Source: Brachybacterium muris (GTDB taxonomy: Bacteria; Actinomycetota; Actinomycetes; Actinomycetales; Dermabacteraceae). From it: a stretch of 64,000 nucleotides of DNA. The first letter of the stretch is position 1, and every line of letters starts with the position of its first letter. A model generated the notes under the pieces. It was not told the origin of the DNA. It did not search any database and saw only the letters and a program-made list of their open reading frames with translations. Below are positions 1-64,000 of the stretch, one piece after another. Location: positions 3,162,001 through 3,226,000 of the forward strand of contig NZ_JAFBCB010000001.1 of assembly GCF_016907455.1 (NCBI RefSeq), written 5' to 3'. A program made the position numbers and the translations under genes.

Positions 1-833
1 GCCTGCACTCCCGGCGCCTGCTCGCTCACGCCGGCACCTACCTGGTGCTGCTGGTGGCCGCCCTGCTCACCCTGGCGCCGTTCCTGGTCTCGGTGATGAC
101 GGCCTTCACCTCCCGCCAGCAGTTCGCGCAGCAGGGGCCGATGACCGTGCCGGACCCGCCGGTGCTCGACAACTTCGTGCGCCTGTTCACCGACCCCGAC
201 GGGTTCGTGACCCCGGTGGTGGTGACCGTGCAGATGGTCGCGGTGATCCTGGCCGGACAGATGGTGTTCTCCGTGCTCGCCGCCTACGCCTTCTCCCACC
301 TGCGCTTCCCCGGGCGCGATGCGCTGTTCTGGGTGTACGTGGCAACCCTGATGGTGCCGCAGGTCGTGGTGGTGGTGCCGCTGTACCTGATGATGAGCGA
401 GATCGGCCTGCGCAACACCTTCTGGGCACTGGTGCTGCCGTTCGTGCTGGGCTCCCCGTACGCGATCTTCCTGCTGCGGGAGAACTTCCGCTCGGTTCCC
501 ACCGAGCTGATGGACGCGATGCGCATCGACGGCGCCGGCACCGGCCGCCTGCTGTGGAACCTGGTGGTGCCGCTGAACCGCCCGATCATCGTGACGCTGG
601 TGCTGATCACCGTGGTCACCCACTGGAACAACTTCATGTGGCCAATGGTGATCACCTCCGGACCCACCTGGCGGGTGATCACGGTGGCCACCTCCGCCCT
701 GCAGTCGCAGTACAACAACAACTGGACCCTGGTGATGGCCGGCACCACGCTGGCGATGCTGCCGCTGGTGATCCTGATGATCGTGTTCCAGAAGCAGATC
801 ACCCGCTCGGTGGGCGAGACCACGCTGCGCTGA
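1..833 (+). CDS. Carbohydrate ABC importer permease, 5' end outside window
   Basis: This is the C-terminal ~276 residues of a MalG-type inner-membrane permease, half of the channel of a binding-protein-dependent sugar importer. The frame is open from base 3, so the real start lies upstream; the GTG at 45 is an internal codon. About six hydrophobic segments are visible. The cytoplasmic EAA loop that docks on the ATPase is at bases ~505-590 (ELMDAMRIDG...). The gene ends 157 bp before a binding-protein gene on the same strand, so permease and binding protein probably form one operon with the binding protein last. The sugar cannot be read from this sequence. Family assignment is firm. Confidence 0.93.
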   Translation, partial: LHSRRLLAHAGTYLVLLVAALLTLAPFLVSVMTAFTSRQQFAQQGPMTVPDPPVLDNFVRLFTDPDGFVTPVVVTVQMVAVILAGQMVFSVLAAYAFSHLRFPGRDALFWVYVATLMVPQVVVVVPLYLMMSEIGLRNTFWALVLPFVLGSPYAIFLLRENFRSVPTELMDAMRIDGAGTGRLLWNLVVPLNRPIIVTLVLITVVTHWNNFMWPMVITSGPTWRVITVATSALQSQYNNNWTLVMAGTTLAMLPLVILMIVFQKQITRSVGETTLR

Positions 834-990
834 GCGCGTCGTCCGTCATCGGACGTCATCGCAGGTCACGATCCGGCCACCATGTCGACATACCCCCTCC
901 GGGTCTCGTCATAATGGGAGCACCAGCCCACGCCGCCCCAGGCACCCCGGAACTTCCGGCACCCGCCTGGCGCCAACGGAAGGATCCGCC

Positions 991-2352
991 ATGCTGAACC
1001 GTCGAACGATGCTCGCCTCCCTCGCCGCCGCCGGCCTCGCGGGGACCGCCGTGGCCTGCTCCCCCTCCGCCGAGAACGGAGGCTCCGGTGGCGGCAGCGG
1101 CAACGGTGGCAGCGATGGTGGTGGCGGTGCAGCCGGCACCCTCACCTTCCGCCTCTGGGACGAGCTCGCCCAGCCCGCCTACGAGGAGTCCTTCAAGGCG
1201 TTCACCGAGCAGCACGGCTGGAACGTGGACATCGACCTGGTGCCGTGGGGCGACTACTGGACCCGCCTGCCCCTGGACGTGGCCAGCGGCGATGCGGCCG
1301 ACGTGTACTGGATGAACTCCGCCAACTACATCCAGTACAAGGACTCCGGCGACCTGCTGGACATCAACGAGGTCCTCCCCGATGCCTCCGACCAGTGGGA
1401 GGACAGCGTGGTCGAGCTCTACTCCCGCGACGGCGGCCTGTGGGGCGTGCCCCAGCTGTGGGACTCGATCGCGCTGTTCTACAACAAGAACCTCACCGAC
1501 GAAGCAGGCGTGGATCCCAACGGCCTGGCCTTCGACCCGTCGGCCGATTCCGACACCCTGCGCGAGGCCGCCACGGCACTGACCCTGGACGGCGAGGGCC
1601 GCCACCCGGGCGAGGACGGCTTCGACCCCGACAGCCGTGCGCAGTTCGGCTTCAACTCCCAGGCCGATCGCCAGGCCATCATCGGCCCGATGCTGGCCTC
1701 CAACGGTGCGCAGTGGCAGGACCAGGACACCTACACCTTCGCCTCCGAGGAGGGCATCGCCGCCTTCCAGTACATGGCGGACCTGGTGAACGTGGACCAG
1801 GTGGCACCCAGCGCGGCCGACACCAACGAGAACGGCGACTTCAGCCGCGACCTGTTCACCCAGGGCAAGCTGGGCCTGTTCCAGTCCGGCCCCTACAACC
1901 TGGGCAACATCTCCGAGGGCGTGGGCGACACCTTCGAGTGGGCGATCGTGCCGCCGGTCGCCGGTCCCGCCGGCCCCAAGTCACTGGTGCACGGCGTGGT
2001 CGCCGTCGGCAACGCTAAGGCCGACGAGACCCAGCAGGAGGGCATCGCGCTGCTGCTGGAGTGGCTGGGTTCGGCCGAGGGTCAGCGTCCGATCGCCGAG
2101 AAGGGCGTCGCGTTCCCAGGCCACAAGGAGGCGCAGGACGCCTTCATCGCCTTCTGGGACGAGAAGGGGGTGGACGTCAGCGTGTTCGTCGACGCCGCGA
2201 AGGATCCGGCCGAGGCCGATACCGGTGCGCGTGCCAACGCCGGCCTCACCGCCGCGATGCCGATCTTCCAGGAGATCTTCATCGGCCGCCTGCCCGCGGC
2301 CGAGGGCGTTCCCCAGGCCCAGGAGGAGGGCAACGCCGCGATGGGCGTGTGA
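991..2352 (+). CDS. Extracellular solute-binding lipoprotein of a sugar ABC importer
   Basis: The 453-residue protein captures a sugar outside the membrane and delivers it to the permease encoded just upstream. An N-terminal signal has an Arg-Arg pair (NRRTM) and a lipobox ending at Cys23 (TAVAC), followed by a Gly/Ser linker to about residue 48, so it is a lipid-anchored, possibly Tat-exported, lipoprotein. The rest matches the family 1 binding-protein fold (TLTFRLWDE near 50, GKLGLFQSGPYN near 292). An AAGGA sits about 10 bp before the ATG. No ATPase gene is nearby; in many actinobacteria a shared MsiK-type ATPase serves such systems. That part is family knowledge, not seen here. Confidence 0.93.
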   Translation: MLNRRTMLASLAAAGLAGTAVACSPSAENGGSGGGSGNGGSDGGGGAAGTLTFRLWDELAQPAYEESFKAFTEQHGWNVDIDLVPWGDYWTRLPLDVASGDAADVYWMNSANYIQYKDSGDLLDINEVLPDASDQWEDSVVELYSRDGGLWGVPQLWDSIALFYNKNLTDEAGVDPNGLAFDPSADSDTLREAATALTLDGEGRHPGEDGFDPDSRAQFGFNSQADRQAIIGPMLASNGAQWQDQDTYTFASEEGIAAFQYMADLVNVDQVAPSAADTNENGDFSRDLFTQGKLGLFQSGPYNLGNISEGVGDTFEWAIVPPVAGPAGPKSLVHGVVAVGNAKADETQQEGIALLLEWLGSAEGQRPIAEKGVAFPGHKEAQDAFIAFWDEKGVDVSVFVDAAKDPAEADTGARANAGLTAAMPIFQEIFIGRLPAAEGVPQAQEEGNAAMGV

Positions 2353-2530
2353 CGCCTCGCGTGATCGGCGCCTGACGGATGACGCGATGGGCGCCCGCCG
2401 ATGCCTCGCGTGATGGGCGCCCGCCGCCGCCTCGCATGATGGGCACCTGACGCCTGTCGTGATGGGTGCCTGAGGCCTGGCGTGATGGGTGCCTGAGGCC
2501 TGGCGTGATGGGTGCCTGAGGCCTGGCGTG
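2353..2530. repeat. 23-bp tandem repeat array directly after a stop codon
   Basis: Three perfect copies of a 23-bp unit (GATGGGTGCCTGAGGCCTGG plus CGT) start at 2461, 2484 and 2507. They are preceded back to the stop codon at 2350-2352 by about four decayed copies (GATCGGCGCC, GATGGGCGCC, GATGGGCACC). No spacers separate the units, so this is not a CRISPR array. The array lies between two plus-strand genes and is followed by long hairpins. Each unit carries two TGA triplets. Confidence 0.85.
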
Positions 2531-2541
2531 GCCTGCGCAGA

Positions 2542-2599
2542 CTGAGAGCGGGACGCATCTGGGAACCACGATCGGTTCTGAGGTGCGTCCCGCTCTCAG
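2542..2599. repeat. Long inverted repeat (58-nt hairpin)
   Basis: Arms 2542-2560 and 2581-2599 pair over 19 bp with one G-T wobble (CTGAGAGCGGGACGCATCT). A second short stem, GAACC/GGTTC at 2563-2567 and 2574-2578, closes inside the loop. There is no T-run, so it is not a classic intrinsic terminator, although it may stop or protect transcripts. It could also be a small repeat-type mobile hairpin. Confidence 0.8.
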
Positions 2600-2610
2600 C
2601 GTCCACTGCC

Positions 2611-2848
2611 CCCGTAACCCCGTGACCCCGTAACCCCGTGACCCCGTGCGGCCATTACCCGTTGGTATGCACAGATAGTTGTCGCTTTGGTGCCGCCAGA
2701 GCGACAACTATTCGTGCCTCGAGGGCGCGGGACCGGGTGCAAGCGGGGGACCGACCCGAACGGGCGGGACCAGGCTCGAGCGGGGAGGGACCGACGCCAA
2801 CGGGCACCACCGAGCGCGAACGGGCACTGCCGGGTGCGAACGGGCTGG
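2611..2848. repeat. Intergenic repeat cluster with second hairpin
   Basis: This gene-free stretch is almost wholly repetitive. Bases 2611-2647 hold about 2.3 copies of a 16-bp unit (CCCGTAACCCCGTGAC). Bases 2675-2686 and 2700-2711 form a perfect 12-bp inverted repeat (ATAGTTGTCGCT), extended by TGG/CCA inside the loop. Bases 2751-2848 hold about five decayed 19-21 bp units built on GCGAACGGGC. No credible coding frame was found between 2353 and 2946. Confidence 0.75.
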
Positions 2849-2946
2849 ATGGTTCGAGGCCCCCTCCACCAGCCCCCCACGAATCGTGCCCGTAATGTGC
2901 TCGAGTCCAACCCCCGTGGGGCCTGTTCCCGTGGGACGCTCAACGC

Positions 2947-4203
2947 ATGACGCAGAGCACACCGCCGCCCGGGGGGCCGGGGCGCGAGGACCGAACCAAC
3001 ACCGGGTACCAGTACGGCTACGACCCCGCAGAGCATGGATCTGCACCGGCATCCACCCCCGGCGAGCCCGACTCGCCGCACGGTGAGCAGTGGCCGGAGC
3101 CCATCAGGCCGGGGCGGCCCGACCGTGGGCAGGCGAGGTCAGGGCCCCGGCCGGCCGCACCCGTGGCAGGGGCGACCCCGGCCTCAGCACCGGCCCCGCC
3201 CCCGGATGCACCGAGCACACCCACAGCACCAGTCGCCCCCTCCGCGCAGGAGACCGCTCCCGGTATCCGCGCCGAGCACGTGAGCCGCGCCTTCGGCAGC
3301 GTGCAGGCGGTGCTGGACCTCAGCTTCGAGGCACCGCGCGGCGCGGTCACCGCGCTCGTCGGCCCCAACGGCTGCGGCAAGTCCACCCTGATGCTGATGC
3401 TGGCCTCACTGCTGGCCCCGGACTCCGGGCGGGTGCTGATCGGCGGGATCGACCCCACGAAGGACTCCCCCGCCGTGCGCCGCATGGTGGGGTGGATGCC
3501 GGACCAGTTCGGCGCCTGGGACTCCCTCCGGGTGGCCGAGGTGCTGGAGGTGATGGGCCGCGCCTACTTCCTGCCCACCGCGCAGGTGCGGGAGCGCACC
3601 ATGGAACTGCTGGACCTGATGGACCTGCAGACCCTCGCCCAGCAGCCCGCCCATGTGCTCTCGCGCGGGCAGAAGCAGCGCCTGGGCCTTGCCCGCACCC
3701 TGGTGCACTCCCCGCAGCTGCTGATCCTGGACGAACCGGCCTCGGGCCTGGACCCCGCCTCACGCAGGCGCCTGCTGCGGGTGGTGCGGCAGGCGGCGTC
3801 CGACGGCACCACGGTGCTGGTCTCCAGCCACATCCTCTCGGAGCTGGAGGAGATGGCCGACCACGTGGTGTTCATGGACGCCGGCCAGGTGGTGGACGCC
3901 AGCAGCGTGCGCGCCCTCGCCGCCCGGCCCCGCACCTGGAGAGTGGAGTCCCTGGACCACGAGGCCCTGGCCCGTGCCCTCGAGGCAGTGGGCGTGCGGC
4001 ACGGCGGCGTCGCACCACCGGAGAGCACCGCCAGCGGTCACGCCGAGGCCACCATCGACCTGCCCGACGAGGCCACCGCCGCCCGACTGCTGGCCGACCT
4101 CGCCGCCCATGACGCCCGGGTGGTCTGCTTCGGGCCCGCCACCGGCCGGCTCGAGGCCGCCTACCTGTCCTCCGCCGCCGCCCAGCGCCAAGGAGCCCTG
4201 TGA
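2947..4203 (+). CDS. ABC transporter ATP-binding protein (exporter type)
   Basis: This 418-residue ATPase drives a two-gene ABC-2-type system with the permease that follows. The first ~105 residues are a Pro/Ala/Gly-rich, probably disordered tail, and the nucleotide-binding domain starts near residue 107. Walker A GPNGCGKST is at residues 139-147, the signature LSRGQKQRLGLA near 238, and Walker B LLILDEP near 258, with the switch His in SSHILSE after it. The C-terminal ~100 residues resemble the regulatory extension of CcmA/NatA-like ATPases. The stop overlaps the permease start (TGATG). The cargo is unknown. Confidence 0.92.
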   Translation: MTQSTPPPGGPGREDRTNTGYQYGYDPAEHGSAPASTPGEPDSPHGEQWPEPIRPGRPDRGQARSGPRPAAPVAGATPASAPAPPPDAPSTPTAPVAPSAQETAPGIRAEHVSRAFGSVQAVLDLSFEAPRGAVTALVGPNGCGKSTLMLMLASLLAPDSGRVLIGGIDPTKDSPAVRRMVGWMPDQFGAWDSLRVAEVLEVMGRAYFLPTAQVRERTMELLDLMDLQTLAQQPAHVLSRGQKQRLGLARTLVHSPQLLILDEPASGLDPASRRRLLRVVRQAASDGTTVLVSSHILSELEEMADHVVFMDAGQVVDASSVRALAARPRTWRVESLDHEALARALEAVGVRHGGVAPPESTASGHAEATIDLPDEATAARLLADLAAHDARVVCFGPATGRLEAAYLSSAAAQRQGAL

Positions 4204-5324
4204 TGAGCACCCCCACTGCCTCCCCGAGCCGCGCCGCGAACGGTGCCCTCTCCCTGCGGCTGCGCGGCCTGCGCCTGGTGACCTCCCTGGAGCTGCGGCA
4301 ACGGATCCGCTCGCGCCGCTGGTACGTGGCGCTCGCGGTGTGGACCGTGGCGCTGCTGCTGATCGGCCTGGTGATCCTGGCGCCGACGGCCCTGGTGGGC
4401 GACGCCACGGGCTTCCGCGCCACCGCCCGCGTGGTGTTCAGCCTGCAGATGCTGCTGGTGCTGTTCGCGATGCTGCTGGTGCTGCCGGCGATGTCGGCCG
4501 GATCCATCAACGGCGACCGCACCGCCGGGACCCTGGCCACCCTGCAGTCCACACTGATCTCCCCGCTGGAGATCGTGCTGGGCAAGCTGACGGCCGGCTG
4601 GCTGACCGGGCTGGCGTTCCTGCTGCTGGCGATGCCGTCGGTGCTGCCCACGGCCCTGCTGGGCGGGGTGGGCCCGCTGTACCTGCTGCGGCTGCTGCTG
4701 ATGATCGCCGCGCTCGCACTGTGCGTGACCGCAGTGGGGCTGGGGCTCTCGGCGATCACCGCCCGCCAGCTGGGATCGGTGGTGCTGGCATACGTGGCGG
4801 TGTTCGGGGTGACAGTGGTGGGGCCCATCCTGTGGGGCTCCTCGGCCGCGTTCCTGCAGGAGCAGCGGGAGGTCACCGTGCACTACCAGGAGTTCGACCA
4901 CACCGCGGACGGCAAGGACTCATGGGCCCCGTCGCGCTGCGTCGAGTCCGTCGAGGAGCGCACGGTGATCCGTGTGGATCTCTCCCAGCCGCTGATCTGG
5001 CCGAACCCCGTGCTGCTGCTGGCCGATGTGGCCCCGCCCATGCATGACGCGATCGGGCCCAGCCCGGACGAGCCATGGGACCTGCTGCAGGTCATGCAGC
5101 TGGGCCTGCGGCACGCCACCCAGCCGCTGCACCCCAGCAACTTCAACTCCTGCTCCGCAGGGAACGAGGGGTACCCCGAGAACGTGGGCAGCCCCGCGAA
5201 TCGCCCCATCTGGCCGCTGGGCCTGGGTACCTGGTTCCTGGTGGGCGGTGCCTCGGTGGCCCTGGCCACCTGGCGCCTGGCGGTGCCGATCCGGAAGCTC
5301 GGCAAGGGGATCCGCATCGCCTGA
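4203..5324 (+). CDS. ABC-2-type transporter permease
   Basis: This 373-residue membrane protein is the partner of the ATPase whose stop codon overlaps its ATG at 4203. A GTG three bases earlier is possible, but AAGGAG at ~4189 fits the ATG. Hydrophobic segments lie at about residues 40-60, 80-100, 145-165, 180-200 and 205-225, followed by a hydrophilic extracytoplasmic section with two Cys (SRCVES and FNSCSAG) and a last helix near 340-360. The motif MSAGSINGDRTAGTLATL is typical of ABC-2 permeases. Substrate unknown. Confidence 0.88.
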   Translation: MSTPTASPSRAANGALSLRLRGLRLVTSLELRQRIRSRRWYVALAVWTVALLLIGLVILAPTALVGDATGFRATARVVFSLQMLLVLFAMLLVLPAMSAGSINGDRTAGTLATLQSTLISPLEIVLGKLTAGWLTGLAFLLLAMPSVLPTALLGGVGPLYLLRLLLMIAALALCVTAVGLGLSAITARQLGSVVLAYVAVFGVTVVGPILWGSSAAFLQEQREVTVHYQEFDHTADGKDSWAPSRCVESVEERTVIRVDLSQPLIWPNPVLLLADVAPPMHDAIGPSPDEPWDLLQVMQLGLRHATQPLHPSNFNSCSAGNEGYPENVGSPANRPIWPLGLGTWFLVGGASVALATWRLAVPIRKLGKGIRIA

Positions 5325-5344
5325 GCCGGGCAGCACCGGCGGGC

Positions 5345-7051
5345 TCAGCGCTCGCGCAGCCCGGTGATGCTGTCGGGGATGTGGTGACCTGTCGCCTCCG
5401 GGGCCTGGTGGGGCGGGGCTTGGAACGGGGAGCCGTCACCGCCGAAGTCCGGCAGGCGCCCGGCGATCACGTCGGCCTCGCGCACCTCGGTGGTGCGGGC
5501 CCCGGGCAGGGACTCATCGATCCACAGTCGTTCCCCGGCGGCGTCGAGGTCGAAGATCTCCAGGGTGTGGTCCTGGCCGTCGGCCTGGAGGCGCTGGCGC
5601 AGGTGGGCGCGCACGGCGGGGTCCCGGGCCCGGTCGGCGCGGGTGCCGATGTCCGGGGCGATCAGGGCGTGTGGGGCCTCGCGGCGCATGTACCGGTGGG
5701 CGGGCCCGTAGTACACGGCTCGCAGGCCGCTGCGCAGGGCCGATGCCGATCCCAGCCCGAGCAGTGCCACTGCCACCAGTGCGCCGAGCACCACCCAGGT
5801 CCACGACAGGCCTGTGCTGGCCCCGAGCAGTTCGAGCACCAGCGCGGTGAACGCGATCGCGGCGAGCGCCGCGCCGGCGACGATCCAGCCGGAGAGCCCC
5901 ACCACGCGGGCCTCCCAGGGGTTCACGCGGGCTCGGTGCGCCCAGGACGGGTAGGAGCGCTGGTCCGTCACTTGGGCACGCTGGGATCTTGACAGCGGCG
6001 CTGCCAGCGCGGGCGCGAACGCGGCGGCGGCCACGGTGACCAGGGCGATCAGGGCCGCCCCAAGGACGGTGGGCCAGTTCAGGGGGGCGGACTGCACCGC
6101 CTGCAGGTCCCGCCCCATCCCGGTGAACACCGCGACCACGTCGGCGATGCCGAAGACCATCACGCCCAGTCCCAGCAGCGCGGGCGCCACCCATCGCAGC
6201 CAGGCGCCGCCCTGCACCAGCACGGAGGTGGCGAGCCCCCGCGGGGTGAGGGCGCCGGCAGCCTCGGGGGTGCCGGGGTTCGGGGGCAGGTGGCGGCGCT
6301 CCTGGGCCAGCACCTGCCGGGCGGCCCGGCGGCGGGCGTCGTGGTCGCGGTCCAGCCGGGCGGTGGTCTCCAATGCTGCGGCGGGGGTGATGCCCAGGAC
6401 CCGCGGGGCGCTCATCCAGGAGCGGATGCTGACCCAGGCCAGCATGATGGCGAGCAGCCCGGCGCACAGGGCGGTGAGCGGCCCGGGGCTGAGGCTGGGC
6501 CAGTGCAGGAACGGCACCCGACCGAAGGGTTGGGCCACCAGGATGATCAGGATCGCGACGGTCACCAGTACCGGTGCCATCAGCACGGCGGTGATGCGGG
6601 TGGCGACGGTGCGTTGGAACCCGGCCTCGCTGAGGTGGTGGCGCGGGTTGATCCCGGAGATCGCGATCGCCGCCAGCGGCAGCAGTGCCACGCTGATCGC
6701 GGTGGCCGCGGCGGGGAGGAACAGGACGGTGGTCCACAGTCCGCTGGAGGTGAAGCCCAGCGATCCCAGCGCTGCCCGCAGGTAGTGCGGTTCGACCAGG
6801 CCCACCAGCAGGCTCAGCGACCAGAAGGTGGGCGAGGCGCCCGAGACGTACACGAACACCAGCACGAGCCACATGGTCATCAGTACCAGGGCGGGCACCC
6901 ACACGATGCGCAGCATGCGGCGGGTGAGGGCCCTGCGGGAGTCGATCAGGATCTCCCCCGGCGGCACCAGGGCCGGGTTCTCCTCCGGCAGCCGCGGCGG
7001 TGAGGGGAGGTCCGTCAGCGGTGGCAGGGCGCGGTCGAACGGTGAGGTCAT
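5345..7051 (-). CDS. Large polytopic membrane protein, function unknown
   Basis: This 568-residue protein has roughly nine or ten hydrophobic helices. They lie in two groups (about residues 45-200 and 280-440), separated by a charged cytoplasmic stretch near 225-262 (TARLDRDHDARRRAARQ), and the C-terminus is hydrophilic, ~130 residues long. A good ribosome site (AGGAG) precedes the ATG at 7051. It converges with the ABC permease gene (20-bp gap), so it is not part of that operon. I see no catalytic motif and do not recognise the family; a transporter or ABC-2-like permease is conceivable. Confidence 0.75.
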   Translation of the reverse strand: MTSPFDRALPPLTDLPSPPRLPEENPALVPPGEILIDSRRALTRRMLRIVWVPALVLMTMWLVLVFVYVSGASPTFWSLSLLVGLVEPHYLRAALGSLGFTSSGLWTTVLFLPAAATAISVALLPLAAIAISGINPRHHLSEAGFQRTVATRITAVLMAPVLVTVAILIILVAQPFGRVPFLHWPSLSPGPLTALCAGLLAIMLAWVSIRSWMSAPRVLGITPAAALETTARLDRDHDARRRAARQVLAQERRHLPPNPGTPEAAGALTPRGLATSVLVQGGAWLRWVAPALLGLGVMVFGIADVVAVFTGMGRDLQAVQSAPLNWPTVLGAALIALVTVAAAAFAPALAAPLSRSQRAQVTDQRSYPSWAHRARVNPWEARVVGLSGWIVAGAALAAIAFTALVLELLGASTGLSWTWVVLGALVAVALLGLGSASALRSGLRAVYYGPAHRYMRREAPHALIAPDIGTRADRARDPAVRAHLRQRLQADGQDHTLEIFDLDAAGERLWIDESLPGARTTEVREADVIAGRLPDFGGDGSPFQAPPHQAPEATGHHIPDSITGLRER

Positions 7052-7120
7052 CGCTGCTCCTGTCGGTCGCGTCGGGCGGGCTGGTACGGGGGGGTAGGGC
7101 CGGATGTCAACCGGAGGGGG

Positions 7121-7714
7121 TCAGACGGAGCGGCGGCCCAGGAAGGCCCGCCCCAGGGTCATCTCGTCGGCGTAGTCGAGGTCACCGCCCACGGGCAGGC
7201 CTGAGGCCAGGCGGGTCACGGTGATCTCCAGCGGCTGCAGCAGGCGGGAGAGGTAGGCGGCGGTGGCCTCCCCCTCGATGTTCGGGTCCAGCGCCAGGAT
7301 CACCTCGGTGGTCTCCCCCGTGGCCAGGCGCTTCATCAGTTCGGCGATGCGCAGGTCGTTCGGGCCCACCCCGCCGATCGGGTCGATCGCGCCGCCGAGC
7401 ACGTGGTACCGGCCCTTGAACTCGCGGATCCGCTCGATGGCGACGATGTCCTTGGACTCCTCGACCACGCAGATCAGCTCGTCGCTGCGGCGGGTGTCGG
7501 CGCAGATGCGGCAGCGGTCCTCGGCCGAGACGTTCCCGCAGATCTCGCAGAACCGCACCGTGTCCTTCACCTTCACCAGCACTTCGGCAAGGCGGCGCAC
7601 GGAAGCGTCATCGGCGTCCAGCAGATGGAACGCGATGCGCTGGGCCGACTTGGGGCCGATGCCCGGCAGCTTGCCGAGCTCGTCGATGAGGTCCTGGACG
7701 ATGCCTTCGTACAC
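7121..7714 (-). CDS. recR: Recombination mediator protein RecR
   Basis: RecR is a ring-forming DNA-binding protein that works with RecO (and RecF) to load RecA at gaps. The 197 residues match the usual length. In order they show the helix-hairpin-helix [18 protein letters not shown], a four-Cys zinc finger (C56, C59, C68, C71) and a Toprim domain ([13 protein letters not shown], then [13 protein letters not shown]). I chose the GTG at 7714, giving the conserved start MYEGIVQDL; an ATG at 7744 would add ten residues. The YbaB gene that normally sits between dnaX and recR is absent from this interval. Confidence 0.96.
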
Positions 7715-7768
7715 CCGGCCAACTGTAGTTCCCCAGGCTGACATGCGGACGGCTGGCAGAATCGGGCG

Positions 7769-8533
7769 ATGCTGCGACCTCGGCGAGCGCTGCGCCTCCC
7801 CGCTCCACGCCTCACCACCCCGCGTGAGGGGATCGTGCGCGGCCTGCATCTGGGCGTCGCACCCGTGGTCGCAGCCACCACATGCCTGGCCGACGGGCTG
7901 GGGCCGGCCCGCGGGGCCGTGGCGGCGGGCCTGGCGCTGGGCGGCTCCGTGCTGACCGATGTGCTGCTGGGCCCGGAGCCGCTGACCCCCGCCGATCACG
8001 TGACACGCTTCCGCTCGTCCCTGGTGGCGGCGCAGGCGGGCCGGCTGGTGGCGGGCGGGCTCGCTGGGGGTGGCCACCCGACCCGAGGCGCGCCCGACAA
8101 GGGCCGTCGCACCGTGGCGCAGGCGGCCGTGTTCACCCTCGCGATCGGCCTGGATGCCGTGGACGGCCAGGTGGCCCGCCGCACCGGGAGCTCCACACAG
8201 CGCGGCTGGCGCTTCGACCTGGAGGCCGACGCGGCCGCGATCGCCGTGCTGGCCGCGACGATGGTGCACCGCACGGGGTGGGTGCTGGTGCCCGGTTCGC
8301 TGCGCTACGTCTTCGGCGGGCTGCGTCAGGTGGCACCTGCTCTGCGAGGGGGCTTGCAGCCGCGGCTGTCGCGACGGGTGGCCGCGGGAGCGTCGATGGT
8401 GGCGCTGGTGATCACCACCTGGCCTCAGGTGCCGGGGCGGGCCGTGCATGTGCTGAGCGCTGGGGCCACTATGGCTCTGCTGGCCTCCTTCGGCCGGGAC
8501 AGCGTGGACCTGCTGCGCGGAGCATCCCGCTAG
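7769..8533 (+). CDS. CDP-alcohol phosphatidyltransferase family protein
   Basis: This is an integral membrane enzyme that would transfer a phosphatidyl-like group from a CDP-activated donor to an alcohol. The 254 residues contain the full family signature DG-x2-AR-x8-G-x3-D-x3-D as [19 protein letters not shown] followed by LEAD. That supplies all four metal-binding acidic residues, so it is probably active. Several hydrophobic segments surround it. The gene is divergent from recR (54 bp between starts) and 32 bp upstream of the GH125 gene, with which it may be co-transcribed. The acceptor alcohol cannot be inferred. Confidence 0.85.
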
Positions 8534-8565
8534 CCTGGATGCCCGCCCCGCTCCCGAGGAGTCCC

Positions 8566-9945
8566 ATGGTCCAGCTGCCGAACACACTGCTCGACGCCGT
8601 GCACGCACGCCTGCTCGAGGGCCTGCCCGCCGAGCCCTCCCGCGAGGAGATCGCCCGCCGTGTGGTGGCGTACCTGCGCAACACCGCGGAGACCACCGTG
8701 AACGTGGAGGCCGACGGCACCACCTTCGTGATCACCGGTGACATCCCGGCGATGTGGCTGCGTGACTCGGCCGCCCAGCTGACCCCGCTGCTGCGCCTGG
8801 TCGTCGGCGGCGTGGGATCGGACGAGGACCGGGCGCAGCTGGTGGCGCTGCTGTCGGGCCTGCTGCGCCGGCACTGGCAGTACATCGCGCTGGACCCGTA
8901 CGCCAACGCCTTCAACCGTGAGCCCGACGGCGCCAGCTGGGACGAGGACGACACCGACCGCGACAACCCCTGGGCGTGGGAGCGGAAGTTCGAGCTGGAC
9001 TCCCTCTCCTATGGTCCGGACCTGGCCTGGCGGCTGTGGAAGGCCACCGGGGACATCTCCTGGGCCGATGAGAACTTCCTGCCCGCGGCCCGCGCGATCC
9101 TGGAGACGGTGCGCACCGAGCAGCACCACGAGGAGCGTTCGGGGTACTTCTTCCGCCGGGCGGACGTGCCCTCTCAGGACACCCTGGCGCGGGAAGGGCG
9201 GGGCTCCCTCACGGCGCACACGGGGCTGGTGTGGGCAGGCTTCCGCCCCAGCGACGATGCCTGCGAGCTGGGCTACAACATCCCCGGCAACCACTTCCTG
9301 GCCCTCGCCCTGGAGCGGCTGGGCGAGCTGCTGGACGCGGTACCAACCGCCTCGCAGGGCAGCACCGCGGGTCAGGCGGAGACCGAGTCCGAGGCGAAGG
9401 CCGCTCCGGGGCCGGGCACCCTGGCCGCCGAAGCCCGTTCCCTGGCCGCCGAGATCCGCGAGGCGCTCTTCGCCCACGGTCTGATCGACGGCCCGGACGG
9501 GGAGCGCATCTGGGCGTACGAGGTGGACGGTCTGGGCAACCACGTGTTCCTGGACGACGCCAACGTGCCCAGCCTGCTGTCCCTGCCGTACCTGGACTGC
9601 GCGGACTCGGCCGACCCGATCTACCTGGCCACCCGGCGCGCGGTGCTCTCGCGGCAGAACCCCTACTACTACGCGGGCCTGTTCCTGGAGGGCGTGGGAT
9701 CCCCGCACACCCCGAAGGACCACGTGTGGCCGATCGCCAAGAACATCGAAGGGCTGACCAGTTCCGATGCCGTGGAGAAGCGGCGGATCCTGGAGCAGCT
9801 GATCCGCACCGACGGCGGCACCGGGATGATGCACGAGGGCGTGCACGTGGACGACCCGGCGGTGTTCACCCGCGAGTGGTTCTCGTGGTCCAACTCGATG
9901 TTCTGCGAGCTGGCCCTGGACCTGGCGGGCGTGGCGCGCACTTGA
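8566..9945 (+). CDS. GH125 exo-alpha-1,6-mannosidase (DUF1237)
   Basis: This is a glycoside hydrolase of family 125, whose characterised members are inverting, metal-independent exo-alpha-1,6-mannosidases. Over 459 residues it shows [14 protein letters not shown] (residues ~58-71, substrate-binding/acid region), [12 protein letters not shown], the C-terminal signature [14 protein letters not shown], and [15 protein letters not shown], which carries a likely catalytic Glu. There is no signal peptide, so it acts in the cytosol on imported mannosides. GAGGAG lies about 6 bp before the ATG at 8566. A ~20-residue Ala/Glu-rich low-complexity insert sits near residue 270. Confidence 0.92.
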
Positions 9946-10012
9946 GCGGCAGAGTACCGTCGGAGCAGGTCACCGCCCCGAGTCCCACCCCACCACGAAC
10001 AGGACCACAACG

Positions 10013-10555
10013 ATGACGTCGATGCCGCACCCTTACGACGAGACCGAGCCGATCATCCCGTGCCGGGTGGAGGAGGCCGTCAAGGTCCCCACTGCGGTGG
10101 TGAAGAAGAAGGACTTCCCGATGTACGAGATGTCGTCCCTGATGGACGGCACGTTCTCCCATCTGGCGGAGGCGCTGGCCGAGGTGGGGATCGCCCCGAT
10201 CGGACCCGCAGTGGCACTGCACCATCGGATGCCGGTGGACACCGCTGACCTCGAGGTGGGCTTCCCGATCGACAAGCCCCTGACCGAGACCCTCACCCTG
10301 CCCAGTGGGTACGAGGTGGTCGGGTCGGTGCTGCCTGGTGGGCGCGTGGGCGTGGTCTCGCATGTGGGCAGCTACGGCGGGCTCGCGGAGACCTGGGGCG
10401 CGTTCACCGAGGACATCGGGCTGTCCGGTGAGCAGATGGTGTACCCGTTCTGGGAGATGTACGTGACCGTGCCCACCCCGGAGGTGGACCCGTCGACCCT
10501 GCGCACGGACCTGTTCCACCTGCTGGAGCCGCGCAGCGGCGGCAGCGACAAGTAA
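10013..10555 (+). CDS. GyrI-like / AraC effector-binding domain protein
   Basis: The 180-residue protein consists of a single GyrI-like small-molecule-binding domain with no DNA-binding domain. The domain begins near residue 20 (VEEAVKVPTAVVKKKDF) and contains the conserved pattern HHRMPVDTADLEVGFPI and GGRVGVVSHVGSYGGL, ending in YPFWEMYVTVP. Such stand-alone domains bind hydrophobic or cationic ligands, or act as DNA gyrase inhibitors or hydrolases in some bacteria; the role here is not known. It lies 68 bp after the GH125 gene. The start could also be the ATG at 10022. Confidence 0.8.
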   Translation: MTSMPHPYDETEPIIPCRVEEAVKVPTAVVKKKDFPMYEMSSLMDGTFSHLAEALAEVGIAPIGPAVALHHRMPVDTADLEVGFPIDKPLTETLTLPSGYEVVGSVLPGGRVGVVSHVGSYGGLAETWGAFTEDIGLSGEQMVYPFWEMYVTVPTPEVDPSTLRTDLFHLLEPRSGGSDK

Positions 10556-10646
10556 CGACAGCGACGCCGGCAACACCGAGGGCAAGTAGGCGACCTGCGG
10601 GCCACGACCGCCGCGTGCACGGAGCCGAGTGCGGGCATCGAGCCGC

Positions 10647-10686
10647 AGATTTTGGGGTCTATCCGAGCGGATAAGCCCCAAAATCT
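10647..10686. repeat. Long inverted repeat downstream of dnaX
   Basis: The arms AGATTTTGGGG and CCCCAAAATCT pair over 11 bp, then after a two-base mismatch TATCCG pairs with CGGATA, leaving a 2-base loop. It is AT-rich against a GC-rich background. It lies between convergent genes (GyrI-like and dnaX) and could end both transcripts, although no clear T-run follows. The spacer 10556-10815 holds no gene. Confidence 0.8.
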
Positions 10687-10694
10687 ACGACTCG

Positions 10695-10804
10695 CCTGAC
10701 GCGCGGGTCGAACCCACCTGACGCGCGGATCGAACTCGCCTGACGCGCGGGTCGAACCCACCTGACGCGCGGGTCGAACCCACCTGACGCGCGGGTCGAA
10801 CCCA
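10695..10804. repeat. Five tandem 22-bp repeats after dnaX
   Basis: The unit is CCTGACGCGCGGGTCGAACC followed by CA, 22 bp. Copies start at 10695, 10717, 10739, 10761 and 10783; four are identical and the second has three changes. A sixth copy begins (CCTGACGC) and runs into the dnaX stop region at 10816. The units abut without spacers. Confidence 0.92.
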
Positions 10805-10815
10805 CCTGACGCTCC

Positions 10816-13800
10816 TCAGTACTCCGGACGCTCCTCGATCACTTCGAGCACCTTGCCGCCGAGCACGGTCTCGATGACCTCGCGGCCGGTGCGGCGCGTG
10901 TACTCCGCGTCCTCGTCGTCACGGGTGGCCCCGCCGGTGGGGTCGTCATCGGCGGGATCGGGTCCCGAGTCGCCTGCAGGGCCATTGCGCACCACCCCGA
11001 ACTTCCGATTGGCATTGCGGGAGGCAAGGGCGGCTTCCCGCGCCAGATCGGCACCGGAGCGCGGCCGCTGCTGGCCGTCGGCATCCTGCGAGGAGTCGGC
11101 ACCCTGCACGGAGCGATCCGCTGAGGGGACACCGCTCTGCTGCGGTGCAGACGCCGACTCCCGAACAGGCACAGGCGCAGCGGCCGTCGACGAGGGGGCC
11201 GCCTGGCCTGCCGAACCGAGCGAGCCGCGTGGATCTGGGGAACTGGCTGAGGAGCCTGGGTCGCTCGATGCCGGGGTATCCGTCGGCGTCGAGCCCGTCG
11301 GGGCGCCTGCACCGGTGGCCGGCCGCGAGCGCACCACACGCCCCTCGGCGAGCGCTCGGCGAAGGGCAGCCTGCCCGTAGGTGCGCGGCTCCCCCTCGGG
11401 GAGGCTGTCGCGGCCCTCGTCCTCGACCACGGGGATGTCCCCGTCATCGGCCGCGGGGGCGGAGGCGGGTGCGAAGGCGGGCGCAGTTGAGGTGCTGGGC
11501 GCGGGCACGGCGTCGTCCTGGCACGGCTGCGGGGACGGCACCTCGCGCTGCGGCCGGGCCGGCGCGGCTGTCGGTCCGTTCCCGCGCCAGGAGGAGTCCT
11601 CCGGGTCCGGCGGGAAGTGGTCCTCCGGCTCCGGCGGGTAGGGGTCGTCGGGCTCCGGAGGGTAGTCCTCCGGAGCCGCCGACGTGCGCGAGGCGCGTCC
11701 CTCTGGCCGAGGCGCGGACTCCGGCCGGGACTCTTGCTGCGGGGTGGCCTCGTGCTGGGGCGGTGCGGTCTGAGCCGGTCGCTCCTGCTCGGGGGCCTTT
11801 CGGGCCGACCCGCCCAGGGTGGCGACGGCGACGTCACCCCAGCTCTGCGCAGCACGATCCCGTGCCGAACCAGGGGGCGATGCGGGCGGGGCATCCTCCG
11901 CGTCCGACGCGGCTGCGGTGTGGGCCGAGCCGGAGTCGGAGCCCTGCGGGCGGGGAGCGCCTCGATCGCTGCCACCGCGCGGGCCAGCGGAACCGCCGGA
12001 CCCGCTACCCGGACCTCCGGAACCGCCACCCGGCCCCCCGGACCCGCCGCTGGATCCACCGGACCCACCACCGGGGCCAGGGTCCTCCCCCACCACGGCG
12101 TCCACCGTGACCTGCACCCGCATGATGCGCTGCACGGCCTCGGCCAGGTTCTGCGCCGCGGTGCCGCGCCGGAACGCCGACAGCAGCCCCTCCGTGCGGA
12201 AGCCCAGGATCAGCGTGGATCCCTCCGCGCCGTGCACATGGGAGTTCTGGGACAGAAGTGCCCAGCTGGGGCGCCTGATTTGGGCGAGCTCGTCCATGAT
12301 CGCGGACCAGTGCCCGCGCACCTCGTCGGGATCGAGGCCGCCGCCGCCACCGCTGTTCGGGGGCTGGGCGGGCGGCTGCACCGGGGCCGCGGGCTGCGCC
12401 GGAGCAGAGTCCTGCGCCGGGGCTTGGGGCTGCTCCTGCGCAGGTGGTCCCGCCGGCGGCGAGGTCGGGGCCGACGAGGCGGGCGGCTCCTGCGCAGGGG
12501 CCTGCTCAGGAGCGTCGTCGAGCGCCCGGGCGGAGGGCGCGGAGGCGGCGGAAGGAGGCTGAGACTGCTGCGCCGGAGGTTGGGACTCCTGCTGCTGGGC
12601 GGGCGCCGGCGGCTGCGCCGGTGCGCGCACCCCTCGCGCCTGGCGGGCGGCGTCGGCCCTCTCCTGGGCGATGCGGCGTGCCTCGTCACGTCCCGACCCG
12701 CCAGCGGGCCCGGCCTCACGATCCGCTTGCGCCCCGGGGGCGGCACCACCGGGCGCACCGGCCTGCCCGGCCACCGCGCCGGCACCCGTCTGGTCACGCA
12801 GCACCAGGCGCGCGGCGAGCAGCTCCAGGTGCACGCGCGGCGAGGTGGCCCCGCTCATCGTGGACAGCGTCTCGTGGACCAGCTCACCGGCCGTGGACAG
12901 GTCCACCGGCTGGAAGGTGGAGGCCTGGGCGTGCATGCGCTCGAGGTCGTCCGCCGGGATGTGCGGCAGCAGGTCACCGCCGCGATCGGGCACGGCGGCC
13001 AGCACGATCAGGTCCCGGATCCGCTCCAGCAGGTCCTCCACGAAGCGGCGCGGCTCATGACCGGTGGAGATGACCTCCTCCACCACTCCGTACAGGGTGC
13101 CGGCATCACGCTGGGAGATCGCCTCCACCGCACGGTCCAGCAGGGCGGTGTCGGTGAAGCCCAGCAGAGCGATCGCGGTGGGGAAGTCCAGGCCGTCGTC
13201 CCCGGCGCCGGCCATCAGCTGGTCCAGCACCGACATCGAGTCACGCGCCGAGCCGCCACCGGCGCGCACCACCAGCGGCAGCACGCCGTCGCCCACGGGG
13301 ACCTGCTCGGCATCGCACACCTCCCGCAGGTACGGGCCCAGCACCTGCGGGGGGATCAGACGGAAGGGGTAGTGGTGGGTGCGGGAGCGGATGGTGCCGA
13401 TGACCTTGTCCGGCTCCGTGGTGGCGAACACGAACTTCACGTGCTCCGGGGGCTCCTCCACCAGCTTCAGCAGGGCGTTGAACCCGGCGGAGGTGACCAT
13501 GTGGGCCTCGTCGATGATGAACACCTTGAAGCGGTCCCGCACGGGCGCGAAGGAGGCGCGCTCTCGCAGCTCACGGGCATCATCCACACCACCGTGGCTG
13601 GCGGCGTCGATCTCCACCACGTCCAGGCTGCCGGCACCGTCGCGGGCCAGGTCACGACAGGAATCGCACTCGCCGCAGGGGGTGTCGGTGGGGCCCTGGG
13701 CGCAGTTCAGGCAGCGCGCAAGAATGCGGGCCGAGGTCGTCTTCCCGCAGCCGCGCGGCCCGGAGAACAGGTAGGCGTGGCCGATCCGGCCGGCGTTCAG

Positions 13801-13896
13801 CGCACGCCGCAGGGGCGTGGTGACATGGTCCTGGCCGATCACCTCGGCGAAGGACTCCGGACGGTATCGACGGTACAGAGCAGTGGCCACCCCCAC
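10816..13896 (-). CDS. dnaX: DNA polymerase III subunits gamma/tau
   Basis: This is the clamp-loader ATPase. The first ~370 residues are the conserved motor: Walker A GPRGCGKTT at 46-54, zinc-finger Cys 65, 74, 77 and 80, the Walker B/DEAH-type box VFIIDEAH, and sensor FVFATTEPDKV. A tau-like DNA/holoenzyme-binding piece (WSAIMDELAQIRRPSWALL) lies near 540-560. The protein is unusually long (1026 residues) because of Pro/Ala/Gln-rich and Gly/Ser-rich linkers before and after that piece. The GTG at 13896 is the longest start; the GTG at 13890 gives the conventional N-terminus (ATALYRRYRPE). Tandem repeats follow the stop. Confidence 0.96.
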   Translation of the reverse strand: MGVATALYRRYRPESFAEVIGQDHVTTPLRRALNAGRIGHAYLFSGPRGCGKTTSARILARCLNCAQGPTDTPCGECDSCRDLARDGAGSLDVVEIDAASHGGVDDARELRERASFAPVRDRFKVFIIDEAHMVTSAGFNALLKLVEEPPEHVKFVFATTEPDKVIGTIRSRTHHYPFRLIPPQVLGPYLREVCDAEQVPVGDGVLPLVVRAGGGSARDSMSVLDQLMAGAGDDGLDFPTAIALLGFTDTALLDRAVEAISQRDAGTLYGVVEEVISTGHEPRRFVEDLLERIRDLIVLAAVPDRGGDLLPHIPADDLERMHAQASTFQPVDLSTAGELVHETLSTMSGATSPRVHLELLAARLVLRDQTGAGAVAGQAGAPGGAAPGAQADREAGPAGGSGRDEARRIAQERADAARQARGVRAPAQPPAPAQQQESQPPAQQSQPPSAASAPSARALDDAPEQAPAQEPPASSAPTSPPAGPPAQEQPQAPAQDSAPAQPAAPVQPPAQPPNSGGGGGLDPDEVRGHWSAIMDELAQIRRPSWALLSQNSHVHGAEGSTLILGFRTEGLLSAFRRGTAAQNLAEAVQRIMRVQVTVDAVVGEDPGPGGGSGGSSGGSGGPGGGSGGPGSGSGGSAGPRGGSDRGAPRPQGSDSGSAHTAAASDAEDAPPASPPGSARDRAAQSWGDVAVATLGGSARKAPEQERPAQTAPPQHEATPQQESRPESAPRPEGRASRTSAAPEDYPPEPDDPYPPEPEDHFPPDPEDSSWRGNGPTAAPARPQREVPSPQPCQDDAVPAPSTSTAPAFAPASAPAADDGDIPVVEDEGRDSLPEGEPRTYGQAALRRALAEGRVVRSRPATGAGAPTGSTPTDTPASSDPGSSASSPDPRGSLGSAGQAAPSSTAAAPVPVRESASAPQQSGVPSADRSVQGADSSQDADGQQRPRSGADLAREAALASRNANRKFGVVRNGPAGDSGPDPADDDPTGGATRDDEDAEYTRRTGREVIETVLGGKVLEVIEERPEY

Positions 13897-13935
13897 AGGC
13901 TAGTGGAGGGGACTGTCAGTCGGAGCCGCTGTGGA

Positions 13936-14883
13936 TCAGTCCGAGGCCCCGCCGGGCTCATCGTCCGGCGCCGACGGGGCGTCATCAGAAGCACCCAGCT
14001 GGGACCGGCGCCGCCTGAGCCTGCCCAGGGTCATCCAGAACACCAGCAGCACGAACGCCACCGGGATGCCGACGTCGAACACCCAGTCGGGCACGTCGAA
14101 CGGCAACGAGAACGAAAGCTCCGGGATCCAACCGAGCAGGGTCTCGCGCAGCCATGCCAGAGCGCGGCCAATCGGCCCCAGGATCGCGTCGATCCACTCC
14201 CCCACCGGGCGCAGCAGCTCCGCGATCCACTCCACCGGCGGGCGGATCAGGGACTCGACCCACTCCCGCAGCGGGCGCAGGAGGCCACTGAACAGCGCGC
14301 CGATGCCCAGCAGCGGGATCAGGTACTTCGCGGCCGTGAACGCGGCACTGACCAGAGCGAACCGCGCCGGGTGGGCGATACGTCGCTGTTCACGGTGCCA
14401 GGAGGCGCTGCCCTTCTCGGGCACGAGCGGAGTTGGGTAGAAACCGCCCATCCGCTCCCCCTCCGCACCGCCCAGCACATCCACCTCGCCCTTGCCGCCC
14501 AACCCGGCGGTGCTCACCCGGATCCGCTCGGCGATGCGCAGCTTCCCGTTCTCATCGGGGCGTCGCACCGCATAGTCGACCTTCATGAAGTAGTCCTCGG
14601 CGCTGAACGCGAGGCCGTCCGCCGCACCGCTGACCTCGCCGCCGGCCGCCTCCCGGGCCCCGGAGCCCACGCTCACCGTCTCGGTGCGAGGCTTCGACTC
14701 CCGGCGGGGGTCGTGGAAGACGCCGTCGATGATCACTGTGGCCCAGGTGTCCATCACGCCGTGACGCGCCCGCACCACGTAGGTGTGGCCCCCGACGGTC
14801 CCGCGGTACACGGTGACCTGGGGCTGCTTCGAGGTCTCGTCGACGGGCTCGGTGGTCGTCCCGGCGGGCTGGGTGGTGGCCAT
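13936..14883 (-). CDS. Membrane-anchored protein with 11-residue Trp repeats
   Basis: The function of this 315-residue protein is unknown. A hydrophilic N-terminal half (to ~residue 165; VTVYRGTVGGHTYVVRARHG) is followed by a hydrophobic stretch (~190-202). Next come four copies of an 11-residue unit at residues 203-246: RPLREWVESLI, RPPVEWIAELL, RPVGEWIDAIL, and a weaker GPIGRALAWLR. A final helix (VFDVGIPVAFVLLVFWMTL) precedes a charged tail. The ATG at 14883 has GGAG just upstream. It lies 75 bp after the last norB-operon gene on the same strand and might be read with it. Confidence 0.7.
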   Translation of the reverse strand: MATTQPAGTTTEPVDETSKQPQVTVYRGTVGGHTYVVRARHGVMDTWATVIIDGVFHDPRRESKPRTETVSVGSGAREAAGGEVSGAADGLAFSAEDYFMKVDYAVRRPDENGKLRIAERIRVSTAGLGGKGEVDVLGGAEGERMGGFYPTPLVPEKGSASWHREQRRIAHPARFALVSAAFTAAKYLIPLLGIGALFSGLLRPLREWVESLIRPPVEWIAELLRPVGEWIDAILGPIGRALAWLRETLLGWIPELSFSLPFDVPDWVFDVGIPVAFVLLVFWMTLGRLRRRRSQLGASDDAPSAPDDEPGGASD

Positions 14884-14958
14884 GTCTCCAGCCTGCCGAA
14901 TCTCACCGCGCGCTGCCATCGACCCAATGGCCGAGGCCGGGCCGACGAAGGGATGAGA

Positions 14959-15115
14959 TCAGAAGAGGATGAAGCAACCGGCCCCGAACAGGATCAGGAA
15001 CGCGAACAGGGCGAAGCTCATGAAATTGTTCTCGGCCGCGGTGGGTTCGCGGTCCTCGGGGACCCAGTCGTCCTCGTGTGCGGTGCTCACTGGTGCACCA
15101 TCCTTAGTGCGGCCT
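14959..15115 (-). pseudogene. Small single-helix protein, 5' end cut off by IS110
   Basis: This is the larger part of a 59-residue gene whose first ten codons lie beyond the IS110 element, at 16536-16565. Joining the two sides at the shared GCGGCCT restores MSSLSQPLGR-TKDGAPVSTA..., with the ATG overlapping the upstream stop codon as elsewhere in this operon. The protein has an acidic N-terminal half and one C-terminal helix (FMSFALFAFLILFGAGCFIL), typical of a small membrane subunit. A 43-residue version could still be made from the GTG at 15090, which has AAGGA nearby. No family is recognised. Confidence 0.75.
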
Positions 15116-15323
15116 TGTTCGGTAAGGTCGTGACCACTCGGTCCCGGTGGGTGCACGGCCATTTGTGCGTGCCGTTCGACGGCCACGATGAGTTCTGCCG
15201 GCCCCGCCGGGCCGAGGCCATCTGAACGGCGTCAGGAACATGCCCCTTTGAGGGCCGAGCAGTGAGCTTCCGGCAGATGACCTCCACCAAGTGGTGCTCC
15301 TTCGATGAACCTGGAGTACGCGC
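15116..15323 (+). ncRNA. Candidate bridge RNA region of the IS110 element
   Basis: This 208-bp non-coding left end precedes the transposase gene. IS110-family elements are known to make a structured bridge RNA from such a non-coding end; its two loops guide target and donor recognition. GC-rich foldback sequence is visible (CGGCCC-CGC-CGGGCCG near 15202-15219). I could not fold it or locate the guide loops by eye, so the RNA itself is inferred from the family and from the length of the leader. Confidence 0.45.
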
Positions 15324-16542
15324 ATGTATGTCGGATGGGACTGGGGCAATACCACCCATGCTGTCGCTGTGATCGATGACCAGGGCCAGGTGATCGACCG
15401 CTGGCCCTGCCCCCACACCGAGGACGGGATTCGAGCCACCCTGGCCCGCCTGGCCAGCCACGGCCCTCCGGCTAGGCTGCCGGTCGCGATCGAGACCACC
15501 CGCGGGCTGGTGATCGACCGTCTCCTGACCGCCGGGCATCCCGTGGTCCCGGTCCATCCCAACGCGTTCAACGCCGTCCGTCCCCGCTGGGGCGCTGCCC
15601 GCGCCAAGGACGACCCCGGCGACGCGTTCAAGCTCGCCGACTACCTCCGCACCGACGGGCACCGCCTGCGGACCCTGCGCCCGACCGAGCAGGCGACCCT
15701 CGAGCTGCAAGCGCTGGTCCGGGCCCGCGAGGACCAGGTCACCGCCCGCGTGGCCGCGACCAACCAGCTCGCCGCCCTGCTGGCCGAGCACTGGCCCGGC
15801 GCCGGGGTGGTGTTCGCCCGCCTGGACTCCGATATCGCCCTGGCCTTCTGCGACAGGTTCCCCACCCCAGCCTCGGCCAAGCACCTGGCCCCGGCCAGAA
15901 TGCGGGACTGGCTCGCCCGGCAGCACTACTCCGGCCGCGTCGACCCCGCTGCCCTGGTGGCCAGGCTTCGTGGGGCCCCCGCGCCTGCCTCGCGGCTCGG
16001 TGAGGAGACGATCACCGCGCTGGTTCGCACACAGGTCCAGGTCATCCGGGCCCTCAGAACAGCGATCGATGACCTTGAAGCCCAGATCGAGACGGCTCTG
16101 GCCGCCCATTCCTGGGCAGCGTTGATCCAGCCCCTGCCCCGGGTGGGGATCGTCAACCTCGCCCAGATCATCGGGGAGATCGGACCGTTGCTCGAACACG
16201 CCTCCAACGCTGACCAGCTCGCCGCCGAGGCAGGCGTCGTGCCCGTCACCCGCGCCTCGGGTAAATCCCACGCGGTCGTGTTCCGCTACGCCACCAACCG
16301 GCGGGCCCGCCAAGCCCTGGTCCGCTGGGCAGACAACTCCCGCCACGCCTCGCCCTGGGCGAAGAACATTTACGAGACCGCACGCGCCCAGGGCAAACGC
16401 CATGCCCATGCCGTGCGGATCCTGGCCCGGGCCTGGCTGCGGATCATCTACGCCTGCTGGCGCGACGGCACCTGCTACGACCCCGCCACCCACCAAGCCC
16501 ACAGAACCGACAGAACACACAAAACCACCGCTCTCGCGGCCT
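15116..16542 (+). mobile_element. IS110-family insertion sequence, ~1.43 kb
   Basis: The element carries one DEDD transposase gene and a ~210-bp non-coding left end. It has no terminal inverted repeats, as expected for IS110. A 7-bp identity, GCGGCCT, at 15109-15115 and 16536-16542 marks the two junctions. Deleting one copy plus everything between restores the host gene in frame, so the boundaries are fixed to within those 7 bp (unit length 1427 bp). The transposase stop codon TAG (16542-16544) is completed by flanking DNA. Confidence 0.85.
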
Positions 16543-16544
16543 AG
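15324..16544 (+). CDS. IS110-family transposase (DEDD/RuvC-like)
   Basis: This 406-residue recombinase mobilises the element. The N-terminal RuvC-like domain starts at once (YVGWDWGNTTHAVAVID, first Asp at residue 6), followed by the second acidic residue in VAIETTRG and the pair in AKDDPGDAFKLADYL. A coiled middle part leads to the Tnp_IS116/IS110/IS902 C-terminal domain (PLPRVGIVNLAQIIGEIG) and the region TRASGKSHAVVFRY, which holds the probable catalytic Ser. All key residues seem present, so it is probably active. The ATG at 15324 follows the long leader; the stop lies at the right junction. Confidence 0.95.
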   Translation: MYVGWDWGNTTHAVAVIDDQGQVIDRWPCPHTEDGIRATLARLASHGPPARLPVAIETTRGLVIDRLLTAGHPVVPVHPNAFNAVRPRWGAARAKDDPGDAFKLADYLRTDGHRLRTLRPTEQATLELQALVRAREDQVTARVAATNQLAALLAEHWPGAGVVFARLDSDIALAFCDRFPTPASAKHLAPARMRDWLARQHYSGRVDPAALVARLRGAPAPASRLGEETITALVRTQVQVIRALRTAIDDLEAQIETALAAHSWAALIQPLPRVGIVNLAQIIGEIGPLLEHASNADQLAAEAGVVPVTRASGKSHAVVFRYATNRRARQALVRWADNSRHASPWAKNIYETARAQGKRHAHAVRILARAWLRIIYACWRDGTCYDPATHQAHRTDRTHKTTALAA

Positions 16545-16565
16545 AGGTTGACTCAGGGAACTCAT
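16536..16565 (-). pseudogene. First ten codons of the IS110-interrupted small gene
   Basis: The ATG at 16565 overlaps the TGA of the preceding operon gene (TGATG) and reads MSSLSQPLGR up to the IS junction. The same 12-mer GGAACTCATCAG also forms the start of the preceding gene (16979-16990). On the far side of the element the frame continues at 15108. Alone, this fragment reads on into the element and encodes nothing useful. Confidence 0.7.
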
Positions 16566-16987
16566 CAGATCACTCCTAGTCTGCTCAGTTCGGTGACGGT
16601 CGAGATCGCGAGGATCACGAACACGACCGTGATGAACGCGGTGTAGGTCCAGCGGTGGCGGTGGTCGGCCCGCCAGAACCGCCGCAGGCTGACCACGCCG
16701 TTGACAGCGGCGATCGCGCACAGCGCCAGGCCCACCGGCGCCGCCACCCAGCCGGCGAGGCTGAGGATCGGGATCAGCACGGGGATCGCCACGTAGGTGA
16801 TGACGCAGCGCAGCGCCGAGATCACCACCGAGACCCGGAACGCCTTGTGCGCCCCCTCTCCGGAGCGCAGGTCGGTGCCGGTGATGCCGAGCAGGCGTCG
16901 CATCGCACGGTCCGCGGTGCCGTCGGAGCGGAACCGGCCAGGGCGCGCTGCCGGGACGTCGACGCCCTGCAGCTCGGAGGAACTCAT
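16565..16987 (-). CDS. Small membrane protein of the norB operon (140 aa)
   Basis: A hydrophilic N-terminal ~50 residues (PGRFRSDGTADRAMRRLLG) is followed by three hydrophobic helices at about 50-70, 75-95 and 113-132, with a basic loop RRFWRADHRHRW between the last two. I do not recognise the family. Its ATG overlaps the stop of the upstream gene, and its own TGA overlaps the ATG of the small gene broken by IS110, so it is translationally coupled on both sides. That supports a role with the NO reductase or slipin; the function itself is inference only. Confidence 0.75.
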   Translation of the reverse strand: MSSSELQGVDVPAARPGRFRSDGTADRAMRRLLGITGTDLRSGEGAHKAFRVSVVISALRCVITYVAIPVLIPILSLAGWVAAPVGLALCAIAAVNGVVSLRRFWRADHRHRWTYTAFITVVFVILAISTVTELSRLGVI

Positions 16988-17400
16988 CAGTGGGCCTCGG
17001 ATCCCTGGTCGTGCGCGGCCGGCTCGGCGTCACGCGCGTCCTCGGCCCGGCCCTTGGCCCGCCCGTGCCGGATCAGGCTCATCGCACCCATCCCGGCGGC
17101 CACCAGGCCCACGATGCCGATCAGCCCGCCGATGAAGAATCCCCAGTACAGCGGCTGCATGCGGATAGCCGAGTCCTCCACCCCCATGCCGCTGCCGATG
17201 AGGATCCCGAAGAACGGGGCCAGCAGCGCCACGACCACCCCGAGCAGCACCCTCCACAGTCCGGGCGGGGTGGGCACCAGATGCACCGGTCGGCCCGGGG
17301 GCACGGGGGCGTCGTGGTCGGCCTGCGGGGTGGCCGTGGGCGGGACGGTCGTGGTGGGGGCGCCTGCTGTGGCGCCCTGGGTGGAGGTGGTGTCGTTCAT
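16987..17400 (-). CDS. Two-helix membrane protein of the norB operon (137 aa)
   Basis: A Thr/Pro-rich, probably disordered N-terminus (~45 residues) precedes two hydrophobic helices (about 48-68 and 84-107, the second Gly-rich: GFFIGGLIGIVGLVAAGMGA) and a charged C-terminal tail. The family is not recognised. The start overlaps the slipin stop by 4 bp and the stop overlaps the next ATG, so all three are made from one message. A small accessory or scaffold subunit is a reasonable inference, but nothing catalytic is visible. Confidence 0.75.
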   Translation of the reverse strand: MNDTTSTQGATAGAPTTTVPPTATPQADHDAPVPPGRPVHLVPTPPGLWRVLLGVVVALLAPFFGILIGSGMGVEDSAIRMQPLYWGFFIGGLIGIVGLVAAGMGAMSLIRHGRAKGRAEDARDAEPAAHDQGSEAH

Positions 17401-18269
17401 CGTGATCGCCCTTCTGCGCGGTCGTCGACGACGGCCAGTCCGTGCGTCTCAGAGGAACTGCGGGGGGTGCCGGTCTCCTGGCGGTTCTCGCCACCGGGCG
17501 CGAACTGGTTCAGCGCGCCCATCAGGGGGCCGACGATGTCCATGGGCAGCGGGAACACCACCGTGGAGTTCTGGTCCGCACCCAGCTCCAGCAGGGTCTG
17601 CAGATAGCGCAGCTGCAGCGACGCCGGTGCCTCGCTGAGGGTCTTGGCCGCATCGCGCAGCTCCTCGGACGCCTCGAGCTCACCGTGGGCGCTGATCACC
17701 TTGGCGCGGCGCTCACGCTCGGCCTCCGCCTGGCGGGCCATCGCCCGCTGCATCATCTCGGGGATCTCCACGTCCTTGATCTCGACGACCACCACGTCCA
17801 CTCCCCAGGGCACGGCCTGCTGGGCGATCGACTGGTAGAGGTCCTCGTTCAGGTCGGCCCGGTGAGCGAGCAGGGTGTCCAGGTCCGCGCGACCCACCAC
17901 GGAGCGCAGGGTGGTCTGGGCGAACTGGGAGGTGGCCACCGCATGGTTCTCCACCGCCATCACCGAGCGCACCGGGTCGGCCACCTTGAACATCACCACG
18001 GCGTTGACGCGGGCGGTGACGTTGTCGCGGGTGATGACCTCCTGCGGGGGGATGGTCAGGGTGACCACGCGCTGATCCACCCGCACCGAGCGATCCAGGA
18101 ACGGCAGCATGATCACCAGGCCCGGCCCCAGCGGCCCGCGCAGCCGGCCCAGGCGGAACACCACCAGCCGCTCGTACTCGCGCACCACCTTCAACGAGGC
18201 GATGAGCAGCACGATCAGCAGTGCGACCACCACGATCGCGATGATCATGGACGCGGGAAGACTAGACAT
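17397..18269 (-). CDS. Slipin / stomatin-like SPFH-domain protein
   Basis: This 290-residue membrane-scaffold protein of the SPFH (Band 7) family forms oligomeric cages or microdomains in the bacterial membrane. One N-terminal helix (residues ~8-26) is followed by the slipin core VVREYERLVVFRLGRLRGP, the P-rich turn GPGLVIMLPFLD, DQRVVTLTIPPQEVITRDNV, and the C-terminal signature MQRAMARQAEAERERRAKVI. Partner NfeD proteins, common next to slipins, are absent; two small membrane proteins follow instead. It overlaps both neighbours (8 bp upstream, 4 bp downstream). Its place in a norB operon is unusual. Confidence 0.92.
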   Translation of the reverse strand: MSSLPASMIIAIVVVALLIVLLIASLKVVREYERLVVFRLGRLRGPLGPGLVIMLPFLDRSVRVDQRVVTLTIPPQEVITRDNVTARVNAVVMFKVADPVRSVMAVENHAVATSQFAQTTLRSVVGRADLDTLLAHRADLNEDLYQSIAQQAVPWGVDVVVVEIKDVEIPEMMQRAMARQAEAERERRAKVISAHGELEASEELRDAAKTLSEAPASLQLRYLQTLLELGADQNSTVVFPLPMDIVGPLMGALNQFAPGGENRQETGTPRSSSETHGLAVVDDRAEGRSR

Positions 18270-18975
18270 TCTCCTCAGCCCTCTTTCGTTCCGATGCGTA
18301 GCGGGTGCGCCCCAGAGTGAGAGCGACGGGGGCCTCGGAGTCCGGTCGGCGGTCGGAGGCGTAGCTGGTGCGACGACGCTGCACGGCCTCGATCGTCGCC
18401 GCCCGCTCCTCCAGGTTCTCGTCCAGCGACTTGAACAGCACCCCGTCGGGGTCCACGGGGCTGTGCCGCAGGTGCGACCACAGCGGGATCCCTGCCACGG
18501 CGGTCACCCCCGCGATCACCAGCAGCACCAGCTGGCTGGGCCAGTGCTGCACGGTGAACGAGGCGACCACCGGGAACACCACGGCCAGCACGGTCACCGC
18601 GCAGGCGATGCCGCGGTGGAAGCGGGCGGACTCGGAGGAGGGCCAGGCATCGACCGTGCGCCCCACCTCCTTACCGTCGTCCGAGGTGGTGCAGGTGTCC
18701 TTGACCGGGCAGGAGTTGCACACCAGCGGGCTGCCGCGGTACCGCATCACCCGGTTGTCCGGGTCGAAGGACTTCGGCCACAGCCACTGGTCCTCCGGGC
18801 ACAGCCAGGCGTCGTGGTCCTCGTGGTACACGAAGCCCTCGGTGTGCTGCTCGTCGTTGGCGAGGTGCGCGCGCTTGGCCAGCAGGTCGATCCCGTAGGC
18901 CACCAGCACCAGGGCCAGCGCGTACCCGGCGGCGAGCCACGCGGTGAGCTCGATGCCACCCACCAGGCCGGTCAC
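18262..18975 (-). CDS. Membrane protein with Cys cluster, norB operon (237 aa)
   Basis: One helix (~9-32) is followed by a soluble loop with four Cys (59, 86, 89, 95; CNSCPVKDTC), which could bind a metal. Two further helices follow (~121-142, ~146-165) and then a charged tail. The tail contains YASDRRPD and RYASERKRAEE, matching RYASDRRRDD in the original NorB C-terminus encoded directly upstream. The GTG at 18975 overlaps the norB stop (GTGA). I do not know the family. The context suggests an NO reductase partner, for example in electron supply or assembly, which is inference. Confidence 0.75.
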   Translation of the reverse strand: MTGLVGGIELTAWLAAGYALALVLVAYGIDLLAKRAHLANDEQHTEGFVYHEDHDAWLCPEDQWLWPKSFDPDNRVMRYRGSPLVCNSCPVKDTCTTSDDGKEVGRTVDAWPSSESARFHRGIACAVTVLAVVFPVVASFTVQHWPSQLVLLVIAGVTAVAGIPLWSHLRHSPVDPDGVLFKSLDENLEERAATIEAVQRRRTSYASDRRPDSEAPVALTLGRTRYASERKRAEENV

Positions 18976-19137
18976 GAGGCCGGTCCTTCCCCGTCGTCCC
19001 GGCGGCGATCCGAGGCGTACCGGGCGCCGACAGCGACGTGCTCGCCGGTGCGGTCCTCACGGGCCTCCGGGGTCTCCTCCACGAACAGGGTCTCCGGCTC
19101 CATCCGGGTCACGGTGGCCTTGATGCCGTGCCGGACG
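18972..19137 (-). pseudogene. norB: 3' fragment of norB, cut off by IS21
   Basis: This fragment encodes the last 54 residues of the nitric oxide reductase (VRHGIKATVTRMEPETLFVE... to GPAS), the cytoplasmic tail after the final helix. With one target-site copy and the IS21 element removed, ...AWLG of the upstream part joins VRHG in frame, giving an ancestral protein of 797 residues. The tail ends with RYASDRRRDD, a motif shared with the next gene. No ribosome site serves the fragment on its own. Confidence 0.9.
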
Positions 19138-19153
19138 CCCAGCTGAGTATTCG
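19138..19153. repeat. Target-site duplication and left inverted repeat of IS21
   Basis: The 6-bp duplication CCCAGC (19138-19143) is followed by the element end TGAGTATTCG (19144-19153). Confidence 0.93.
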
Positions 19154-19256
19154 TAGTCGTGGGAGCCACCGAATCTTGCTCTTGGGGACCGCCGATCGTG
19201 CCGACGGGGGCCAGTAGCCGCCGCGGTGGGGACCACTGGCTCCCGCCGGCATCGGG

Positions 19257-20003
19257 TCACTGGGGCAGTGCGGTGTGTTCTCGCATGTTCCTGTCGCCGG
19301 TGTCGATCCAGATTGTGTTGTGCACGATGCGGTCCATGATCGCATCGGCGTGGACTGCTCCACCGAGCCGGGCGTGCCAGTCCTTCTTCGGGTACTGGGT
19401 GCAGAACACGGTCGAGCCGGTGTCATAGCGGCGCTCGAGCAGTTCCAGCAGCATCGAACGCATTCCCTCGTCAGGATGGTCCAGCAGCCACTCGTCGATC
19501 ACCAGCAGCGAGAACGTGGAGTACTTCCGCAGGAACTTCGTCTGGCCCTGCGGCTTGTCCTTTGCCAGGGCCCAGGCCTCTTCGAGGTCGGGCATTCGGA
19601 TGTAGTGGGCTCGGAGCCGGTGCTGGCAGGCCTGCTTCGCCAGCGCGCAGCCGAGGTAGGACTTCCCTGAGCCGGTGAAGCCCTGGAAGACCACGTTCTG
19701 TTGCCGCTGGATGAAGGAGCAGGTTGCCAGTTGCGCGATCACGTTCCGGTTCAGTCCCCGTTCCTCGACCAGATCCAGCCGCCGCAGGTCCGCTCCGGGA
19801 TAACGCAGCCCCGCCCGGCGGATCAGACCCTCGACCTTTCCATGATTGAAGATGGAATGCGCCTCGTCCACGATCAGCTGGAGCCGTTCCTGGAACGACA
19901 TCCCCAGCACGTGAGCCTCATCCTGGGCATCGATCGCGTCCAGCAGCGCGGTCGCGCCCATCTCGCGCAGCTTCCGCTTCGTGTCGTTATCGATCACGCT
20001 CAC
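19257..20003 (-). CDS. istB: IS21 ATP-binding helper protein IstB
   Basis: IstB is the AAA+ ATPase that assembles on DNA and activates the IstA transposase for target selection. The 248 residues contain Walker A GFTGSGKSYL (108-117) and Walker B LLVIDEWLL (near 162), with the arginine-finger region at the C-terminus. The GTG at 20003 overlaps the istA stop by 4 bp (GTGA), which decides the start. A small domain precedes the ATPase core, as is usual. It appears complete. Confidence 0.95.
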   Translation of the reverse strand: MSVIDNDTKRKLREMGATALLDAIDAQDEAHVLGMSFQERLQLIVDEAHSIFNHGKVEGLIRRAGLRYPGADLRRLDLVEERGLNRNVIAQLATCSFIQRQQNVVFQGFTGSGKSYLGCALAKQACQHRLRAHYIRMPDLEEAWALAKDKPQGQTKFLRKYSTFSLLVIDEWLLDHPDEGMRSMLLELLERRYDTGSTVFCTQYPKKDWHARLGGAVHADAIMDRIVHNTIWIDTGDRNMREHTALPQ

Positions 20004-21562
20004 CGGACACCTCCGGCGTAGTAGTCGGCGCCACGGACGTATCCGCCGTCTTCCGCGGGTTCCTCGCGGGGTGGACGCAGGGCGGCGACCTTGTCCTGCC
20101 CGGTGGCCAAGATCGGGTGCAGATGCGCATAGCGCGGTGAACGGACCCGTCCCGTCAGCGCGAGTGCGCAGGCCGCCTCGACCCGATCTACGGAGAAGCG
20201 GCGAGAGAGCCGTAGCACCGCCAACGCGGGATCCAGGCCCTGTTCCACGATCGGCACGGACTCGAAGATCCGCTGGATCACGATCACCGTGGCCGGCCCG
20301 ACCCGATCTGCCCACGCCCGCACCCTCTGCGCGTCCCAGGCCTGGAAACGCTCGCCCGCAGGTAGGTCCGCGTCGTTGGTGCGGTACTCATTGCTCGCGG
20401 TCTCCGGGAGCAGCAGGTGACTGGTCAGTCGCTGGCTGCCCTGATAGATCTCCAGCGTCCGGGCCGTGATGCGCAGATCGACCTTCGCGCCGATGTGCGC
20501 GAACGGCGCGGAGTAGAAGTTCCGCGCGAACGTGACGTGCCCGTTCCTGCCCACTCGTCGTCCGTAGTGCCATGTCGAGATCTCGTAGGGCACCGCCGGC
20601 AGCGGCGTCAGCAGCGGCCGCTCCTCCGCGTCGAACACGCTGGCGCGGGATCCGGGCCGCTTCTGGAACGGCTCCGCGTTATAGGCCTCCATCCGCTGCC
20701 CGATGGCGGCTGCAAGTTCGGGCAGGGACGTGAATCGCTGATCCCGCAGCCCGGCGATGACCCAGGTCGCGACGTGCGCGACGGTGTTCTCCACGCTCGC
20801 CTTGTCTTTCGGTTTCCGCACCCTCCCCGGGAGCACCGCCGCCGAGTAATGCGCTGCCATCTCGCGATACGCATCGTTCAGGACGATCTCGCCCTCGCGG
20901 GGGTGCTTCACCACACCGGTCTTGAGGTTGTCCGGAACGATCCTCGGGACCGTCCCGCCCAGCGCCTCGAACATCGCTACGTGCGCTCGCAGCCAGGACT
21001 CCTGGCGCATATCCAGCGCCGGGAAGCAGAACGCGTAACGAGAAAAAGGCAGGCAGGCAACGAACAAGAACACCTTCGAGACCTCGCCGGTGACCGGATC
21101 GGCCAGCTCCATCGTGGGGCCGGACCAGTCGACCTCCACGCTCTGGCCGGCCTTGTGACCGACTCTCGAAGCGGCACCGGTGACCATGACGTGGTGCTGG
21201 TAGGTGCGGCAAAACCGGTCATACCCCATCGCCGGATCCCCAGCCGCCGTGGTCGCGTCGAAGTACTCGCCGTGCAACAGCTTCAGCGTCACGCCGACCC
21301 TGGCCATCTCTCGATGGACCTGTTCCCAGTCCGGCTGTGCGAACACGCTCTCGTGCTCGCCCCGGCCCGGGAACAACCGGGCATACACCTGCTCATCGGC
21401 GACGTCCGCGATATCGCCCCACCCGATCCCTGCAGCGTCAGCGGCCTCGAACACCGCCCTCACGGACTTGCGGGACATGCCCTGCGAGGACGAAATCGCT
21501 CGCCCCGACAGACCTTCTGCGCGCAGCTGGAGCACCAGCTTCGCCCTGATCTTCCGTACCAT
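20000..21562 (-). CDS. istA: IS21 transposase IstA
   Basis: This is the 520-residue DDE transposase of the element. An N-terminal helix-turn-helix (GLSGRAISSSQGMSRKSV, residues ~18-35) binds the ends. The rve integrase core carries D145 (VEVDWSG), D211 (IVPDNLKTGV) and E258 (DKASVENTV), and the C-terminal beta domain follows (HYGRRVGRNGHVTFARNFYS). All catalytic residues are present. The ATG at 21562 is preceded by an AAGGAG that is buried in a perfect 13-bp hairpin, suggesting low translation. Confidence 0.96.
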   Translation of the reverse strand: MVRKIRAKLVLQLRAEGLSGRAISSSQGMSRKSVRAVFEAADAAGIGWGDIADVADEQVYARLFPGRGEHESVFAQPDWEQVHREMARVGVTLKLLHGEYFDATTAAGDPAMGYDRFCRTYQHHVMVTGAASRVGHKAGQSVEVDWSGPTMELADPVTGEVSKVFLFVACLPFSRYAFCFPALDMRQESWLRAHVAMFEALGGTVPRIVPDNLKTGVVKHPREGEIVLNDAYREMAAHYSAAVLPGRVRKPKDKASVENTVAHVATWVIAGLRDQRFTSLPELAAAIGQRMEAYNAEPFQKRPGSRASVFDAEERPLLTPLPAVPYEISTWHYGRRVGRNGHVTFARNFYSAPFAHIGAKVDLRITARTLEIYQGSQRLTSHLLLPETASNEYRTNDADLPAGERFQAWDAQRVRAWADRVGPATVIVIQRIFESVPIVEQGLDPALAVLRLSRRFSVDRVEAACALALTGRVRSPRYAHLHPILATGQDKVAALRPPREEPAEDGGYVRGADYYAGGVR

Positions 21563-21570
21563 TCCAGATT

Positions 21571-21611
21571 GCTCCTTCCGCCGCGTGCCCTATACACACG
21601 GCGGAAGGAGC
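21571..21611 (-). promoter_or_regulatory. Hairpin sequestering the istA ribosome-binding site
   Basis: The arms GCTCCTTCCGCCG (21571-21583) and CGGCGGAAGGAGC (21599-21611) are perfectly complementary over 13 bp with a 15-base loop. On the istA strand the AAGGAG of the 3' arm is the only ribosome site, about 9 bases before the ATG at 21562, so the folded message would hide it. Such structures guard transposase genes against read-through from host promoters. Confidence 0.75.
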
Positions 21612-21663
21612 GTAGACAGAGCGGCCCCAACGACACCACTGGTGGTCCCGAACGACGCCACCG

Positions 21664-23952
21664 CTACGGCAGCGACGTGGCACCCGAACCCTCGATCAGC
21701 GGACCCCAGCGAGGCGAATATTCACCCAGCCAGGCGATGTACACGAAGGGCAGGATCCCGCCGATCAGGAACAGCACGTCACCGGGCATCCGCATCCACT
21801 CCAGCGCCACGTTGCCGGGGTTGGAGAGGTAGCCCAGGGTGCGGGCCTCGAAGTAGCCCTGGTTGACCGACGCCCACAGCTGCAGCACGCCCAGCGGCAG
21901 CAGCGTCGCGAACATCATCCAGGCCAGGCCGATGTTGAGCGACCAGAAGGAGATCTTGGCGAGCTTCTCGGGCCACTTATCGGGCTTGATGATGTAGCGC
22001 AGGGCGAACAGTGCCAGGCCCACGGCCATCATTCCGTACACGCCCATCATCGAGCCGTGCGCATGGTTCGCGGTCAGGGAGGTGCCGATCTGGTAGTAGG
22101 AGACGATCGGCAGGTTCACCAGGAAGCCGAACACACCGGCGCCCAGGAAGTTCCAGAAGCCCACGGCCACCAGGAACATGACCGCCCAGCGGTGCGGGAA
22201 CGGGGCGCTGGACCGGGACTCCTGGCGTGCCCCGAGCTGGAGGAACGTCCACGCCTCGACGGTCAGGAACGTCAGCGGGATGACCTCCAGGGCGGAGAAC
22301 ACCGCACCGAGGGCCATGTGCTCCACCGGGGTGCCGGAGAAGTACAGGTGGTGCATGGTGCCGATCACGCCGCCGGCGGAGTACAGGATCACGTCCAGCA
22401 GGATGATCTGGATGGCGATCTTGCGGCGCACCACGCCGAGCATCACGAACAGGTAGGCCACCATCACGGTGGTGAACAGCTCCAGGAAGTCCTCCACCCA
22501 CAGGTGCACCACCCAGAAGCGCCAGAACTCCGCGACGGTCAGGTGGGTCTCGTTGGTGGCCAGCAGGCCCACCGCGTAGAAGGCGGGGATGGCCAGGGCC
22601 GCGTAGGCGAACAGCCAGGGCATGTTGAACTTCGACTCGGTGCGCAGCCGCGAGCGGATCGCCCGGAAGATGATGATGAACCACAGGAACAGGCCGATCA
22701 CCAGCAGCACCTGGAACACGCGCGGCAGGTCGAGGTACTCCCACTGCTGGGAGAAGAACGGGGAGTCCTTCGCCCATTCGGGGCCGTAGATGCTGATCGC
22801 GGTGCCGCCGAACATGCCCACGACCACCAGGGCGACCGCGCCGAGCAGGCCGTAGGACAGCAGGTGCTGCCCCTTGGGTTCTCGTCCGGCGATGATCGGC
22901 GCCAGGAAGATCGCGGCTGCCAGGAACGACGCGGCCGTCCACAGCAGCGACAGCTGCACGTGCCAGGTGCGGGCCAGGTTGAACGGGAAGATCTGGGCCA
23001 GGTCGAAGCCGAAGAAGCCCTGCAGTTCGACCCGGTAGTGCTCCACGGACGCGCCCACGGTGGCCTGGATCAGGAACAGCAGGGAGACGACCAGGAAGAA
23101 CCAGGCGGTGGACTTCTGGGCCTTGGTGATGCCCACCTCGCCGGGCTGGAGGAACTTCAGGGCCGTGGTGTCGTTGCCCTTCCAGCCCAGCTTGTTGCTC
23201 CAGCGGCCGAAGATCGCGAACAGGATGCCCAGCCCGCCCAGCAGGGCCACCAGGGAGATCGCGGACCACACCAGGATGTCGGCGGTGGGGTGGTTGTCCA
23301 CGCGCGGCTCGGCCGGCCAGTTGTTGGTGTACGAGTAGTCCAGGCCCGGGCGCTCGGCGGCGCTGGCCCACGCGGTCCAGGCGTAGAAGGCGGTGAGGTC
23401 GTGGATCTCCTGCTCATCGGTGATGGCGTTGGGGATCAGGCCGTTCGCAGTGGTGGGGTCGCCGAAGAAGTCCCCGTAGTAGCCCTTCAGCTCCTCGAAG
23501 GCGCTGATCTGCTCGTCGGTGAGCACCAGGGTCCCGGTCTCCTCGTCGTACCGGTTGGTGCGCTGCATCTCGGAGGTGGCGGCCGCCGGCTCCTGCACGC
23601 CCTGCGCCTCGAGCTGCTCGCGGATGTGCTCGGTGCTGAGCCGCAGGTACTCGGCGGTGTAGTCCGGGCCCAGGTAGGCGCCGTGGCCCACGATCGAGCC
23701 GTACTGCTGGATGCCGCGGGACAGGAAGATGTTCTGTCCGCTGGTGATCTGCTCCTGGGTGTAGATCACCTCGCCGTCCTCGCTGACCACCTGCTGGGGC
23801 AGGGGCATGGAGTGCGTGTAGGTGCGGTAGGCGAGGACGCCCATCACGAAGAACCCGAACACCAGCACGAGTGCGACGCCCTGCACCCAGCCCTTGGAGA
23901 TGGCAATTTCCGAACCGGTGCGCTTCTGATCACTTTTCTCTATCACACTCAT
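21664..23952 (-). CDS. norB: Quinol-dependent nitric oxide reductase, C-terminus replaced by IS21
   Basis: This single-subunit qNOR reduces two NO to N2O at the membrane. Translation gives 762 residues: a first helix (~21-42), the extracytoplasmic NorC-like domain (SGQNIFLSRGIQQYGS), then the 12-helix heme-copper core with WHVQLSLLW, HLWVEDFLELFTTVMVAYL, GTMHHLYFSGTP and NHAHGSMMGVYG, which contain the heme/non-heme-iron His residues. The native last 54 residues are replaced by 19 from IS21 (EYSPRWGPLIEGSGATSLP). All helices remain, so some activity is possible. The ATG at 23952 (MSVIEKSD) fits the family better than longer upstream frames. An Fnr-like box lies upstream. Confidence 0.95.
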   Translation of the reverse strand: MSVIEKSDQKRTGSEIAISKGWVQGVALVLVFGFFVMGVLAYRTYTHSMPLPQQVVSEDGEVIYTQEQITSGQNIFLSRGIQQYGSIVGHGAYLGPDYTAEYLRLSTEHIREQLEAQGVQEPAAATSEMQRTNRYDEETGTLVLTDEQISAFEELKGYYGDFFGDPTTANGLIPNAITDEQEIHDLTAFYAWTAWASAAERPGLDYSYTNNWPAEPRVDNHPTADILVWSAISLVALLGGLGILFAIFGRWSNKLGWKGNDTTALKFLQPGEVGITKAQKSTAWFFLVVSLLFLIQATVGASVEHYRVELQGFFGFDLAQIFPFNLARTWHVQLSLLWTAASFLAAAIFLAPIIAGREPKGQHLLSYGLLGAVALVVVGMFGGTAISIYGPEWAKDSPFFSQQWEYLDLPRVFQVLLVIGLFLWFIIIFRAIRSRLRTESKFNMPWLFAYAALAIPAFYAVGLLATNETHLTVAEFWRFWVVHLWVEDFLELFTTVMVAYLFVMLGVVRRKIAIQIILLDVILYSAGGVIGTMHHLYFSGTPVEHMALGAVFSALEVIPLTFLTVEAWTFLQLGARQESRSSAPFPHRWAVMFLVAVGFWNFLGAGVFGFLVNLPIVSYYQIGTSLTANHAHGSMMGVYGMMAVGLALFALRYIIKPDKWPEKLAKISFWSLNIGLAWMMFATLLPLGVLQLWASVNQGYFEARTLGYLSNPGNVALEWMRMPGDVLFLIGGILPFVYIAWLGEYSPRWGPLIEGSGATSLP
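21715..21730. repeat. Right inverted repeat and target-site duplication of IS21
   Basis: CGAATATTCA (21715-21724) is the inverted match of the left end; CCCAGC (21725-21730) repeats the left target-site copy. Confidence 0.93.
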
Positions 23953-24073
23953 GCCAGTGATCCGTTCTGTCGAGGATGCGACTCGGAGGGATTCCGGTCG
24001 ACAGCTTCTCGGAGAGTACTCAGGTTTCTCAGGGCGCGTCAAGCAACCATCACAGCAGGTCAGGTGGTCTTTT

Positions 24074-24122
24074 CGGGCGCTCTTACAGGCGTCGACACTG
24101 TCCTGTGAATGATGCAGATCAA
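24074..24122 (-). promoter_or_regulatory. Putative norB promoter with Fnr/Dnr-like operator
   Basis: On the minus strand TTGATCTGCATCAT (24122-24109) matches the Crp/Fnr consensus TTGAT-N4-ATCAA in nine of ten positions. A -10-like TAAGAG with upstream TG follows at 24085-24080. A start point near 24074 would put the box centre (24115.5) at -41.5, the class II activator position. The leader to the norB ATG would be ~120 bases. No binding or start-site data exist here; the regulator gene is not in the window. Confidence 0.5.
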
Positions 24123-24167
24123 GTAACAGGATGAATTCTCGACGCACAGCATCTGATATCGTGGAAC

Positions 24168-24196
24168 ACATTTCGGACACTCGTCCACGGAAATGT
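24168..24196. promoter_or_regulatory. Dyad in the norB upstream region
   Basis: ACATTTC (24168-24174) and GAAATGT (24190-24196) are a perfect 7-bp inverted pair, and overlapping them CGGACA pairs with TGTCCG. It may be an operator for a second regulator or a small hairpin; no known consensus fits clearly. Confidence 0.35.
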
Positions 24197-24829
24197 CCGG
24201 GTGGTGCGAATAGTGCACCCGATCGCGCGTGGAATGACCAGATGGCCGCGCCCTGAACAGGGGCGGCAGCGCGATGGATGACGGCACGATGGGGACTACG
24301 GGGCGTTGGAGCGACATTCGTCGTCACTCCCGCGTCCCGCCGGGATGCAGGTGGTCGAGGCCGGATCTCGCGGGCGGTCGGCGGCCTGCGGTGCAGGTCA
24401 CGCTACGCCGCTTCGGCATCGAAGGCGAGGGCCGGCGCACAGTCCGCGGGGCTGGTCGCGGGCTGGTCGCGGGCATGAAGTGACCCCCCGTGCACCTGCC
24501 AGAGCCCGCCTGCCCTTGCTGCCGTCAAGCCCTGGGGGAGTTCAGCGAGATGACACCACACGAGGGGTCGCCCACGAGTGTAGCGGTCCCGGCCGCAAGG
24601 TTCGAGGCGGTGTGCGGTATGCCGCTCAGCGCGTGGTTCAGCTCAGCGGCCGGTTCAGCCCCCGGGCGTGAGGCCTTAGGTAACGACACTGCAACGGAAC
24701 GGGGATCACCCGGTTTCCTGTCACCGTGTCGACTACTGTCCCCAACAGCACAAAGCCGTGATCCCCTTCACACGGCGGTGCTGTCGCCGTCATCGCTGTG
24801 CCCCGCAGTCCCCGTCCCCCTCTGTCCCC
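24197..24829. other. Gene-free spacer between norB and the AGCS gene
   Basis: No frame here has convincing coding character, and I see no tRNA, IS end or recognisable riboswitch. It is the divergent control region for norB and the symporter gene. Only weak GC-rich dyads are visible. Confidence 0.5.
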
Positions 24830-24841
24830 CAGGAGAGTTCC

Positions 24842-26449
24842 ATGAGTTTCGCCGACATGATCAGTGCCACCAATGGGGTGATCTGGTCGATCCCCCTGGT
24901 CGCCCTGTGTCTCCTCGCCGGCCTGTACTTCTCGATCCGCACCGGGTTCGTGCAGCTGCGCGGCCTTCCCGACATGATCAAGCAGCTCATCGGCGGTGAG
25001 AAGTCCGTCGACGGCACCTCCTCGTTCCAGTCGCTGATGATGTCGCTCGCCAACCGCGTGGGCATGGGCAACATCGGTGGTGTGGCCACCGCGATCGCCT
25101 TCGGCGGCCCCGGCGCCGTGTTCTGGATGTGGACCGTGGCCTTCCTCGGCGCGTCCACGTCGTTCATCGAGTCCACCCTGGGACAGATCTACAAGGAGAA
25201 GGACCCGGACACCGGTGAGTACCGCGGTGGCCCGGCCTACTACTTCGAGAAGGCCTACCGACACAAGGCACCCGGTCTCTCCCTCGCCTTCGGCGTCCTG
25301 TTCGCCATCACCACGATCTTCGCCATGAGCTTCTTCCTGCCCGGCGTGCAGGCCAACGGCCTCTCCTCCGCGATGAACAGCGCCTGGGGCGTCCCCACCT
25401 GGGCCACCGCCATCGGCATGGTCATCCTGCTGGCCTTCATCGTGATCGGCGGCGTCAAGCGCATCGCCATGTTCGCCGCCTACGTGGTCCCGCCGATGGC
25501 GATCCTCTACATCCTCGCGGCGCTGCTGGTGTTCTTCGTGAACTTCGACCAGATCCCCCACGTGTTCGGAGAGATCTTCTCCGGCGCCTTCGGCATGCAC
25601 GCCATCTACGGCGCGATCATCGGCCTGGCCATCAAGTGGGGCGTGCAGCGCGGCATCTACTCCAACGAGGCCGGTCAGGGCACCGGCCCGCACCACGCTG
25701 CCGCCGCCGAGGTATCCCACCCGGCCAAGCAGGGCTTCGTGCAGGCCTTCTCCGTGTACATCGACACCCTGTTCGTGTGCACCGCCACCGCGTTCATCAT
25801 CATCTCCACCGACATGTACACGGTGTTCCAGGACGAGACCTTCCCGGCCGAGGGCGACCCGCTGTACGTGGGTGAGCTCGGCCAGGACGTCGAGCCCGGC
25901 CCCGGCTTCGTCCAGGCAGGATTCGACACCTTCGCCCCCGGCCTGGGTGCCAGCTTCGTGGCGATCGCGCTGGCGTTTTTCGCCTTCACCACGATCGTCG
26001 CGTACTACTACATGGCCGAGGTCAACGTGGTGTACCTCGCCCGCCGCCTCCGGAACCCCCTGCTGCGCCGCGCGATCATCCGCTTCCTGCAGGGCCTGGT
26101 CCTCATCTCCGTCGCCTACGGCGCCGTGACCTCCGCCGGCTCCGCCTGGGGCCTGGGCGATATCGGTGTGGGCTCGATGGCCTGGCTGAACATCGTGGGC
26201 ATCCTGGTGGTCCAGGTCCCCGCGCTGAAGGCACTGAAGGACTACTACCAGCAGAAGAAGCAGGGGATCGACCCGCAGTTCGATCCCCGCGCGCTGGGCA
26301 TCCACGGCGCCGAGTTCTGGGAGCACCGGGCCGATGGCCTCGCCCTCCAGGGCCGCACCGGGGCCGACGTGAAGGAGCAGGCCGCCGATCAGGCCGCCCG
26401 CCCCGACGGCTACGGCCCTGCGGGCGGACCGGGCTCGCACAGCGCCTGA
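24842..26449 (+). CDS. Sodium:alanine/glycine symporter (AGCS family)
   Basis: This 535-residue inner-membrane carrier imports alanine or glycine with Na+. Hallmarks are GMGNIGGVATAIAFGGPGAVFWMW (first half, near residues 77-100), STLGQIYKEKD, GGPAYYFEK, and the family signature GIYSNEAGQGTGPHHAAAA near 274-293. About eleven helices are visible, with a ~55-residue hydrophilic tail. AGGAG lies 8 bp before the ATG at 24842. The gene is monocistronic and convergent with an aldo/keto reductase gene; a hairpin separates them. Confidence 0.95.
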   Translation: MSFADMISATNGVIWSIPLVALCLLAGLYFSIRTGFVQLRGLPDMIKQLIGGEKSVDGTSSFQSLMMSLANRVGMGNIGGVATAIAFGGPGAVFWMWTVAFLGASTSFIESTLGQIYKEKDPDTGEYRGGPAYYFEKAYRHKAPGLSLAFGVLFAITTIFAMSFFLPGVQANGLSSAMNSAWGVPTWATAIGMVILLAFIVIGGVKRIAMFAAYVVPPMAILYILAALLVFFVNFDQIPHVFGEIFSGAFGMHAIYGAIIGLAIKWGVQRGIYSNEAGQGTGPHHAAAAEVSHPAKQGFVQAFSVYIDTLFVCTATAFIIISTDMYTVFQDETFPAEGDPLYVGELGQDVEPGPGFVQAGFDTFAPGLGASFVAIALAFFAFTTIVAYYYMAEVNVVYLARRLRNPLLRRAIIRFLQGLVLISVAYGAVTSAGSAWGLGDIGVGSMAWLNIVGILVVQVPALKALKDYYQQKKQGIDPQFDPRALGIHGAEFWEHRADGLALQGRTGADVKEQAADQAARPDGYGPAGGPGSHSA

Positions 26450-26511
26450 CCCGGGAGGCGGCGCCGCGCTCGGCGATGCCGACCCGCACGGCGCCGCCCC
26501 TCCCCCGACGA

Positions 26512-26545
26512 CGAACGACCCGGTCCGCATGGGCCGGGTCGTTCG
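26512..26545. terminator. Terminator-like hairpin between convergent genes
   Basis: CGAACGACCCGG (26512-26523) and CCGGGTCGTTCG (26534-26545) form a perfect 12-bp stem with a 10-base loop. It lies 62 bp after the symporter stop and 59 bp after the stop of the opposing gene, so it can serve both directions. There is no T-tract. Confidence 0.75.
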
Positions 26546-26604
26546 CTGTGTGGGGCCAGACGGAGCTGCGGCTCCCGACCTCAGGGCGGGCTCTGTGTGG
26601 GCCG

Positions 26605-27609
26605 TCAGGCCAAGCGCTGTGCGGGCGAGACGGTCTTGGCCGGATCCGTCTCGGGCAGGTCGCCAAGGACCTCGTCGATGCGGGCCATGACGTCGGCCTC
26701 GAGGCGCACCCCGGCGGCCTTCACGTTCTCCGTGACCTGCTCGGGGCGGGAAGCGCCGATGATGGCGCCGGCCACGTTGTCGTTGGTGAGCACCCAGGCC
26801 ACGGCGAGCTGAGCCATGGTGAGGTCCAGCTCCTCGGCGATGGGGCGCAGGCCCTGGACCGCCTCGAGAGTGGGGTCGTTCAGGAAGCGCTTGATCATGT
26901 CGGCGCCGCCCTTCTCGTCCCGGGCGCGGGAGCCCTCCGGCGGTTCGGCACCGGGCTGGTACTTACCGGTGAGGATGCCCTGGGCGACGGGCGACCACAC
27001 GATCTGGGAGACGCCCAGCTCCTGCGAGGTGGGCACCACGCGCTCCTCGATCACGCGCCACAGCATGGAGTACTGGGGCTGGTTGGAGACCAGCTGGATG
27101 CCCAGATCGCGGGCCAGCTGGTGGCCGGCGCGGATCTGGTCGGCGTTCCATTCGGAGACGCCGATGTACAGGGCCTTGCCGGCGTGGACCACCTCGGCGA
27201 AGGCCTGCATGGTCTCCTCCAGCGGGGTCGCGTAGTCGTAGCGGTGCGCCTGGTAGAGATCCACGTAGTCGGTCTGCAGGCGGCGCAGGGAGCCGTCGAT
27301 CGATTCGCGGATGTGCTTGCGGGACAGGCCGGTGTCGTTGTGGCCCTTGGGGCCGGTGGGGAAGTACACCTTGGTGAAGATCTCCAGCGACTCGCGACGC
27401 TCGCCCTTCAGGGCCTCACCGAGCACCACCTCCGCGGCGGTGTTGGCGTAGGTGTCGGCGGTGTCGAAGGTGCTGATACCGGCGTCGAGAGCGGCCCGCA
27501 CGCAGGCGGTGGCGCGCTCGTCCTCCACCTGGGAGGCGTGCGTGAGCCAGTTGCCGTAGATGATCTCGCTGATCTTGAGGCCGCTGCGGCCGAGGTGTCG
27601 GTGTTCCAT
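26605..27609 (-). CDS. Aldo/keto reductase (potassium-channel beta-like)
   Basis: This 334-residue NADPH-dependent (alpha/beta)8-barrel oxidoreductase is of the Kv-beta/YghZ-like branch. The catalytic tetrad is visible: Asp and Tyr in FDTADTYANTAAE (D49, Y54), Lys in FTKVYF (~80) and His in QAHRYD (~121). The cofactor-binding part includes SNQPQYSML, WSPVAQGILTGKYQ and GASRPEQVTENVKA. The ATG is at 27609. It stands alone, divergent from the NSS transporter gene. The physiological carbonyl substrate is unknown. Confidence 0.93.
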   Translation of the reverse strand: MEHRHLGRSGLKISEIIYGNWLTHASQVEDERATACVRAALDAGISTFDTADTYANTAAEVVLGEALKGERRESLEIFTKVYFPTGPKGHNDTGLSRKHIRESIDGSLRRLQTDYVDLYQAHRYDYATPLEETMQAFAEVVHAGKALYIGVSEWNADQIRAGHQLARDLGIQLVSNQPQYSMLWRVIEERVVPTSQELGVSQIVWSPVAQGILTGKYQPGAEPPEGSRARDEKGGADMIKRFLNDPTLEAVQGLRPIAEELDLTMAQLAVAWVLTNDNVAGAIIGASRPEQVTENVKAAGVRLEADVMARIDEVLGDLPETDPAKTVSPAQRLA

Positions 27610-27709
27610 GTGGAAACACTACGGCGAGCGCCTGCCCCTCCAGAAGGGGCCATACCCGCTGCCCCAGGAGGAGGGCCTCGTGCACCGGGGACCACGGTGC
27701 GGACCCCCG

Positions 27710-27738
27710 TGGCAGACCCACCGGGTGTGACCTAGGAT
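27710..27738 (+). promoter_or_regulatory. Putative promoter of the NSS transporter operon
   Basis: TGGCAG (27710-27715), a 17-bp spacer and TAGGAT (27733-27738) fit a housekeeping promoter, giving a ~63-base leader to the ATG at 27809. A related string TGTGACCTAGG also occurs at 29770. Confidence 0.45.
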
Positions 27739-27808
27739 ACGGCCACCCTGCAGGCCCGTCCCCCACGGGCCTGCGCGCTTCCCCGACCCGACAGTCCGAA
27801 AGCGAACC

Positions 27809-29518
27809 ATGAGCACCTCGCACCCCTCCTCCCCCTCCCCCGGCAAAGGCCCAGCCCCCGGCACAGGACCCACTCCCGGCACCGGCACCGGCGGCGCACC
27901 CCGCGCCGACCGCGGCGCCTTCTCGGGCCGCACCGCGTTCATCTTCGCGGCCATCGGATCCGCCGTGGGCCTGGGGAACATCTGGCGCTTCCCCGCCGTG
28001 GCCTACGACAACGGCGGCGGCGCATTCATCCTCCCGTACCTGGTGGCCCTGCTGACCGCCGGCATCCCCCTGCTGTTCATCGACTACGCGATCGGCCACC
28101 GCTGGCGGGGCTCACCCCCGATGGCATGGCGCCGCCTGACCCGCTGGACCGAGTTCATCGGCTGGTGGCAGGTGCTGATCTGCGTGGTCATCGCCGTGTA
28201 CTACGCGCTCATCATCGCGTGGGCCGCCAATTACACCGTCTTCTCCGTCGACACCCGCTGGGGCGACGACCCCGGCGCCTTCTTCGGCTCCTTCACCCGG
28301 GCCCTCGAAGGGGCCGACGTCACCGTCGCCTTCGACTACGTCCCACCCGTGCTCATCACCTGCATCCTGGTGTGGGTGGCCATCGTGCTGGTGATGGTGC
28401 TGGGTGTGCACAACGGCATCTCCAAGTCCGCGATGATATTCATCCCGCTGCTGGTGATCATGTTCGTGATCCTGGTGGTGCGGGCCATGATGCTGCCCGG
28501 CGCCTTCACCGGCCTGAACGCCCTCTTCCGGCCCAACTGGGGCGCGCTGCTGAGCCCGGGGGTGTGGGTCGCGGCCTACGGCCAGATCTTCTTCTCCCTG
28601 TCGGTGGCGTTCGGCATCATGCTCACCTACGCCTCCTACCTGAAGAAGAACACCGACCTCACCGGCTCCGGCCTGGTGGTCGGCTTCGCCAACTCGAGCT
28701 TCGAGATCCTGGCCGGCATCGGCGTGTTCAGCGCGCTGGGCTTCATGGCCCAGGCGCAGGGCGTCGCGGTCGACGAGGTGGTCTCCTCCGGCATCGGCCT
28801 GGCGTTCATCGCCTTTCCCGCCATCATCGGCGAGGCCCCCGGGGGTGCACTGATCGGCGTGCTGTTCTTCGGCTCCCTGGTGCTGGCCGGCTTCACCTCA
28901 CTGGTCTCGATCGTGGAGGTCGTCATCTCGGCGATCGGCGACAAGTTCGGGCTCTCCCGCGTGCCGGCCACGCTGCTGGTGACGGTCCCGCTGGGCCTGT
29001 TCTCGATCGCGGTGTTCCCCACCACCATGGGCCTTGCCCTGCTGGACGTGATGGACAACTGGGTCAACCAGTACGGCATCGTCGGTGCCGCCCTGGTGAG
29101 CACCGTGGCGCTGGTCTACCTGGTGCGGGCCCTGCCCACACTGCGCGACCACCTGAACCTGCGCGGTTCTTTCCGCCTGGGCATGGGATGGACCGTCTGC
29201 GTGGCGGTGATCGTGCCGATCGTGCTGGGCGTCTCGCTGATCGCCTCCACCATCGACCTGATCGGCGGCGAGGGCACCTACTCCGGCTACCCGCTGTGGT
29301 TCAACATCGTGTTCGGCTGGCTGATGGCACTGAGCCTGGTGGTGGGCGGCGTGGTGCTGTCCCTGCTGCCCTGGCCCCGCGACTCGAACCTGAACCGGCC
29401 GGACTCCGACGGGGATGAACTGGCACCGCCCGTGGTCCCTGGCACCGGCCTGTCCGGCCATGGCGTGGCCACCCCCCACCAGCTGCGCCCGGCCGGGCCA
29501 CAGGACGGCCGTTCCTGA
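27809..29518 (+). CDS. Sodium-dependent amino-acid transporter (NSS/SNF family, MetP-like)
   Basis: This 569-residue Na+-coupled symporter has a Pro/Gly-rich cytoplasmic N-terminus (~38 residues) before the family start SGRTAFIFAAIGSAVGLGNI with WRFPAVAYDNGGGAFILPY, the helix-1 substrate and sodium site. Twelve helices follow. The start matches an upstream promoter and the tail is hydrophilic. A 35-residue MetS-like gene follows after 57 bp, so the pair resembles the corynebacterial MetPS methionine/alanine importer. Substrate by analogy only. Confidence 0.93.
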   Translation: MSTSHPSSPSPGKGPAPGTGPTPGTGTGGAPRADRGAFSGRTAFIFAAIGSAVGLGNIWRFPAVAYDNGGGAFILPYLVALLTAGIPLLFIDYAIGHRWRGSPPMAWRRLTRWTEFIGWWQVLICVVIAVYYALIIAWAANYTVFSVDTRWGDDPGAFFGSFTRALEGADVTVAFDYVPPVLITCILVWVAIVLVMVLGVHNGISKSAMIFIPLLVIMFVILVVRAMMLPGAFTGLNALFRPNWGALLSPGVWVAAYGQIFFSLSVAFGIMLTYASYLKKNTDLTGSGLVVGFANSSFEILAGIGVFSALGFMAQAQGVAVDEVVSSGIGLAFIAFPAIIGEAPGGALIGVLFFGSLVLAGFTSLVSIVEVVISAIGDKFGLSRVPATLLVTVPLGLFSIAVFPTTMGLALLDVMDNWVNQYGIVGAALVSTVALVYLVRALPTLRDHLNLRGSFRLGMGWTVCVAVIVPIVLGVSLIASTIDLIGGEGTYSGYPLWFNIVFGWLMALSLVVGGVVLSLLPWPRDSNLNRPDSDGDELAPPVVPGTGLSGHGVATPHQLRPAGPQDGRS

Positions 29519-29575
29519 GGCCCGTATTCCCAGGCACCCAACCTCTCTACTGTTCCCGAACTCCAGGAGGAGTCA

Positions 29576-29683
29576 ATGTCCGTCTCCGCGATCGTCATGA
29601 TGGCCGTCTCGATCCTCACCGTGTGGGGAGGACTCGTGGCCGCGGTGCTGAACATCATGCGCCACCCCGAGAGCGACGTCTGA
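29576..29683 (+). CDS. MetS-like small subunit of the NSS transporter
   Basis: This 35-residue peptide has a single hydrophobic helix (VSAIVMMAVSILTVWGGLVA) and the polar end NIMRHPESDV, the pattern of methionine/alanine-import NSS small subunits (MetS). A very strong ribosome site (CCAGGAGGAGTCA) precedes its ATG. It follows the transporter gene directly and is followed by a terminator hairpin, closing a two-gene operon. In Corynebacterium MetS is needed for MetP transport; a similar role is inferred here. Confidence 0.85.
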   Translation: MSVSAIVMMAVSILTVWGGLVAAVLNIMRHPESDV

Positions 29684-29694
29684 CCAGCACTGCT

Positions 29695-29737
29695 CGAGGC
29701 CCTGACCGTTGCGCCCGCGCCACGGTCGGGGGCCTCG
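29695..29737 (+). terminator. Terminator hairpin after the MetS-like gene
   Basis: CGAGGCC (29695-29701) pairs with GGCCTCG (29731-29737), and inside it GACCGT pairs with ACGGTC. It lies 12 bp after the stop. No T-run follows. Confidence 0.7.
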
Positions 29738-30124
29738 ACCATGTCCGCGGCATCGCTCGAAAGCCCCGGATGTGACCTAGGTCTACCGGTTGGTCATGGA
29801 TCGGGACGATCCGACACGGACCAGGGACCAACTTCCCAAGTCGGGCACAGCGGTCACCCGGCAAGGGTGCGCCCGCGTCGTCACAAGCGCTACGGCTCAC
29901 ATCACCGCTGGCCAGCGCGAAATGTGGAGGAGAAGGCGAAGGAGTGAGCGACCCCGGGAGGGGTGACGCGCGAATAAGCGCGGAAAATCGCGCGATTATA
30001 CGACAGCGCTCCGCACCTACCGACCGTTTAGGCTTACGATTCTGCAACATCACACGCTCCCGCCTAGGGTGGGGTCATGGCGCCCACACAACCGGTGTGC
30101 GTTTCGAGACCCGGGAGGTATGTC
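29738..30124. other. Gene-free spacer upstream of the envelope operon
   Basis: No coding frame or RNA gene is evident. It must hold the promoter of the three-gene operon that follows. The stretch 29985-30062 is notably AT-richer than the surroundings; I could not assign -35/-10 boxes with confidence. Confidence 0.5.
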
Positions 30125-31012
30125 ATGACCGATCCCTACCGTGACCAGGACCAGACCCACCGCGGGGAGCCGTGGAACCAGCCGCCCACCCCGGGCGCGC
30201 CCGGCACCACGTCCGGTGGTGTGGAGGGCCAGGGAATCCCCGGCCCCGGCGTGCAGGGCACCGCGGTGCCCCCGCCACCCGTCCCCCACGGCGACGACAA
30301 GAGTGGAACCGGCCAGCAGGCCAAGGACTCCGCACGCAACGTCGCCGAGGACACCAAGCAGGCAGGCGGCGCTGTGGCCGGCACCGCCAAGGACGAGGCC
30401 CTCAGCGTGAAGGACGATGCCGTGCGCGAGGGACGCAAGCTCTGGGACGAGACCTCCTCGACCCTCAGCACCCAGGCCTCCGACCAGCTCAACCGCGCCG
30501 CCGGCACGGTGCGCACCTTCACCGACGACCTGGCGCGGATGTCCCGCGGCGAGAAGCCCGAGGACGGCCTGGCCACCGATCTGGCCCAGCAGGTCACCGA
30601 CCGCACCGGCGCCCTCGCCGACTGGCTGGAGAACCGCGAGCCGGCCGACGTGCTGACCGAGGTCAAGAGCTTCGCCCGCCGTCGCCCCGTCGCGTTCCTG
30701 GCGATCGCCGCCGGCCTCGGCTTCGCAGCCGGGCGCCTCACCCGCTCCGTCGCTCAGGTCCACTCCGACGACGACGACCAGGACGTCTGGGCCAGCCGCA
30801 CCGATACCGCGGGCTCCTACGGCCCGGGCGACGGCCAGTACCGGGCCACCCCCGTGGACCCGTCCGTCGGCCAGGCGGTCCCCGGCACCCCGGGGTACAA
30901 CGCACCCGGTCAGCAGGGCTACCCCTACGACGCTCCGGTGCCCCCCGCCGAGCCGACCCGTCCGGTGCCCCCGCGCCTGCCCGAGACCGATGGGCGAGGT
31001 GACATCCGGTGA
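30125..31012 (+). CDS. Envelope-stress type protein with one helix, operon gene 1
   Basis: This 295-residue protein has a Pro/Gly-rich N-terminus (~65 residues), then a long charged amphipathic section rich in Ala/Lys/Asp/Glu (KDSARNVAEDTKQAGGAV, residues ~70-175) like LEA or DUF883 helices. One hydrophobic helix follows (RRPVAFLAIAAGLGFAAGRL, ~181-200), then a Gly/Pro/Tyr-rich tail. It resembles the first member of the actinobacterial holin-like/DUF3618 operon. The ATG at 30125 has GGGAGG upstream. It overlaps the next gene by 4 bp. A role in membrane stress is inferred from context. Confidence 0.75.
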   Translation: MTDPYRDQDQTHRGEPWNQPPTPGAPGTTSGGVEGQGIPGPGVQGTAVPPPPVPHGDDKSGTGQQAKDSARNVAEDTKQAGGAVAGTAKDEALSVKDDAVREGRKLWDETSSTLSTQASDQLNRAAGTVRTFTDDLARMSRGEKPEDGLATDLAQQVTDRTGALADWLENREPADVLTEVKSFARRRPVAFLAIAAGLGFAAGRLTRSVAQVHSDDDDQDVWASRTDTAGSYGPGDGQYRATPVDPSVGQAVPGTPGYNAPGQQGYPYDAPVPPAEPTRPVPPRLPETDGRGDIR

Positions 31013-31440
31013 GCTCCCAGTACACCCCTCCACCCACCGAGGCCGAGCGCCGGGCGGAGACGGAGTCCTTGGGGACCCTGATGTCCAAGGTCACCACGGA
31101 CCTGTCCACGCTGATCCGACAGGAGATCGCGCTGGCCAAGGCCGAGCTGACGATCTCCGCCAAGAAGGCGGGCAAGGGCGCCGGGATGTTCGGCGGCGCC
31201 GGTGTGGCAGGTCACTTCGTCCTGCTGTTCCTGTCCATCGCCCTGTGGGCCGCCCTGGGCGGCACCGTCATCGGCTACGCATGGGCCGGCGTGATCCTCG
31301 CGATCCTGTGGGCGATCCCGGCCGTCATCCTCGCCGTGGTGGGCAAGAAGAACATCGACGAGATCGAGGGCGCTCCGCAGACCGCCGAGACCCTCAAGCA
31401 AGTCCCCGAAGCCGTTACTCCCTCTAAGGAACCGCGATGA
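31009..31440 (+). CDS. Phage-holin-like family membrane protein (Phage_holin_3_6 type)
   Basis: A short polar N-terminus is followed by LGTLMSKVTTDLSTLIRQEI, an amphipathic helix with ALAKAELTISAKKAGKGAG, and two hydrophobic helices (about 64-86 and 88-112). This is the standard layout of PF07332-type 'putative actinobacterial holin-X' proteins, which are chromosomal and not phage-derived. The GTG at 31009 overlaps the upstream stop, and the stop overlaps the next ATG. It probably acts in the membrane together with the flanking gene products. Confidence 0.85.
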   Translation: MSSQYTPPPTEAERRAETESLGTLMSKVTTDLSTLIRQEIALAKAELTISAKKAGKGAGMFGGAGVAGHFVLLFLSIALWAALGGTVIGYAWAGVILAILWAIPAVILAVVGKKNIDEIEGAPQTAETLKQVPEAVTPSKEPR

Positions 31441-32072
31441 ACCAGCAGCATCCTGACGAGATCCGTGCCGATATCGAGCGGACCCGCTACAACCTGTCCA
31501 ACGACGTGGACGCCATGGCCGAGAAGGTCACGCCCTCCAACGTCGCCCAGCGCCAGGTCGACAAGGCCCGCGGTGCCGTGCGCGACGCCGTGGGCGGCGT
31601 CAAGGACCGCGTGATGGGAACGGCCGACGGCGTCGGCACCAGCGTCTCCGACACCGCATCCAGCGCCAAGCACGGCGTGCAGTCCGCGGCGCAGGACGCC
31701 GGTGACGCCGCACGCCGGGCACCCCACCAGATCAAGCGGCAGACCCAGGGCAACCCCCTGGCCGCCGGCCTGATCGCCCTGGGCGTGGGCTGGCTCGCGG
31801 CCTCGCTGCTGCCCGCCTCCCAGAAGGAGCAGGAGCTCGCCTCCCGCCTCGAGGATCGCGCACAGCCGGTCCTCGACGACGTCAAGGACCAGGCCCGCCA
31901 CGTGGCCGAGGAGCTCAAGGAGCCCGCTCAGCAGGCTGCCCAGAACGTCAAGGAGTCCGCTCAGGACAGCGCCGAGAACGTGAAGCTCGAGGCGCAGATC
32001 CAGAAGGACGAGGTCACCGACTCGGCCAAGAGCAACGCCGAGGACGTGCGCAAGACCGCGCAGGACGGCTGA
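31437..32072 (+). CDS. DUF3618 domain protein
   Basis: This 211-residue protein begins with the DUF3618 motif (DEIRADIERTRYNLSNDVDA, residues ~6-25). Charged Ala/Lys/Asp-rich helices follow, then one hydrophobic helix (NPLAAGLIALGVGWLAASLL, ~104-123), and a C-terminal amphipathic repeat of KDQARHVAEELKEPAQQAAQ type. The repeats resemble LEA-like stress proteins. It is the last gene of the three-gene operon and is followed by a strong terminator hairpin. The molecular role is unknown. Confidence 0.88.
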   Translation: MNQQHPDEIRADIERTRYNLSNDVDAMAEKVTPSNVAQRQVDKARGAVRDAVGGVKDRVMGTADGVGTSVSDTASSAKHGVQSAAQDAGDAARRAPHQIKRQTQGNPLAAGLIALGVGWLAASLLPASQKEQELASRLEDRAQPVLDDVKDQARHVAEELKEPAQQAAQNVKESAQDSAENVKLEAQIQKDEVTDSAKSNAEDVRKTAQDG

Positions 32073-32088
32073 CACCCTCCTGCTCGTC

Positions 32089-32137
32089 GACGGCCCGGAG
32101 GCCCGCACCGCCTGATGGTGCGCGGTCCCGGGCCGTC
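32089..32137. terminator. Bidirectional terminator-like hairpin
   Basis: GACGGCCCGG (32089-32098) pairs with CCGGGCCGTC (32128-32137), and within it GCACC pairs with GGTGC. It lies between the convergent DUF3618 and ecfT genes. Confidence 0.75.
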
Positions 32138-32148
32138 GGTGCGCCTGC

Positions 32149-32973
32149 TCAGCGGTACAGCGGGAACTGCACCCCGAGCCAGAACGCTGCGGCGACGGCC
32201 AGCACCGAGGCGGCCACCACCGCCACGTCCAGGGCCGTGACCCTCAGGTACGCCAGGCGCAGGGACCGCCCGCGCGGGTTGGCCGCACCGTAGGTGAAGC
32301 CGCGGGTCTCCAGCGCCTCCACGGTGGTGCGCACGTTCTTGGCCGTGTTCAGCATGATCGGGTAGAACGCCGTCACGGCCAGGGTGCACCACTGCAGGAT
32401 CACGCGCCATCCCAGGATCCCGCGCCGCTGCGGCGGGGCGTGGCGCAGGCGCTGCCCCTCGAACACCGTCACGTACTCGTCCACCAGGATCGGCAGCATG
32501 CGGTACCCGTAGCTGACGCCGAAGGCCAGCAGCTCCGGGGCGCGCAGTGACAGCAGGGCATCGGAGAGCTTCTCCGGGTCCAGCGACACGAACGCGGCCA
32601 TCGACGCCATCGACACCGCCCCCAGCTTGAGGTTCAGCTCCGCCAGGGCCACCAGGGTGTCGAGGTCGCCACCGAACAGGAACGCTGCGATGAACAGACC
32701 GATCACGTCGGCCCCCAGGCCGATCACGAACAGCCCCAGCACCAGTGGCCCCACACGGGCCAGCGCCACCGAGACCACCCCCAGGCCGAACAGGCCCAGC
32801 AGCACGGTGAGGTTGTGGGTGAACCAGGGGGCGATCGCGAGGATCAGGTACCACAGCAGCACCATCCGCGGATCCATCCGGGAGAAGATCCCGCCGCGGG
32901 TGGAGTAGGCGGTGCGCAGCAGTTCCAGGCGCACCCAGTCCACGCTGAGCACGTCGTGGGTCTTGCGGGCCAT
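32149..32973 (-). CDS. ecfT: ECF transporter transmembrane component T
   Basis: EcfT is the integral coupling subunit that links the two ATPases to the substrate-binding S component. The 274 residues carry five or six helices and the CbiQ/EcfT coupling motifs: ALETRGFTYGA (A-R-G type) near 235-245 and the earlier VFEGQRLRHAPPQRRG section. Its ATG overlaps the stop of the ATPase gene (TGATG). It ends a four-gene minus-strand operon. Confidence 0.9.
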   Translation of the reverse strand: MARKTHDVLSVDWVRLELLRTAYSTRGGIFSRMDPRMVLLWYLILAIAPWFTHNLTVLLGLFGLGVVSVALARVGPLVLGLFVIGLGADVIGLFIAAFLFGGDLDTLVALAELNLKLGAVSMASMAAFVSLDPEKLSDALLSLRAPELLAFGVSYGYRMLPILVDEYVTVFEGQRLRHAPPQRRGILGWRVILQWCTLAVTAFYPIMLNTAKNVRTTVEALETRGFTYGAANPRGRSLRLAYLRVTALDVAVVAASVLAVAAAFWLGVQFPLYR

Positions 32974-34862
32974 CAGCGGTGACCTCCCAGGACGAGGGCG
33001 GGCGCAGGCACAGGCTCGTGCGCGGAGTCGGAGTCGGGGTCCTGGTGGTCGGGCGGCTCGGCGAGCTGCAGGTGTCCGCGCAGCTCCGCGGCGGTCAGCG
33101 GGAGGGGTTCGATGCCCAGCTGGTGCGCGATGCGGGCGGCCTGCGGGGGCACCAGGCGTGCCTGCCGGGTGATCTCCGGGCGGGAGAACAGCTCGCGGGG
33201 GGTGAGGTCGGCCAGGACGCGGCCCTGGTCCAGCACGATCACCCGGCTGGCCCAGGTGGCCACCAGCTCCATGTCGTGGCTGGCCACCACCGCGCAGCGC
33301 ACCGTGTCGGACAGGGAGTCGAGCATCCCGATCACGTCGTCGCGGGAGCGCACGTCCAGGCTGGAGGTGGGTTCGTCCAACAGCAGCAGGGAGGGGCGCA
33401 TGGCCAGGCCGATCGCGATGGTGGCGCGTCGCTGCTGCCCGCCGGAGAGGCTGCGGCCATCGCGCTCGGCCAGGGGTGCCAGGCCCACCCGGTCCACCAC
33501 CTCGTCCACCAGGGCCTCGGCGCCGGGCACCCGCCGGCCGGTGGGGAACAGGGCCACGTCCGCCCGCACGGTGTCCTTGAGGAACATCCGCTGGGGGTGC
33601 TGGTACAGGTAGGAGACGCGGTCGGCCAGGCGCGCGGCCGAGCGCGAGCGGGTGTCGATGCCGGTGACGGTCACGGTGCCGGAGCGCGGCACGATCAGGC
33701 CGGTCAGCAGCTTCATCAGGGTCGTCTTGCCGGCGCCGTTGGTGCCCACCAGGGCCACGCGCTCCCCGGCACGGAGGTCGAGGTCCAGGTCCACCAGCAC
33801 CGGCGCGAGATCGCCGCGCACGGTGCGGTAGCCGTGGTTGACACCCACGAGCGAGGCGACGACCTCATCGCAGGGGGCGAGCCCGCCTGACGGGGTGTCG
33901 CCTCCTGACAGTGCGGTGCCTCCTGGCAGTGCGACGCTGCCGGAGGGCGCAACCACAGGCGCCTCGACCGGGGCCGGTCGGTCCTGCACGTGGGGCCTCA
34001 GCATCGGTACGGCACTGTCCACGTCCAGCGCCACCGACTCGGCACCCACCGCAGCGGTGAGGGCCACGGCGTCCGGGGCGGGGATGCCGTTGGCCTCCAG
34101 CTCACTGTGCCGGTCCATCGCCTCCTGCACCGGTAGGTGCCACACGGGGGCGCCGTCGGCCATCAGCACCACGGAGCGGGCGAACTCCGCGATGAACTCC
34201 GCGTGGTGCTCGATCGCGATCACGGTGATGCCGTGCTCGCGGTTCAGCTCGCGCAGCCGCAGGTAGATCTCGCGGGCCCGGGCGGGGTCGAGCTCGGCCA
34301 CGGGCTCGTCGACCACCACCACCTCGGGGCGTAGCGCCAGCGCCGCGGCGAGCGCCACCAGGTGCGCCTGACCGCCGGAGAGCTGCCACACGAAGTGATC
34401 GCGCAGGTGGGAGATGCCCAGCTGCTCCAGGGCCTCCTCGGTGCGCTCGCGGTAGTCCTCGTGACCGAAGTTCAAGGGTCCGAAGGCGACCTCGTCGCGC
34501 ACCGTGGGGCGCACCAGCTGGTTCTGGAAGTCCTGGTAGACGTACCCGACACGGCTGGACAGCTCGGCGACCGACGAGTCCCAGGTGTCCACCCCGTCCA
34601 CGTGGACGTGGCCGGCGAAGTCCCCGTTCCAGTAGTGCGGGACCAGGCCGTTGAAGGTCTTGCACAGGGTGGTCTTGGCGGAGCCGTTGCCCCCGACCAC
34701 CGCCACGAAGTCCCCCCGCTCGATGGTGAGGTCCACGTTGCGCAGGGTGTCGCGGTCGGTCCCGGGGTAGCGGAAGGAGAGGTCCTTGACCACGATCACC
34801 GGGTCGGCAGCGGGGGCGGCGGAAGTGGCGGGGACAGGCGGGGTGGGGGCGGCGGTGTGCAC
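32973..34862 (-). CDS. ecfA: ECF transporter ATPase, two nucleotide-binding domains fused
   Basis: This 629-residue protein joins both ATPases of an ECF importer. Domain 1 (~22-270) has Walker A GGNGSAKTT (57-65), signature LSGGQAHLVALA and Walker B VVVVDEPVAELDP. Domain 2 (~335-580) has GTNGAGKTTL, LSGGQQRRATIA and LLLLDEPTSSLDV. In domain 1 the Gly before the catalytic Lys is Ala62, a departure from GxxGxGK. A Gly/Pro/Ser-rich linker of ~60 residues joins them. The GTG at 34862 has GGAG upstream. The substrate is set by the S component. Confidence 0.93.
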   Translation of the reverse strand: MHTAAPTPPVPATSAAPAADPVIVVKDLSFRYPGTDRDTLRNVDLTIERGDFVAVVGGNGSAKTTLCKTFNGLVPHYWNGDFAGHVHVDGVDTWDSSVAELSSRVGYVYQDFQNQLVRPTVRDEVAFGPLNFGHEDYRERTEEALEQLGISHLRDHFVWQLSGGQAHLVALAAALALRPEVVVVDEPVAELDPARAREIYLRLRELNREHGITVIAIEHHAEFIAEFARSVVLMADGAPVWHLPVQEAMDRHSELEANGIPAPDAVALTAAVGAESVALDVDSAVPMLRPHVQDRPAPVEAPVVAPSGSVALPGGTALSGGDTPSGGLAPCDEVVASLVGVNHGYRTVRGDLAPVLVDLDLDLRAGERVALVGTNGAGKTTLMKLLTGLIVPRSGTVTVTGIDTRSRSAARLADRVSYLYQHPQRMFLKDTVRADVALFPTGRRVPGAEALVDEVVDRVGLAPLAERDGRSLSGGQQRRATIAIGLAMRPSLLLLDEPTSSLDVRSRDDVIGMLDSLSDTVRCAVVASHDMELVATWASRVIVLDQGRVLADLTPRELFSRPEITRQARLVPPQAARIAHQLGIEPLPLTAAELRGHLQLAEPPDHQDPDSDSAHEPVPAPALVLGGHR

Positions 34863-34878
34863 GTCGGGCTCCGGTCCC

Positions 34879-35898
34879 TCAGCGCTGCGGCTGGTCGGAC
34901 TCGGCCCGCAGCCCCGGGTCGGTGGGCAGCTCCGGGTCGGTGGGCAGTTCGGTATCAGCAGCGGTGCGGGAGAGGCGGAACAGGATGATGGCCACCAGCA
35001 TCACCACCGCGATCGCGACCACGGGGACCACCACGAACCAGCTGCCGAGCTGGTCCAGGAAGTCCGGCTCCCATTCGCCGGCGTTCAGGTCGAACGCCTC
35101 CAGGAAGGCGAAGCCGAAGGAGGCGACGGCCAGCAGCAGCGCGAAGCCCACGAACAGCGGGGTCCTCGGGGCGCGGCCGGGGATGGGCTCACCGGGGACG
35201 CGGGGACGCATGCCCATCAGCGGCTCGATCTTCCCGTGCAGCGCCGGGATCAGCCACATGGCGGGGATGGCACCCAGCAGGATGCCGCTCATCAGCACGT
35301 CCACGCCCAGGCCGATGACCTCCAGGGTCAGGACGGACTCGGGCAGGCCCTCGACGAACTCGGCGTCCTCCACGCCGATCCACACCTTGGCCAGGTCCAC
35401 CACGGCCGAGAGGATCTTGTCGACCAGCACCAGCACGATCGCGCCGATGAAGATCTGGGGCCGGCTGCGGGGATTGCGGATCAGGGAGCCGGCGATGTAG
35501 ACGGCCAGGAACATCTGCAGGTAGCCCTCCACCTCGGCGAGGCCGGAGAAGTCGCCCATCAGCAGGTCGGTGAAGACGATCTCCCCCAGCGGGGCGCCGA
35601 GCGCCGCCCAGAACGGGGAGAACAGGGCCGCCATCGCCAGCGGCACGAACACCATGTAGGAGACGGAGATGTCGACCGGGCCGATGGAGGGGTCCGGGAT
35701 GATCTCCAGGATGATGTTCGACAGCCCGAACAGGGACATCGACAGCACGAAGATCATCAGCTTCTGGGACGTGGTCAGGTCCATACGGCGCAGGCCGTCG
35801 ACGGTGCCGCGCAGGGTGCCGCGGCGCCGGTCGCCATCGGAGCTGCGAGGGGTCTGGGGCGTCGGGGGCTGGGTGGACGCAGGGGTCTGGACGGACAT
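34879..35898 (-). CDS. ECF transporter S component-like membrane protein
   Basis: This 339-residue substrate-capture subunit has a Thr/Pro-rich N-terminus (~35 residues), six helices from SQKLMIFVLSMSLFGLSNII onward, a cytoplasmic loop (MGMRPRVPGEPIPGRAPRT), two further helices and a Thr/Asp/Pro-rich tail with a duplicated TELPTDPELPTDP. It is larger than vitamin-type S components and resembles actinobacterial forms of unknown ligand. It lies 16 bp upstream of ecfA. No riboswitch was recognised upstream. Confidence 0.8.
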   Translation of the reverse strand: MSVQTPASTQPPTPQTPRSSDGDRRRGTLRGTVDGLRRMDLTTSQKLMIFVLSMSLFGLSNIILEIIPDPSIGPVDISVSYMVFVPLAMAALFSPFWAALGAPLGEIVFTDLLMGDFSGLAEVEGYLQMFLAVYIAGSLIRNPRSRPQIFIGAIVLVLVDKILSAVVDLAKVWIGVEDAEFVEGLPESVLTLEVIGLGVDVLMSGILLGAIPAMWLIPALHGKIEPLMGMRPRVPGEPIPGRAPRTPLFVGFALLLAVASFGFAFLEAFDLNAGEWEPDFLDQLGSWFVVVPVVAIAVVMLVAIILFRLSRTAADTELPTDPELPTDPGLRAESDQPQR

Positions 35899-35970
35899 GG
35901 CGTTCTCCTGGGGTGAGAGAAGGGATGCGGAGTGGGTACGGGACGGAGGACGGGTCAGGTGGAGGACGGG

Positions 35971-37662
35971 TCAGGTGGCGGGGGTGAGCCGGGCGGCGAG
36001 CACGTCGATGAGGTCAGCCGGGGAGTCGAGCACCAGGTCGGCGTGACCAGCGGCGAGGGCCGACTCAAGGGCGGCATCGGGGTCCTTGCCACCGCGCAGC
36101 AGGCACACGGTGCCGATGCCGGCGTCCTTCCCGCCGCGGCCGTCGTTCAGGGCCTTGTCGCCCACGTAGACCACGTCGGCACGGTCGGTGGCCAGTCCCG
36201 CGAGCGCGGCGTCGAACACGGCGCGGCCGGGCTTGCGCACCCCGATCTCGTCGGAGTAGGCGGCGGGGCCGATCAGGTGGCCCACGCCGTAGCGGTCCAG
36301 GATCTCCCGCACCCCACGACCGGAGATGGTGTTGGAGACGATGCCGACCACGACGTCGTTCTCGGCGCACCACCGGATCAGGTCGATCACGCCGGGGCGC
36401 GGGGCGGGCAGGGACTTCGCGCGGTGCAGGGCCAGGGACAGCTGCGGGGCCTCCAGGCGCAGGACGGCGCGCAGCGGCTCGGGCAGATCCGCCCCGACCA
36501 GGTCGCCCCACAGGACGGCGGGGTCCACCTCGTCGTGGCGGTGGCCCGGATCGGCCAGGGCGTCCCGTTCGCGCTTGCGGGCGCGGTGGCGGTCCCAGCC
36601 ATCGGCGACGGCCTGCGCGGCATCCTCCAGGGTGAGCTGGATGCCGATGCGCTCGGCGAGGGCGAGGATCATGCCGCCCACCTCGCGGTCCCGCTCCGGG
36701 TTCGGGGAGGACTCGGTGATCACGCCCCCGTGGTCCAGGAGCAGGGCGGGGCGGGCGGGAGCGGGTCGCGGGCGGGTGGTCGCGGCGTCCGGCACGGTCG
36801 TCCCCGCCATCTGCACGGCCGGGGCTGGGGCCGCATCGAGGGCCTCGCGCAGCGGGTAGATCAGGTCCTCGGGGGTCTCGAGCACCAGGTCGGGGGTGTC
36901 GGAGACGTGGAACGGGGGGTTGTCGGTGCGGCGGTCGCGGGTGATCACCACGGCACCGGCGTGGGCCCGACGGCCGGCGGCCACGTCCCGGTCGAAGGTG
37001 TCGCCCACGTACCAGGCCTCCTCGGGTCGCACACCCAGGGCGTCGGCGGCCAGGCGGATCATGCCGGGGTGGGGCTTGCGGATCCCCACCTCGTCGGAGT
37101 AGATCTGCACGCCGAAGTGGTCGGCGAGGCCGTGCTGCTCGAGGATCCGGCGGTGGGCGCGACCGGAGTGGGCGTTGGAGACGATGCCCAGGCGCAGCCC
37201 GCGCTCCCGAGCGAGGTCCAGCAGCGCCGGGATGCCGGGGCGCACGTGGTGGTCGGCCACCAGCGGTGCCATCGCCGCGAGGATCGCCGAGGCGTCCAGG
37301 GCGAGGGCGGCGCGCACGGGGGCGGGCAGGTCGGCCAGCAGGAACTCGCCGACGATCTCCCGGGGGTCCAGCTCGCGCGGCTCCTGCCGGCGCGAGGAGG
37401 CGTTCTTCCACAGGGACAGGGCGGTGCGGCCGGCCCGCAGCGAGGCCTCGACCTGCGCGACGTCGAGCTCGGCGCCGAGCGCATGCCCGCGGGCGGCCAG
37501 CTGGGTCGCCAGGTCGCGGGCCCAGGTCATACGGGCGGTGGTGGAGAAGACCACGCCCCCGAAGTCCAGCAGCAGGGCCCGAGGGGCGGGCAGAGCCGGC
37601 GCCGGAGCCGACTGCGCGGTGACCGAGCGGGACTCGGCGAGGAAGGAAGGCGCGGTGCTCAC
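35971..37662 (-). CDS. Tandem fusion of two HAD-superfamily phosphatases
   Basis: This 563-residue protein has two full HAD-IA units. Unit 1 has motif I LLLDFGGVVF (D33), motif II GIVSNAHSG and motif III/IV GIRKPHPGM with YVGDTFDRDV. Unit 2 has LLLDHGGVIT (D310), GIVSNTISG, GVRKPGRAVF and YVGDKALNDG. Both have Gly in place of the usual second Asp of DxD, as in YihX-like phosphatases. The GTG at 37662 is preceded by GGAGAG. It is the first gene upstream of the ECF genes (72-bp gap), so it may process the imported cofactor; that is inference. Confidence 0.88.
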   Translation of the reverse strand: MSTAPSFLAESRSVTAQSAPAPALPAPRALLLDFGGVVFSTTARMTWARDLATQLAARGHALGAELDVAQVEASLRAGRTALSLWKNASSRRQEPRELDPREIVGEFLLADLPAPVRAALALDASAILAAMAPLVADHHVRPGIPALLDLARERGLRLGIVSNAHSGRAHRRILEQHGLADHFGVQIYSDEVGIRKPHPGMIRLAADALGVRPEEAWYVGDTFDRDVAAGRRAHAGAVVITRDRRTDNPPFHVSDTPDLVLETPEDLIYPLREALDAAPAPAVQMAGTTVPDAATTRPRPAPARPALLLDHGGVITESSPNPERDREVGGMILALAERIGIQLTLEDAAQAVADGWDRHRARKRERDALADPGHRHDEVDPAVLWGDLVGADLPEPLRAVLRLEAPQLSLALHRAKSLPAPRPGVIDLIRWCAENDVVVGIVSNTISGRGVREILDRYGVGHLIGPAAYSDEIGVRKPGRAVFDAALAGLATDRADVVYVGDKALNDGRGGKDAGIGTVCLLRGGKDPDAALESALAAGHADLVLDSPADLIDVLAARLTPAT

Positions 37663-37847
37663 GTCTCTCCGTTCGAGGGGGTCCGACCCGCTCCGGGCCG
37701 GCACCTCCCACGCTAGGAGGGCCCGGGGGGCGGCTTGTGAACGCCGGGTGAACCCGGTGACACACCTTCGCCACTGGACCTGAAACTCTTCAGATGCCCA
37801 CGTCGGGCCGGGGATGCCGACGGCCGGGCAGGTGGTAGACGTGGCCC

Positions 37848-38849
37848 ATGCCGCGCTCCCGCCCCACCCTCGCCGACGTCGCCCGTGCAGCCGGAGTCTC
37901 CTCCGCGACTGCGTCGATGGCGCTGAACGACCGGCCCGGCGTGCGGCACGAGACGCGCCTGGCGGTGCTGGCGGCGGCCCGGACGGTGGGGTACCGACGT
38001 GCCGGCCGGGGCACCAGCGGGCTGATCGGGGTGCTCCCCACGGACCTGGGGAACCCGTACCACACCGATGTGATCGCAGGGATCGAGGAGCAGGCCGAAC
38101 GGCAGGGCACGGGGGTGGTGATCGCCCATGGGAGGCGCGACAGCGCCCACCTCGAGCGCCAGCTGCAGCGACTGCTGGACCTGGGGGTGGACGGCGTGAT
38201 CGCGGTGACGACCTGGCTGAGCCCCACGGCGCTCGAGGCGGCCGCGGCACTGCTGCCGGTGGTGGTGATCGGGCGCATGCAGGATGCGGTCCCGGGCACC
38301 GATACCGTGCGCAACGATGACGAGGCGGGGGCGGCGCTGGCCGTGCGCCACCTGGTGGAACGAGGGCACCGGCACCTGGTCCACGTGACGCTGTCCACGC
38401 GGCCCGGACCGGCCTCCCGACGCGCCGGGTTCCTGGCCGAGGCGGAGCGCCTGGGGCTGCGGGACCGGGCGCGGGTGATCGGCCCCGACTCCCCGGCGGA
38501 GGGCATGGAACTGGTGCTGCGTGCCTTGCGCCGCGGGGACCCTGACGCCCCGACGGCCGTGTTCGCGGCCAACGACATCGCCGCGGTGTCGGTGCTGCAC
38601 CGCGCCGCCGATCGTGGGATCCGGGTGCCCGAGCAGCTGAGCGTGGTCGGCTACGACAGCTCGACGGTGGCCCTGACGGTGCGCCCGCACCTGACCAGCG
38701 TGAACCAGCCTCGATCGGAGATGGGCAGGCTCGCCGCCCAGATGCTGCAGGAGCGGTGGCGGGGCCGGGCGCACGACGCGGTGAGTGTGGTCGCCCCGGT
38801 GCTGCGGGTGCGCGGCTCCACCGGTACCGGGCCGGCGCTGCTGTCGTAG
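37848..38849 (+). CDS. LacI-family transcriptional regulator
   Basis: This 333-residue repressor has an N-terminal helix-turn-helix (TLADVARAAGVSSATASMAL, residues 7-26) with the hinge LAAARTVGYRRAG, then a periplasmic-binding-protein-like sensor domain (GLIGVLPTDLGNPYHTDVIA, TAVFAANDIAAVSVL, LSVVGYDSS). It is divergent from the HAD-ECF operon (185 bp between starts) and may control it, or a sugar gene elsewhere; no operator was identified with confidence. Confidence 0.93.
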   Translation: MPRSRPTLADVARAAGVSSATASMALNDRPGVRHETRLAVLAAARTVGYRRAGRGTSGLIGVLPTDLGNPYHTDVIAGIEEQAERQGTGVVIAHGRRDSAHLERQLQRLLDLGVDGVIAVTTWLSPTALEAAAALLPVVVIGRMQDAVPGTDTVRNDDEAGAALAVRHLVERGHRHLVHVTLSTRPGPASRRAGFLAEAERLGLRDRARVIGPDSPAEGMELVLRALRRGDPDAPTAVFAANDIAAVSVLHRAADRGIRVPEQLSVVGYDSSTVALTVRPHLTSVNQPRSEMGRLAAQMLQERWRGRAHDAVSVVAPVLRVRGSTGTGPALLS

Positions 38850-38940
38850 GCGGTCCGCGGGATGCCGAATGTGACCTGCGCCGTCCTGGTTCGCGCTGAT
38901 CGCAGGCGTCAGGTAATCTGTACCTCGCTCTATGAGCGCT

Positions 38941-39025
38941 GGAGGATTCGCCTAGCGGCCTATGGCGCACGCCTGGAACGCGTGTTGGGTTAACGCCCTC
39001 GGGGGTTCAAATCCCCCATCCTCCG
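38941..39025 (+). tRNA. tRNA-Ser (GGA anticodon)
   Basis: The acceptor stem GGAGGAT/ATCCTCC, anticodon stem CACGC/GCGTG with loop CTGGAAC (anticodon GGA), a long variable arm and T-arm GGGGG-TTCAAAT-CCCCC give a complete 85-nt class II tRNA. CCA is not encoded (GCCG follows). Its 3' end is the attachment site of the downstream island. Confidence 0.97.
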
Positions 39026-39028
39026 CCG
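39014..39028 (+). repeat. attL: tRNA-Ser 3' end
   Basis: CCCCATCCTCCGCCG here is identical to 45125-45139. The gene remains intact because the element carries the same 3' end. Confidence 0.75.
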
Positions 39029-39031
39029 TGT

Positions 39032-39080
39032 CCTGAGTCGCGACATCGTTGACAGACGATGTCGCGACTCAGGCTTTTTT
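39032..39080 (+). terminator. Intrinsic terminator after tRNA-Ser
   Basis: A perfect 18-bp stem (CCTGAGTCGCGACATCGT, 39032-39049, with its complement at 39056-39073), 6-base loop and CTTTTTT tail. It starts 7 bp after the tRNA. Confidence 0.95.
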
Positions 39081-39178
39081 GCGTGGGTTCACTGGCTGGC
39101 CGGGGCGGGGTGTCTGGGTGGGTGTGCTGTGGGTTCGCGGGAGCTTGGGCTGGTAGTCCCGGCCGGGGTCGGTGCGGT

Positions 39179-39255
39179 ACTCACCGGTCAACGATCACCA
39201 GCACGATCCCTGCCCAGGGCTGTGTCGTGAACTCACACACCCCATCCCGCGCCGT
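39179..39255. repeat. Left copy of ~80-bp island repeat
   Basis: ACTCACCGGTCAACGATCAC... through CACACCCCATCCCGCGCCG matches 45057-45139 with few differences (45 bp with one mismatch, then a 7-bp gap, then another ~30 bp). Its end is a decayed attachment core (CCCCATCCCGCGCCG). The remaining 39081-39302 holds no gene. Confidence 0.85.
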
Positions 39256-39302
39256 GTGACCAGCGATGATGGTGTTTTCCGTGCTGGTTTGGCTGTGCAG
39301 GA

Positions 39303-40607
39303 TCACTCGAGCGAGCCAGTGAGCCCCGGCAGCCACAGCGACAGCGCGGGCACGTACGCGATGAGGATCAGCAGTGCGATAAGCGCGGCGAAGAACGGCA
39401 GCAGGCGCGGCACCACCCGCTCGATGCTCACCCCCGTGATGCCGGTGGCGACGAACAGCACCGACCCGACCGGCGGGGTCATGGTGCCGATGCACATCGC
39501 CATGATCAGCACCATGCCGAAGTGGACCGGGTCCATGCCTACGCTCTCTGCGATGGGCAGCATGATCGGGGTGAAGATGAGGATCGCCGGCGTGATGTCC
39601 AGGAACGTGCCCACGGCCAGCAGCACAATGAGCATCAGAGCGATTACCACCGGCCCGGAGGAAGCGACCGACAGCATGGCGTCGGTGATCGCCCCGGGGA
39701 TCCCGCTGAACGCCATGATCCAGCTCATCGCGCTGGACGCGGCCACGAGCAGCATCACCACGCCGGTGGCGCTCACGGTGTCGCGGATGATCCGCGCGAT
39801 CGCCTCCCGGTTCAGCGCCCGGTAGATCAGGGAGAGCACCAGGCAGTACACGACGGCGACGGCTGCACCCTCGGTGGCGGTGAAGACGCCGGCCACGATG
39901 CCCCCGACCACAATGATGATCAGCAGCAGCGAGGGGATGGCACGCAGCAGCACAATGAGCCCCTGCCGTAGGCCAACGCCCTCGCCGCCACGCAGCCCCT
40001 GGCGCAGCGCGATCACGGTCGCCACCGCGATCACCACGAGGCCCATGAGGATGCCGGGAACGTATCCGGCCATGAACAGCGCTGAGACGGACACGCCACC
40101 GGCGATGGTGGAGTAGACGATCGCTGCGGTGGTCGGCGGGATGAGCAGCCCGGTGGAGGCGGAGGAGATGTTCACCGCGGTCGAGAACGCCGGGTCATAC
40201 CCTTCCTCCTCCTGTCGCCGGTGCAGGGTGCCACCGATCGCGGCAGCGGAGGCCACCGCAGACCCGGACAGGGCGCCGAACAGCATGTTCGCCACCACAT
40301 TGGTGTGCGCGAGGGAGCCGGGCACGCGACCGACGATCACGAGTGCCAGGTCGATCAGGCGCCGCGCGATACCGCCGCTGTTCATGATGTTGCCGGCGAG
40401 GATGAACAGGGGGATCGCCAGCAGCGGGAAGCTCTCTACGCCGCCGGTCATCTGCTGCCCGAGGATGAAGGTGGCGTCGCTCCAGCCGAGCACCGCGACG
40501 ATGGTGACGAAGCTCGAGACGCCGATCGCAATGGAGATCGGGACCGATGCGAACAGCAGCAGGAAGAACAGCCCGAACAGCAGAAGGGCAGCACCGAGGG
40601 CGCTCAT
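39303..40607 (-). CDS. dctM: TRAP transporter large permease DctM
   Basis: This is the ~12-helix 434-residue ion-coupled channel subunit of a tripartite ATP-independent periplasmic transporter. Typical segments are LLAIPLFILAGNIMNSGGIA, GALSGSAVASAAAIGGTLH, SSASTGLLIPPTTAAIVYST and GTMTPPVGSVLFVATGITGV. It overlaps dctQ by 4 bp (ATGA). It lies at the left end of the tRNA-Ser island. No frameshift is seen and it looks functional. Confidence 0.95.
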   Translation of the reverse strand: MSALGAALLLFGLFFLLLFASVPISIAIGVSSFVTIVAVLGWSDATFILGQQMTGGVESFPLLAIPLFILAGNIMNSGGIARRLIDLALVIVGRVPGSLAHTNVVANMLFGALSGSAVASAAAIGGTLHRRQEEEGYDPAFSTAVNISSASTGLLIPPTTAAIVYSTIAGGVSVSALFMAGYVPGILMGLVVIAVATVIALRQGLRGGEGVGLRQGLIVLLRAIPSLLLIIIVVGGIVAGVFTATEGAAVAVVYCLVLSLIYRALNREAIARIIRDTVSATGVVMLLVAASSAMSWIMAFSGIPGAITDAMLSVASSGPVVIALMLIVLLAVGTFLDITPAILIFTPIMLPIAESVGMDPVHFGMVLIMAMCIGTMTPPVGSVLFVATGITGVSIERVVPRLLPFFAALIALLILIAYVPALSLWLPGLTGSLE

Positions 40608-41203
40608 CGCTTGTCCTCCGTCCGTGTCGAGGGACGGCTGGTATCCGCCGTGGATCGGGTATCGCCTGCGACGGCTGAGGGCTTAGTCGCCTGGGTCGCC
40701 TGCGTCGCCGCGGCTGCCTGGCTGCTCGTGCCGTCGGCCGACGGGTCCAGCAGGGCGGTGACCTGAGCAAGAGCAATCATCAGGCCGCTGATCGGGACGA
40801 TCGCGTAGACGGCGCCACGGGAGATGCCCAGCAGCGCCGACATATCGCCCAGCGAGGACAGCACCAGCATCACACCGCCGATACCGAGCACGAGCACGGC
40901 GAACAGCAGCACCAGCACGTCCACGGCGCGGGTCAGTCCGCGCCGGGCGGGGGCCGACAAGCGGTCCGGAAGGATCGACAGCGCCATGTGCCGACGCTCG
41001 AGGAATGCGTACGACGCCGCGAGGAAACTCGTCCAGATCAAGGCGTATCGCACCAGTTCCTCGGTCCAGGCGGTGGGCTGGTTCAGCGCGTAGCGCGTGA
41101 CGATCTGGATCATGACCAGCACGGTCATGAGTACGAGCAGTGTGCCTGCGCTCCACAGCAGGGCCGTGGCGAGGCCGCGGCGGATGGTTGCGATGCCTCT
41201 CAT
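40604..41203 (-). CDS. dctQ: TRAP transporter small permease DctQ
   Basis: This 199-residue four-helix subunit pairs with DctM. The conserved pattern NQPTAWTEELVRYALIWTSF with LAASYAFLERRHM (residues ~37-71) is diagnostic. The C-terminal ~45 residues are a Thr/Ala-rich tail without helices. It lies 11 bp downstream of dctP and overlaps dctM. Confidence 0.92.
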   Translation of the reverse strand: MRGIATIRRGLATALLWSAGTLLVLMTVLVMIQIVTRYALNQPTAWTEELVRYALIWTSFLAASYAFLERRHMALSILPDRLSAPARRGLTRAVDVLVLLFAVLVLGIGGVMLVLSSLGDMSALLGISRGAVYAIVPISGLMIALAQVTALLDPSADGTSSQAAAATQATQATKPSAVAGDTRSTADTSRPSTRTEDKR

Positions 41204-41214
41204 ACCAGCTCTCC

Positions 41215-42261
41215 TCAGCCTCGTGCCTTCTCGATGATGTCCAGAACGTCGGCCACCTCGGGGAAGTCCGCGCCGAACTCGTCGACCACCTCGCGGGTTG
41301 CCTCCCGGAAGCCCTCCTGATCGATGTCCTCGATGAACTCCACGCCCATCTCGGCCGCCGCGGAATAGGACTCCTCGATACTGGTGGCCCAGTCCTTCTT
41401 GTGGTTCTCGGTGGCGGCTTGCGCGGCCTCCCGCAAGGTGGTGCGGTCCTGTTCATCCAGCCGCTCCCAGGCGGGCGTGCCAATGGTGAGCAGGTCGGGG
41501 ATGCGCGTGTGCTCGGTGAGGGAGAAACACTTGGCTACTTCGCCGTGCCCGGACTGGTCCAGCGCGGTCTCATTCGATTCGGCGCCGTCGATCAGCCCGG
41601 TCTGCAGGGCGGTGTAGATGTCACCGAAGGCCATGACGATCGGGGAAGCGCCCAGCGCGGACATCATCCGCACCTGTGTGCGCATGTCCTGGATGCGGAT
41701 CTTCAACCCGGCGGCATCCTCCGGTGTACGCACCGGGGTGCTGCCGGTATAAAAGGAGCGGGCGCCGGAGGTGAAATAGGTCAAGCCCAGCAGGCCAGCA
41801 TCCTCATTCGAGGTGAAGAAGCGCTGCATGGCGTCGGAGTCGAGCGCCGCGTAGTAGTGCTCTTCGGAGTCGAACACGTAGGGCAGTCCGAATGCGTGGT
41901 AGCCCGGGTTCCAGGCGGCAAGCCCTGGTGAGCCGACGCGGGTCATATCGACGATGCCCTGGCGCAGCTGGCCGAGCACCTGGGGTTCGCTCCCCAGCTG
42001 TCCGCTGTCGAACATGGAGATCCGCAGCCGGCCCTCGCTGCGCTCCTCCACCTCAGTCGCGAAGGCGGCGAGGGCCTTCGACGTCACGTGCTGTGGGTCC
42101 AGACTGTTGGCCAGTGACAGCGTGAGCGGTGCGGAGCTGCTGGCGTCCGCACTGGTCATCTGCCGGGAGGGGTCGCCGCAGCTGGCGAGTGCCATCGACC
42201 CGAGGCCAACGGCGCCAGCGAGCGCCAGAGCGCGGCGCCGGGTGGGGAGCGCGTGGTTCAT
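41215..42261 (-). CDS. dctP: TRAP transporter substrate-binding lipoprotein DctP
   Basis: This 348-residue receptor catches the substrate outside the membrane. A signal with TRRRALALAGAVGLGSMALA leads to a lipobox Cys at residue 28 (ALASCG). DctP-family segments follow: SGQLGSEPQVLGQLRQGIVD, GLPYVFDSEEHYYA, the Arg-containing KIRIQDMRTQVRMM that normally clamps a carboxylate, and GLIDGAESNE. A carboxylated ligand such as a sugar acid is therefore likely. Its start lies 8 bp after the GH31 gene. Confidence 0.93.
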   Translation of the reverse strand: MNHALPTRRRALALAGAVGLGSMALASCGDPSRQMTSADASSSAPLTLSLANSLDPQHVTSKALAAFATEVEERSEGRLRISMFDSGQLGSEPQVLGQLRQGIVDMTRVGSPGLAAWNPGYHAFGLPYVFDSEEHYYAALDSDAMQRFFTSNEDAGLLGLTYFTSGARSFYTGSTPVRTPEDAAGLKIRIQDMRTQVRMMSALGASPIVMAFGDIYTALQTGLIDGAESNETALDQSGHGEVAKCFSLTEHTRIPDLLTIGTPAWERLDEQDRTTLREAAQAATENHKKDWATSIEESYSAAAEMGVEFIEDIDQEGFREATREVVDEFGADFPEVADVLDIIEKARG

Positions 42262-42268
42262 CGCAATC

Positions 42269-44902
42269 TCACATTCCGATCATGTCGAAGGGCTCGACGC
42301 TGACCACGATGCGGTGGTCGGCACCGTCGTCCGGCATGCGCACCAGGGCGCGGCCGAGCTCCGGGTCGTAGTGCCAGGCCCGCCGTGCCGCATCGAAGCG
42401 CGGGCGGTGCAGCTCCTGGTCAATGCGCTCACCGTCGATCTGCACCCAGTACGGGGCACTGGACGGGCAGATCACCTCCCACTGCACGTGGCTGAGCGGG
42501 CTGCGGAAAGAGCCTGAGCGTGTCAGTGTGATCTCGATGCGGTCACCGCCATTGACGGTGATGGTGGATTCGCGCAGGTCGCCGCACTCGTAACCGCGGG
42601 TTGCGCCGTCGTCCTCGTAGAGCACGAACTCGGCGGGGCCGTCGGCAGCGGCCGGGGGTGCGCACAGAATTCGCAGACTCTCGGGTCCCGCGCCGGTCAG
42701 ACTCATCGGCTGCTCGGCAGCGATCGGCAGGATCGCACCATCGGGCAGGAACAGCGGGATGGAGGAGAGGTCCACGTCCAGGGTGATCTCCTGCCCGCCC
42801 TCGTGCACGCGTCCTGTGTCGAGCTCGTGGAAACGCCGCCCGGCAGGCAGACGCACGGTGCGGGTCCGCGCCCCCTCTTCGAGCACGGTCGCGACCAGCA
42901 GGGCGTCGCCGAGCATGAACTCGCTGCTGGTGGTATCCAGTGCCGGGTCCTGCTGGAAAGCGGAGACCATCGGCTCCATCAGCGGCAGACCCTCGACATA
43001 CGCGCGGCGCATCAGCGAGTACAGGTAGGGCGTGAGGCGGTAGCGCAGCAGGATCGCCTCGCGCACGAGCGGAGCGACCGACGGATGCATCCACGGCTCA
43101 GTGACCGTGTTGTCGCTGTTGACCGAGTGGATGGAAAAGCGCGGCTGGAAGATGCCGTGCTGAACCCAGCGCAGCAGCAGCTCGGGGCCGGGCCGTGGAC
43201 CGGCGAAGCCGCCGATGTCACAGCCGTGATGGGCCACACCGGACAAGCCCATCCCGAGGATCGTGGCGATGTTGTGCTGCAGCGATCGCCAGGAGGTGAA
43301 GTTATCGCCCGCCCACGTCTGGGCGTACCGCTGGATGCCGGCGTGCCCGGCACGGCACACCACGAACGGGCGAGCGTCGGGGTCGACGGCGCGGATCGCG
43401 TCATGGGTGGTGGCGCACATGAGGTTCGCCATCACGGTGCGCAGTCGGCCGATGGTGGCGCCGTGGCCTTCGAAGTCGACCCGGGCATCCTGATCCACGA
43501 TCGAGTCGTACTCGCAGTTGTCGTTCCAGACCGAGAGCGTGCCCTTGTCGAGCACGGCCTCCTGCAGCCAGGTCGCCCAGGCCTCGCGGGCGGCTGGGGA
43601 CGTGAAGTCGACGAACCGGCCGGGGCCGCCCCACCACATGCCACGCTCGGCGTCGGGGGCGACATCGGCGTCGGCTGCATGGTTCGCTGCGTTGTCGATT
43701 CCGGAAGAGCCGTCGGGTCCGGCGGAGCCATCTGCCCCAGCCGGGCCGTTAGCCCCGCCTGCATCGCTCTGCGTGCCCTCTGCTGTGCGCACGAGGACGC
43801 CGGCACTCGCGAACTCGCTCAGGCGCGGGTGCACGTCGAGGATGCCGGGCTTCACATTGGGGGAGACGACGATGCCACGCTCGCGCATTGACGCGAAGAA
43901 CCCCTCGGGATCGGGAAAGCGGTCATCGTTCCACGTGAACACACAGCGTTTCGGCCCGTCGGCCGTGTCCTGGGTGGTGTAGCCGGAGGAGAGCTGGAAG
44001 CCGTCCACCGGGATGCCTTCGCTGCGCGCGGTGTCGATGAAGTTCAGCAGCGCCTGGTCGCAGTCGCGATCCAGTTCGGCGTAGAACATGGACGAGGCGA
44101 GGTAGCCCAGCGCCTGCCGCGGCAGCATGGCGGAGCGGCCGGTGAGCATCGTGATGCGCCGCACGACGTCACGGATCGACGGGCCAGCGATGACGAACAG
44201 ATCCAGGTCCCCGCCGTCGGCGCGCATGCGGGTACGGCGCGGCCAGTAATTCGAGTGCTCGCGCGCGAGATCCAGATCCAGCGCCCACGTCGTGTGCCAG
44301 AACATGCCGCTGGCTCGCCGGGTGGCGCGGTCCAGGCGGATCCCGGCCGGGATGTGTTTGTACAGCGGATCCGAGTTCTCGGGGTCGAAGCCGAGTGCGT
44401 CCTTCGGGCTCAGCGTCAGGGCGCGACGGGACTTGTCCAGGCTCCCGGTGCTCTCACCGAAGCCGTAGAACGCGTCGTGCTCGCCGGCCACGGCATAGTG
44501 CAGCACGCGCTTGTTGGTGTCCTGCTGCCAGGCGATCCCCGGCACGTCGCGGTGCAGCACCTGGCCGTCCTGATCCGTCACCGTGATCGCGAAGGGGTTG
44601 CGGTCCACACGCACGGTGAGTCGGCCGCCGCTGATCAGCACGTGGTCGTCCTCATCCGCGTCGATCGTGAGCGGGAGGGGATCGACGCGAGTGCGCTCCT
44701 CGCCAAGCACGGGATCAAGGCGGTCTTCCCAGGCGGTGGTGACCAGGCTGTAGGAGGCTTCCTCGAAGGCTCCGTCGAAGCTGGCACGGATTCTCAGCAC
44801 TTCGGGCGTGAGCAGCAGCAAACGGATCTCTGGCCCGTTGGTGAGCAGGCGGATCCAGGGGCCGTCTGTGTAGACGGCTTGCAGCGCACGGGCGATGAGC
44901 AT
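42269..44902 (-). CDS. GH31 glycoside hydrolase (alpha-glucosidase/xylosidase type)
   Basis: This 877-residue retaining alpha-glycosidase is probably cytosolic, as no signal peptide is seen. The N-terminal beta domain includes YGFGESTGSLDKSRR. The barrel shows DGFQLSSGYTTQ, the nucleophile region VWNDNCEYD, the acid/base region YAQTWAGDNFTSWRSL, and HHGCDIGGF. C-terminal beta domains follow. A ~45-residue Gly/Ala/Asp-rich insert (near 420-465) interrupts the barrel. I chose the ATG at 44902, which follows AAGGAG; longer upstream frames lack homology. It is the first gene of the island operon, ahead of the TRAP genes. Confidence 0.92.
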   Translation of the reverse strand: MLIARALQAVYTDGPWIRLLTNGPEIRLLLLTPEVLRIRASFDGAFEEASYSLVTTAWEDRLDPVLGEERTRVDPLPLTIDADEDDHVLISGGRLTVRVDRNPFAITVTDQDGQVLHRDVPGIAWQQDTNKRVLHYAVAGEHDAFYGFGESTGSLDKSRRALTLSPKDALGFDPENSDPLYKHIPAGIRLDRATRRASGMFWHTTWALDLDLAREHSNYWPRRTRMRADGGDLDLFVIAGPSIRDVVRRITMLTGRSAMLPRQALGYLASSMFYAELDRDCDQALLNFIDTARSEGIPVDGFQLSSGYTTQDTADGPKRCVFTWNDDRFPDPEGFFASMRERGIVVSPNVKPGILDVHPRLSEFASAGVLVRTAEGTQSDAGGANGPAGADGSAGPDGSSGIDNAANHAADADVAPDAERGMWWGGPGRFVDFTSPAAREAWATWLQEAVLDKGTLSVWNDNCEYDSIVDQDARVDFEGHGATIGRLRTVMANLMCATTHDAIRAVDPDARPFVVCRAGHAGIQRYAQTWAGDNFTSWRSLQHNIATILGMGLSGVAHHGCDIGGFAGPRPGPELLLRWVQHGIFQPRFSIHSVNSDNTVTEPWMHPSVAPLVREAILLRYRLTPYLYSLMRRAYVEGLPLMEPMVSAFQQDPALDTTSSEFMLGDALLVATVLEEGARTRTVRLPAGRRFHELDTGRVHEGGQEITLDVDLSSIPLFLPDGAILPIAAEQPMSLTGAGPESLRILCAPPAAADGPAEFVLYEDDGATRGYECGDLRESTITVNGGDRIEITLTRSGSFRSPLSHVQWEVICPSSAPYWVQIDGERIDQELHRPRFDAARRAWHYDPELGRALVRMPDDGADHRIVVSVEPFDMIGM

Positions 44903-45056
44903 CGCTCTCCGACTCCTTCGGCGGTCTCGGCACAGGGCAACGCAGGGAACACAGCAACGGTGTCGAGTCACTGTGACATGCTCCACCGGTTGCCGCGCAT
45001 TGTCATCGATTGCCGTCCGCAACGAACACGACCCCCGGTTCGTCAACGATGACGCG

Positions 45057-45139
45057 ACTCACCGGTCAACGATCACCAGCACGAGCCCTGCCCAGGGCTG
45101 TCAACGATGTCGTGAACTCGCACACCCCATCCTCCGCCG
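45057..45139. repeat. Right island repeat containing attR
   Basis: This is the second copy of the ~80-bp repeat at 39179-39255. It ends with CCCCATCCTCCGCCG (45125-45139), the exact 3' end of tRNA-Ser, i.e. attR. Confidence 0.85.
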
Positions 45140-45140
45140 A

Positions 45141-45190
45141 ACGAAAGGCCCCTGACCTGCGATGCTGATCGCGAGTCAGGGGTCTTTCGC
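45141..45190 (+). terminator. Displaced original tRNA terminator (hairpin)
   Basis: ACGAAAGGCCCCTGAC (45141-45156) pairs with GTCAGGGGTCTTTCGC (45175-45190) over 14 of 16 positions plus one wobble. It sits directly after attR, at the same distance at which a terminator follows the tRNA gene, so it was probably the terminator before the island entered. No gene lies between 44903 and 45292. Confidence 0.7.
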
Positions 45191-45292
45191 ATGCTCCGAG
45201 CGGCAGCGTTCCGCCACCTGCCCGCACACCGTCCCCCGAGCCCAGGCACCCCGATATCCTTCGTGTGAGCCAGCGCATGGGAGGGGGACGTG

Positions 45293-46318
45293 ATGTCGGC
45301 ACCAGATTCAGGGGGCTACGGCCAGGCGCCACCGCCGAAGAAGCCCTGGGCCCTGATCACGGTGGCCTCGGGCTGCATCCTCACGCTGCTGCTCGGGATC
45401 GGCGGTGGGATCACCTACCTCGCGCTGTCCGACCGCGGCGAGCAGACGGCAGGACCCACCACCACGCCGGAGCCCGAGACCACCACGCCGTCGCCGGCCA
45501 CCGAGACCCCCACCACGGAGACCCCCACGGCGGAGGCCCCGACCTACAGGATCATCTCCCCGATCGACGAGGTCGAGGGCAGCGCCGATGACGTCTGGGC
45601 GATCCTGGCTGCCTCCCCCCTCACCGAGGGCACGATGGAGGCGACCGGCACCTGCGAGCTGCCGGCGACACCGGTGGATCACGACGCCGAGCAGCTGCAG
45701 ACCCTCCTCGACGCCGCCGGCGCCTGCCTGAACCGGGTATGGGCGACCGCGAGCTCGGACCGGAACCTGCCCTGGATCCCGCCGAGGATCCAGGTGTACA
45801 CCTGGCCGGACATCCCGGAATCCCCGTGCGAGCCGGACACCTTCGAGCAGACCTCGCCGCGTCAGTGCAATCTCGACGGGGTCCTCTACTGGCCGCTGGG
45901 CGCCGGGTACGGGGCACAGCAGGAGGATCCGGCGAAGGTCCCCACCATGTACCTGTGGGACCTGTCGCTCAACTACCTCAACGGCATCACCTGGAACACG
46001 GGGATGTGGCCGTACTACCGAGCGCTCGACGCGAAGCTCAAGGACGATCCGGACCGGCAGGCGGAGGCGAATCGGCGCTACTGGCTGCAGCACCTGTGCC
46101 TGGCGAGCGCGGTGAGCATGCGCGTACCCGAGGCCTCGCAGCCCTCCCAGCAGGTGCGGGACATGCTCACCAGCGTGGAGCACTGGACCCCGGCTGACGC
46201 CTCCACCTCCACCATCGCGCCGGAGTCCCGTGCGCACTGGGTTCGGCAGGGATTCGAGGCCGGGGGCGATCTCACCCGCTGCAACACCTGGCTGGTGCCG
46301 GCGGAGCAGGTCGCGTGA
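45293..46318 (+). CDS. Membrane-anchored neutral zinc metallopeptidase-like protein lacking HExxH (paralogue 1)
   Basis: This 341-residue protein has one N-terminal helix (~18-45), a Thr/Pro-rich linker (~55-85) and a domain outside the membrane that follows the YpfJ/PF04228 neutral zinc peptidase order: ACLNRVWA, a P-rich strand region with paired Cys, then QHLCLASAVS and SRAHWVRQGFEAGGDLTRCN near the end. The place where the family has HExxH reads MYLWDLSLNYLNG, so the zinc-binding His pair and Glu are gone. It is likely a catalytically dead relative. The ATG at 45293 fits GGAGG; a GTG lies 3 bp upstream. It overlaps paralogue 2. Confidence 0.7.
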   Translation: MSAPDSGGYGQAPPPKKPWALITVASGCILTLLLGIGGGITYLALSDRGEQTAGPTTTPEPETTTPSPATETPTTETPTAEAPTYRIISPIDEVEGSADDVWAILAASPLTEGTMEATGTCELPATPVDHDAEQLQTLLDAAGACLNRVWATASSDRNLPWIPPRIQVYTWPDIPESPCEPDTFEQTSPRQCNLDGVLYWPLGAGYGAQQEDPAKVPTMYLWDLSLNYLNGITWNTGMWPYYRALDAKLKDDPDRQAEANRRYWLQHLCLASAVSMRVPEASQPSQQVRDMLTSVEHWTPADASTSTIAPESRAHWVRQGFEAGGDLTRCNTWLVPAEQVA

Positions 46319-47889
46319 GCCGCGGACACGGCCTGGACGGCCCCGGCGCGGGGGTCGACGAGGAGGACACCGTGCTGCGCCCGGCTCTGCCGCCGCAGGA
46401 GGACCACTCCTCGTGGGCGCCGCCGCCGGGACCTGGACCCGAGCTAGCGGAGTCCACCCTGGCGCCGTCCGAGGACTTCATCGCCAGCGTTCCCAGCCCG
46501 GCCCCGCAGGCACCCGCCGCCGGCTCCGATCAGGACTTCATCGATTCTGCACCGCCGCCCTCCGGGGGAGGCCCAGACCCCGCGTCGCCTCCGTGGGGGA
46601 CGTACCTGCACAGCAGTCTCACCACCGCGGAGCCCCCTGGCCCGCCGGCACCGGCATCGCCTCCTCCGGCCGCATCCTCAGCGCCCGCGGCACCGCCTGC
46701 TCCCGCGGCATCGCCTGCTCCCGCGGCATCGCCGGCGGTGCCGAGCTCCGGCGGCTCACCGGCCCTCGCCGAGCGCGAGTACCGGCCCGCCGACGCCGCC
46801 CCGATCCAGCGGTTCGACCAGCGGCCGCGCTTCCAGTTCCCAGTGGACCCCGACCCCGTGGCGAGTCCCTCGTCGGCCGCTGCTGCGGGCTCTGGGAGTG
46901 CTGCGGGGGCAGCGGGCCTGCCACCGGGGGTCGATGCGACGTCCCCACGGCAGCGCAGGCTGCTGGCGCCCACCATCGCCCTGGGGTGTGCGGTGCTGCT
47001 CCTGCTGGGCATCGGTACCGGGGTGGGCCTGCTGTGGCTGGACCAGCCCGGGACTCCCGCCGCCCCGCAGCAACCCACCGCGAGCTCCGAGGAGGACCCG
47101 GTGGATCCCGCTCAGTGGCGCCCCCTGGAGGAGGGCGAGCAGCCCGAGGGGACCCCCGAGGAGCTGCTGCAGGTGATGGCCACCAACCCGCTCACCGCGG
47201 CCACGCTCTCGGTCCCGGCCGGCTGCAGCCTGCCGGCCTCGGAGGGGAAGGTTCCGGACGACCAGCTGCAGGCCTACCTCGAGTCGGGCGCCTCATGCCT
47301 GGAGACCACCTGGGGCGATGCTCTCGCCCAGCAGGGCGTGGAGTTCACCGCCCCCGAGGTGGTGGTCCACCCCGCCGCGGAGCCGCCCGCCGCATCGAGT
47401 TGCGCACCGGAGACCTTCACCGGCACCGCTCCGCGCGCGTGCATCGGTGACGACACCCTGTACTGGCCGGCCGAATGGGATCCCGGGTTCTCCACCACCT
47501 CCGCCGTGGAGTCGCCGCAGCTGTACATGTGGCACCTCTCGTACTCGTACGCGGTGTTCGCGGTGGCCGCCACCTCGATGCACACCTACTACGGGGCGCT
47601 GCTGGAGAGCGCGGAGGGAGACACCGCACTTACCGACGAGCTGCGTCGCCGGTACGCGCTGCAGCAGTCGTGCTTCGGCTCTGCGGCGGCATTCCAGAAG
47701 CCCACCGGGCCGCGCCCCACGGACCGGGTGGAGGAGTTCGTGACCTCGCTGGAGGCGCAGGCGGAACCTGCGAGCGCCGCCGAACCGTCGGCCCGGTCGC
47801 GAGCGGCGTGGGTGAACACCGGGAAGGCGGCCAATGGGGACCTCTCGCAGTGCAGCACCTGGGAGGCTCCGGCCGACCAGGTGGGCTGA
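46315..47889 (+). CDS. Membrane-anchored neutral zinc metallopeptidase-like protein lacking HExxH (paralogue 2)
   Basis: This 524-residue protein starts with a GTG that overlaps the stop of paralogue 1. It has a ~215-residue Pro/Ala/Ser-rich cytoplasmic region, one helix (LLAPTIALGCAVLLLLGIGT, ~221-240), and an outer domain collinear with paralogue 1: GASCLETTWGD, CAPETFTGTAPRACIGDDTL, YMWHLSYSYAVFA at the HExxH position, QQSCFGSAAAF, and SRAAWVNTGKAANGDLSQCS. A single His remains at the active-site position, without HExxH. Conserved Cys suggest disulfides. It probably works with paralogue 1; the role is unknown. Confidence 0.7.
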   Translation: MSRGHGLDGPGAGVDEEDTVLRPALPPQEDHSSWAPPPGPGPELAESTLAPSEDFIASVPSPAPQAPAAGSDQDFIDSAPPPSGGGPDPASPPWGTYLHSSLTTAEPPGPPAPASPPPAASSAPAAPPAPAASPAPAASPAVPSSGGSPALAEREYRPADAAPIQRFDQRPRFQFPVDPDPVASPSSAAAAGSGSAAGAAGLPPGVDATSPRQRRLLAPTIALGCAVLLLLGIGTGVGLLWLDQPGTPAAPQQPTASSEEDPVDPAQWRPLEEGEQPEGTPEELLQVMATNPLTAATLSVPAGCSLPASEGKVPDDQLQAYLESGASCLETTWGDALAQQGVEFTAPEVVVHPAAEPPAASSCAPETFTGTAPRACIGDDTLYWPAEWDPGFSTTSAVESPQLYMWHLSYSYAVFAVAATSMHTYYGALLESAEGDTALTDELRRRYALQQSCFGSAAAFQKPTGPRPTDRVEEFVTSLEAQAEPASAAEPSARSRAAWVNTGKAANGDLSQCSTWEAPADQVG

Positions 47890-47951
47890 GGTCGGCTGGA
47901 TCGGACGGACGTCATCGACGCCACACGGGGCGGCCTTGCGCCCGACCGATA

Positions 47952-47973
47952 GATAGTTTAGTTTTGAACTATC
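47952..47973. promoter_or_regulatory. Inverted repeat operator, MarR-like
   Basis: GATAGTT (47952-47958) and AACTATC (47967-47973) are a perfect 7-bp inverted pair in an AT-rich island 57 bp before the monooxygenase ATG. Its size and composition fit MarR-family operators. The core TAGTTTAGTTTTGAACTA may overlap the promoter -10. No regulator gene is adjacent. Confidence 0.55.
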
Positions 47974-48029
47974 GCCAGGGGGGTGCGCCTGCACCGACCG
48001 GGTCCCACACACCTCGTCAGGAGCGCGAC

Positions 48030-49202
48030 ATGCAGTTCGGAATCTTCTCCATCGCCGACATCACCCCGGACGTGAACACCGGGAAGGTCCCCACCGAGAA
48101 CGAGCGCCTGAAGTCCATCGTGGAGCAGGCCAAGCTCGCCGAGCAGGTGGGCCTGGACGTGTTCGCCCTGGGTGAGCACCACAACCCGCCGTTCGTGACC
48201 TCCTCCCCCACCACCACCCTGGCCTACATCGGTGCGCAGACCGAGAAGATCATCCTCTCCACCGCCACCACCCTGATCACCACCAACGACCCGGTGAAGA
48301 TCGCCGAGGACTACGCGATGCTGCAGCACCTCACCGGCGGCCGCGTGGACCTGGTGATGGGCCGTGGCAACACCGGCCCCGTCTACCCCTGGTTCGGGCA
48401 GGACATCCGCAAGGGCGTCGAGATCGCGATCGAGAACTACGATCTGCTGCGCCGACTGTGGCGCGAGGACGTCGTGAACTGGGAGGGCCAGTTCCGCACC
48501 CCGCTGCAGCAGTTCACCTCCACCCCCCGCCCCCTGGACGGCGTGGCCCCCTTCGTGTGGCACGGCTCGATCCGCTCCCCGCAGATCGCCGAGCAGGCCG
48601 CTTACTACGGTGACGGCTTCCTGCACAACAACATCTTCTGGCCCATGAGCCACACCAAGCAGATGGTGCAGCTGTACCGCGAGCGCTTCGAGCACTACGG
48701 CCACGGCACCGCGAAGCAGGCGATCGTGGGCCTGGGCGGCCAGGCGTTCATGCGCAAGAACAGCCAGGACGCCTGGAACGAGTTCCGTCCCTACTTCGAC
48801 GCCGCGCCCGTGTACGGCGGCGGCCCCTCGATGGAGGACTTCACCCGCATGACCCCGCTGACCGTCGGCTCCCCCGAGCAGGTCGCGGAGCGCTACCTGA
48901 CCATGGCCGACGAGGTGGGCGACTACCAGCGCCAGATGTTCCTGATGGACCACGCGGGCCTGCCCGCCACAACGGTCCTGGAGCAGATCGAGCTGCTGGG
49001 CACCGAGGTGGTGCCGGTGCTTCGCAGGGAGCTGGACGCCCGTCGTCCGGCCGATGTGCCCGATGCCCCCACCCATGCCTCGCTGGTGGCTGCGGCCGAG
49101 GCCGAGCGCGGCGCCTTCGACGCCACCTACAAGTTCGAGACCGGTGACAACTGGACGGGTCTGCGCGCGGAGGACTCCCGCAGCGCCAACCGCCTGGCCT
49201 GA
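48030..49202 (+). CDS. Luciferase-like FMN-dependent monooxygenase (CE1758-type LLM)
   Basis: This 390-residue TIM-barrel flavin monooxygenase uses reduced FMN made by a partner reductase. Characteristic stretches are MQFGIFSIADITPDV, VFALGEHHNPPFVTSSPTT, GGRVDLVMGRGNTGPVYPWF and FVWHGSIRSPQIAEQAAYYG. AGGAG lies 8 bp before the ATG. The adjoining FMN reductase gene makes this a two-component system. The substrate is not known; an inverted-repeat operator lies upstream. Confidence 0.9.
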   Translation: MQFGIFSIADITPDVNTGKVPTENERLKSIVEQAKLAEQVGLDVFALGEHHNPPFVTSSPTTTLAYIGAQTEKIILSTATTLITTNDPVKIAEDYAMLQHLTGGRVDLVMGRGNTGPVYPWFGQDIRKGVEIAIENYDLLRRLWREDVVNWEGQFRTPLQQFTSTPRPLDGVAPFVWHGSIRSPQIAEQAAYYGDGFLHNNIFWPMSHTKQMVQLYRERFEHYGHGTAKQAIVGLGGQAFMRKNSQDAWNEFRPYFDAAPVYGGGPSMEDFTRMTPLTVGSPEQVAERYLTMADEVGDYQRQMFLMDHAGLPATTVLEQIELLGTEVVPVLRRELDARRPADVPDAPTHASLVAAAEAERGAFDATYKFETGDNWTGLRAEDSRSANRLA

Positions 49203-49249
49203 CACCACGCCGACACCCAGCCACCCGCTACCCCGAAGGGAGCACTCCC

Positions 49250-49963
49250 ATGACCGAACCGATCCGCATCGTGGCGCTGGCCGCAGGACTCTCCACCCCC
49301 AGCTCCACCCGCATGCTCGCCGACCAGCTCTCCCGCGCCGCCCGCCTCGAGCTGGAGCGCACGGGCGCGGTGGTGGACGTGCAGACCGTGGAGCTGCGCG
49401 AACTGGCGCACGACATCACCGACGCCATGCTCACCCGCTTCACCGGCGAGCGCCTGGGCGTGGTGGTGGAGTCCATCCGCACGGCCGACGCGGTGATCGC
49501 GGTGACCCCCGTGTTCAACGTGGGCCCCTCGGGGCTGTTCAAGTCCTTCTTCGACGCGATGGACATCGAGATCTGGAAGGACAAGCCGGTGCTGCTGGGG
49601 GCCACGGCGGGCACGCCCCGCCACTCCCTGGCGATCGACTACGCGATCCGCCCGATGTTCGCGTACCTCAAGTCACAGATCGTGCCCACCTCCGTGTTCG
49701 CGGCAGCGGCGGACTTCGGTGCGGACACCGAGGGGCAGGCCGACGCACTGCCGCTGTCCTCCCGGATCCGCCGCTCCGCTGCGGAGCTGGTCACCATGCT
49801 GCGCACCGCCGGTGCAGCCGCTGAGGCCACCCCCCGGTCCTCGACAGGCGCGCCTGCCACCGACGGCTCCCAACCCGATACCGGGGCCGAGGCCTCCGGC
49901 AACGGGCTGGACGCCGAGTTCGCCGACTTCGTGCCGATGGGCAAGCTGCTGGGCCGGGACTGA
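49250..49963 (+). CDS. NAD(P)H-dependent FMN reductase (CE1759-type)
   Basis: This 237-residue flavodoxin-fold reductase begins RIVALAAGLSTPSSTRMLAD, with the phosphate-binding loop in S-T-P-S-S-T, followed by TPVFNVGPSGLFKSFFDAMD (flavin-binding loop) and GATAGTPRH. It would supply reduced FMN to the monooxygenase 47 bp upstream. The C-terminal ~60 residues are a Thr/Ala/Gly-rich extension ending in FADFVPMGKLLGRD, the usual family end. Confidence 0.9.
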   Translation: MTEPIRIVALAAGLSTPSSTRMLADQLSRAARLELERTGAVVDVQTVELRELAHDITDAMLTRFTGERLGVVVESIRTADAVIAVTPVFNVGPSGLFKSFFDAMDIEIWKDKPVLLGATAGTPRHSLAIDYAIRPMFAYLKSQIVPTSVFAAAADFGADTEGQADALPLSSRIRRSAAELVTMLRTAGAAAEATPRSSTGAPATDGSQPDTGAEASGNGLDAEFADFVPMGKLLGRD

Positions 49964-50078
49964 TCCCTCGCAAGCTCCGGCCGAGGTCGGTCGACCGAGC
50001 CCCCGCCCTGCTGGTGGTGGACATCCGCGACCGCGCCGACGAGCTCTCCCGCTGCCTGGGCGCTGGGCGCCGCGGCTC

Positions 50079-50960
50079 TCAACCGCCGATGCGCTCCAGC
50101 CATGCCTCGCGCAGCGCCAGCAGTTCCTGGACCACCTCGGGGTGCTGGTCCTTCACATCGGCCGCCGCGGACTCGTCGGGGCTCTCGCCTATCGGCACCA
50201 GGCTGAGGCCCTGGCCGATGTCCGTATGCTCCACCCTCTGCAGGGCCTCGCGGTGGGGGCCGTCGTCCACGGAGCGCAGCTTCCACTGCGGGGTGCGCAC
50301 GGCCCACTGGAAGCCGGTGTCGAAGTGCAGAGCGTCGTGGCCGGCGCCGGCCGCCTCCCATGCCGGGCGCAGGTCCTTCCCGTCGATGGGCAGGCCGGCG
50401 GGGAGCGTGGCACCGGTCGCGCCAGCGAAGGTGGGCAGCAGGTCCATCGCGGAAACCAGGGCCGGCGAACGCTGCCCGGCAGGCACGGTGCCGGGCCAGG
50501 AGACCACGAACGGCACCCGCACCCCGCCCTCGAACAGGCTGTACTTGGTGCCGTGCAGCGGGGTGTTGTCCCCGTAGTTGCAGGTGGAGCCGCCGTTATC
50601 GGTCAGGTACACCACCAGGGTGTCCTCCCGGCGGCCCGTGGCCTCCAAGTGGTCCAGCATCCGCCCGATCTCGCGGTCCATGATCTCCAGCTGCGCCAGG
50701 TAGTAGGCGCGGCCGTGCTCGAGGTGCGGGGAGATCGCGCCGTCGTACCAATCCACGTAATCGGCGGCATCGGAGTCGAAGTCGTCGTGGGCGGGCAGGG
50801 CGCGGGCGTCGAGCTCGTCCTGCGGCAGCTGCCAGGCGAAGTTGTGCACCGCGTTGTAGGCGACCATGCAGAAGAACGGGTCCTGCTCCTGGGCCTCGGC
50901 GCCGCCCTCCCCCATGAAGGCGATGGCCTGGTCGGTGAACTCCACGGTCACGTGACGCTC
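50079..50960 (-). pseudogene. Sulfatase, N-terminal part deleted
   Basis: About 290 C-terminal residues of an arylsulfatase-type enzyme remain: FFCMVAYNAVHNFAWQLP, LTDNGGSTCNYGDNTPLHG, GGVRVPFVVSWPG, DLLPTFAGATGA. The N-terminal ~170 residues with the formylglycine motif C/S-x-P-x-R and the first metal ligands are missing. Coding similarity stops near 50951-50960, where an unrelated oxidase fragment begins on the other strand. It is therefore almost certainly inactive. Confidence 0.85.
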
Positions 50961-50962
50961 GC

Positions 50963-51994
50963 ACGGTACGGGTCGGGGCCGGGGTGCGCTACGGCCACGT
51001 GGCTCAGGCGGCTGCCCGACAGGGTCTGGCTCTGTCCAACATGGGGTCTCTGCCGCACATCTCCGTGGGGGGCTCCAGCTCTACTGGAACGCACGGATCG
51101 GGCAGCAGACATCCGGTGCTGGCGGCTTCCGTGCGGGCCATCGAAATGGTGACCGCCGGCGGAGACCTGCTCGAGCTCTCACGGGAGAGCACACCGGACG
51201 TGTTCGACGGGGCAGTCCTGTCCCTGGGGTCCCTCGGAGTGTTCACCCACCTCACCCTCGATCTCGTCCCCGCTTTCACCCTCCGGCAGTCGGTGTACCT
51301 GGACCTTCCTCCGGAAAATATGTCTCAGGACGTCGTGGCTGCCGCGCTCGACGATGCCTACAGCGTCAGCCTGTTCCACTCCTGGACCGGAAGCATCGAC
51401 CAGATCTGGGTGAAGCAGCAGTCCGATCTGCCGCGGGAGGATCGATAGCACGGCGCACGTCTCGCAGAGAGCTCGGTGCATCCGTTGCCGAGCATGCCGC
51501 CGCACCACTGCACTGATCAGAGCGGCGAACCCGGCCCGTCCTACGAGAGGCTCCCGCACTTCCGCATGCAGTTCACCCCGAGCAGCGGGGATGAGATCCA
51601 GTCGGAGTACTTCGTGGCCCGCGAGGATCTGGTCTCCGCGATGACGGCGGTCCTGCCTCTGGCCGAACGCATCCGCCCCCTGCTGCACGTCTCGGAGGTG
51701 CGCACTGTCGCCGCTGATCAGCTGTGGCTCTCCCCCGCATACGAACGGGACAGTGCGTGCATCCATTTCACGTGGAAGCGCCTTCCCGAGAAGGTCGAGG
51801 CCGTGCTGCCGCAGATCGAGGCGGCTCTCACCCCGTTCTCCCCACGGCCGCACTGGGGCAAGGTTTCCACCATCGCTCCCGAGGTGGTGACGTCCCTGTA
51901 CCCCCGCCTCGGCGACTTCCAGACCCTGCGGGACCGACTGGACCCTGATCGCACGTTCGCCAACGACTATGTCGACCAGTTCCTCGGGGCGTGA
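50963..51994 (+). pseudogene. FAD-linked (alditol-oxidase-like) oxidoreductase, N-truncated and with in-frame stop
   Basis: The frame resembles alditol oxidases from VGAGVRYGHVAQAAA onward (GSLPHISVGGSSSTGTHGSG is the FAD loop) through to the end RTFANDYVDQFLGA. The first ~80 residues of the FAD-binding domain are absent, and a TAG at 51446-51448 breaks the frame. Both sides lie in the same frame, so this is a nonsense change rather than a frameshift. It is non-functional by two independent lesions. Confidence 0.88.
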
Positions 51995-52052
51995 GCAGGC
52001 GGACGACTGAGGCAGCGGCTGGCACGAACCACGGATGCAGGTCGCTCCTGAT

Positions 52053-53078
52053 TCACCACTGCGGGTGGATGCTCTCCCGCAGCAGCTCGTCGTAGGTGGC
52101 GCGCACGGCGTCGTCGAAACGGTCCAGCACCGCCTGCTGCTCAACGGTGGCCTCGCTGCCGGCGGCGGCGTTCCTGCGGGCCTGCTCGGCGCTGCGGGCA
52201 CCGGGAATGGCTGCGGTGACACCGGGCCGACCCACGATCCAGCGCAGGCTGGCCTCGGCCAGCGGCATCGCCCCGTCGAGGGCCTCCTCGAGCCGGGCCA
52301 CAGCCTCGAGGCCCAGGTCGAAGTCCACCCCGGAGAAGGTCTCACCCTTGTCGAACGCCTCGCCGTGGCGGTTGAAGGTGCGATCGTCGTCGGCCGCGAA
52401 GGTGGTGGAGGCGGTGTAGCGGCCGCTCAGCAGGCCGGATGCGAGCGGAACTCGGGCGATGATGCCGACGCCCTGGGACTCGGCCAGCGGCACCACCTCG
52501 TCCAGCGGCTTCAGCCGGAAGGGGTTCAGGATGATCTGGATGGAGGCCAGATGCTCGCGCTCCAGGGCCTGCAGCGCCTCGCCACAGGTCTCCACGCTCA
52601 CGCCCCAGGCGGCGAGCTTGCCCTCCTGGACCAGGGTGTCCAGCAGGTCGAACACGCGGTCCTCGCCGTAGATCGCCGGGGGCGGGCAGTGCAGCTGCAC
52701 CAGGTCCAGGGTGTCCATCCCGAGGTTCGTGCGGGAGCGGTCGATCCAGGCGCGGATGTTCTGCTCGGTGAAGGTCTCCGGGGCGAAGGGATCCGCGCGA
52801 CGGGATGCCTTGGTGGCCACGAAGTGGGGCTTGCTCGCAGCGTCGGAGTCCGCGGCGCTCTCTGCGCGGAAGGCACCCACCAGGCGCTCGCTGCGGCCGT
52901 CGCCGTACACGTCGGCGGTGTCGAAGAAGGTGATGCCGGCACCGTGCGCGGCATCGAGGACTGCGGTGGCGTCGGTCTCGGAGACCTCGCCCCAGTCGCC
53001 GCCGAGCTGCCAGCAGCCCTGGCCGATCACGGACAGCGGGCGACCCAGGCGGGCGGGGGTGCGGTACTGCATCGTCAT
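52053..53078 (-). CDS. Aldo/keto reductase
   Basis: This 341-residue NADPH-dependent reductase has the tetrad in FFDTADVYGDGRSE (D53, Y58), VATKASRR (Lys) and VQLHCPPP (His), and the cofactor region RVPLASGLLSGRY and IPGARSAEQARRNA. I chose the ATG at 53078 because GAGGAG lies 6 bp before it; the longer open frame is antisense to its neighbour. It lies downstream of the DUF1206 gene on the same strand (53-bp gap), possibly co-transcribed. Substrate unknown. Confidence 0.92.
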   Translation of the reverse strand: MTMQYRTPARLGRPLSVIGQGCWQLGGDWGEVSETDATAVLDAAHGAGITFFDTADVYGDGRSERLVGAFRAESAADSDAASKPHFVATKASRRADPFAPETFTEQNIRAWIDRSRTNLGMDTLDLVQLHCPPPAIYGEDRVFDLLDTLVQEGKLAAWGVSVETCGEALQALEREHLASIQIILNPFRLKPLDEVVPLAESQGVGIIARVPLASGLLSGRYTASTTFAADDDRTFNRHGEAFDKGETFSGVDFDLGLEAVARLEEALDGAMPLAEASLRWIVGRPGVTAAIPGARSAEQARRNAAAGSEATVEQQAVLDRFDDAVRATYDELLRESIHPQW

Positions 53079-53131
53079 GGCGTGCTCCTCAGGTCGGGGG
53101 AACGGGTCATCGCGCGTGGGGCGGGTCCGTC

Positions 53132-53974
53132 TCACATGGACGCGTAGCGAGAGCGCAGGATCGAGTAGATCCCGTAGAGGATCAGGCCCGCACCCACCAC
53201 GGCCAGCAGCACGGTGCCCGCCGGCAGCGTGGCCATCTGCTTGATGGCGCCGTCCATGCCGGTGGCCTTCTCGGGGTCCGCACCGATGGCGGCCCAGCCG
53301 AACAGCACGCCCACGCCGACCAGCGCGAGCCCCTTGGCGACATAGCCGGCCATCCCGGTGACCACGACGGCCTTGCCCACGTTGCCACCGCCGGTGGCCT
53401 TCAGGTCCTCCTCGAACTTGCGGGTGACGCCCTTGACCACGTGATAGATCCCGATGCCGATCACCACCAGGCCGGCGATCCCCACCAGGATGCGACCTGC
53501 CGCGTTCTGGAGGAACATGCCGGTGATCTCGGAGGTCTGCTGGCCGGAGTCGCTGCTGCCTCCGGTGGCGAAGCGCAGGGCCGTGAAGGCGAGGGCCGCG
53601 TACACCACGGCCTTGCCGGCGGACTTCACCACATGCTTGACCACGTCCTTGGTCTCGCGCTCCCGCTTGCCGCCGAACCAGGCCTCGGCCGCGAACCACA
53701 GGGCCAGGGCGATCATGGCGATGCCGCCGATCCACAGCAGGACCATCCCGCCGGGGGCGGAGGCCAGCGTGCTGAGCGCACCGGACTGGTCGGCATCACC
53801 GCCACCGGAGCCGAAGCCCACCTGCAGGGCGATCCAGCCGATCAGCAGGTGCACCACGCCGCTCATGATGAAGCCGGCCCTCGCGGCCTTCTCCATCCAG
53901 GGATGGTCGGCCACCTGCTCGGCCTTGTCCTCGACGTCCTTCGCTGCGCCGCGGGCGCCACCGTTCTGTGCCAT
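53132..53974 (-). CDS. DUF1206 membrane protein
   Basis: The 280 residues show three tandem DUF1206 units, each a pair of helices: ARAGFIMSGVVHLLIGWIAL, GKAVVYAALAFTALRFATGG and GYVAKGLALVGVGVLFGWAA. They are separated by charged loops such as GGKRERETKDVVKHVV. The ATG at 53974 gives MAQNGGARG; longer starts add an unlikely segment. The function of the family is unknown. It is the first gene of a possible pair with the aldo/keto reductase. Confidence 0.9.
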   Translation of the reverse strand: MAQNGGARGAAKDVEDKAEQVADHPWMEKAARAGFIMSGVVHLLIGWIALQVGFGSGGGDADQSGALSTLASAPGGMVLLWIGGIAMIALALWFAAEAWFGGKRERETKDVVKHVVKSAGKAVVYAALAFTALRFATGGSSDSGQQTSEITGMFLQNAAGRILVGIAGLVVIGIGIYHVVKGVTRKFEEDLKATGGGNVGKAVVVTGMAGYVAKGLALVGVGVLFGWAAIGADPEKATGMDGAIKQMATLPAGTVLLAVVGAGLILYGIYSILRSRYASM

Positions 53975-54164
53975 GACCGCAGGATATGTGGCTTCGGAGC
54001 CCGCCATGCCGCACACCCCGAGATGACCGTGCGGTCACTGCGCTGTTCCCGCACCGAGGCGTTCACCGGCACGTCACCCGCACCCGTTAGTCTCCGCCTC
54101 GGCCCCTGGTTCACCGGACGGCCACGGGCAGCACGCCCCCTGACCTCGCCAGGACGGAGCACGC

Positions 54165-54839
54165 ATGGATCTTGCCGGTCTCGCGATCCGCCTGATGGAG
54201 TTCCTGGGCGGCCCCGGCATCGCACTGGTGATCGCCGCGGAGGCGCTGTTCCCGCCGGTGCCCGGGGAGCTGCTGCTGCCGTTCGCCGGGGTGAGCGCCG
54301 CAGCGAACGGCCACCACGTGCTGGTGCCGATCTTCTGGACCACCCTCGGATCCGTGGTCGGCGGCCTGGGCGTCTATGCCGTGGGGCGGGCACTGGGGCT
54401 GGAGCGCACACGGGCCCTGGTGCAGCGCCTGCCGCTGCTGGAGCAGAGCGATGTGGATACGGCGGTGCGGTTCTTCGACCGTCACGGCTTCCCGGCGGTG
54501 GCGATCGCGCGCTTCGTGCCGATGGTGCGCACCTTCATCTCGATCCCCGCGGGCATCGAGAGGATGCCGGTGCTGCTGTTCGCGGCGGCCACCGGGCTGG
54601 GCTCGGCCCTGTGGAACGCGGCGTTCGTGGTGGCCGGGTACTACTTCGGAATGGCCGGCGGGGAGGCCCTGGAGGCCTTCGTGCGGATCTACTCGCTGAT
54701 CGTGGCCGGCTTCGGGATCATCGCCGGCATCGCCTTCGCGACGCAGCGGATCCGCAGCCGCCGTGACGTGGCCGATGATTCGGGCGATACCGAGGATCAG
54801 GGCGGCACGGAGGATCAGGGCCCTACCCTGGAGGAATGA
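54165..54839 (+). CDS. DedA-family membrane protein
   Basis: This 224-residue member of the DedA/SNARE-associated family functions as a lipid scramblase/flippase-type or proton-linked membrane protein. Diagnostic parts are the re-entrant E-x-x-x-P-x-P-x-E region AAEALFPPVPGELLLPFAG (~27-45), the glycine-rich GSVVGGLGVYAVGRALG, and RFVPMVRTFISIPAGI with conserved Arg. The last helix is followed by an acidic tail with a duplicated TEDQG. Its stop overlaps the sirtuin start by 4 bp, so the two are coupled. Confidence 0.93.
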   Translation: MDLAGLAIRLMEFLGGPGIALVIAAEALFPPVPGELLLPFAGVSAAANGHHVLVPIFWTTLGSVVGGLGVYAVGRALGLERTRALVQRLPLLEQSDVDTAVRFFDRHGFPAVAIARFVPMVRTFISIPAGIERMPVLLFAAATGLGSALWNAAFVVAGYYFGMAGGEALEAFVRIYSLIVAGFGIIAGIAFATQRIRSRRDVADDSGDTEDQGGTEDQGPTLEE

Positions 54840-55885
54840 GCAGCCACCAGGGACCGACGGGCCGGGCGGGACCCGCCGCGGACGTCGGCCGCTGGTTCTC
54901 CACCGCCACCCAGCCCGCAGCACCCCCGACACCAGGGCCCGCATCGCTCCCTGCACCGGTTGTGCCCGATGCCGCGCCGTCGGCCCCCAGCACCTCGCGC
55001 CCCCTGTTCCGCCTGCCGGCCTGGGGTCCGGTGCCCGATGCGCAGTACGGGCACCGGAGTTCGCCCACGCTGCTGGCCGAGGCCTGGGACCTGCTGCGCG
55101 GGGAGCCGACGGCGGTGCTCACCGGGGCGGGCATGTCCACCTCCTCGGGGCTGCCGGACTACCGGGGCCGGGACGCGGTGCCGCGCGCACCGATGACGTT
55201 CCAGGAGTTCATGGGATCCGACCTGGCCCGCAGGCGCTACTGGGCCCGCTCCACGGTGGGATGGACGCAGTTCCTGCGGGCCCGCCCCAACTGCGGCCAC
55301 GAGCTGTTGGCCCGGCTCCAGGCCGGGGATCTGCCGGTCACCGGGGTGATCACCCAGAACGTAGACGCCCTGCACCAGCAGGCCGGTTCACGCCCGGTGG
55401 TGGACCTGCACGGGCGGTTGGACCGGGTGCGCTGCATGGGCTGCGACACCGTGAGCGGGCGCGAGGCCCTGCACCGGCGGATGCTGTCGATGAACCCCGC
55501 CCTCGCCTCCCGCCTGGCTGAGCTGGCGGCCGATGCCGCCCAGGCCCCCGACGGCGACGCGGAGGTGGACCGCACCGCCGACTTCCGCTACCCGGCCTGC
55601 CCGCTGTGCGGCGGGATCCTCAAGCCCGACGTGGTGTTCTTCGGCGAGTCCGCCCGCCGCGAGGTGGTGCGCGAGGCGTACGCGCTGGTGGAGGAGGCCT
55701 CGCGGCTGCTGGTGCTGGGATCGAGCCTCACCGTGCAGTCGGGCCTGCGGTTCGTGCGCGCCGCGGTGAAAGCGGGCACGCCGGTGGTGATCGTCAACGA
55801 CGGCCCCACCCGCGGGGACGAGCAGGCCACGCTGCGCATCCACGGACGGATCGAGGACGTACTGGCGGCCTGGGCCGGATCGTGA
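54836..55885 (+). CDS. NAD-dependent protein deacylase, Sir2 family
   Basis: This 349-residue sirtuin removes acyl groups from lysines using NAD+. The catalytic core begins after a ~85-residue Pro/Ala-rich extension: GAGMSTSSGLPDYRG (NAD loop), TQNVDALHQQAG, catalytic His in DLHGRLD, zinc Cys pairs CMGC and CPLC, GILKPDVVFFGE and GSSLTVQSG. All key residues are present. The ATG overlaps the dedA stop. It resembles class II (SIRT4-like) bacterial sirtuins in the long insert between zinc pairs. Confidence 0.93.
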   Translation: MSSHQGPTGRAGPAADVGRWFSTATQPAAPPTPGPASLPAPVVPDAAPSAPSTSRPLFRLPAWGPVPDAQYGHRSSPTLLAEAWDLLRGEPTAVLTGAGMSTSSGLPDYRGRDAVPRAPMTFQEFMGSDLARRRYWARSTVGWTQFLRARPNCGHELLARLQAGDLPVTGVITQNVDALHQQAGSRPVVDLHGRLDRVRCMGCDTVSGREALHRRMLSMNPALASRLAELAADAAQAPDGDAEVDRTADFRYPACPLCGGILKPDVVFFGESARREVVREAYALVEEASRLLVLGSSLTVQSGLRFVRAAVKAGTPVVIVNDGPTRGDEQATLRIHGRIEDVLAAWAGS

Positions 55886-55941
55886 CCGAGCGGTGACCTG
55901 CAGGCACTGTTCCGGCAGTGCTCGGCGGCGCACACTGAGCC

Positions 55942-56499
55942 ATGAGATCGCGCCGACTCCTGGCCCTGCTGGGCTCCCTGCTGCTGGTCATGCCGCTGTC
56001 CGGCTGCAACGCTGCCGGGTGGATCGGCGTACGGCTCGAGGGTGACGTGCTCCAGGTCGCGGTCCCGGCCTGCGTGGAGCAGCCCACCAGAATCATCGTG
56101 AGCCTCATCCACGACGACTACGACCCGGACGACGACCCCGACGCCAGCACCAGGCGCGTGGAGCGCACGGTGTGGAGGGCGGAGGGGCCGCTCACGCTGC
56201 CGGAGGCCCAGGGTGAGTACCGAGTCATCCCGCTGGACGAGTCCCTGTCCCCGGACACCAACGGCACCTACCAGGGAGCACTCGAGGCCCTGGACCCGCC
56301 CCAGAAGGACGTCATGCTAGAGGTGAGGGTGGAGCTGGACAACGCGGTCGCCGCTGCCGGCTTCGTGAGCATCGAGAGCACGCGAGCACTGCGGATCGCG
56401 TCCGAGGACGGCCTGTTCTCCTCCGGTGACCACGAGGGGCATCGGATCGAGGACCTGGACCTCGAGAACACGGACCTGTGCCCCACCAGGCGGTGGTGA
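55942..56499 (+). CDS. Small lipoprotein, function unknown
   Basis: The 185-residue secreted protein has a signal peptide RRLLALLGSLLLVMPLSGC with lipobox Cys22. The mature part is acidic (DDYDPDDDPD near 60-69) and ends CPTRRW, with three Cys in all. No family is recognised. It is a single gene between the sirtuin and a toxin-antitoxin pair. Confidence 0.75.
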   Translation: MRSRRLLALLGSLLLVMPLSGCNAAGWIGVRLEGDVLQVAVPACVEQPTRIIVSLIHDDYDPDDDPDASTRRVERTVWRAEGPLTLPEAQGEYRVIPLDESLSPDTNGTYQGALEALDPPQKDVMLEVRVELDNAVAAAGFVSIESTRALRIASEDGLFSSGDHEGHRIEDLDLENTDLCPTRRW

Positions 56500-56530
56500 C
56501 CGGACAACACCGGCAGGGTTGCTTGCACAC

Positions 56531-56545
56531 TGCTAGCATTCCCCC
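56531..56545 (+). promoter_or_regulatory. Putative promoter/operator of the FitAB-like module
   Basis: The palindrome TGCTAGCA (56531-56538) contains a -10-like TAGCAT ending 7 bases before the antitoxin ATG at 56546. No ribosome site is present, which suggests a leaderless transcript and self-repression by the antitoxin at this palindrome. Confidence 0.45.
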
Positions 56546-56773
56546 ATGAGCACCCTGTACATCCGCGATGTCCCCGACGAGGTCACCGCGACCCTCAAGC
56601 GCAGAGCCGCCCAGGAGGGCCTCTCCCTCTCCGGCTTCGTGGCCCAACAGCTCACAAAGATCGCCTCGACCCCGTCGAATGCCGACCTGATCGACCAGCT
56701 CGGTGCCATGCGACGCGACAGCGGCCCCGATATCCAGGAGATCCTCTCGGAGCTGTCGAACGGTCGCCGATGA
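56546..56773 (+). CDS. Ribbon-helix-helix antitoxin (FitA/VapB-like)
   Basis: The 75 residues begin with the ribbon STLYIRDVPDEVTATLKRRA and AAQEGLSLSGFVAQQL (RHH DNA-binding fold, residues 1-40), followed by a toxin-binding tail. It would neutralise the PIN toxin whose ATG overlaps its stop by 4 bp and repress their shared promoter. Confidence 0.9.
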   Translation: MSTLYIRDVPDEVTATLKRRAAQEGLSLSGFVAQQLTKIASTPSNADLIDQLGAMRRDSGPDIQEILSELSNGRR

Positions 56774-57165
56774 TCGTCGTGGACGCCTCGGCGATGATCG
56801 AGGCCCTCGTGGGTCCGTCCCCCCATCCCACCCTGCTGCACGCTCTGGCGCACGAGCCGATAGCTGTCCCCCATCTGCTGGACCTCGAGGTGCTCTCGGT
56901 CCTGCGCGGGCTGGAGAGATGTCGTCGGATCGACCCCGTCGATGCGCAACGGAAGCGCCAGATATACGGCGCCCTCACGATCTCCCGCTACGAGACGCTC
57001 GCGATCGCGGATCGCATCTGGGAGCTGCGGCACCAGTTCACCGCCTACGACGCCAGCTACCTCGCCCTTGCCGAAGCGCTCGGCTGCACCCTGATGACCT
57101 GCGACGCCATGCTCGACACCCCCGGCCACGATGCACAGGTCAGCCTGGTCCTGCCGGCGCCCTGA
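56770..57165 (+). CDS. PIN-domain ribonuclease toxin (VapC-like)
   Basis: This 131-residue endoribonuclease has the PIN acidic residues D5 (MIVVDASAMIE), a Glu in LLDLEVLSVLRG (~39), and Asp in FTAYDASYLALAE (~97) and MTCDAML (~116). The catalytic set is complete, so it is probably active against RNA when the antitoxin is lost. Start by overlap with the antitoxin stop. Confidence 0.9.
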   Translation: MIVVDASAMIEALVGPSPHPTLLHALAHEPIAVPHLLDLEVLSVLRGLERCRRIDPVDAQRKRQIYGALTISRYETLAIADRIWELRHQFTAYDASYLALAEALGCTLMTCDAMLDTPGHDAQVSLVLPAP

Positions 57166-57208
57166 GGCACCCCCTCCAGTGCGGCATCCTCCTCGTACGG
57201 TGGGGCCC

Positions 57209-57958
57209 ATGGATGACGAGATCGAACTGGCCGGCGGGAACATGGGGCCGGTGTTCCGGCGCGGAGACCGGGTGCTGCGCAGCAGTGGGCCGTGGACGCC
57301 CTCGGTGCACCGACTGCTGGAGCACTGCCGGGCGGTCGGGATGGACGCTGTGCCCCGCCCGTTCGGGATCGAGGCGGACGGGCGCGAGGTCCTCGAGTTC
57401 CTCCCCGGCGTCGTTCCCGCGTACCCGATGCCCGCGTGGGTGTGGGAACCCGCAGCCCTCAGGTCCTCGGCGGCTCTGCTGCGTCGCTTCCACGATGCCT
57501 CGGCGAGCGCGGACCGCAGCGGGCCGTGGCGGTCCGCGCCCCGGGAGCTGGCCGAGGTGGTGTGCCACAACGACGTCGCGCCGTACAACGTGGTGTTCCG
57601 CGAGGGGCAGGCGGCCGGCCTGATCGACCTGGACTTCGCCTCCCCCGGCCCCCGGATCTGGGACCTGGCCTACCTTGCCTATCGGGTGGTGCCGCTGAGC
57701 ACCGATCGGGCCGACGGCTTCACCGATGCCGAGCGGCTGGAACGCCTGGCGCTGCTGCTGGACACCTACACCGAGCAGACCCTGCCGGAGGGCACACAGG
57801 CCATCACGGTCACGTCCACCCTTGCCACGGTGATCGAACGACTGCAGGCCCTGGCCGCATTCTCACGGCAGCAGGCCGTCGAGCTGGCGAACCCGGAGCT
57901 GGCCGAGCACGCGGAGCTGTACGACCTGGACAGTGACTACATCCGATCGCTCAGGTAG
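57209..57958 (+). CDS. Aminoglycoside-phosphotransferase-family kinase
   Basis: This 249-residue small-molecule kinase has the catalytic motif VCHNDVAPYNVVF (H-x-D-x4-N) near residues 121-133 and the metal-binding Asp in GLIDLDFASPG. The N-lobe is short and the canonical nucleotide-binding loop is weak. Family members phosphorylate antibiotics, sugars or choline; this one cannot be assigned. The ATG at 57209 (MDDEIELAGG) was chosen because the longer frame overlaps the toxin gene. Confidence 0.85.
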   Translation: MDDEIELAGGNMGPVFRRGDRVLRSSGPWTPSVHRLLEHCRAVGMDAVPRPFGIEADGREVLEFLPGVVPAYPMPAWVWEPAALRSSAALLRRFHDASASADRSGPWRSAPRELAEVVCHNDVAPYNVVFREGQAAGLIDLDFASPGPRIWDLAYLAYRVVPLSTDRADGFTDAERLERLALLLDTYTEQTLPEGTQAITVTSTLATVIERLQALAAFSRQQAVELANPELAEHAELYDLDSDYIRSLR

Positions 57959-57978
57959 CCCGCGACTATCCTGATGCC

Positions 57979-58299
57979 ATGAAGTCCGTGACGGCAGAGA
58001 GCTCCACGTTGCGCGCTGCGCTCGTCGCGCAGCGCGATCTCCTCGAGGATGTCATGTCGCGCTATCGCGCAAGCAATCCCCGCATCTTCGGCTCTGTCGC
58101 GCGCGGTGACGCCTCGACGCACAGTGACATCGACCTGCTCGTCGACCTCCACCCCGACGGAGGGAACGCCCTGCTGCGGCTGTCCGGCATAGCCGAAGAG
58201 TTGAGCAATGCTCTGGGCACGAGAGTGGATGTCGTCTCTGTTCCCATGCTTCGCACAAAGGTCTCACAGACCGCCCTCGACGACGCGGTGGCCCTGTGA
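57979..58299 (+). CDS. Minimal nucleotidyltransferase antitoxin (MntA-like)
   Basis: This 106-residue MNT-domain protein has the signature GSVARGDASTHSDIDLLVDL (residues ~37-56), i.e. GS-x10-D-x-D. Such proteins AMPylate and silence a partner HEPN RNase. The active-site Ser and both Asp are present. It overlaps the HEPN gene by 4 bp, but that partner is truncated. Confidence 0.9.
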   Translation: MKSVTAESSTLRAALVAQRDLLEDVMSRYRASNPRIFGSVARGDASTHSDIDLLVDLHPDGGNALLRLSGIAEELSNALGTRVDVVSVPMLRTKVSQTALDDAVAL

Positions 58300-58481
58300 G
58301 CCGCTCAGACCAGGCACGATGTGGTGACATCCTCGCCGCAACCGAGCGTTGCCGGAGCTATGCGCCCTACTTGCGCTCCGATGAATATGCAGCGATGGCT
58401 TATGACGCCGTCCTCCGGAATCTGGCGGTGATCGGAGAAGCCGTTCGATCTCTGCCCGAACAGATTCGATCACACCCGTAG
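58296..58481 (+). pseudogene. HEPN (HepT-like) toxin, C-terminal half missing
   Basis: The 61 residues match the first half of DUF86/HepT proteins (GDILAATERCRSYAPYL, AYDAVLRNLAVIGEAV) and stop at RSHP. Full members have ~110-140 residues and carry the RNase motif R-x4-6-H in the lost part. The frame ends inside the 3' end of the convergent cellulase-like gene. It is probably an inactive toxin remnant, leaving the antitoxin alone. Confidence 0.8.
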
Positions 58482-59696
58482 ACCACTCCCCCGGACGTGG
58501 CCGTCGGCCCGCGCTGCGACCGTCTCGCCGCCCACGTCCCTGGAAGGAACCGTGTCAGCGAGGTCCGCATCGAGAGTCGCCGAGGTGATGGCCCGGGTCA
58601 GGCGACGGTGCCACTCCACCTCCCGCCACATCCCCACGAACTGCGGGCCGCAGAAGTTGCTGGTGGCCATCCCTGCCCATCGCCCGGTGCCTGCCGCATA
58701 CTCCACCGCCCGGGCGTTGAGGTCCAGGATCCAGTCCCACTCCAGGCCGGGCCAGTCCTTGTAGTCCACCAGCGACCAGCACTCCGAGGTGTAGAGGGGC
58801 TTCCCGACGGCTCGTGACCAGTCGGCCATGGTGTCGATCATGGTGAACAGTGCCTCGTCGTGGCGCAGGCGGTCACGTTCGTACTCCTCCCGGCCGTGCC
58901 GTGCCAGACGTCGATACCCCTCATCGGAGAATCGCGGTTGGTGATACCCGACCCGCCGGTCGTAGTCCCCGGATTCGCTGTTGGCCATCCACACGTGGAC
59001 CTCCAGCACGTCCAGGAACCCGACCTCCTGGTCGGGCCAGGTCGCCAGCTCGGTGGAGACGGAGAAGGTGAGGTCCAGATCGGGGTGAACGGTGCGCACA
59101 CCGTCGATCGCCGACCTCATCCACACTGCCACCTCCGGCGTGGAGCGCGCCGCGTACCGTCTGCCCGGCTCTCCCGGGGCGATGCGTCGGATCGACGGAT
59201 CGGAGTACAGGAACGGGGCCCAGATGTCGAGCGGGAACTCGTTGCAGAGATCGACGAACAGCACGGTGTCGAGCAGACCGGCCTGGTCGAGGTGACGGAG
59301 GGTCTCCACCCAGATCCCGGCCAGGTCCTGGGGACTGCGGATCCACATCCGGGTGTCCTCAACGTCCTCCCGGAACCAGCTGGAGAGGATCACTGCCACC
59401 CCGTGGCGCCGCGCGGCGGTCAGGAAGGCGATCAGGGCCGGCAGCACGCGCACCCGGACCGGAGCCGGTGCGCCCCACATCTGCTGGTTCCACACGGGCA
59501 CCAGCTCCCACTCGCGGTACGGACCCGCTGCCACCAGATGGGGGTAGGCATCGATCCGGACGGTGTCGTACCCGCGGTCGGTGAGTTCATCCAGCGCCTG
59601 CTCCCAGTCCTCGTAGCCCGCGCCGGGCCATCGGCGCTCCAACCACGAGAAGTCCCACATGGCCAGGGCCACCGGAGTCGTCGTGCTGTGCGTCAT
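58470..59696 (-). CDS. Cellulase-like glycoside hydrolase (TIM barrel)
   Basis: This ~408-residue protein resembles 'cellulase-like family' clan GH-A glycosidases. It starts TPVALAMWDFSWLERRWPG, has the acid/base Glu in VDLCNEFPLDIWAP, VEVHVWMANSESGDY-like strands, and the nucleophile Glu in LYTSECWSLVDYKDW. No signal peptide is present, so it acts inside the cell on imported oligosaccharides. The start is uncertain: ATG at 59696 (MTHSTTT), 59711 or 59741, none with a strong ribosome site. Confidence 0.8.
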   Translation of the reverse strand: MTHSTTTPVALAMWDFSWLERRWPGAGYEDWEQALDELTDRGYDTVRIDAYPHLVAAGPYREWELVPVWNQQMWGAPAPVRVRVLPALIAFLTAARRHGVAVILSSWFREDVEDTRMWIRSPQDLAGIWVETLRHLDQAGLLDTVLFVDLCNEFPLDIWAPFLYSDPSIRRIAPGEPGRRYAARSTPEVAVWMRSAIDGVRTVHPDLDLTFSVSTELATWPDQEVGFLDVLEVHVWMANSESGDYDRRVGYHQPRFSDEGYRRLARHGREEYERDRLRHDEALFTMIDTMADWSRAVGKPLYTSECWSLVDYKDWPGLEWDWILDLNARAVEYAAGTGRWAGMATSNFCGPQFVGMWREVEWHRRLTRAITSATLDADLADTVPSRDVGGETVAARADGHVRGSGLRV

Positions 59697-59854
59697 GCGT
59701 GGGGCACCCATCTCGTCCGAGTCTCGGGAGCGCGGAAGCAACCGATCGTCCTTGGAGCGTAGGGAGCGAGCTGGGAGCTCGTACAGCAGGTCGGCGGAGG
59801 ATCATTCGCCGTTCACCCGGGAGTGTCCCGTGCGGAGGGGTGTGTCGGCTGCGC

Positions 59855-61522
59855 CTACCGCACCCGCAGGGGCACGGTGTGCCAGCCGCTGGCGCCGTCC
59901 GGTGCGGGGTTGGCCCGCTGGGAGGTCTGGATCTGCCCGGTGCCGTCCACGGCGCGCACGGTCACGGTGTGCTCGCCCGGCAGGGCGTCCTCCCAGGTGA
60001 GGGACCACTGCCGCCAGCAATCGTCGTTCGCGGAGGCCCCGAGGTCGGCCTGCTGCCAGTCGCCGTCGTCGATCTGCACCTGCACCTCGGCGATGCCGCG
60101 GTGGGGTGCCCAGGCGGTGCCGCCCAGCTCCACGGTGCCGGCTTCGACGGCCACGCCCTGTGTGGGCACGTCCAGGCGGCAGGCGGTCTTGATGGGGCCG
60201 CGCTCGGACCAGCCGCGGTCGGACCAGTAGGCACGGTCATCCGCGAAGCGGGTCACCTTCAGCTCCTCCACCCACTTGGTGGCCGAGACGTACCCGTACA
60301 GCCCCGGCACCACCATCCGCACCGGGTACCCGTGCTCCGGCGGAAGCGGTTCACCGTTCATGGCGACGGCCAGCAGGGAGGCCCGGTCGTCGGTGAGGGC
60401 CTCCAGCGGCGTGGAGGCGGTGAAGCCGTCCACGGAGCACGAGAGCACCATGTCGGCGCCGTGCTGCACGCCGGCCCTCTCCAGCAGGGTGCGGATCGGG
60501 ACGCCCAGCCAGGTGGCGTTGCCCACCAGGTCCCCACCCACCGAGTTGGAGACGCAGGCGAGCGTCACGTGCGCCTCGGTCATCGGTTCGGCCAGCAGCT
60601 GCTCGAAGGTGAGGGTGAGCTCGTGGTCCACCAGGCCCGTGATGCTCAGGCTCCAGGTGGTCGGGTCCACGCGCGGCACCGCGAGGGCGGTGTCGATGCG
60701 GTAGAAGTCGTCCGCCGGAGTGAGGAAGGACGGCATGCCGGGGACCCTCACCTGGGCCTGCGGTGGGATCGGGGTGGCGGCGACCGCGGGCGGGGGTGGT
60801 CGGAAGCGGGCGCGGGCGGCCTCTGCGGCCGCACGGGCGCTCCCGGCGAGGCGGGAGGGCACGCCCACGGCGAGCGCGAGCACGGCCGTGCCTGCGGCGG
60901 TGATCAGGAACCGACGGCGGGCGGCACCGAGCGCGGTGCCCGTCCCCGCCCCGGGAGCTGCCCTCCGGGCTCCCCCGTCGGCCGACCCGGCGGCGGCGCT
61001 CCGGGCGAGGCCCAGCATGCGGTGCAGCACAGCGGTACCGCCGAGCGTGCCGAGCAGCGTGGGGACGGCGTCGACGAGGCCGGTGCCGGGACGGGTGATG
61101 ACCACCAGGGCGGCCAACAGGCCCAGCCCGGCGAGCGCGAGGACGGCCAGGAGCCGGGACCTGCGGCCCAGCAGGCCGATACCGGCGGCGAGGAGGGCGT
61201 AGACAGCACCCATGCACAGGAACAGCACCAGCTTGTCGGCGGTGCCGAACAGGCTGATCACCAGGTCCTTCACCGCCGCAGGCACCATGTCGATGAAGGC
61301 CCCGCCCACGGCCACGAACGGCGAGGCGGGGGCGGAGGTTCCGGGCAGCAGCAGGGAGAACAGTTCAGCCAGTGCCACCAGCACCCCTGCGCCGACGATC
61401 GCGGACAGCACCGCGAACGGACGAGGGATCAGGGTGGGCCGGGCCTCGCCCGGGCCGACAGTTCGGGCCGTGCCCGAGGATCTCTGCGGCGCAGCGCGGG
61501 GTGCCTGCGTGGGACTGGCCAT
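59855..61522 (-). CDS. Membrane-anchored molybdopterin oxidoreductase (sulfite-oxidase-like)
   Basis: This 555-residue protein is an N-terminal membrane part with about five helices (residues ~33-230) fused to an outward-facing molybdenum domain. The domain holds the cofactor-ligating Cys in TLACVSNSVGGDLVGNATW, VRMVVPGLYGYVSATKWVEE, and a C-terminal dimerisation/Ig-like domain (GGTAWAPHRGIAEVQVQIDD). The RRRFLITAAG stretch near residue 202 looks like a Tat-type motif inside the last helix. GGGAGG precedes the ATG. Electron acceptor and substrate are unknown. Confidence 0.92.
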   Translation of the reverse strand: MASPTQAPRAAPQRSSGTARTVGPGEARPTLIPRPFAVLSAIVGAGVLVALAELFSLLLPGTSAPASPFVAVGGAFIDMVPAAVKDLVISLFGTADKLVLFLCMGAVYALLAAGIGLLGRRSRLLAVLALAGLGLLAALVVITRPGTGLVDAVPTLLGTLGGTAVLHRMLGLARSAAAGSADGGARRAAPGAGTGTALGAARRRFLITAAGTAVLALAVGVPSRLAGSARAAAEAARARFRPPPPAVAATPIPPQAQVRVPGMPSFLTPADDFYRIDTALAVPRVDPTTWSLSITGLVDHELTLTFEQLLAEPMTEAHVTLACVSNSVGGDLVGNATWLGVPIRTLLERAGVQHGADMVLSCSVDGFTASTPLEALTDDRASLLAVAMNGEPLPPEHGYPVRMVVPGLYGYVSATKWVEELKVTRFADDRAYWSDRGWSERGPIKTACRLDVPTQGVAVEAGTVELGGTAWAPHRGIAEVQVQIDDGDWQQADLGASANDDCWRQWSLTWEDALPGEHTVTVRAVDGTGQIQTSQRANPAPDGASGWHTVPLRVR

Positions 61523-61727
61523 GGGGCCTCCCTCTCGGATGGGCGCTCAGCGTAGGCCTGTCCACTGGGAGTCCCCGGCGAGGACCGGGCACGTCGGCTC
61601 CGACGGGAGTTCGGTGGGACCGGTGCATCAGCCCTGTCGGATGACGGGGACCAGGAGGATAGTGGGACGGTACGGGAGCCGGGGCCCGAGCCACGGCACC
61701 GCACCGGACCGCACCGGGAGGCCTGCC

Positions 61728-62273
61728 ATGACCCGCACCGTCTACTACGCCGCATCCACGCTCGACGGCTTCCTGGCCGACGAGCACGACTCCCTGGACT
61801 GGCTGCTCCACCAGGACATCGACCCCGAGGGCCCCGGAGGCAACGACGCGTTCATGCGCTCGGTGGGCGCGATCGTGATGGGCCGGGCCACCTACATGTG
61901 GCTGCGCGACCATCTGGAGGCCGACGGCGACGGCTGGCCGTACACGGTGCCGGCCTGGGTGCTCTCCCACGCGGAGCTGCCCGGCATCGAGGGGGCCGAC
62001 CTGCGCTTCGCCTCCGGGCCCGTTGTTCCCTTGCACGCCGAGCTGGTGGCGGCGGCCGGTGCCAAGGACGTGTGGGTGGTGGGCGGCGGGGGCCTGGCCG
62101 GGCAGTTCGTGGATGCGGGCCTGCTGGATCAGCTGGTCATCGCGATCACCCCGGTCACGCTGGGGGCAGGGAAACCGCTGCTGCCCCGCCGGCTCGACCT
62201 GACGCTACGAACGGTGGCCCGGAACCGGGCATTCGTGTGCGCCACCTTCGACGTGCTCGGGCCGATGCGGTAA
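61728..62273 (+). CDS. Dihydrofolate-reductase-like (RibD C-terminal) family protein
   Basis: The 181 residues follow the DHFR/RibD fold: VYYAASTLDGFLADEHDSLD, GAIVMGRATYMWL, DVWVVGGGGLAGQFVDAGLL and ITPVTLGAGKPLLP. It would bind NADPH and reduce an unknown substrate; it is not the essential folate enzyme by sequence pattern. It stands alone, 205 bp from the divergent oxidoreductase gene. Confidence 0.9.
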   Translation: MTRTVYYAASTLDGFLADEHDSLDWLLHQDIDPEGPGGNDAFMRSVGAIVMGRATYMWLRDHLEADGDGWPYTVPAWVLSHAELPGIEGADLRFASGPVVPLHAELVAAAGAKDVWVVGGGGLAGQFVDAGLLDQLVIAITPVTLGAGKPLLPRRLDLTLRTVARNRAFVCATFDVLGPMR

Positions 62274-62298
62274 GTGCCCTCGCTGGCATCTATCCAGA

Positions 62299-62315
62299 TA
62301 TCTGATTATCAGATA
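62299..62315. promoter_or_regulatory. Operator of the second VapBC module
   Basis: TATCTGA-TTA-TCAGATA is a perfect 7-bp inverted repeat with 3-bp spacer, ending 10 bp before the antitoxin ATG. It is a likely autoregulatory antitoxin binding site and overlaps the -10 region. Confidence 0.6.
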
Positions 62316-62325
62316 GGGTGGACGG

Positions 62326-62583
62326 ATGCGGACCATCAGCGCGACGGAAGCCTCCCGGCACTTCTCCGATCTGCTCGACGCGATCGAAGCCGGCGATGCT
62401 GTCGTGGTCACTCGCGGGAACCGGCCAATCGCTGAGATCCGTCCTGCCCCGCGCCACACCGGGCGGGACCTTCGAGAAGCACTGCAGAAGATCCCCCCTC
62501 CGGATGACCGCTTCCGTACGGACATCGCCGAAGCCCTGGACTACGTCGTGGACATGACGGAGAACCCGTGGGACGACGACTGA
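62326..62583 (+). CDS. Phd/YefM-type antitoxin
   Basis: The 85 residues begin MRTISATEASRHFSDLLDAI with AGDAVVVTRGNRPIAEIRPA, the Phd DNA-binding fold, and end in an acidic toxin-binding tail (ENPWDDD). Overlaps the toxin gene by 16 bp. Confidence 0.92.
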   Translation: MRTISATEASRHFSDLLDAIEAGDAVVVTRGNRPIAEIRPAPRHTGRDLREALQKIPPPDDRFRTDIAEALDYVVDMTENPWDDD

Positions 62584-62966
62584 TCTTCGACACCAACCTG
62601 CTGATCGACTACGAGCGCGGCAGGCTGGATCAGCGATCCTTCGACGACGATGAGCTGGCGATCGCCTCCATCACGGTCGCGGAGTACCGCATCGGCATTG
62701 AGTTCGCGCAGACTGCGCAGCAGGTCACCCACCGCGAGAGCGCACTGGAGGCGATCATCGATGCGGTCGAGGTGCTGGACTATACGGAGGCGACAGCTGC
62801 CCATCATGCGCGGCTGATCGCACACGCCCGTCGTTCGGGCAGGCCGCGCGGGGCGCACGATCTGATCATCGCCGCACACGCCGCGCAGACCGGCAGGATC
62901 GTGCTGAGCCGCGACGCCGCGGCACGCTTCGGCGACCTGCCCGGTGTCCTCCCGGAGAGTCCCTGA
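62568..62966 (+). CDS. PIN-domain ribonuclease toxin (VapC)
   Basis: This 132-residue PIN RNase has D8 (LIFDTNLLIDYERG), Glu in ITVAEYRIG (~41), Asp in GAHDLIIAAHA (~99) and LSRDAAARF (~117), so the metal site is complete. The GTG at 62568 lies inside the antitoxin 3' end, which couples translation. Confidence 0.92.
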   Translation: MGRRLIFDTNLLIDYERGRLDQRSFDDDELAIASITVAEYRIGIEFAQTAQQVTHRESALEAIIDAVEVLDYTEATAAHHARLIAHARRSGRPRGAHDLIIAAHAAQTGRIVLSRDAAARFGDLPGVLPESP

Positions 62967-63030
62967 CCCGCACCGCCCGGCCCCACCGCGGCATCCACCC
63001 ACAACACCACAATGTGACCGCGCAGGGATC

Positions 63031-64000
63031 TCACATGGCGGCGTTGATGGCGTCCACCAGCTGCTGGATCATCGCGCGGTCCAGACCCCCGAGGCCGGAG
63101 AGCCGGTTCAGGGGCATCTGCGCGATCATCTTCTGCATCTCGGGGTCCTCGGCGATCGGCATCTGGGCGAACAGGGGTGCCAGCACCGCCTGTGCGGCAG
63201 GCAGTGCCATCACCTCGCCGACGGTCCAGGTGGTGTCCACCACCGGCGTGGGCTCGTCGCCTAAGACCTCCACCTCGGCCCGCAGCGGCAGGTCGCGGCT
63301 GGAGAACCCGACCTCGACGGCGTAGGTGCCGGTCTCGACCACCCAGGTCCCGTCCACCACCGACCAGAACTGCAGGTCCTCGCGGGGGATGCGGATGCTG
63401 AGCTGTTCGGAGGCGCCGGGCTCCAGCGTCACGTCGCCGAAGCCCTTCAGCTCCCGCAGGGCCCGGGTGACCGTCGAGCCCTCGACGGACACGTAGGCCT
63501 GGACCACCGCACGGCCGGCCCTCTCCCCGGTGTTGGTGACGGTGACGGTGACGTCCAGGCCGTCGGCCCCGGAGGTCACGGCCAGGTCCCCCAGCTCGAA
63601 GGTGGTGTAGGACAGGCCGTGGCCGAAGGGGTAGGCCACCTCGGTGCCCAGGGCATCGAAGCCGCGGTAGCCCACGAACAGTCCCTCCCCGTAGCGCACC
63701 CTGGAGTGGTCCCCGGGGAAGTGCAGATAGGAGGGGGTGTCCTCGAGGCGCAGCGGGATGGTCTCGGCGAGGTGACCGGAGGGGTTCGCGCGGCCGAACA
63801 GCACGTCGGCCACGGCCTCGCCACCGGCCTGGCCCAGCAGCCAGGTCTCCAGCACTCCGGGAGCGGCGGTGACCGCTGCGGGCAGGCGCACGGCGGAGCC
63901 GTTGGACAGCAGCACCACCACCCGGCCCGTGACCTGCCGGATCGCCTCCAGCAGCTCGACCTGGGCGGCCGGCAGCTCCATGTCCTCGCGGTCGTAGCCC
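63031..64000 (-). CDS. GH3 beta-glucosidase, 5' part outside window
   Basis: These are the C-terminal ~322 residues of a family 3 glycoside hydrolase. They include the end of the (alpha/beta)6 sandwich (VVVLLSNGSAVRLP, GQAGGEAVADVLFGRANPSG with HLAETIP), YPFGHGLSYTTFELGDLAVT, and the fibronectin-III-like domain (NTGERAGRAVVQAYVS). The frame continues off the right edge (GYDREDM). The catalytic Asp lies outside. The last ~55 residues (AQMPIAEDPEMQKMIAQMPL) are a family-typical helical tail. Confidence 0.94.
   Translation of the reverse strand, partial: GYDREDMELPAAQVELLEAIRQVTGRVVVLLSNGSAVRLPAAVTAAPGVLETWLLGQAGGEAVADVLFGRANPSGHLAETIPLRLEDTPSYLHFPGDHSRVRYGEGLFVGYRGFDALGTEVAYPFGHGLSYTTFELGDLAVTSGADGLDVTVTVTNTGERAGRAVVQAYVSVEGSTVTRALRELKGFGDVTLEPGASEQLSIRIPREDLQFWSVVDGTWVVETGTYAVEVGFSSRDLPLRAEVEVLGDEPTPVVDTTWTVGEVMALPAAQAVLAPLFAQMPIAEDPEMQKMIAQMPLNRLSGLGGLDRAMIQQLVDAINAAM

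Follow-up and report, generated by a model that had tools for sequence, protein, structure and literature searches.

A Probable Decayed Composite of a tRNA-Targeting IS481 Family Lineage in a tRNA-Ser(GGA) Gene of Brachybacterium muris

Introduction

Islands at tRNA genes are usually ascribed to phage-type integrases. The window, which is the whole 64-kb stretch of the Brachybacterium muris genome analysed here, contains a block inserted at a tRNA-Ser(GGA) gene, and, as the initial annotation had pointed out, no integrase gene is located between its ends; this space is filled by the DctM, DctQ, DctP, and GH31 genes. Which type of element brought the block to the tRNA gene? Very probably, segment 39029–45124 is a transposase-less derivative of the IS481 family, probably a decayed composite, and it is derived from a transposase clade that inserts 3' of the tRNA T-loop. 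The features of the locus are listed in Table 1.

Table 1. Coordinates of the tRNA gene, transposon ends, duplications, and cargo in the window.
Feature	Position	Strand	Basis
tRNA-Ser(GGA), target gene	38941..39027	+	ARAGORN; sequence
Target-site duplication, tRNA copy, starting directly after the T-loop	39014..39028	+	sequence
Transposon left end (LE): tip TGTCCTGAGTCGCGACATCGTTGACAG, perfect hairpin, T run; likely replacement tRNA terminator	39029..39080	+	sequence, fold
Transposase C-terminus remnant, TGA inside	39075..39206	-	similarity to B. timonense transposase
RE1, right end of the first IS copy, which is internally deleted; lacks 7 nt present in RE2	39182..39239	+	sequence comparison
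Target duplication made by the first IS copy; tRNA-Ser(UGA) as the most likely source	39240..39254	+	sequence comparison
Cargo	39255..45019	-	93.8% identical to B. timonense L165:5762–11453
DctM, TRAP transporter large membrane subunit	39303..40607	-	PF06808
DctQ, TRAP transporter small membrane subunit	40604..41203	-	PF04290
DctP, TRAP solute-binding protein	41215..42261	-	PF03480
GH31 family glycoside hydrolase; mechanical ORF to 45046, start codon at 44902 putative	42269..44902	-	PF01055, PF13802, PF21365, PF17137
RE2, outer IS right end; motif GTCAACGAT repeated, tip ...GTGAACTCGCACA	45020..45124	+	sequence, motif copies
Distal copy of the target-site duplication, identical to that in the tRNA	45125..45139	+	sequence
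Native hairpin of tRNA-Ser(GGA), now displaced; terminator position	45140..45192	+	directly follows the tRNA in 13 relatives

Structure of the Inserted Block

The T-loop GGTTCAAATC of tRNA-Ser(GGA) ends at 39013, and the 15-bp tRNA 3' end that follows it, CCCCATCCTCCGCCG, recurs at 45125. This recurrence had been noticed in the initial annotation and holds: the copies agree at 15 of 15 positions, and in the 64-kb window the exact sequence is found at 39014 and 45125 and nowhere else, with a version carrying two mismatches at 39240–39254. Since matches with up to three mismatches are no commoner than in shuffled sequences (15 found, shuffle mean 12.65, 24 of 100 shuffles reaching 15), weight is placed only on the exact copy and its context. 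This context consists of inverted ends, LE starting with TGTCCTGAG... at 39029 and the right end finishing with ...CTCGCACA at 45124, so that the exact 15-bp duplication brackets the TGT/ACA tips of the block. TGT/ACA tips are given for IS481 family transposons in PMC11406308. The repeats had been taken for att sites; instead, they are the target-site duplication of a DDE transposon of the IS481 family, and both island boundaries are the ends of this transposon, with TGT...ACA tips.

Of the transposase itself, approximately 44 residues are left in the block. The remnant corresponds to residues 367–410 of the B. timonense transposase with 59% identity (66.7% over residues 372–410 in a second comparison) and lies in an inner IS remnant of 211 bp (39029–39239), whereas RE2 is a bare 105-bp fragment. 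Thus, where a composite transposon has two IS copies flanking its cargo, the left copy is internally deleted here and only the right end of the other is present; a second flanking IS is not seen at the locus. A search of the same genome for the cognate transposase revealed only this remnant and six matches at 25–26% identity, and at E 1e-60 the genome gave no match to the clade. The block is classified as a non-autonomous derivative of the tRNA-targeting IS481 clade, not as its full member.

The repeat of about 80 bp that the initial annotation had tied to islands is real, with 98% identity over 45 nt between 39179–39223 and 45057–45101 and 91% between 39223–39254 and 45108–45139, but it represents the transposon right end and is not specific to islands. 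Three IS copies of B. timonense carry it as well, without an island, a finding that the initial annotation had itself named as contradicting this link, and the region 45020–45137 is 89.8% identical to L024:8917–9034.

The hairpin at 39032–39073 with its T run, now standing behind tRNA-Ser(GGA), scores as a terminator, in agreement with the earlier suggestion that the tRNA is followed by a different, insert-borne hairpin. The same type of fold was found in 23 LEs of the genus at tRNA ends, and it is likely that the LE hairpin replaces the terminator of tRNA-Ser(GGA). The block is missing at tRNA-Ser(GGA) in 13 of the 19 loci of relatives that were read, and there the tRNA is joined directly to the hairpin that follows 45139 in the window; these empty sites bear out the proposed insertion. 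In the remaining six, tRNA-Ser(GGA) carries the same island (G027), a full IS (G008), or a small transposase-less element (G041), and in G029, G018, and G003 the match is at the ends of other tRNAs. The hairpin after 45139 is, as proposed, in the position of a tRNA terminator and is the displaced native hairpin; however, it receives no terminator call under the strict rule that scores the LE hairpin.

Intact and Related Elements in Other Genomes

In B. timonense (G008), an intact element is found in the same tRNA-Ser(GGA) gene and another in tRNA-Ala, both with an exact duplication and an IS481 transposase, and a broken copy is located at tRNA-Pro. The intact elements are 1425–1426 bp in length and contain one transposase ORF, whose product P0001 matches NF033577 with 256.2 bits against a cut-off of 224. 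By fold comparison, the transposase resembles retroviral integrase cores (Z 18.7, rmsd 2.4, 161 aligned); IstA matches most of its length (Z 16.8, rmsd 11.1, 262 aligned). These fold matches say nothing on target choice.

In G041, which belongs to another family, an independent transposase-less element of the same architecture is present at tRNA-Ser(GGA), and several species of the genus carry solo left ends at their tRNAs. For other left ends, partner duplications were sought at 20 loci. The tip was not located at five of them, L274 was outside the search, and the duplication could be defined at 14; for these, the stretch examined contained no second copy (up to 20 kb, only about 55 bp at L272 and L273, and with a possibly wrong tip at L271). 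No second cargo island was found among the scanned left ends, which says little about the rarity of such islands.

Target Rule of the Transposase Clade

To 158 loci scored against a clade profile, a line of 380 bits was applied, drawn after a gap in the scores had been seen; the profile was built from loci found with a transposase noticed at a tRNA. This line is reached by 103 loci, eight of which are cut by contig ends, and of the 95 assessable ones, 90 are located at the 3' end of a tRNA, 83 as judged by an automatic test and seven as read by hand; several loci in these counts are copies within one genome. Among the seven, just a truncated tRNA-Ala end is visible at L111 and L113, and a T-loop is present at L281 with no TGT tip. 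Below 300 bits, the clade geometry was found at none of 52 loci, four of which are at tRNAs in the opposite orientation; two C-terminal transposase fragments located at tRNAs, L292 and L300, were set aside. Two further loci, L168 (an IS481 match in G173) and L169 (G027), contain pieces with 24–34% identity to P0001 and no adjoining tRNA; they were left out of the locus counts.

Two samples (L206–L225 and L275–L302, 48 loci) were read regardless of place. All 25 assessable clade members in them are at tRNAs, including the fragments L284, L292, and L300, and none of the 22 non-members has the clade geometry. L302, a further clade member, is cut. Of 44 exact duplications, at loci that have TGT/ACA tips by the search rule itself, 41 begin right after TTCRANTC, with a length of 15–17 bp. 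The window block has the same geometry, with insertion immediately 3' of the T-loop and the tRNA reading into LE. Clade elements are mostly 1.25–1.49 kb long with a single IS481 transposase of about 400 aa, and the tRNA-located transposases fall inside one fork of the tree (SH-aLRT 98). The clade members L048 and L056 have perfect 15-bp duplications outside tRNAs; therefore, the target rule is not absolute. No tRNA can be recognised at the sites of L073, L077, and L080 either. Base 13 after the T-loop is invariably C; a role of this base as a target requirement was considered and rejected, as element-free tRNA genes share it (64/64).

We lean, with some reserve, towards a broader reading, namely a lineage of single-gene bacterial transposons with a universal tRNA address. 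Its transposase alone would read the T-arm, which almost every tRNA has in common, insert at one position in one orientation, rebuild the tRNA, and supply a terminator. The LEs of dead elements would stay as tRNA terminators, and composites would appear as integrase-less islands whose inner duplication marks the previous address.

Origin of the Cargo

The limits of homology point to the place from which the cargo came. Compared with G008, the cargo is 93.8% identical, while the aligned right flank shows 72.4% and the two long aligned left segments 76–80%; compared with G027, the cargo shows 98.4% and the flanks 78.2% and 93.3%. In G008, the TRAP/GH31 block starts at the 3' end of tRNA-Ser(UGA), and the homology of the window to this genome begins inside that 3' end (window position 39250 onward). 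When tRNA-Ser(UGA) of G000 with about 1.5 kb on each side was compared with the G008 locus by blastn, only the tRNA aligned; the G008 right flank is located elsewhere in G000. Both observations weigh against the explanation preferred here. Most likely, the island brought genes from beside tRNA-Ser(UGA) to tRNA-Ser(GGA).

The third copy of the repeat, which the initial annotation had placed at 39241–39255 as a decayed att copy, is present one base away, at 39240–39254. Given the G008 locus, the att reading was set aside, and the copy is, judging from sequence comparison, most likely a duplication of tRNA-Ser(UGA). It reads CCCCATCCCGCGCCG in the window and CCGCACCCTGCGCCG in G027, while the end of tRNA-Ser(UGA) is CCGCACCCTCCGCCG. 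The G027 copy matches Ser(UGA) at 14 of 15 positions and Ser(GGA) at 12. The window copy is closer to Ser(GGA) (13/15, versus 11/15 for Ser(UGA)); therefore, the case for Ser(UGA) depends on the G027 copy together with the G008 locus, and conversion of the window copy has to be assumed. An LE at the tRNA-Ser(UGA) of G027 itself was not used as proof of a donor scar because the G027 LE at Gly(UCC) shares this hairpin.

Proposed Mechanism and Alternatives

A transposase of the clade inserts into a tRNA gene immediately 3' of the T-loop (GGTTCRANTC^), and a staggered cut produces the 15–17 bp duplication and rebuilds the tRNA 3' end, so that the tRNA remains whole. With the single orientation of the element, the tRNA reads into LE, the hairpin and T run of which may take over termination, and the old terminator ends up beyond the distal end of the insert. 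In the window, LE (39029) and RE2 (45124) are the outer ends. The 211-bp IS remnant with its own duplication suggests that this IS copy earlier stood at tRNA-Ser(UGA), right before the TRAP/GH31 operon, which would have lain beside this tRNA as it does in B. timonense today. The unit LE–RE1–TRAP/GH31–RE2 would then have moved to tRNA-Ser(GGA), most likely after interspecies transfer, and would now be immobile unless the cognate transposase returns.

The same transposon family would be involved if a circle or fragment with an IS and TRAP/GH31 had recombined homologously with an IS resident in tRNA-Ser(GGA), which we regard as possible, if rather unlikely. In G008, this very gene is occupied by a resident IS, the identity of RE1 and RE2 (98% over 45 nt) is consistent with such an exchange, and the order LE–RE1–duplication–cargo–RE2 results from either route. 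Nothing decisive speaks against it; however, it would also require that the right IS copy was largely lost.

Two independent insertions into tRNA-Ser(GGA), an older cargo element (39255–45124) and a younger, deleted IS (39029–39239) with the inner copy as a decayed Ser(GGA) duplication, seem improbable. Newer insertions are expected next to the tRNA, tandem IS with an intervening tRNA duplication exist (L087 and L245), and the window inner copy does match Ser(GGA) at 13 of 15 positions. However, there is no recognisable left end at 39255, and the G008 sequence from window position 39250 on continues out of the tRNA-Ser(UGA) 3' end; hence, position 39255 belongs to the native sequence that follows Ser(UGA) rather than to the end of a transposon. 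The 14/15 agreement of the G027 inner copy with Ser(UGA) also argues against two insertions.

A tyrosine-recombinase island with attL/attR sites in the tRNA, be it an ICE, a prophage, or a remnant, whose integrase has been lost or acts in trans, would account for the tRNA 3' end target, the exact direct repeat, the whole tRNA, and the displaced hairpin, but it is highly improbable, given that the exact boundaries are inverted transposon ends like those of intact IS481 elements, that an IS481 transposase remnant lies inside, and that the cut at the T-loop edge fits the clade rule.

Comparison with Known Systems

Among the matches listed in searches of mostly open literature outside ISfinder, no description of a tRNA-targeting IS481 group was found, and the passages covered in PMC11708052, PMC11406308, PMC3751702, PMC6563490, and PMC3119063 contain none. 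A DDE transposon with a sharp, general tRNA target very probably represents a second route to tRNA islands, one that can account for islands lacking an integrase, for tandem duplications, and for terminators separated from their tRNA. Under the broader reading above, composite forms would be integrase-less tRNA islands that would wrongly pass for integrase islands. The clade would also offer a compact one-protein system for studying target choice by DDE transposases, with the native address present many times per genome, and a case in which the recruitment of transposon ends as tRNA terminators can be tested.

IS481 family elements produce duplications of up to about 15 bp. The window lineage resembles this family in the transposase above the cut-off, the TGT/ACA tips, the single ORF, and the duplication; the clade differs in the tRNA T-loop target, the fixed orientation, and the duplication length of 15–17 bp, while the other IS481-like loci (<300 bits, n = 52) are without the clade tRNA geometry. 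Composite transposons carry passenger genes between IS copies. Like these and mobile insertion cassettes (MIC), the block contains passenger genes between IS ends and no transposase, and by its sequence it may be counted among the MICs; unlike them, it has a 211-bp deleted IS on one flank, a 105-bp end on the other, and a tRNA target.

Tn7-like elements and CASTs, for which use of tRNA genes as att is described in PMC11406308, are likewise DDE transposons homing to tRNA genes. They choose the site by TniQ/TnsD or crRNA, whereas here a single transposase would address many tRNAs through one shared motif. The intact B. timonense elements of 1425–1426 bp with one ORF leave no room for the TnsB/TnsC/TniQ gene set and so do not fit the Tn7-like or CAST type. 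Ty1, Ty3, and Dictyostelium TRE elements insert outside the tRNA gene through the Pol III machinery. Like the IS481 clade, they treat tRNA genes as safe havens and insert at a fixed position, whereas the clade inserts inside the gene, the 3' end of which is rebuilt.

Ends of the Island and Its Target Site

In Brachybacterium timonense (G008), an open frame of 426 aa at tRNA-Ser(GGA) is enclosed by the same end sequences as the island in the window. A second copy of this element is found at tRNA-Ala; additionally, a broken copy is located at tRNA-Pro and a truncated one at tRNA-Met. The encoded protein (P0001) is an IS481 family transposase with rve domains (PF00665/PF13683). The element is 1425–1426 bp long at tRNA-Ser and tRNA-Ala, with exact duplications at both sites; the matching repeat reaches 18 bp at tRNA-Ser and is 16 bp at tRNA-Ala. 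The boundaries of the island are the left end (LE, 39029) and the right end (RE, 45124) of the same element. A remnant of the transposase C-terminus is situated between the LE and an inner right end (RE1), which lacks 7 bases relative to the outer one.

The only tRNA gene in the window is tRNA-Ser(GGA). Its last bases and one flank base form the repeat CCCCATCCTCCGCCG. The initial annotation had claimed that the tRNA 3' end recurs at 45125, and an exact copy of CCCCATCCTCCGCCG is indeed present there; the copy at 39240 has two mismatches. A search with 45040–45200 as the query, run against 58 genomes including that of B. muris, revealed matches in 27 of them. In the whole 3.65-Mb genome of B. 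muris, the query matches itself and 39179–39254, with no third place at E 0.001. The suggested empty site was found: in 13 of the 19 relatives' loci read, tRNA-Ser(GGA) is joined directly to the displaced hairpin. The remaining six comprise the same island (G027), the intact IS (G008), a small transposase-less element (G041), and the ends of other tRNAs (G029, G018, and G003).

Features of the island and its neighbourhood in the window
Feature	Position	Strand	Remark
Long ORF, HAD hydrolase domains	35971–38970	minus
LacI-type regulator ORF	37848–38849	plus
tRNA-Ser(GGA)	38941–39027
LE, outer boundary	39029
Hairpin and T run in LE	39032–39073	tRNA strand
RE1	39182–39239		inner deleted IS copy
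Inner duplication	39240–39254
Cargo: TRAP transporter (DctM/DctQ/DctP) and GH31 genes	39255–45019
RE2	45020–45124		outer right end
Displaced hairpin	after 45139

The ~400-bp element of G041, a relative of another family, lies within tRNA-Ser(GGA) (L022:1020–1640) and shows a new hairpin, a duplication, and the displaced hairpin, i.e., the layout of the window minus the cargo. To the left of the island, the HAD and LacI-type ORFs overlap; the real start of the HAD gene is probably downstream of the mechanical ORF start.

Targeting of tRNA Genes by the Transposase Clade

Relatives were sought with the G008 transposase, one genome per species, and the best 80 of 229 stretches (50–100% identical) were read. 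At first look, a tRNA predicted by ARAGORN was located no more than 160 bp from the transposase 3' end in 60 of these 80 loci, always on the opposite strand. Exact duplications were detected in 44 of the 80, and 41 of them begin after TTCRANTC. The exceptions are L048 and L056, which are off target, and L087, where two IS in tandem are separated by a tRNA-Gly duplication. The duplications read give the target rule, a single cut immediately behind the T-loop with 15–17 bp duplicated. The 68 tRNA-located loci of the best 80 come from 54 genomes (tallied by record title) and involve many tRNA kinds.

As a control, the best 30 IS481 loci of a search in 149 genomes of the order were used. None of the 30 has this geometry, with the tRNA on the opposite strand and reading into the LE; two are at tRNAs in reverse orientation. 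Two further samples were read regardless of place: 20 lower-ranked IS481 matches of the 149-genome search (part of those listed) and 28 clade-profile matches at E 1e-60 from 22 of 296 phylum genomes searched. Joint scoring of 158 loci placed 103 at 380 bits or above, the fragment L284 at 313.8 bits, and 54 below 300 bits. Eight of the 103 are cut, and 90 of the remaining 95 are tRNA-located. These calls were automatic in 83 cases (ARAGORN tRNA, or T-loop followed by TGT) and made by hand in seven (L045, L071, L105, L111, L113, L087, and L281), L111 and L113 being truncated tRNA-Ala ends. The five clade loci not at tRNAs are L048, L056, L073, L077, and L080. Below 300 bits, L292 and L300 are C-terminal fragments at tRNAs; this geometry occurs in none of the other 52 loci, four of which are flanked by tRNA-Lys or tRNA-Arg on the other side. 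When only the two samples are counted, all 25 assessable clade members are at tRNAs (L284, L292, and L300 included; L302 is cut), and none of the 22 non-clade loci has a tRNA in this geometry.

The elements L045 and L071 are 2.4–2.5 kb long and contain a block that looks like another IS and is inserted between the transposase and the LE, with the tRNA beyond it. Two clade members (L046 and L119) occur in MAGs labelled Acidobacteriaceae and Chloroflexi, which may be binning errors. A second, distant IS481-like group (L147, L148, L291, and L295) is located at the 3' ends of tRNA-Lys/tRNA-Arg in the opposite orientation, the tRNA being upstream of the transposase on the same strand; in L147 and L148, a visible duplication lies at the end of the tRNA or immediately beyond it.

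In a tree of 129 distinct proteins (identical ones entered once), all 75 tRNA rows fall inside one fork of 86 rows with an SH-aLRT of 98, together with seven cut rows, three off-target rows, and the long-branched non-tRNA row L225. A clade relative at E 1e-60 was found in one of 72,556 plasmid records, an Arthrobacter sp. plasmid (L303, NZ_CP012477.1), where it adjoins a tRNA 3' fragment; a duplication and, on the far side, a terminator-like hairpin can apparently be read there.

In its AlphaFold model (mean pLDDT 83.7), P0001 has helical N-terminal parts, a core resembling retroviral integrases, and a strand-rich C-terminal part (319–377). Residues D146, D205, and E250 are invariant and fit a DDE triad.

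The Left End as a Proposed Replacement Terminator

The LE motif was sought in 38 genomes of the genus and matched in 15; 30 loci were read. In 23 of the 30, it stands exactly behind a tRNA end: 21 follow ARAGORN tRNAs (His, Gly, Ser, Arg, Ala, Pro, and Met), L228 follows a tRNA-like 3' end, and L245 a duplicated tRNA-Arg end. Of the other seven, two are repeats internal to the RE, four look like chance matches, and one is another IS; a reversed-pattern control yielded zero matches. All 23 LEs contain a hairpin of 16–18 bp, and most have a T run, which is not clear in L232, L241, and L248. The 21 equally long LEs (all except L241 and L251) represent 16 distinct 40-nt sequences, in which standard pairs occupy 286 of 288 cells versus 68 to 126 of 240 to 288 with one arm slid. 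We infer that the LE acts as a tRNA terminator and put it no more strongly because the hairpin arms may also be conserved as a pair of binding sites for the transposase.

Sixteen of the 23 loci showed no match to P0001 in stretches of at most 1.5 kb, two of which stop ~30 bp past the motif. LEs of this kind directly behind tRNAs in other species of the genus are L226, L241, L247, L251, L232, L248, L233, L234, L235, L236, L238, and L240. Possibly, LEs that keep the hairpin behind tRNAs have been taken over as tRNA terminators.

Origin of the Cargo

Positions 39250–45024 are 93.8% identical to L165:5762–11453 of G008, versus 72.4% in the right surroundings and 76–80% in the left (two long aligned segments). 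Between B. muris and G027, the identity is 98.4% in the cargo versus 78.2% (left) and 93.3% (right) in the flanks. In G008, the homologous stretch starts where tRNA-Ser(UGA) (5676–5765) has its 3' end, and the 45040–45200 query found no IS end at this locus. The inner duplication of G027, CCGCACCCTGCGCCG, differs from the end of Ser(UGA) at a single position; that of the window is mixed (Ser(UGA)/Ser(GGA)). The G+C content is 67.4% in the cargo versus 70.1% in the window. Among the 38 genus genomes, GH31 has close relatives in G027 (99%) and G008 (94–96%), and more distant ones (57–59%) in G015, G006, and G005; no tRNA was found near the G015 and G006 genes in the stretches read. Identity is higher in the cargo than in its flanks. 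Taken together, these findings make it most likely that the block passed from one species to another and from one tRNA gene to another.

Mechanism and Comparison with Known Systems

The ends, the duplications, the sites with and without insert, and the target rule are observed. As for the course of events, the transposase itself would read the T-arm, the LE and RE2 would have moved as outer ends, and both IS copies would have decayed afterwards.

The element belongs to the IS481 family. No description of tRNA homing by a one-gene IS was found in the literature searched. In PMC11406308, tRNA homing is described for Tn7-like elements, which achieve it via TniQ or crRNA.
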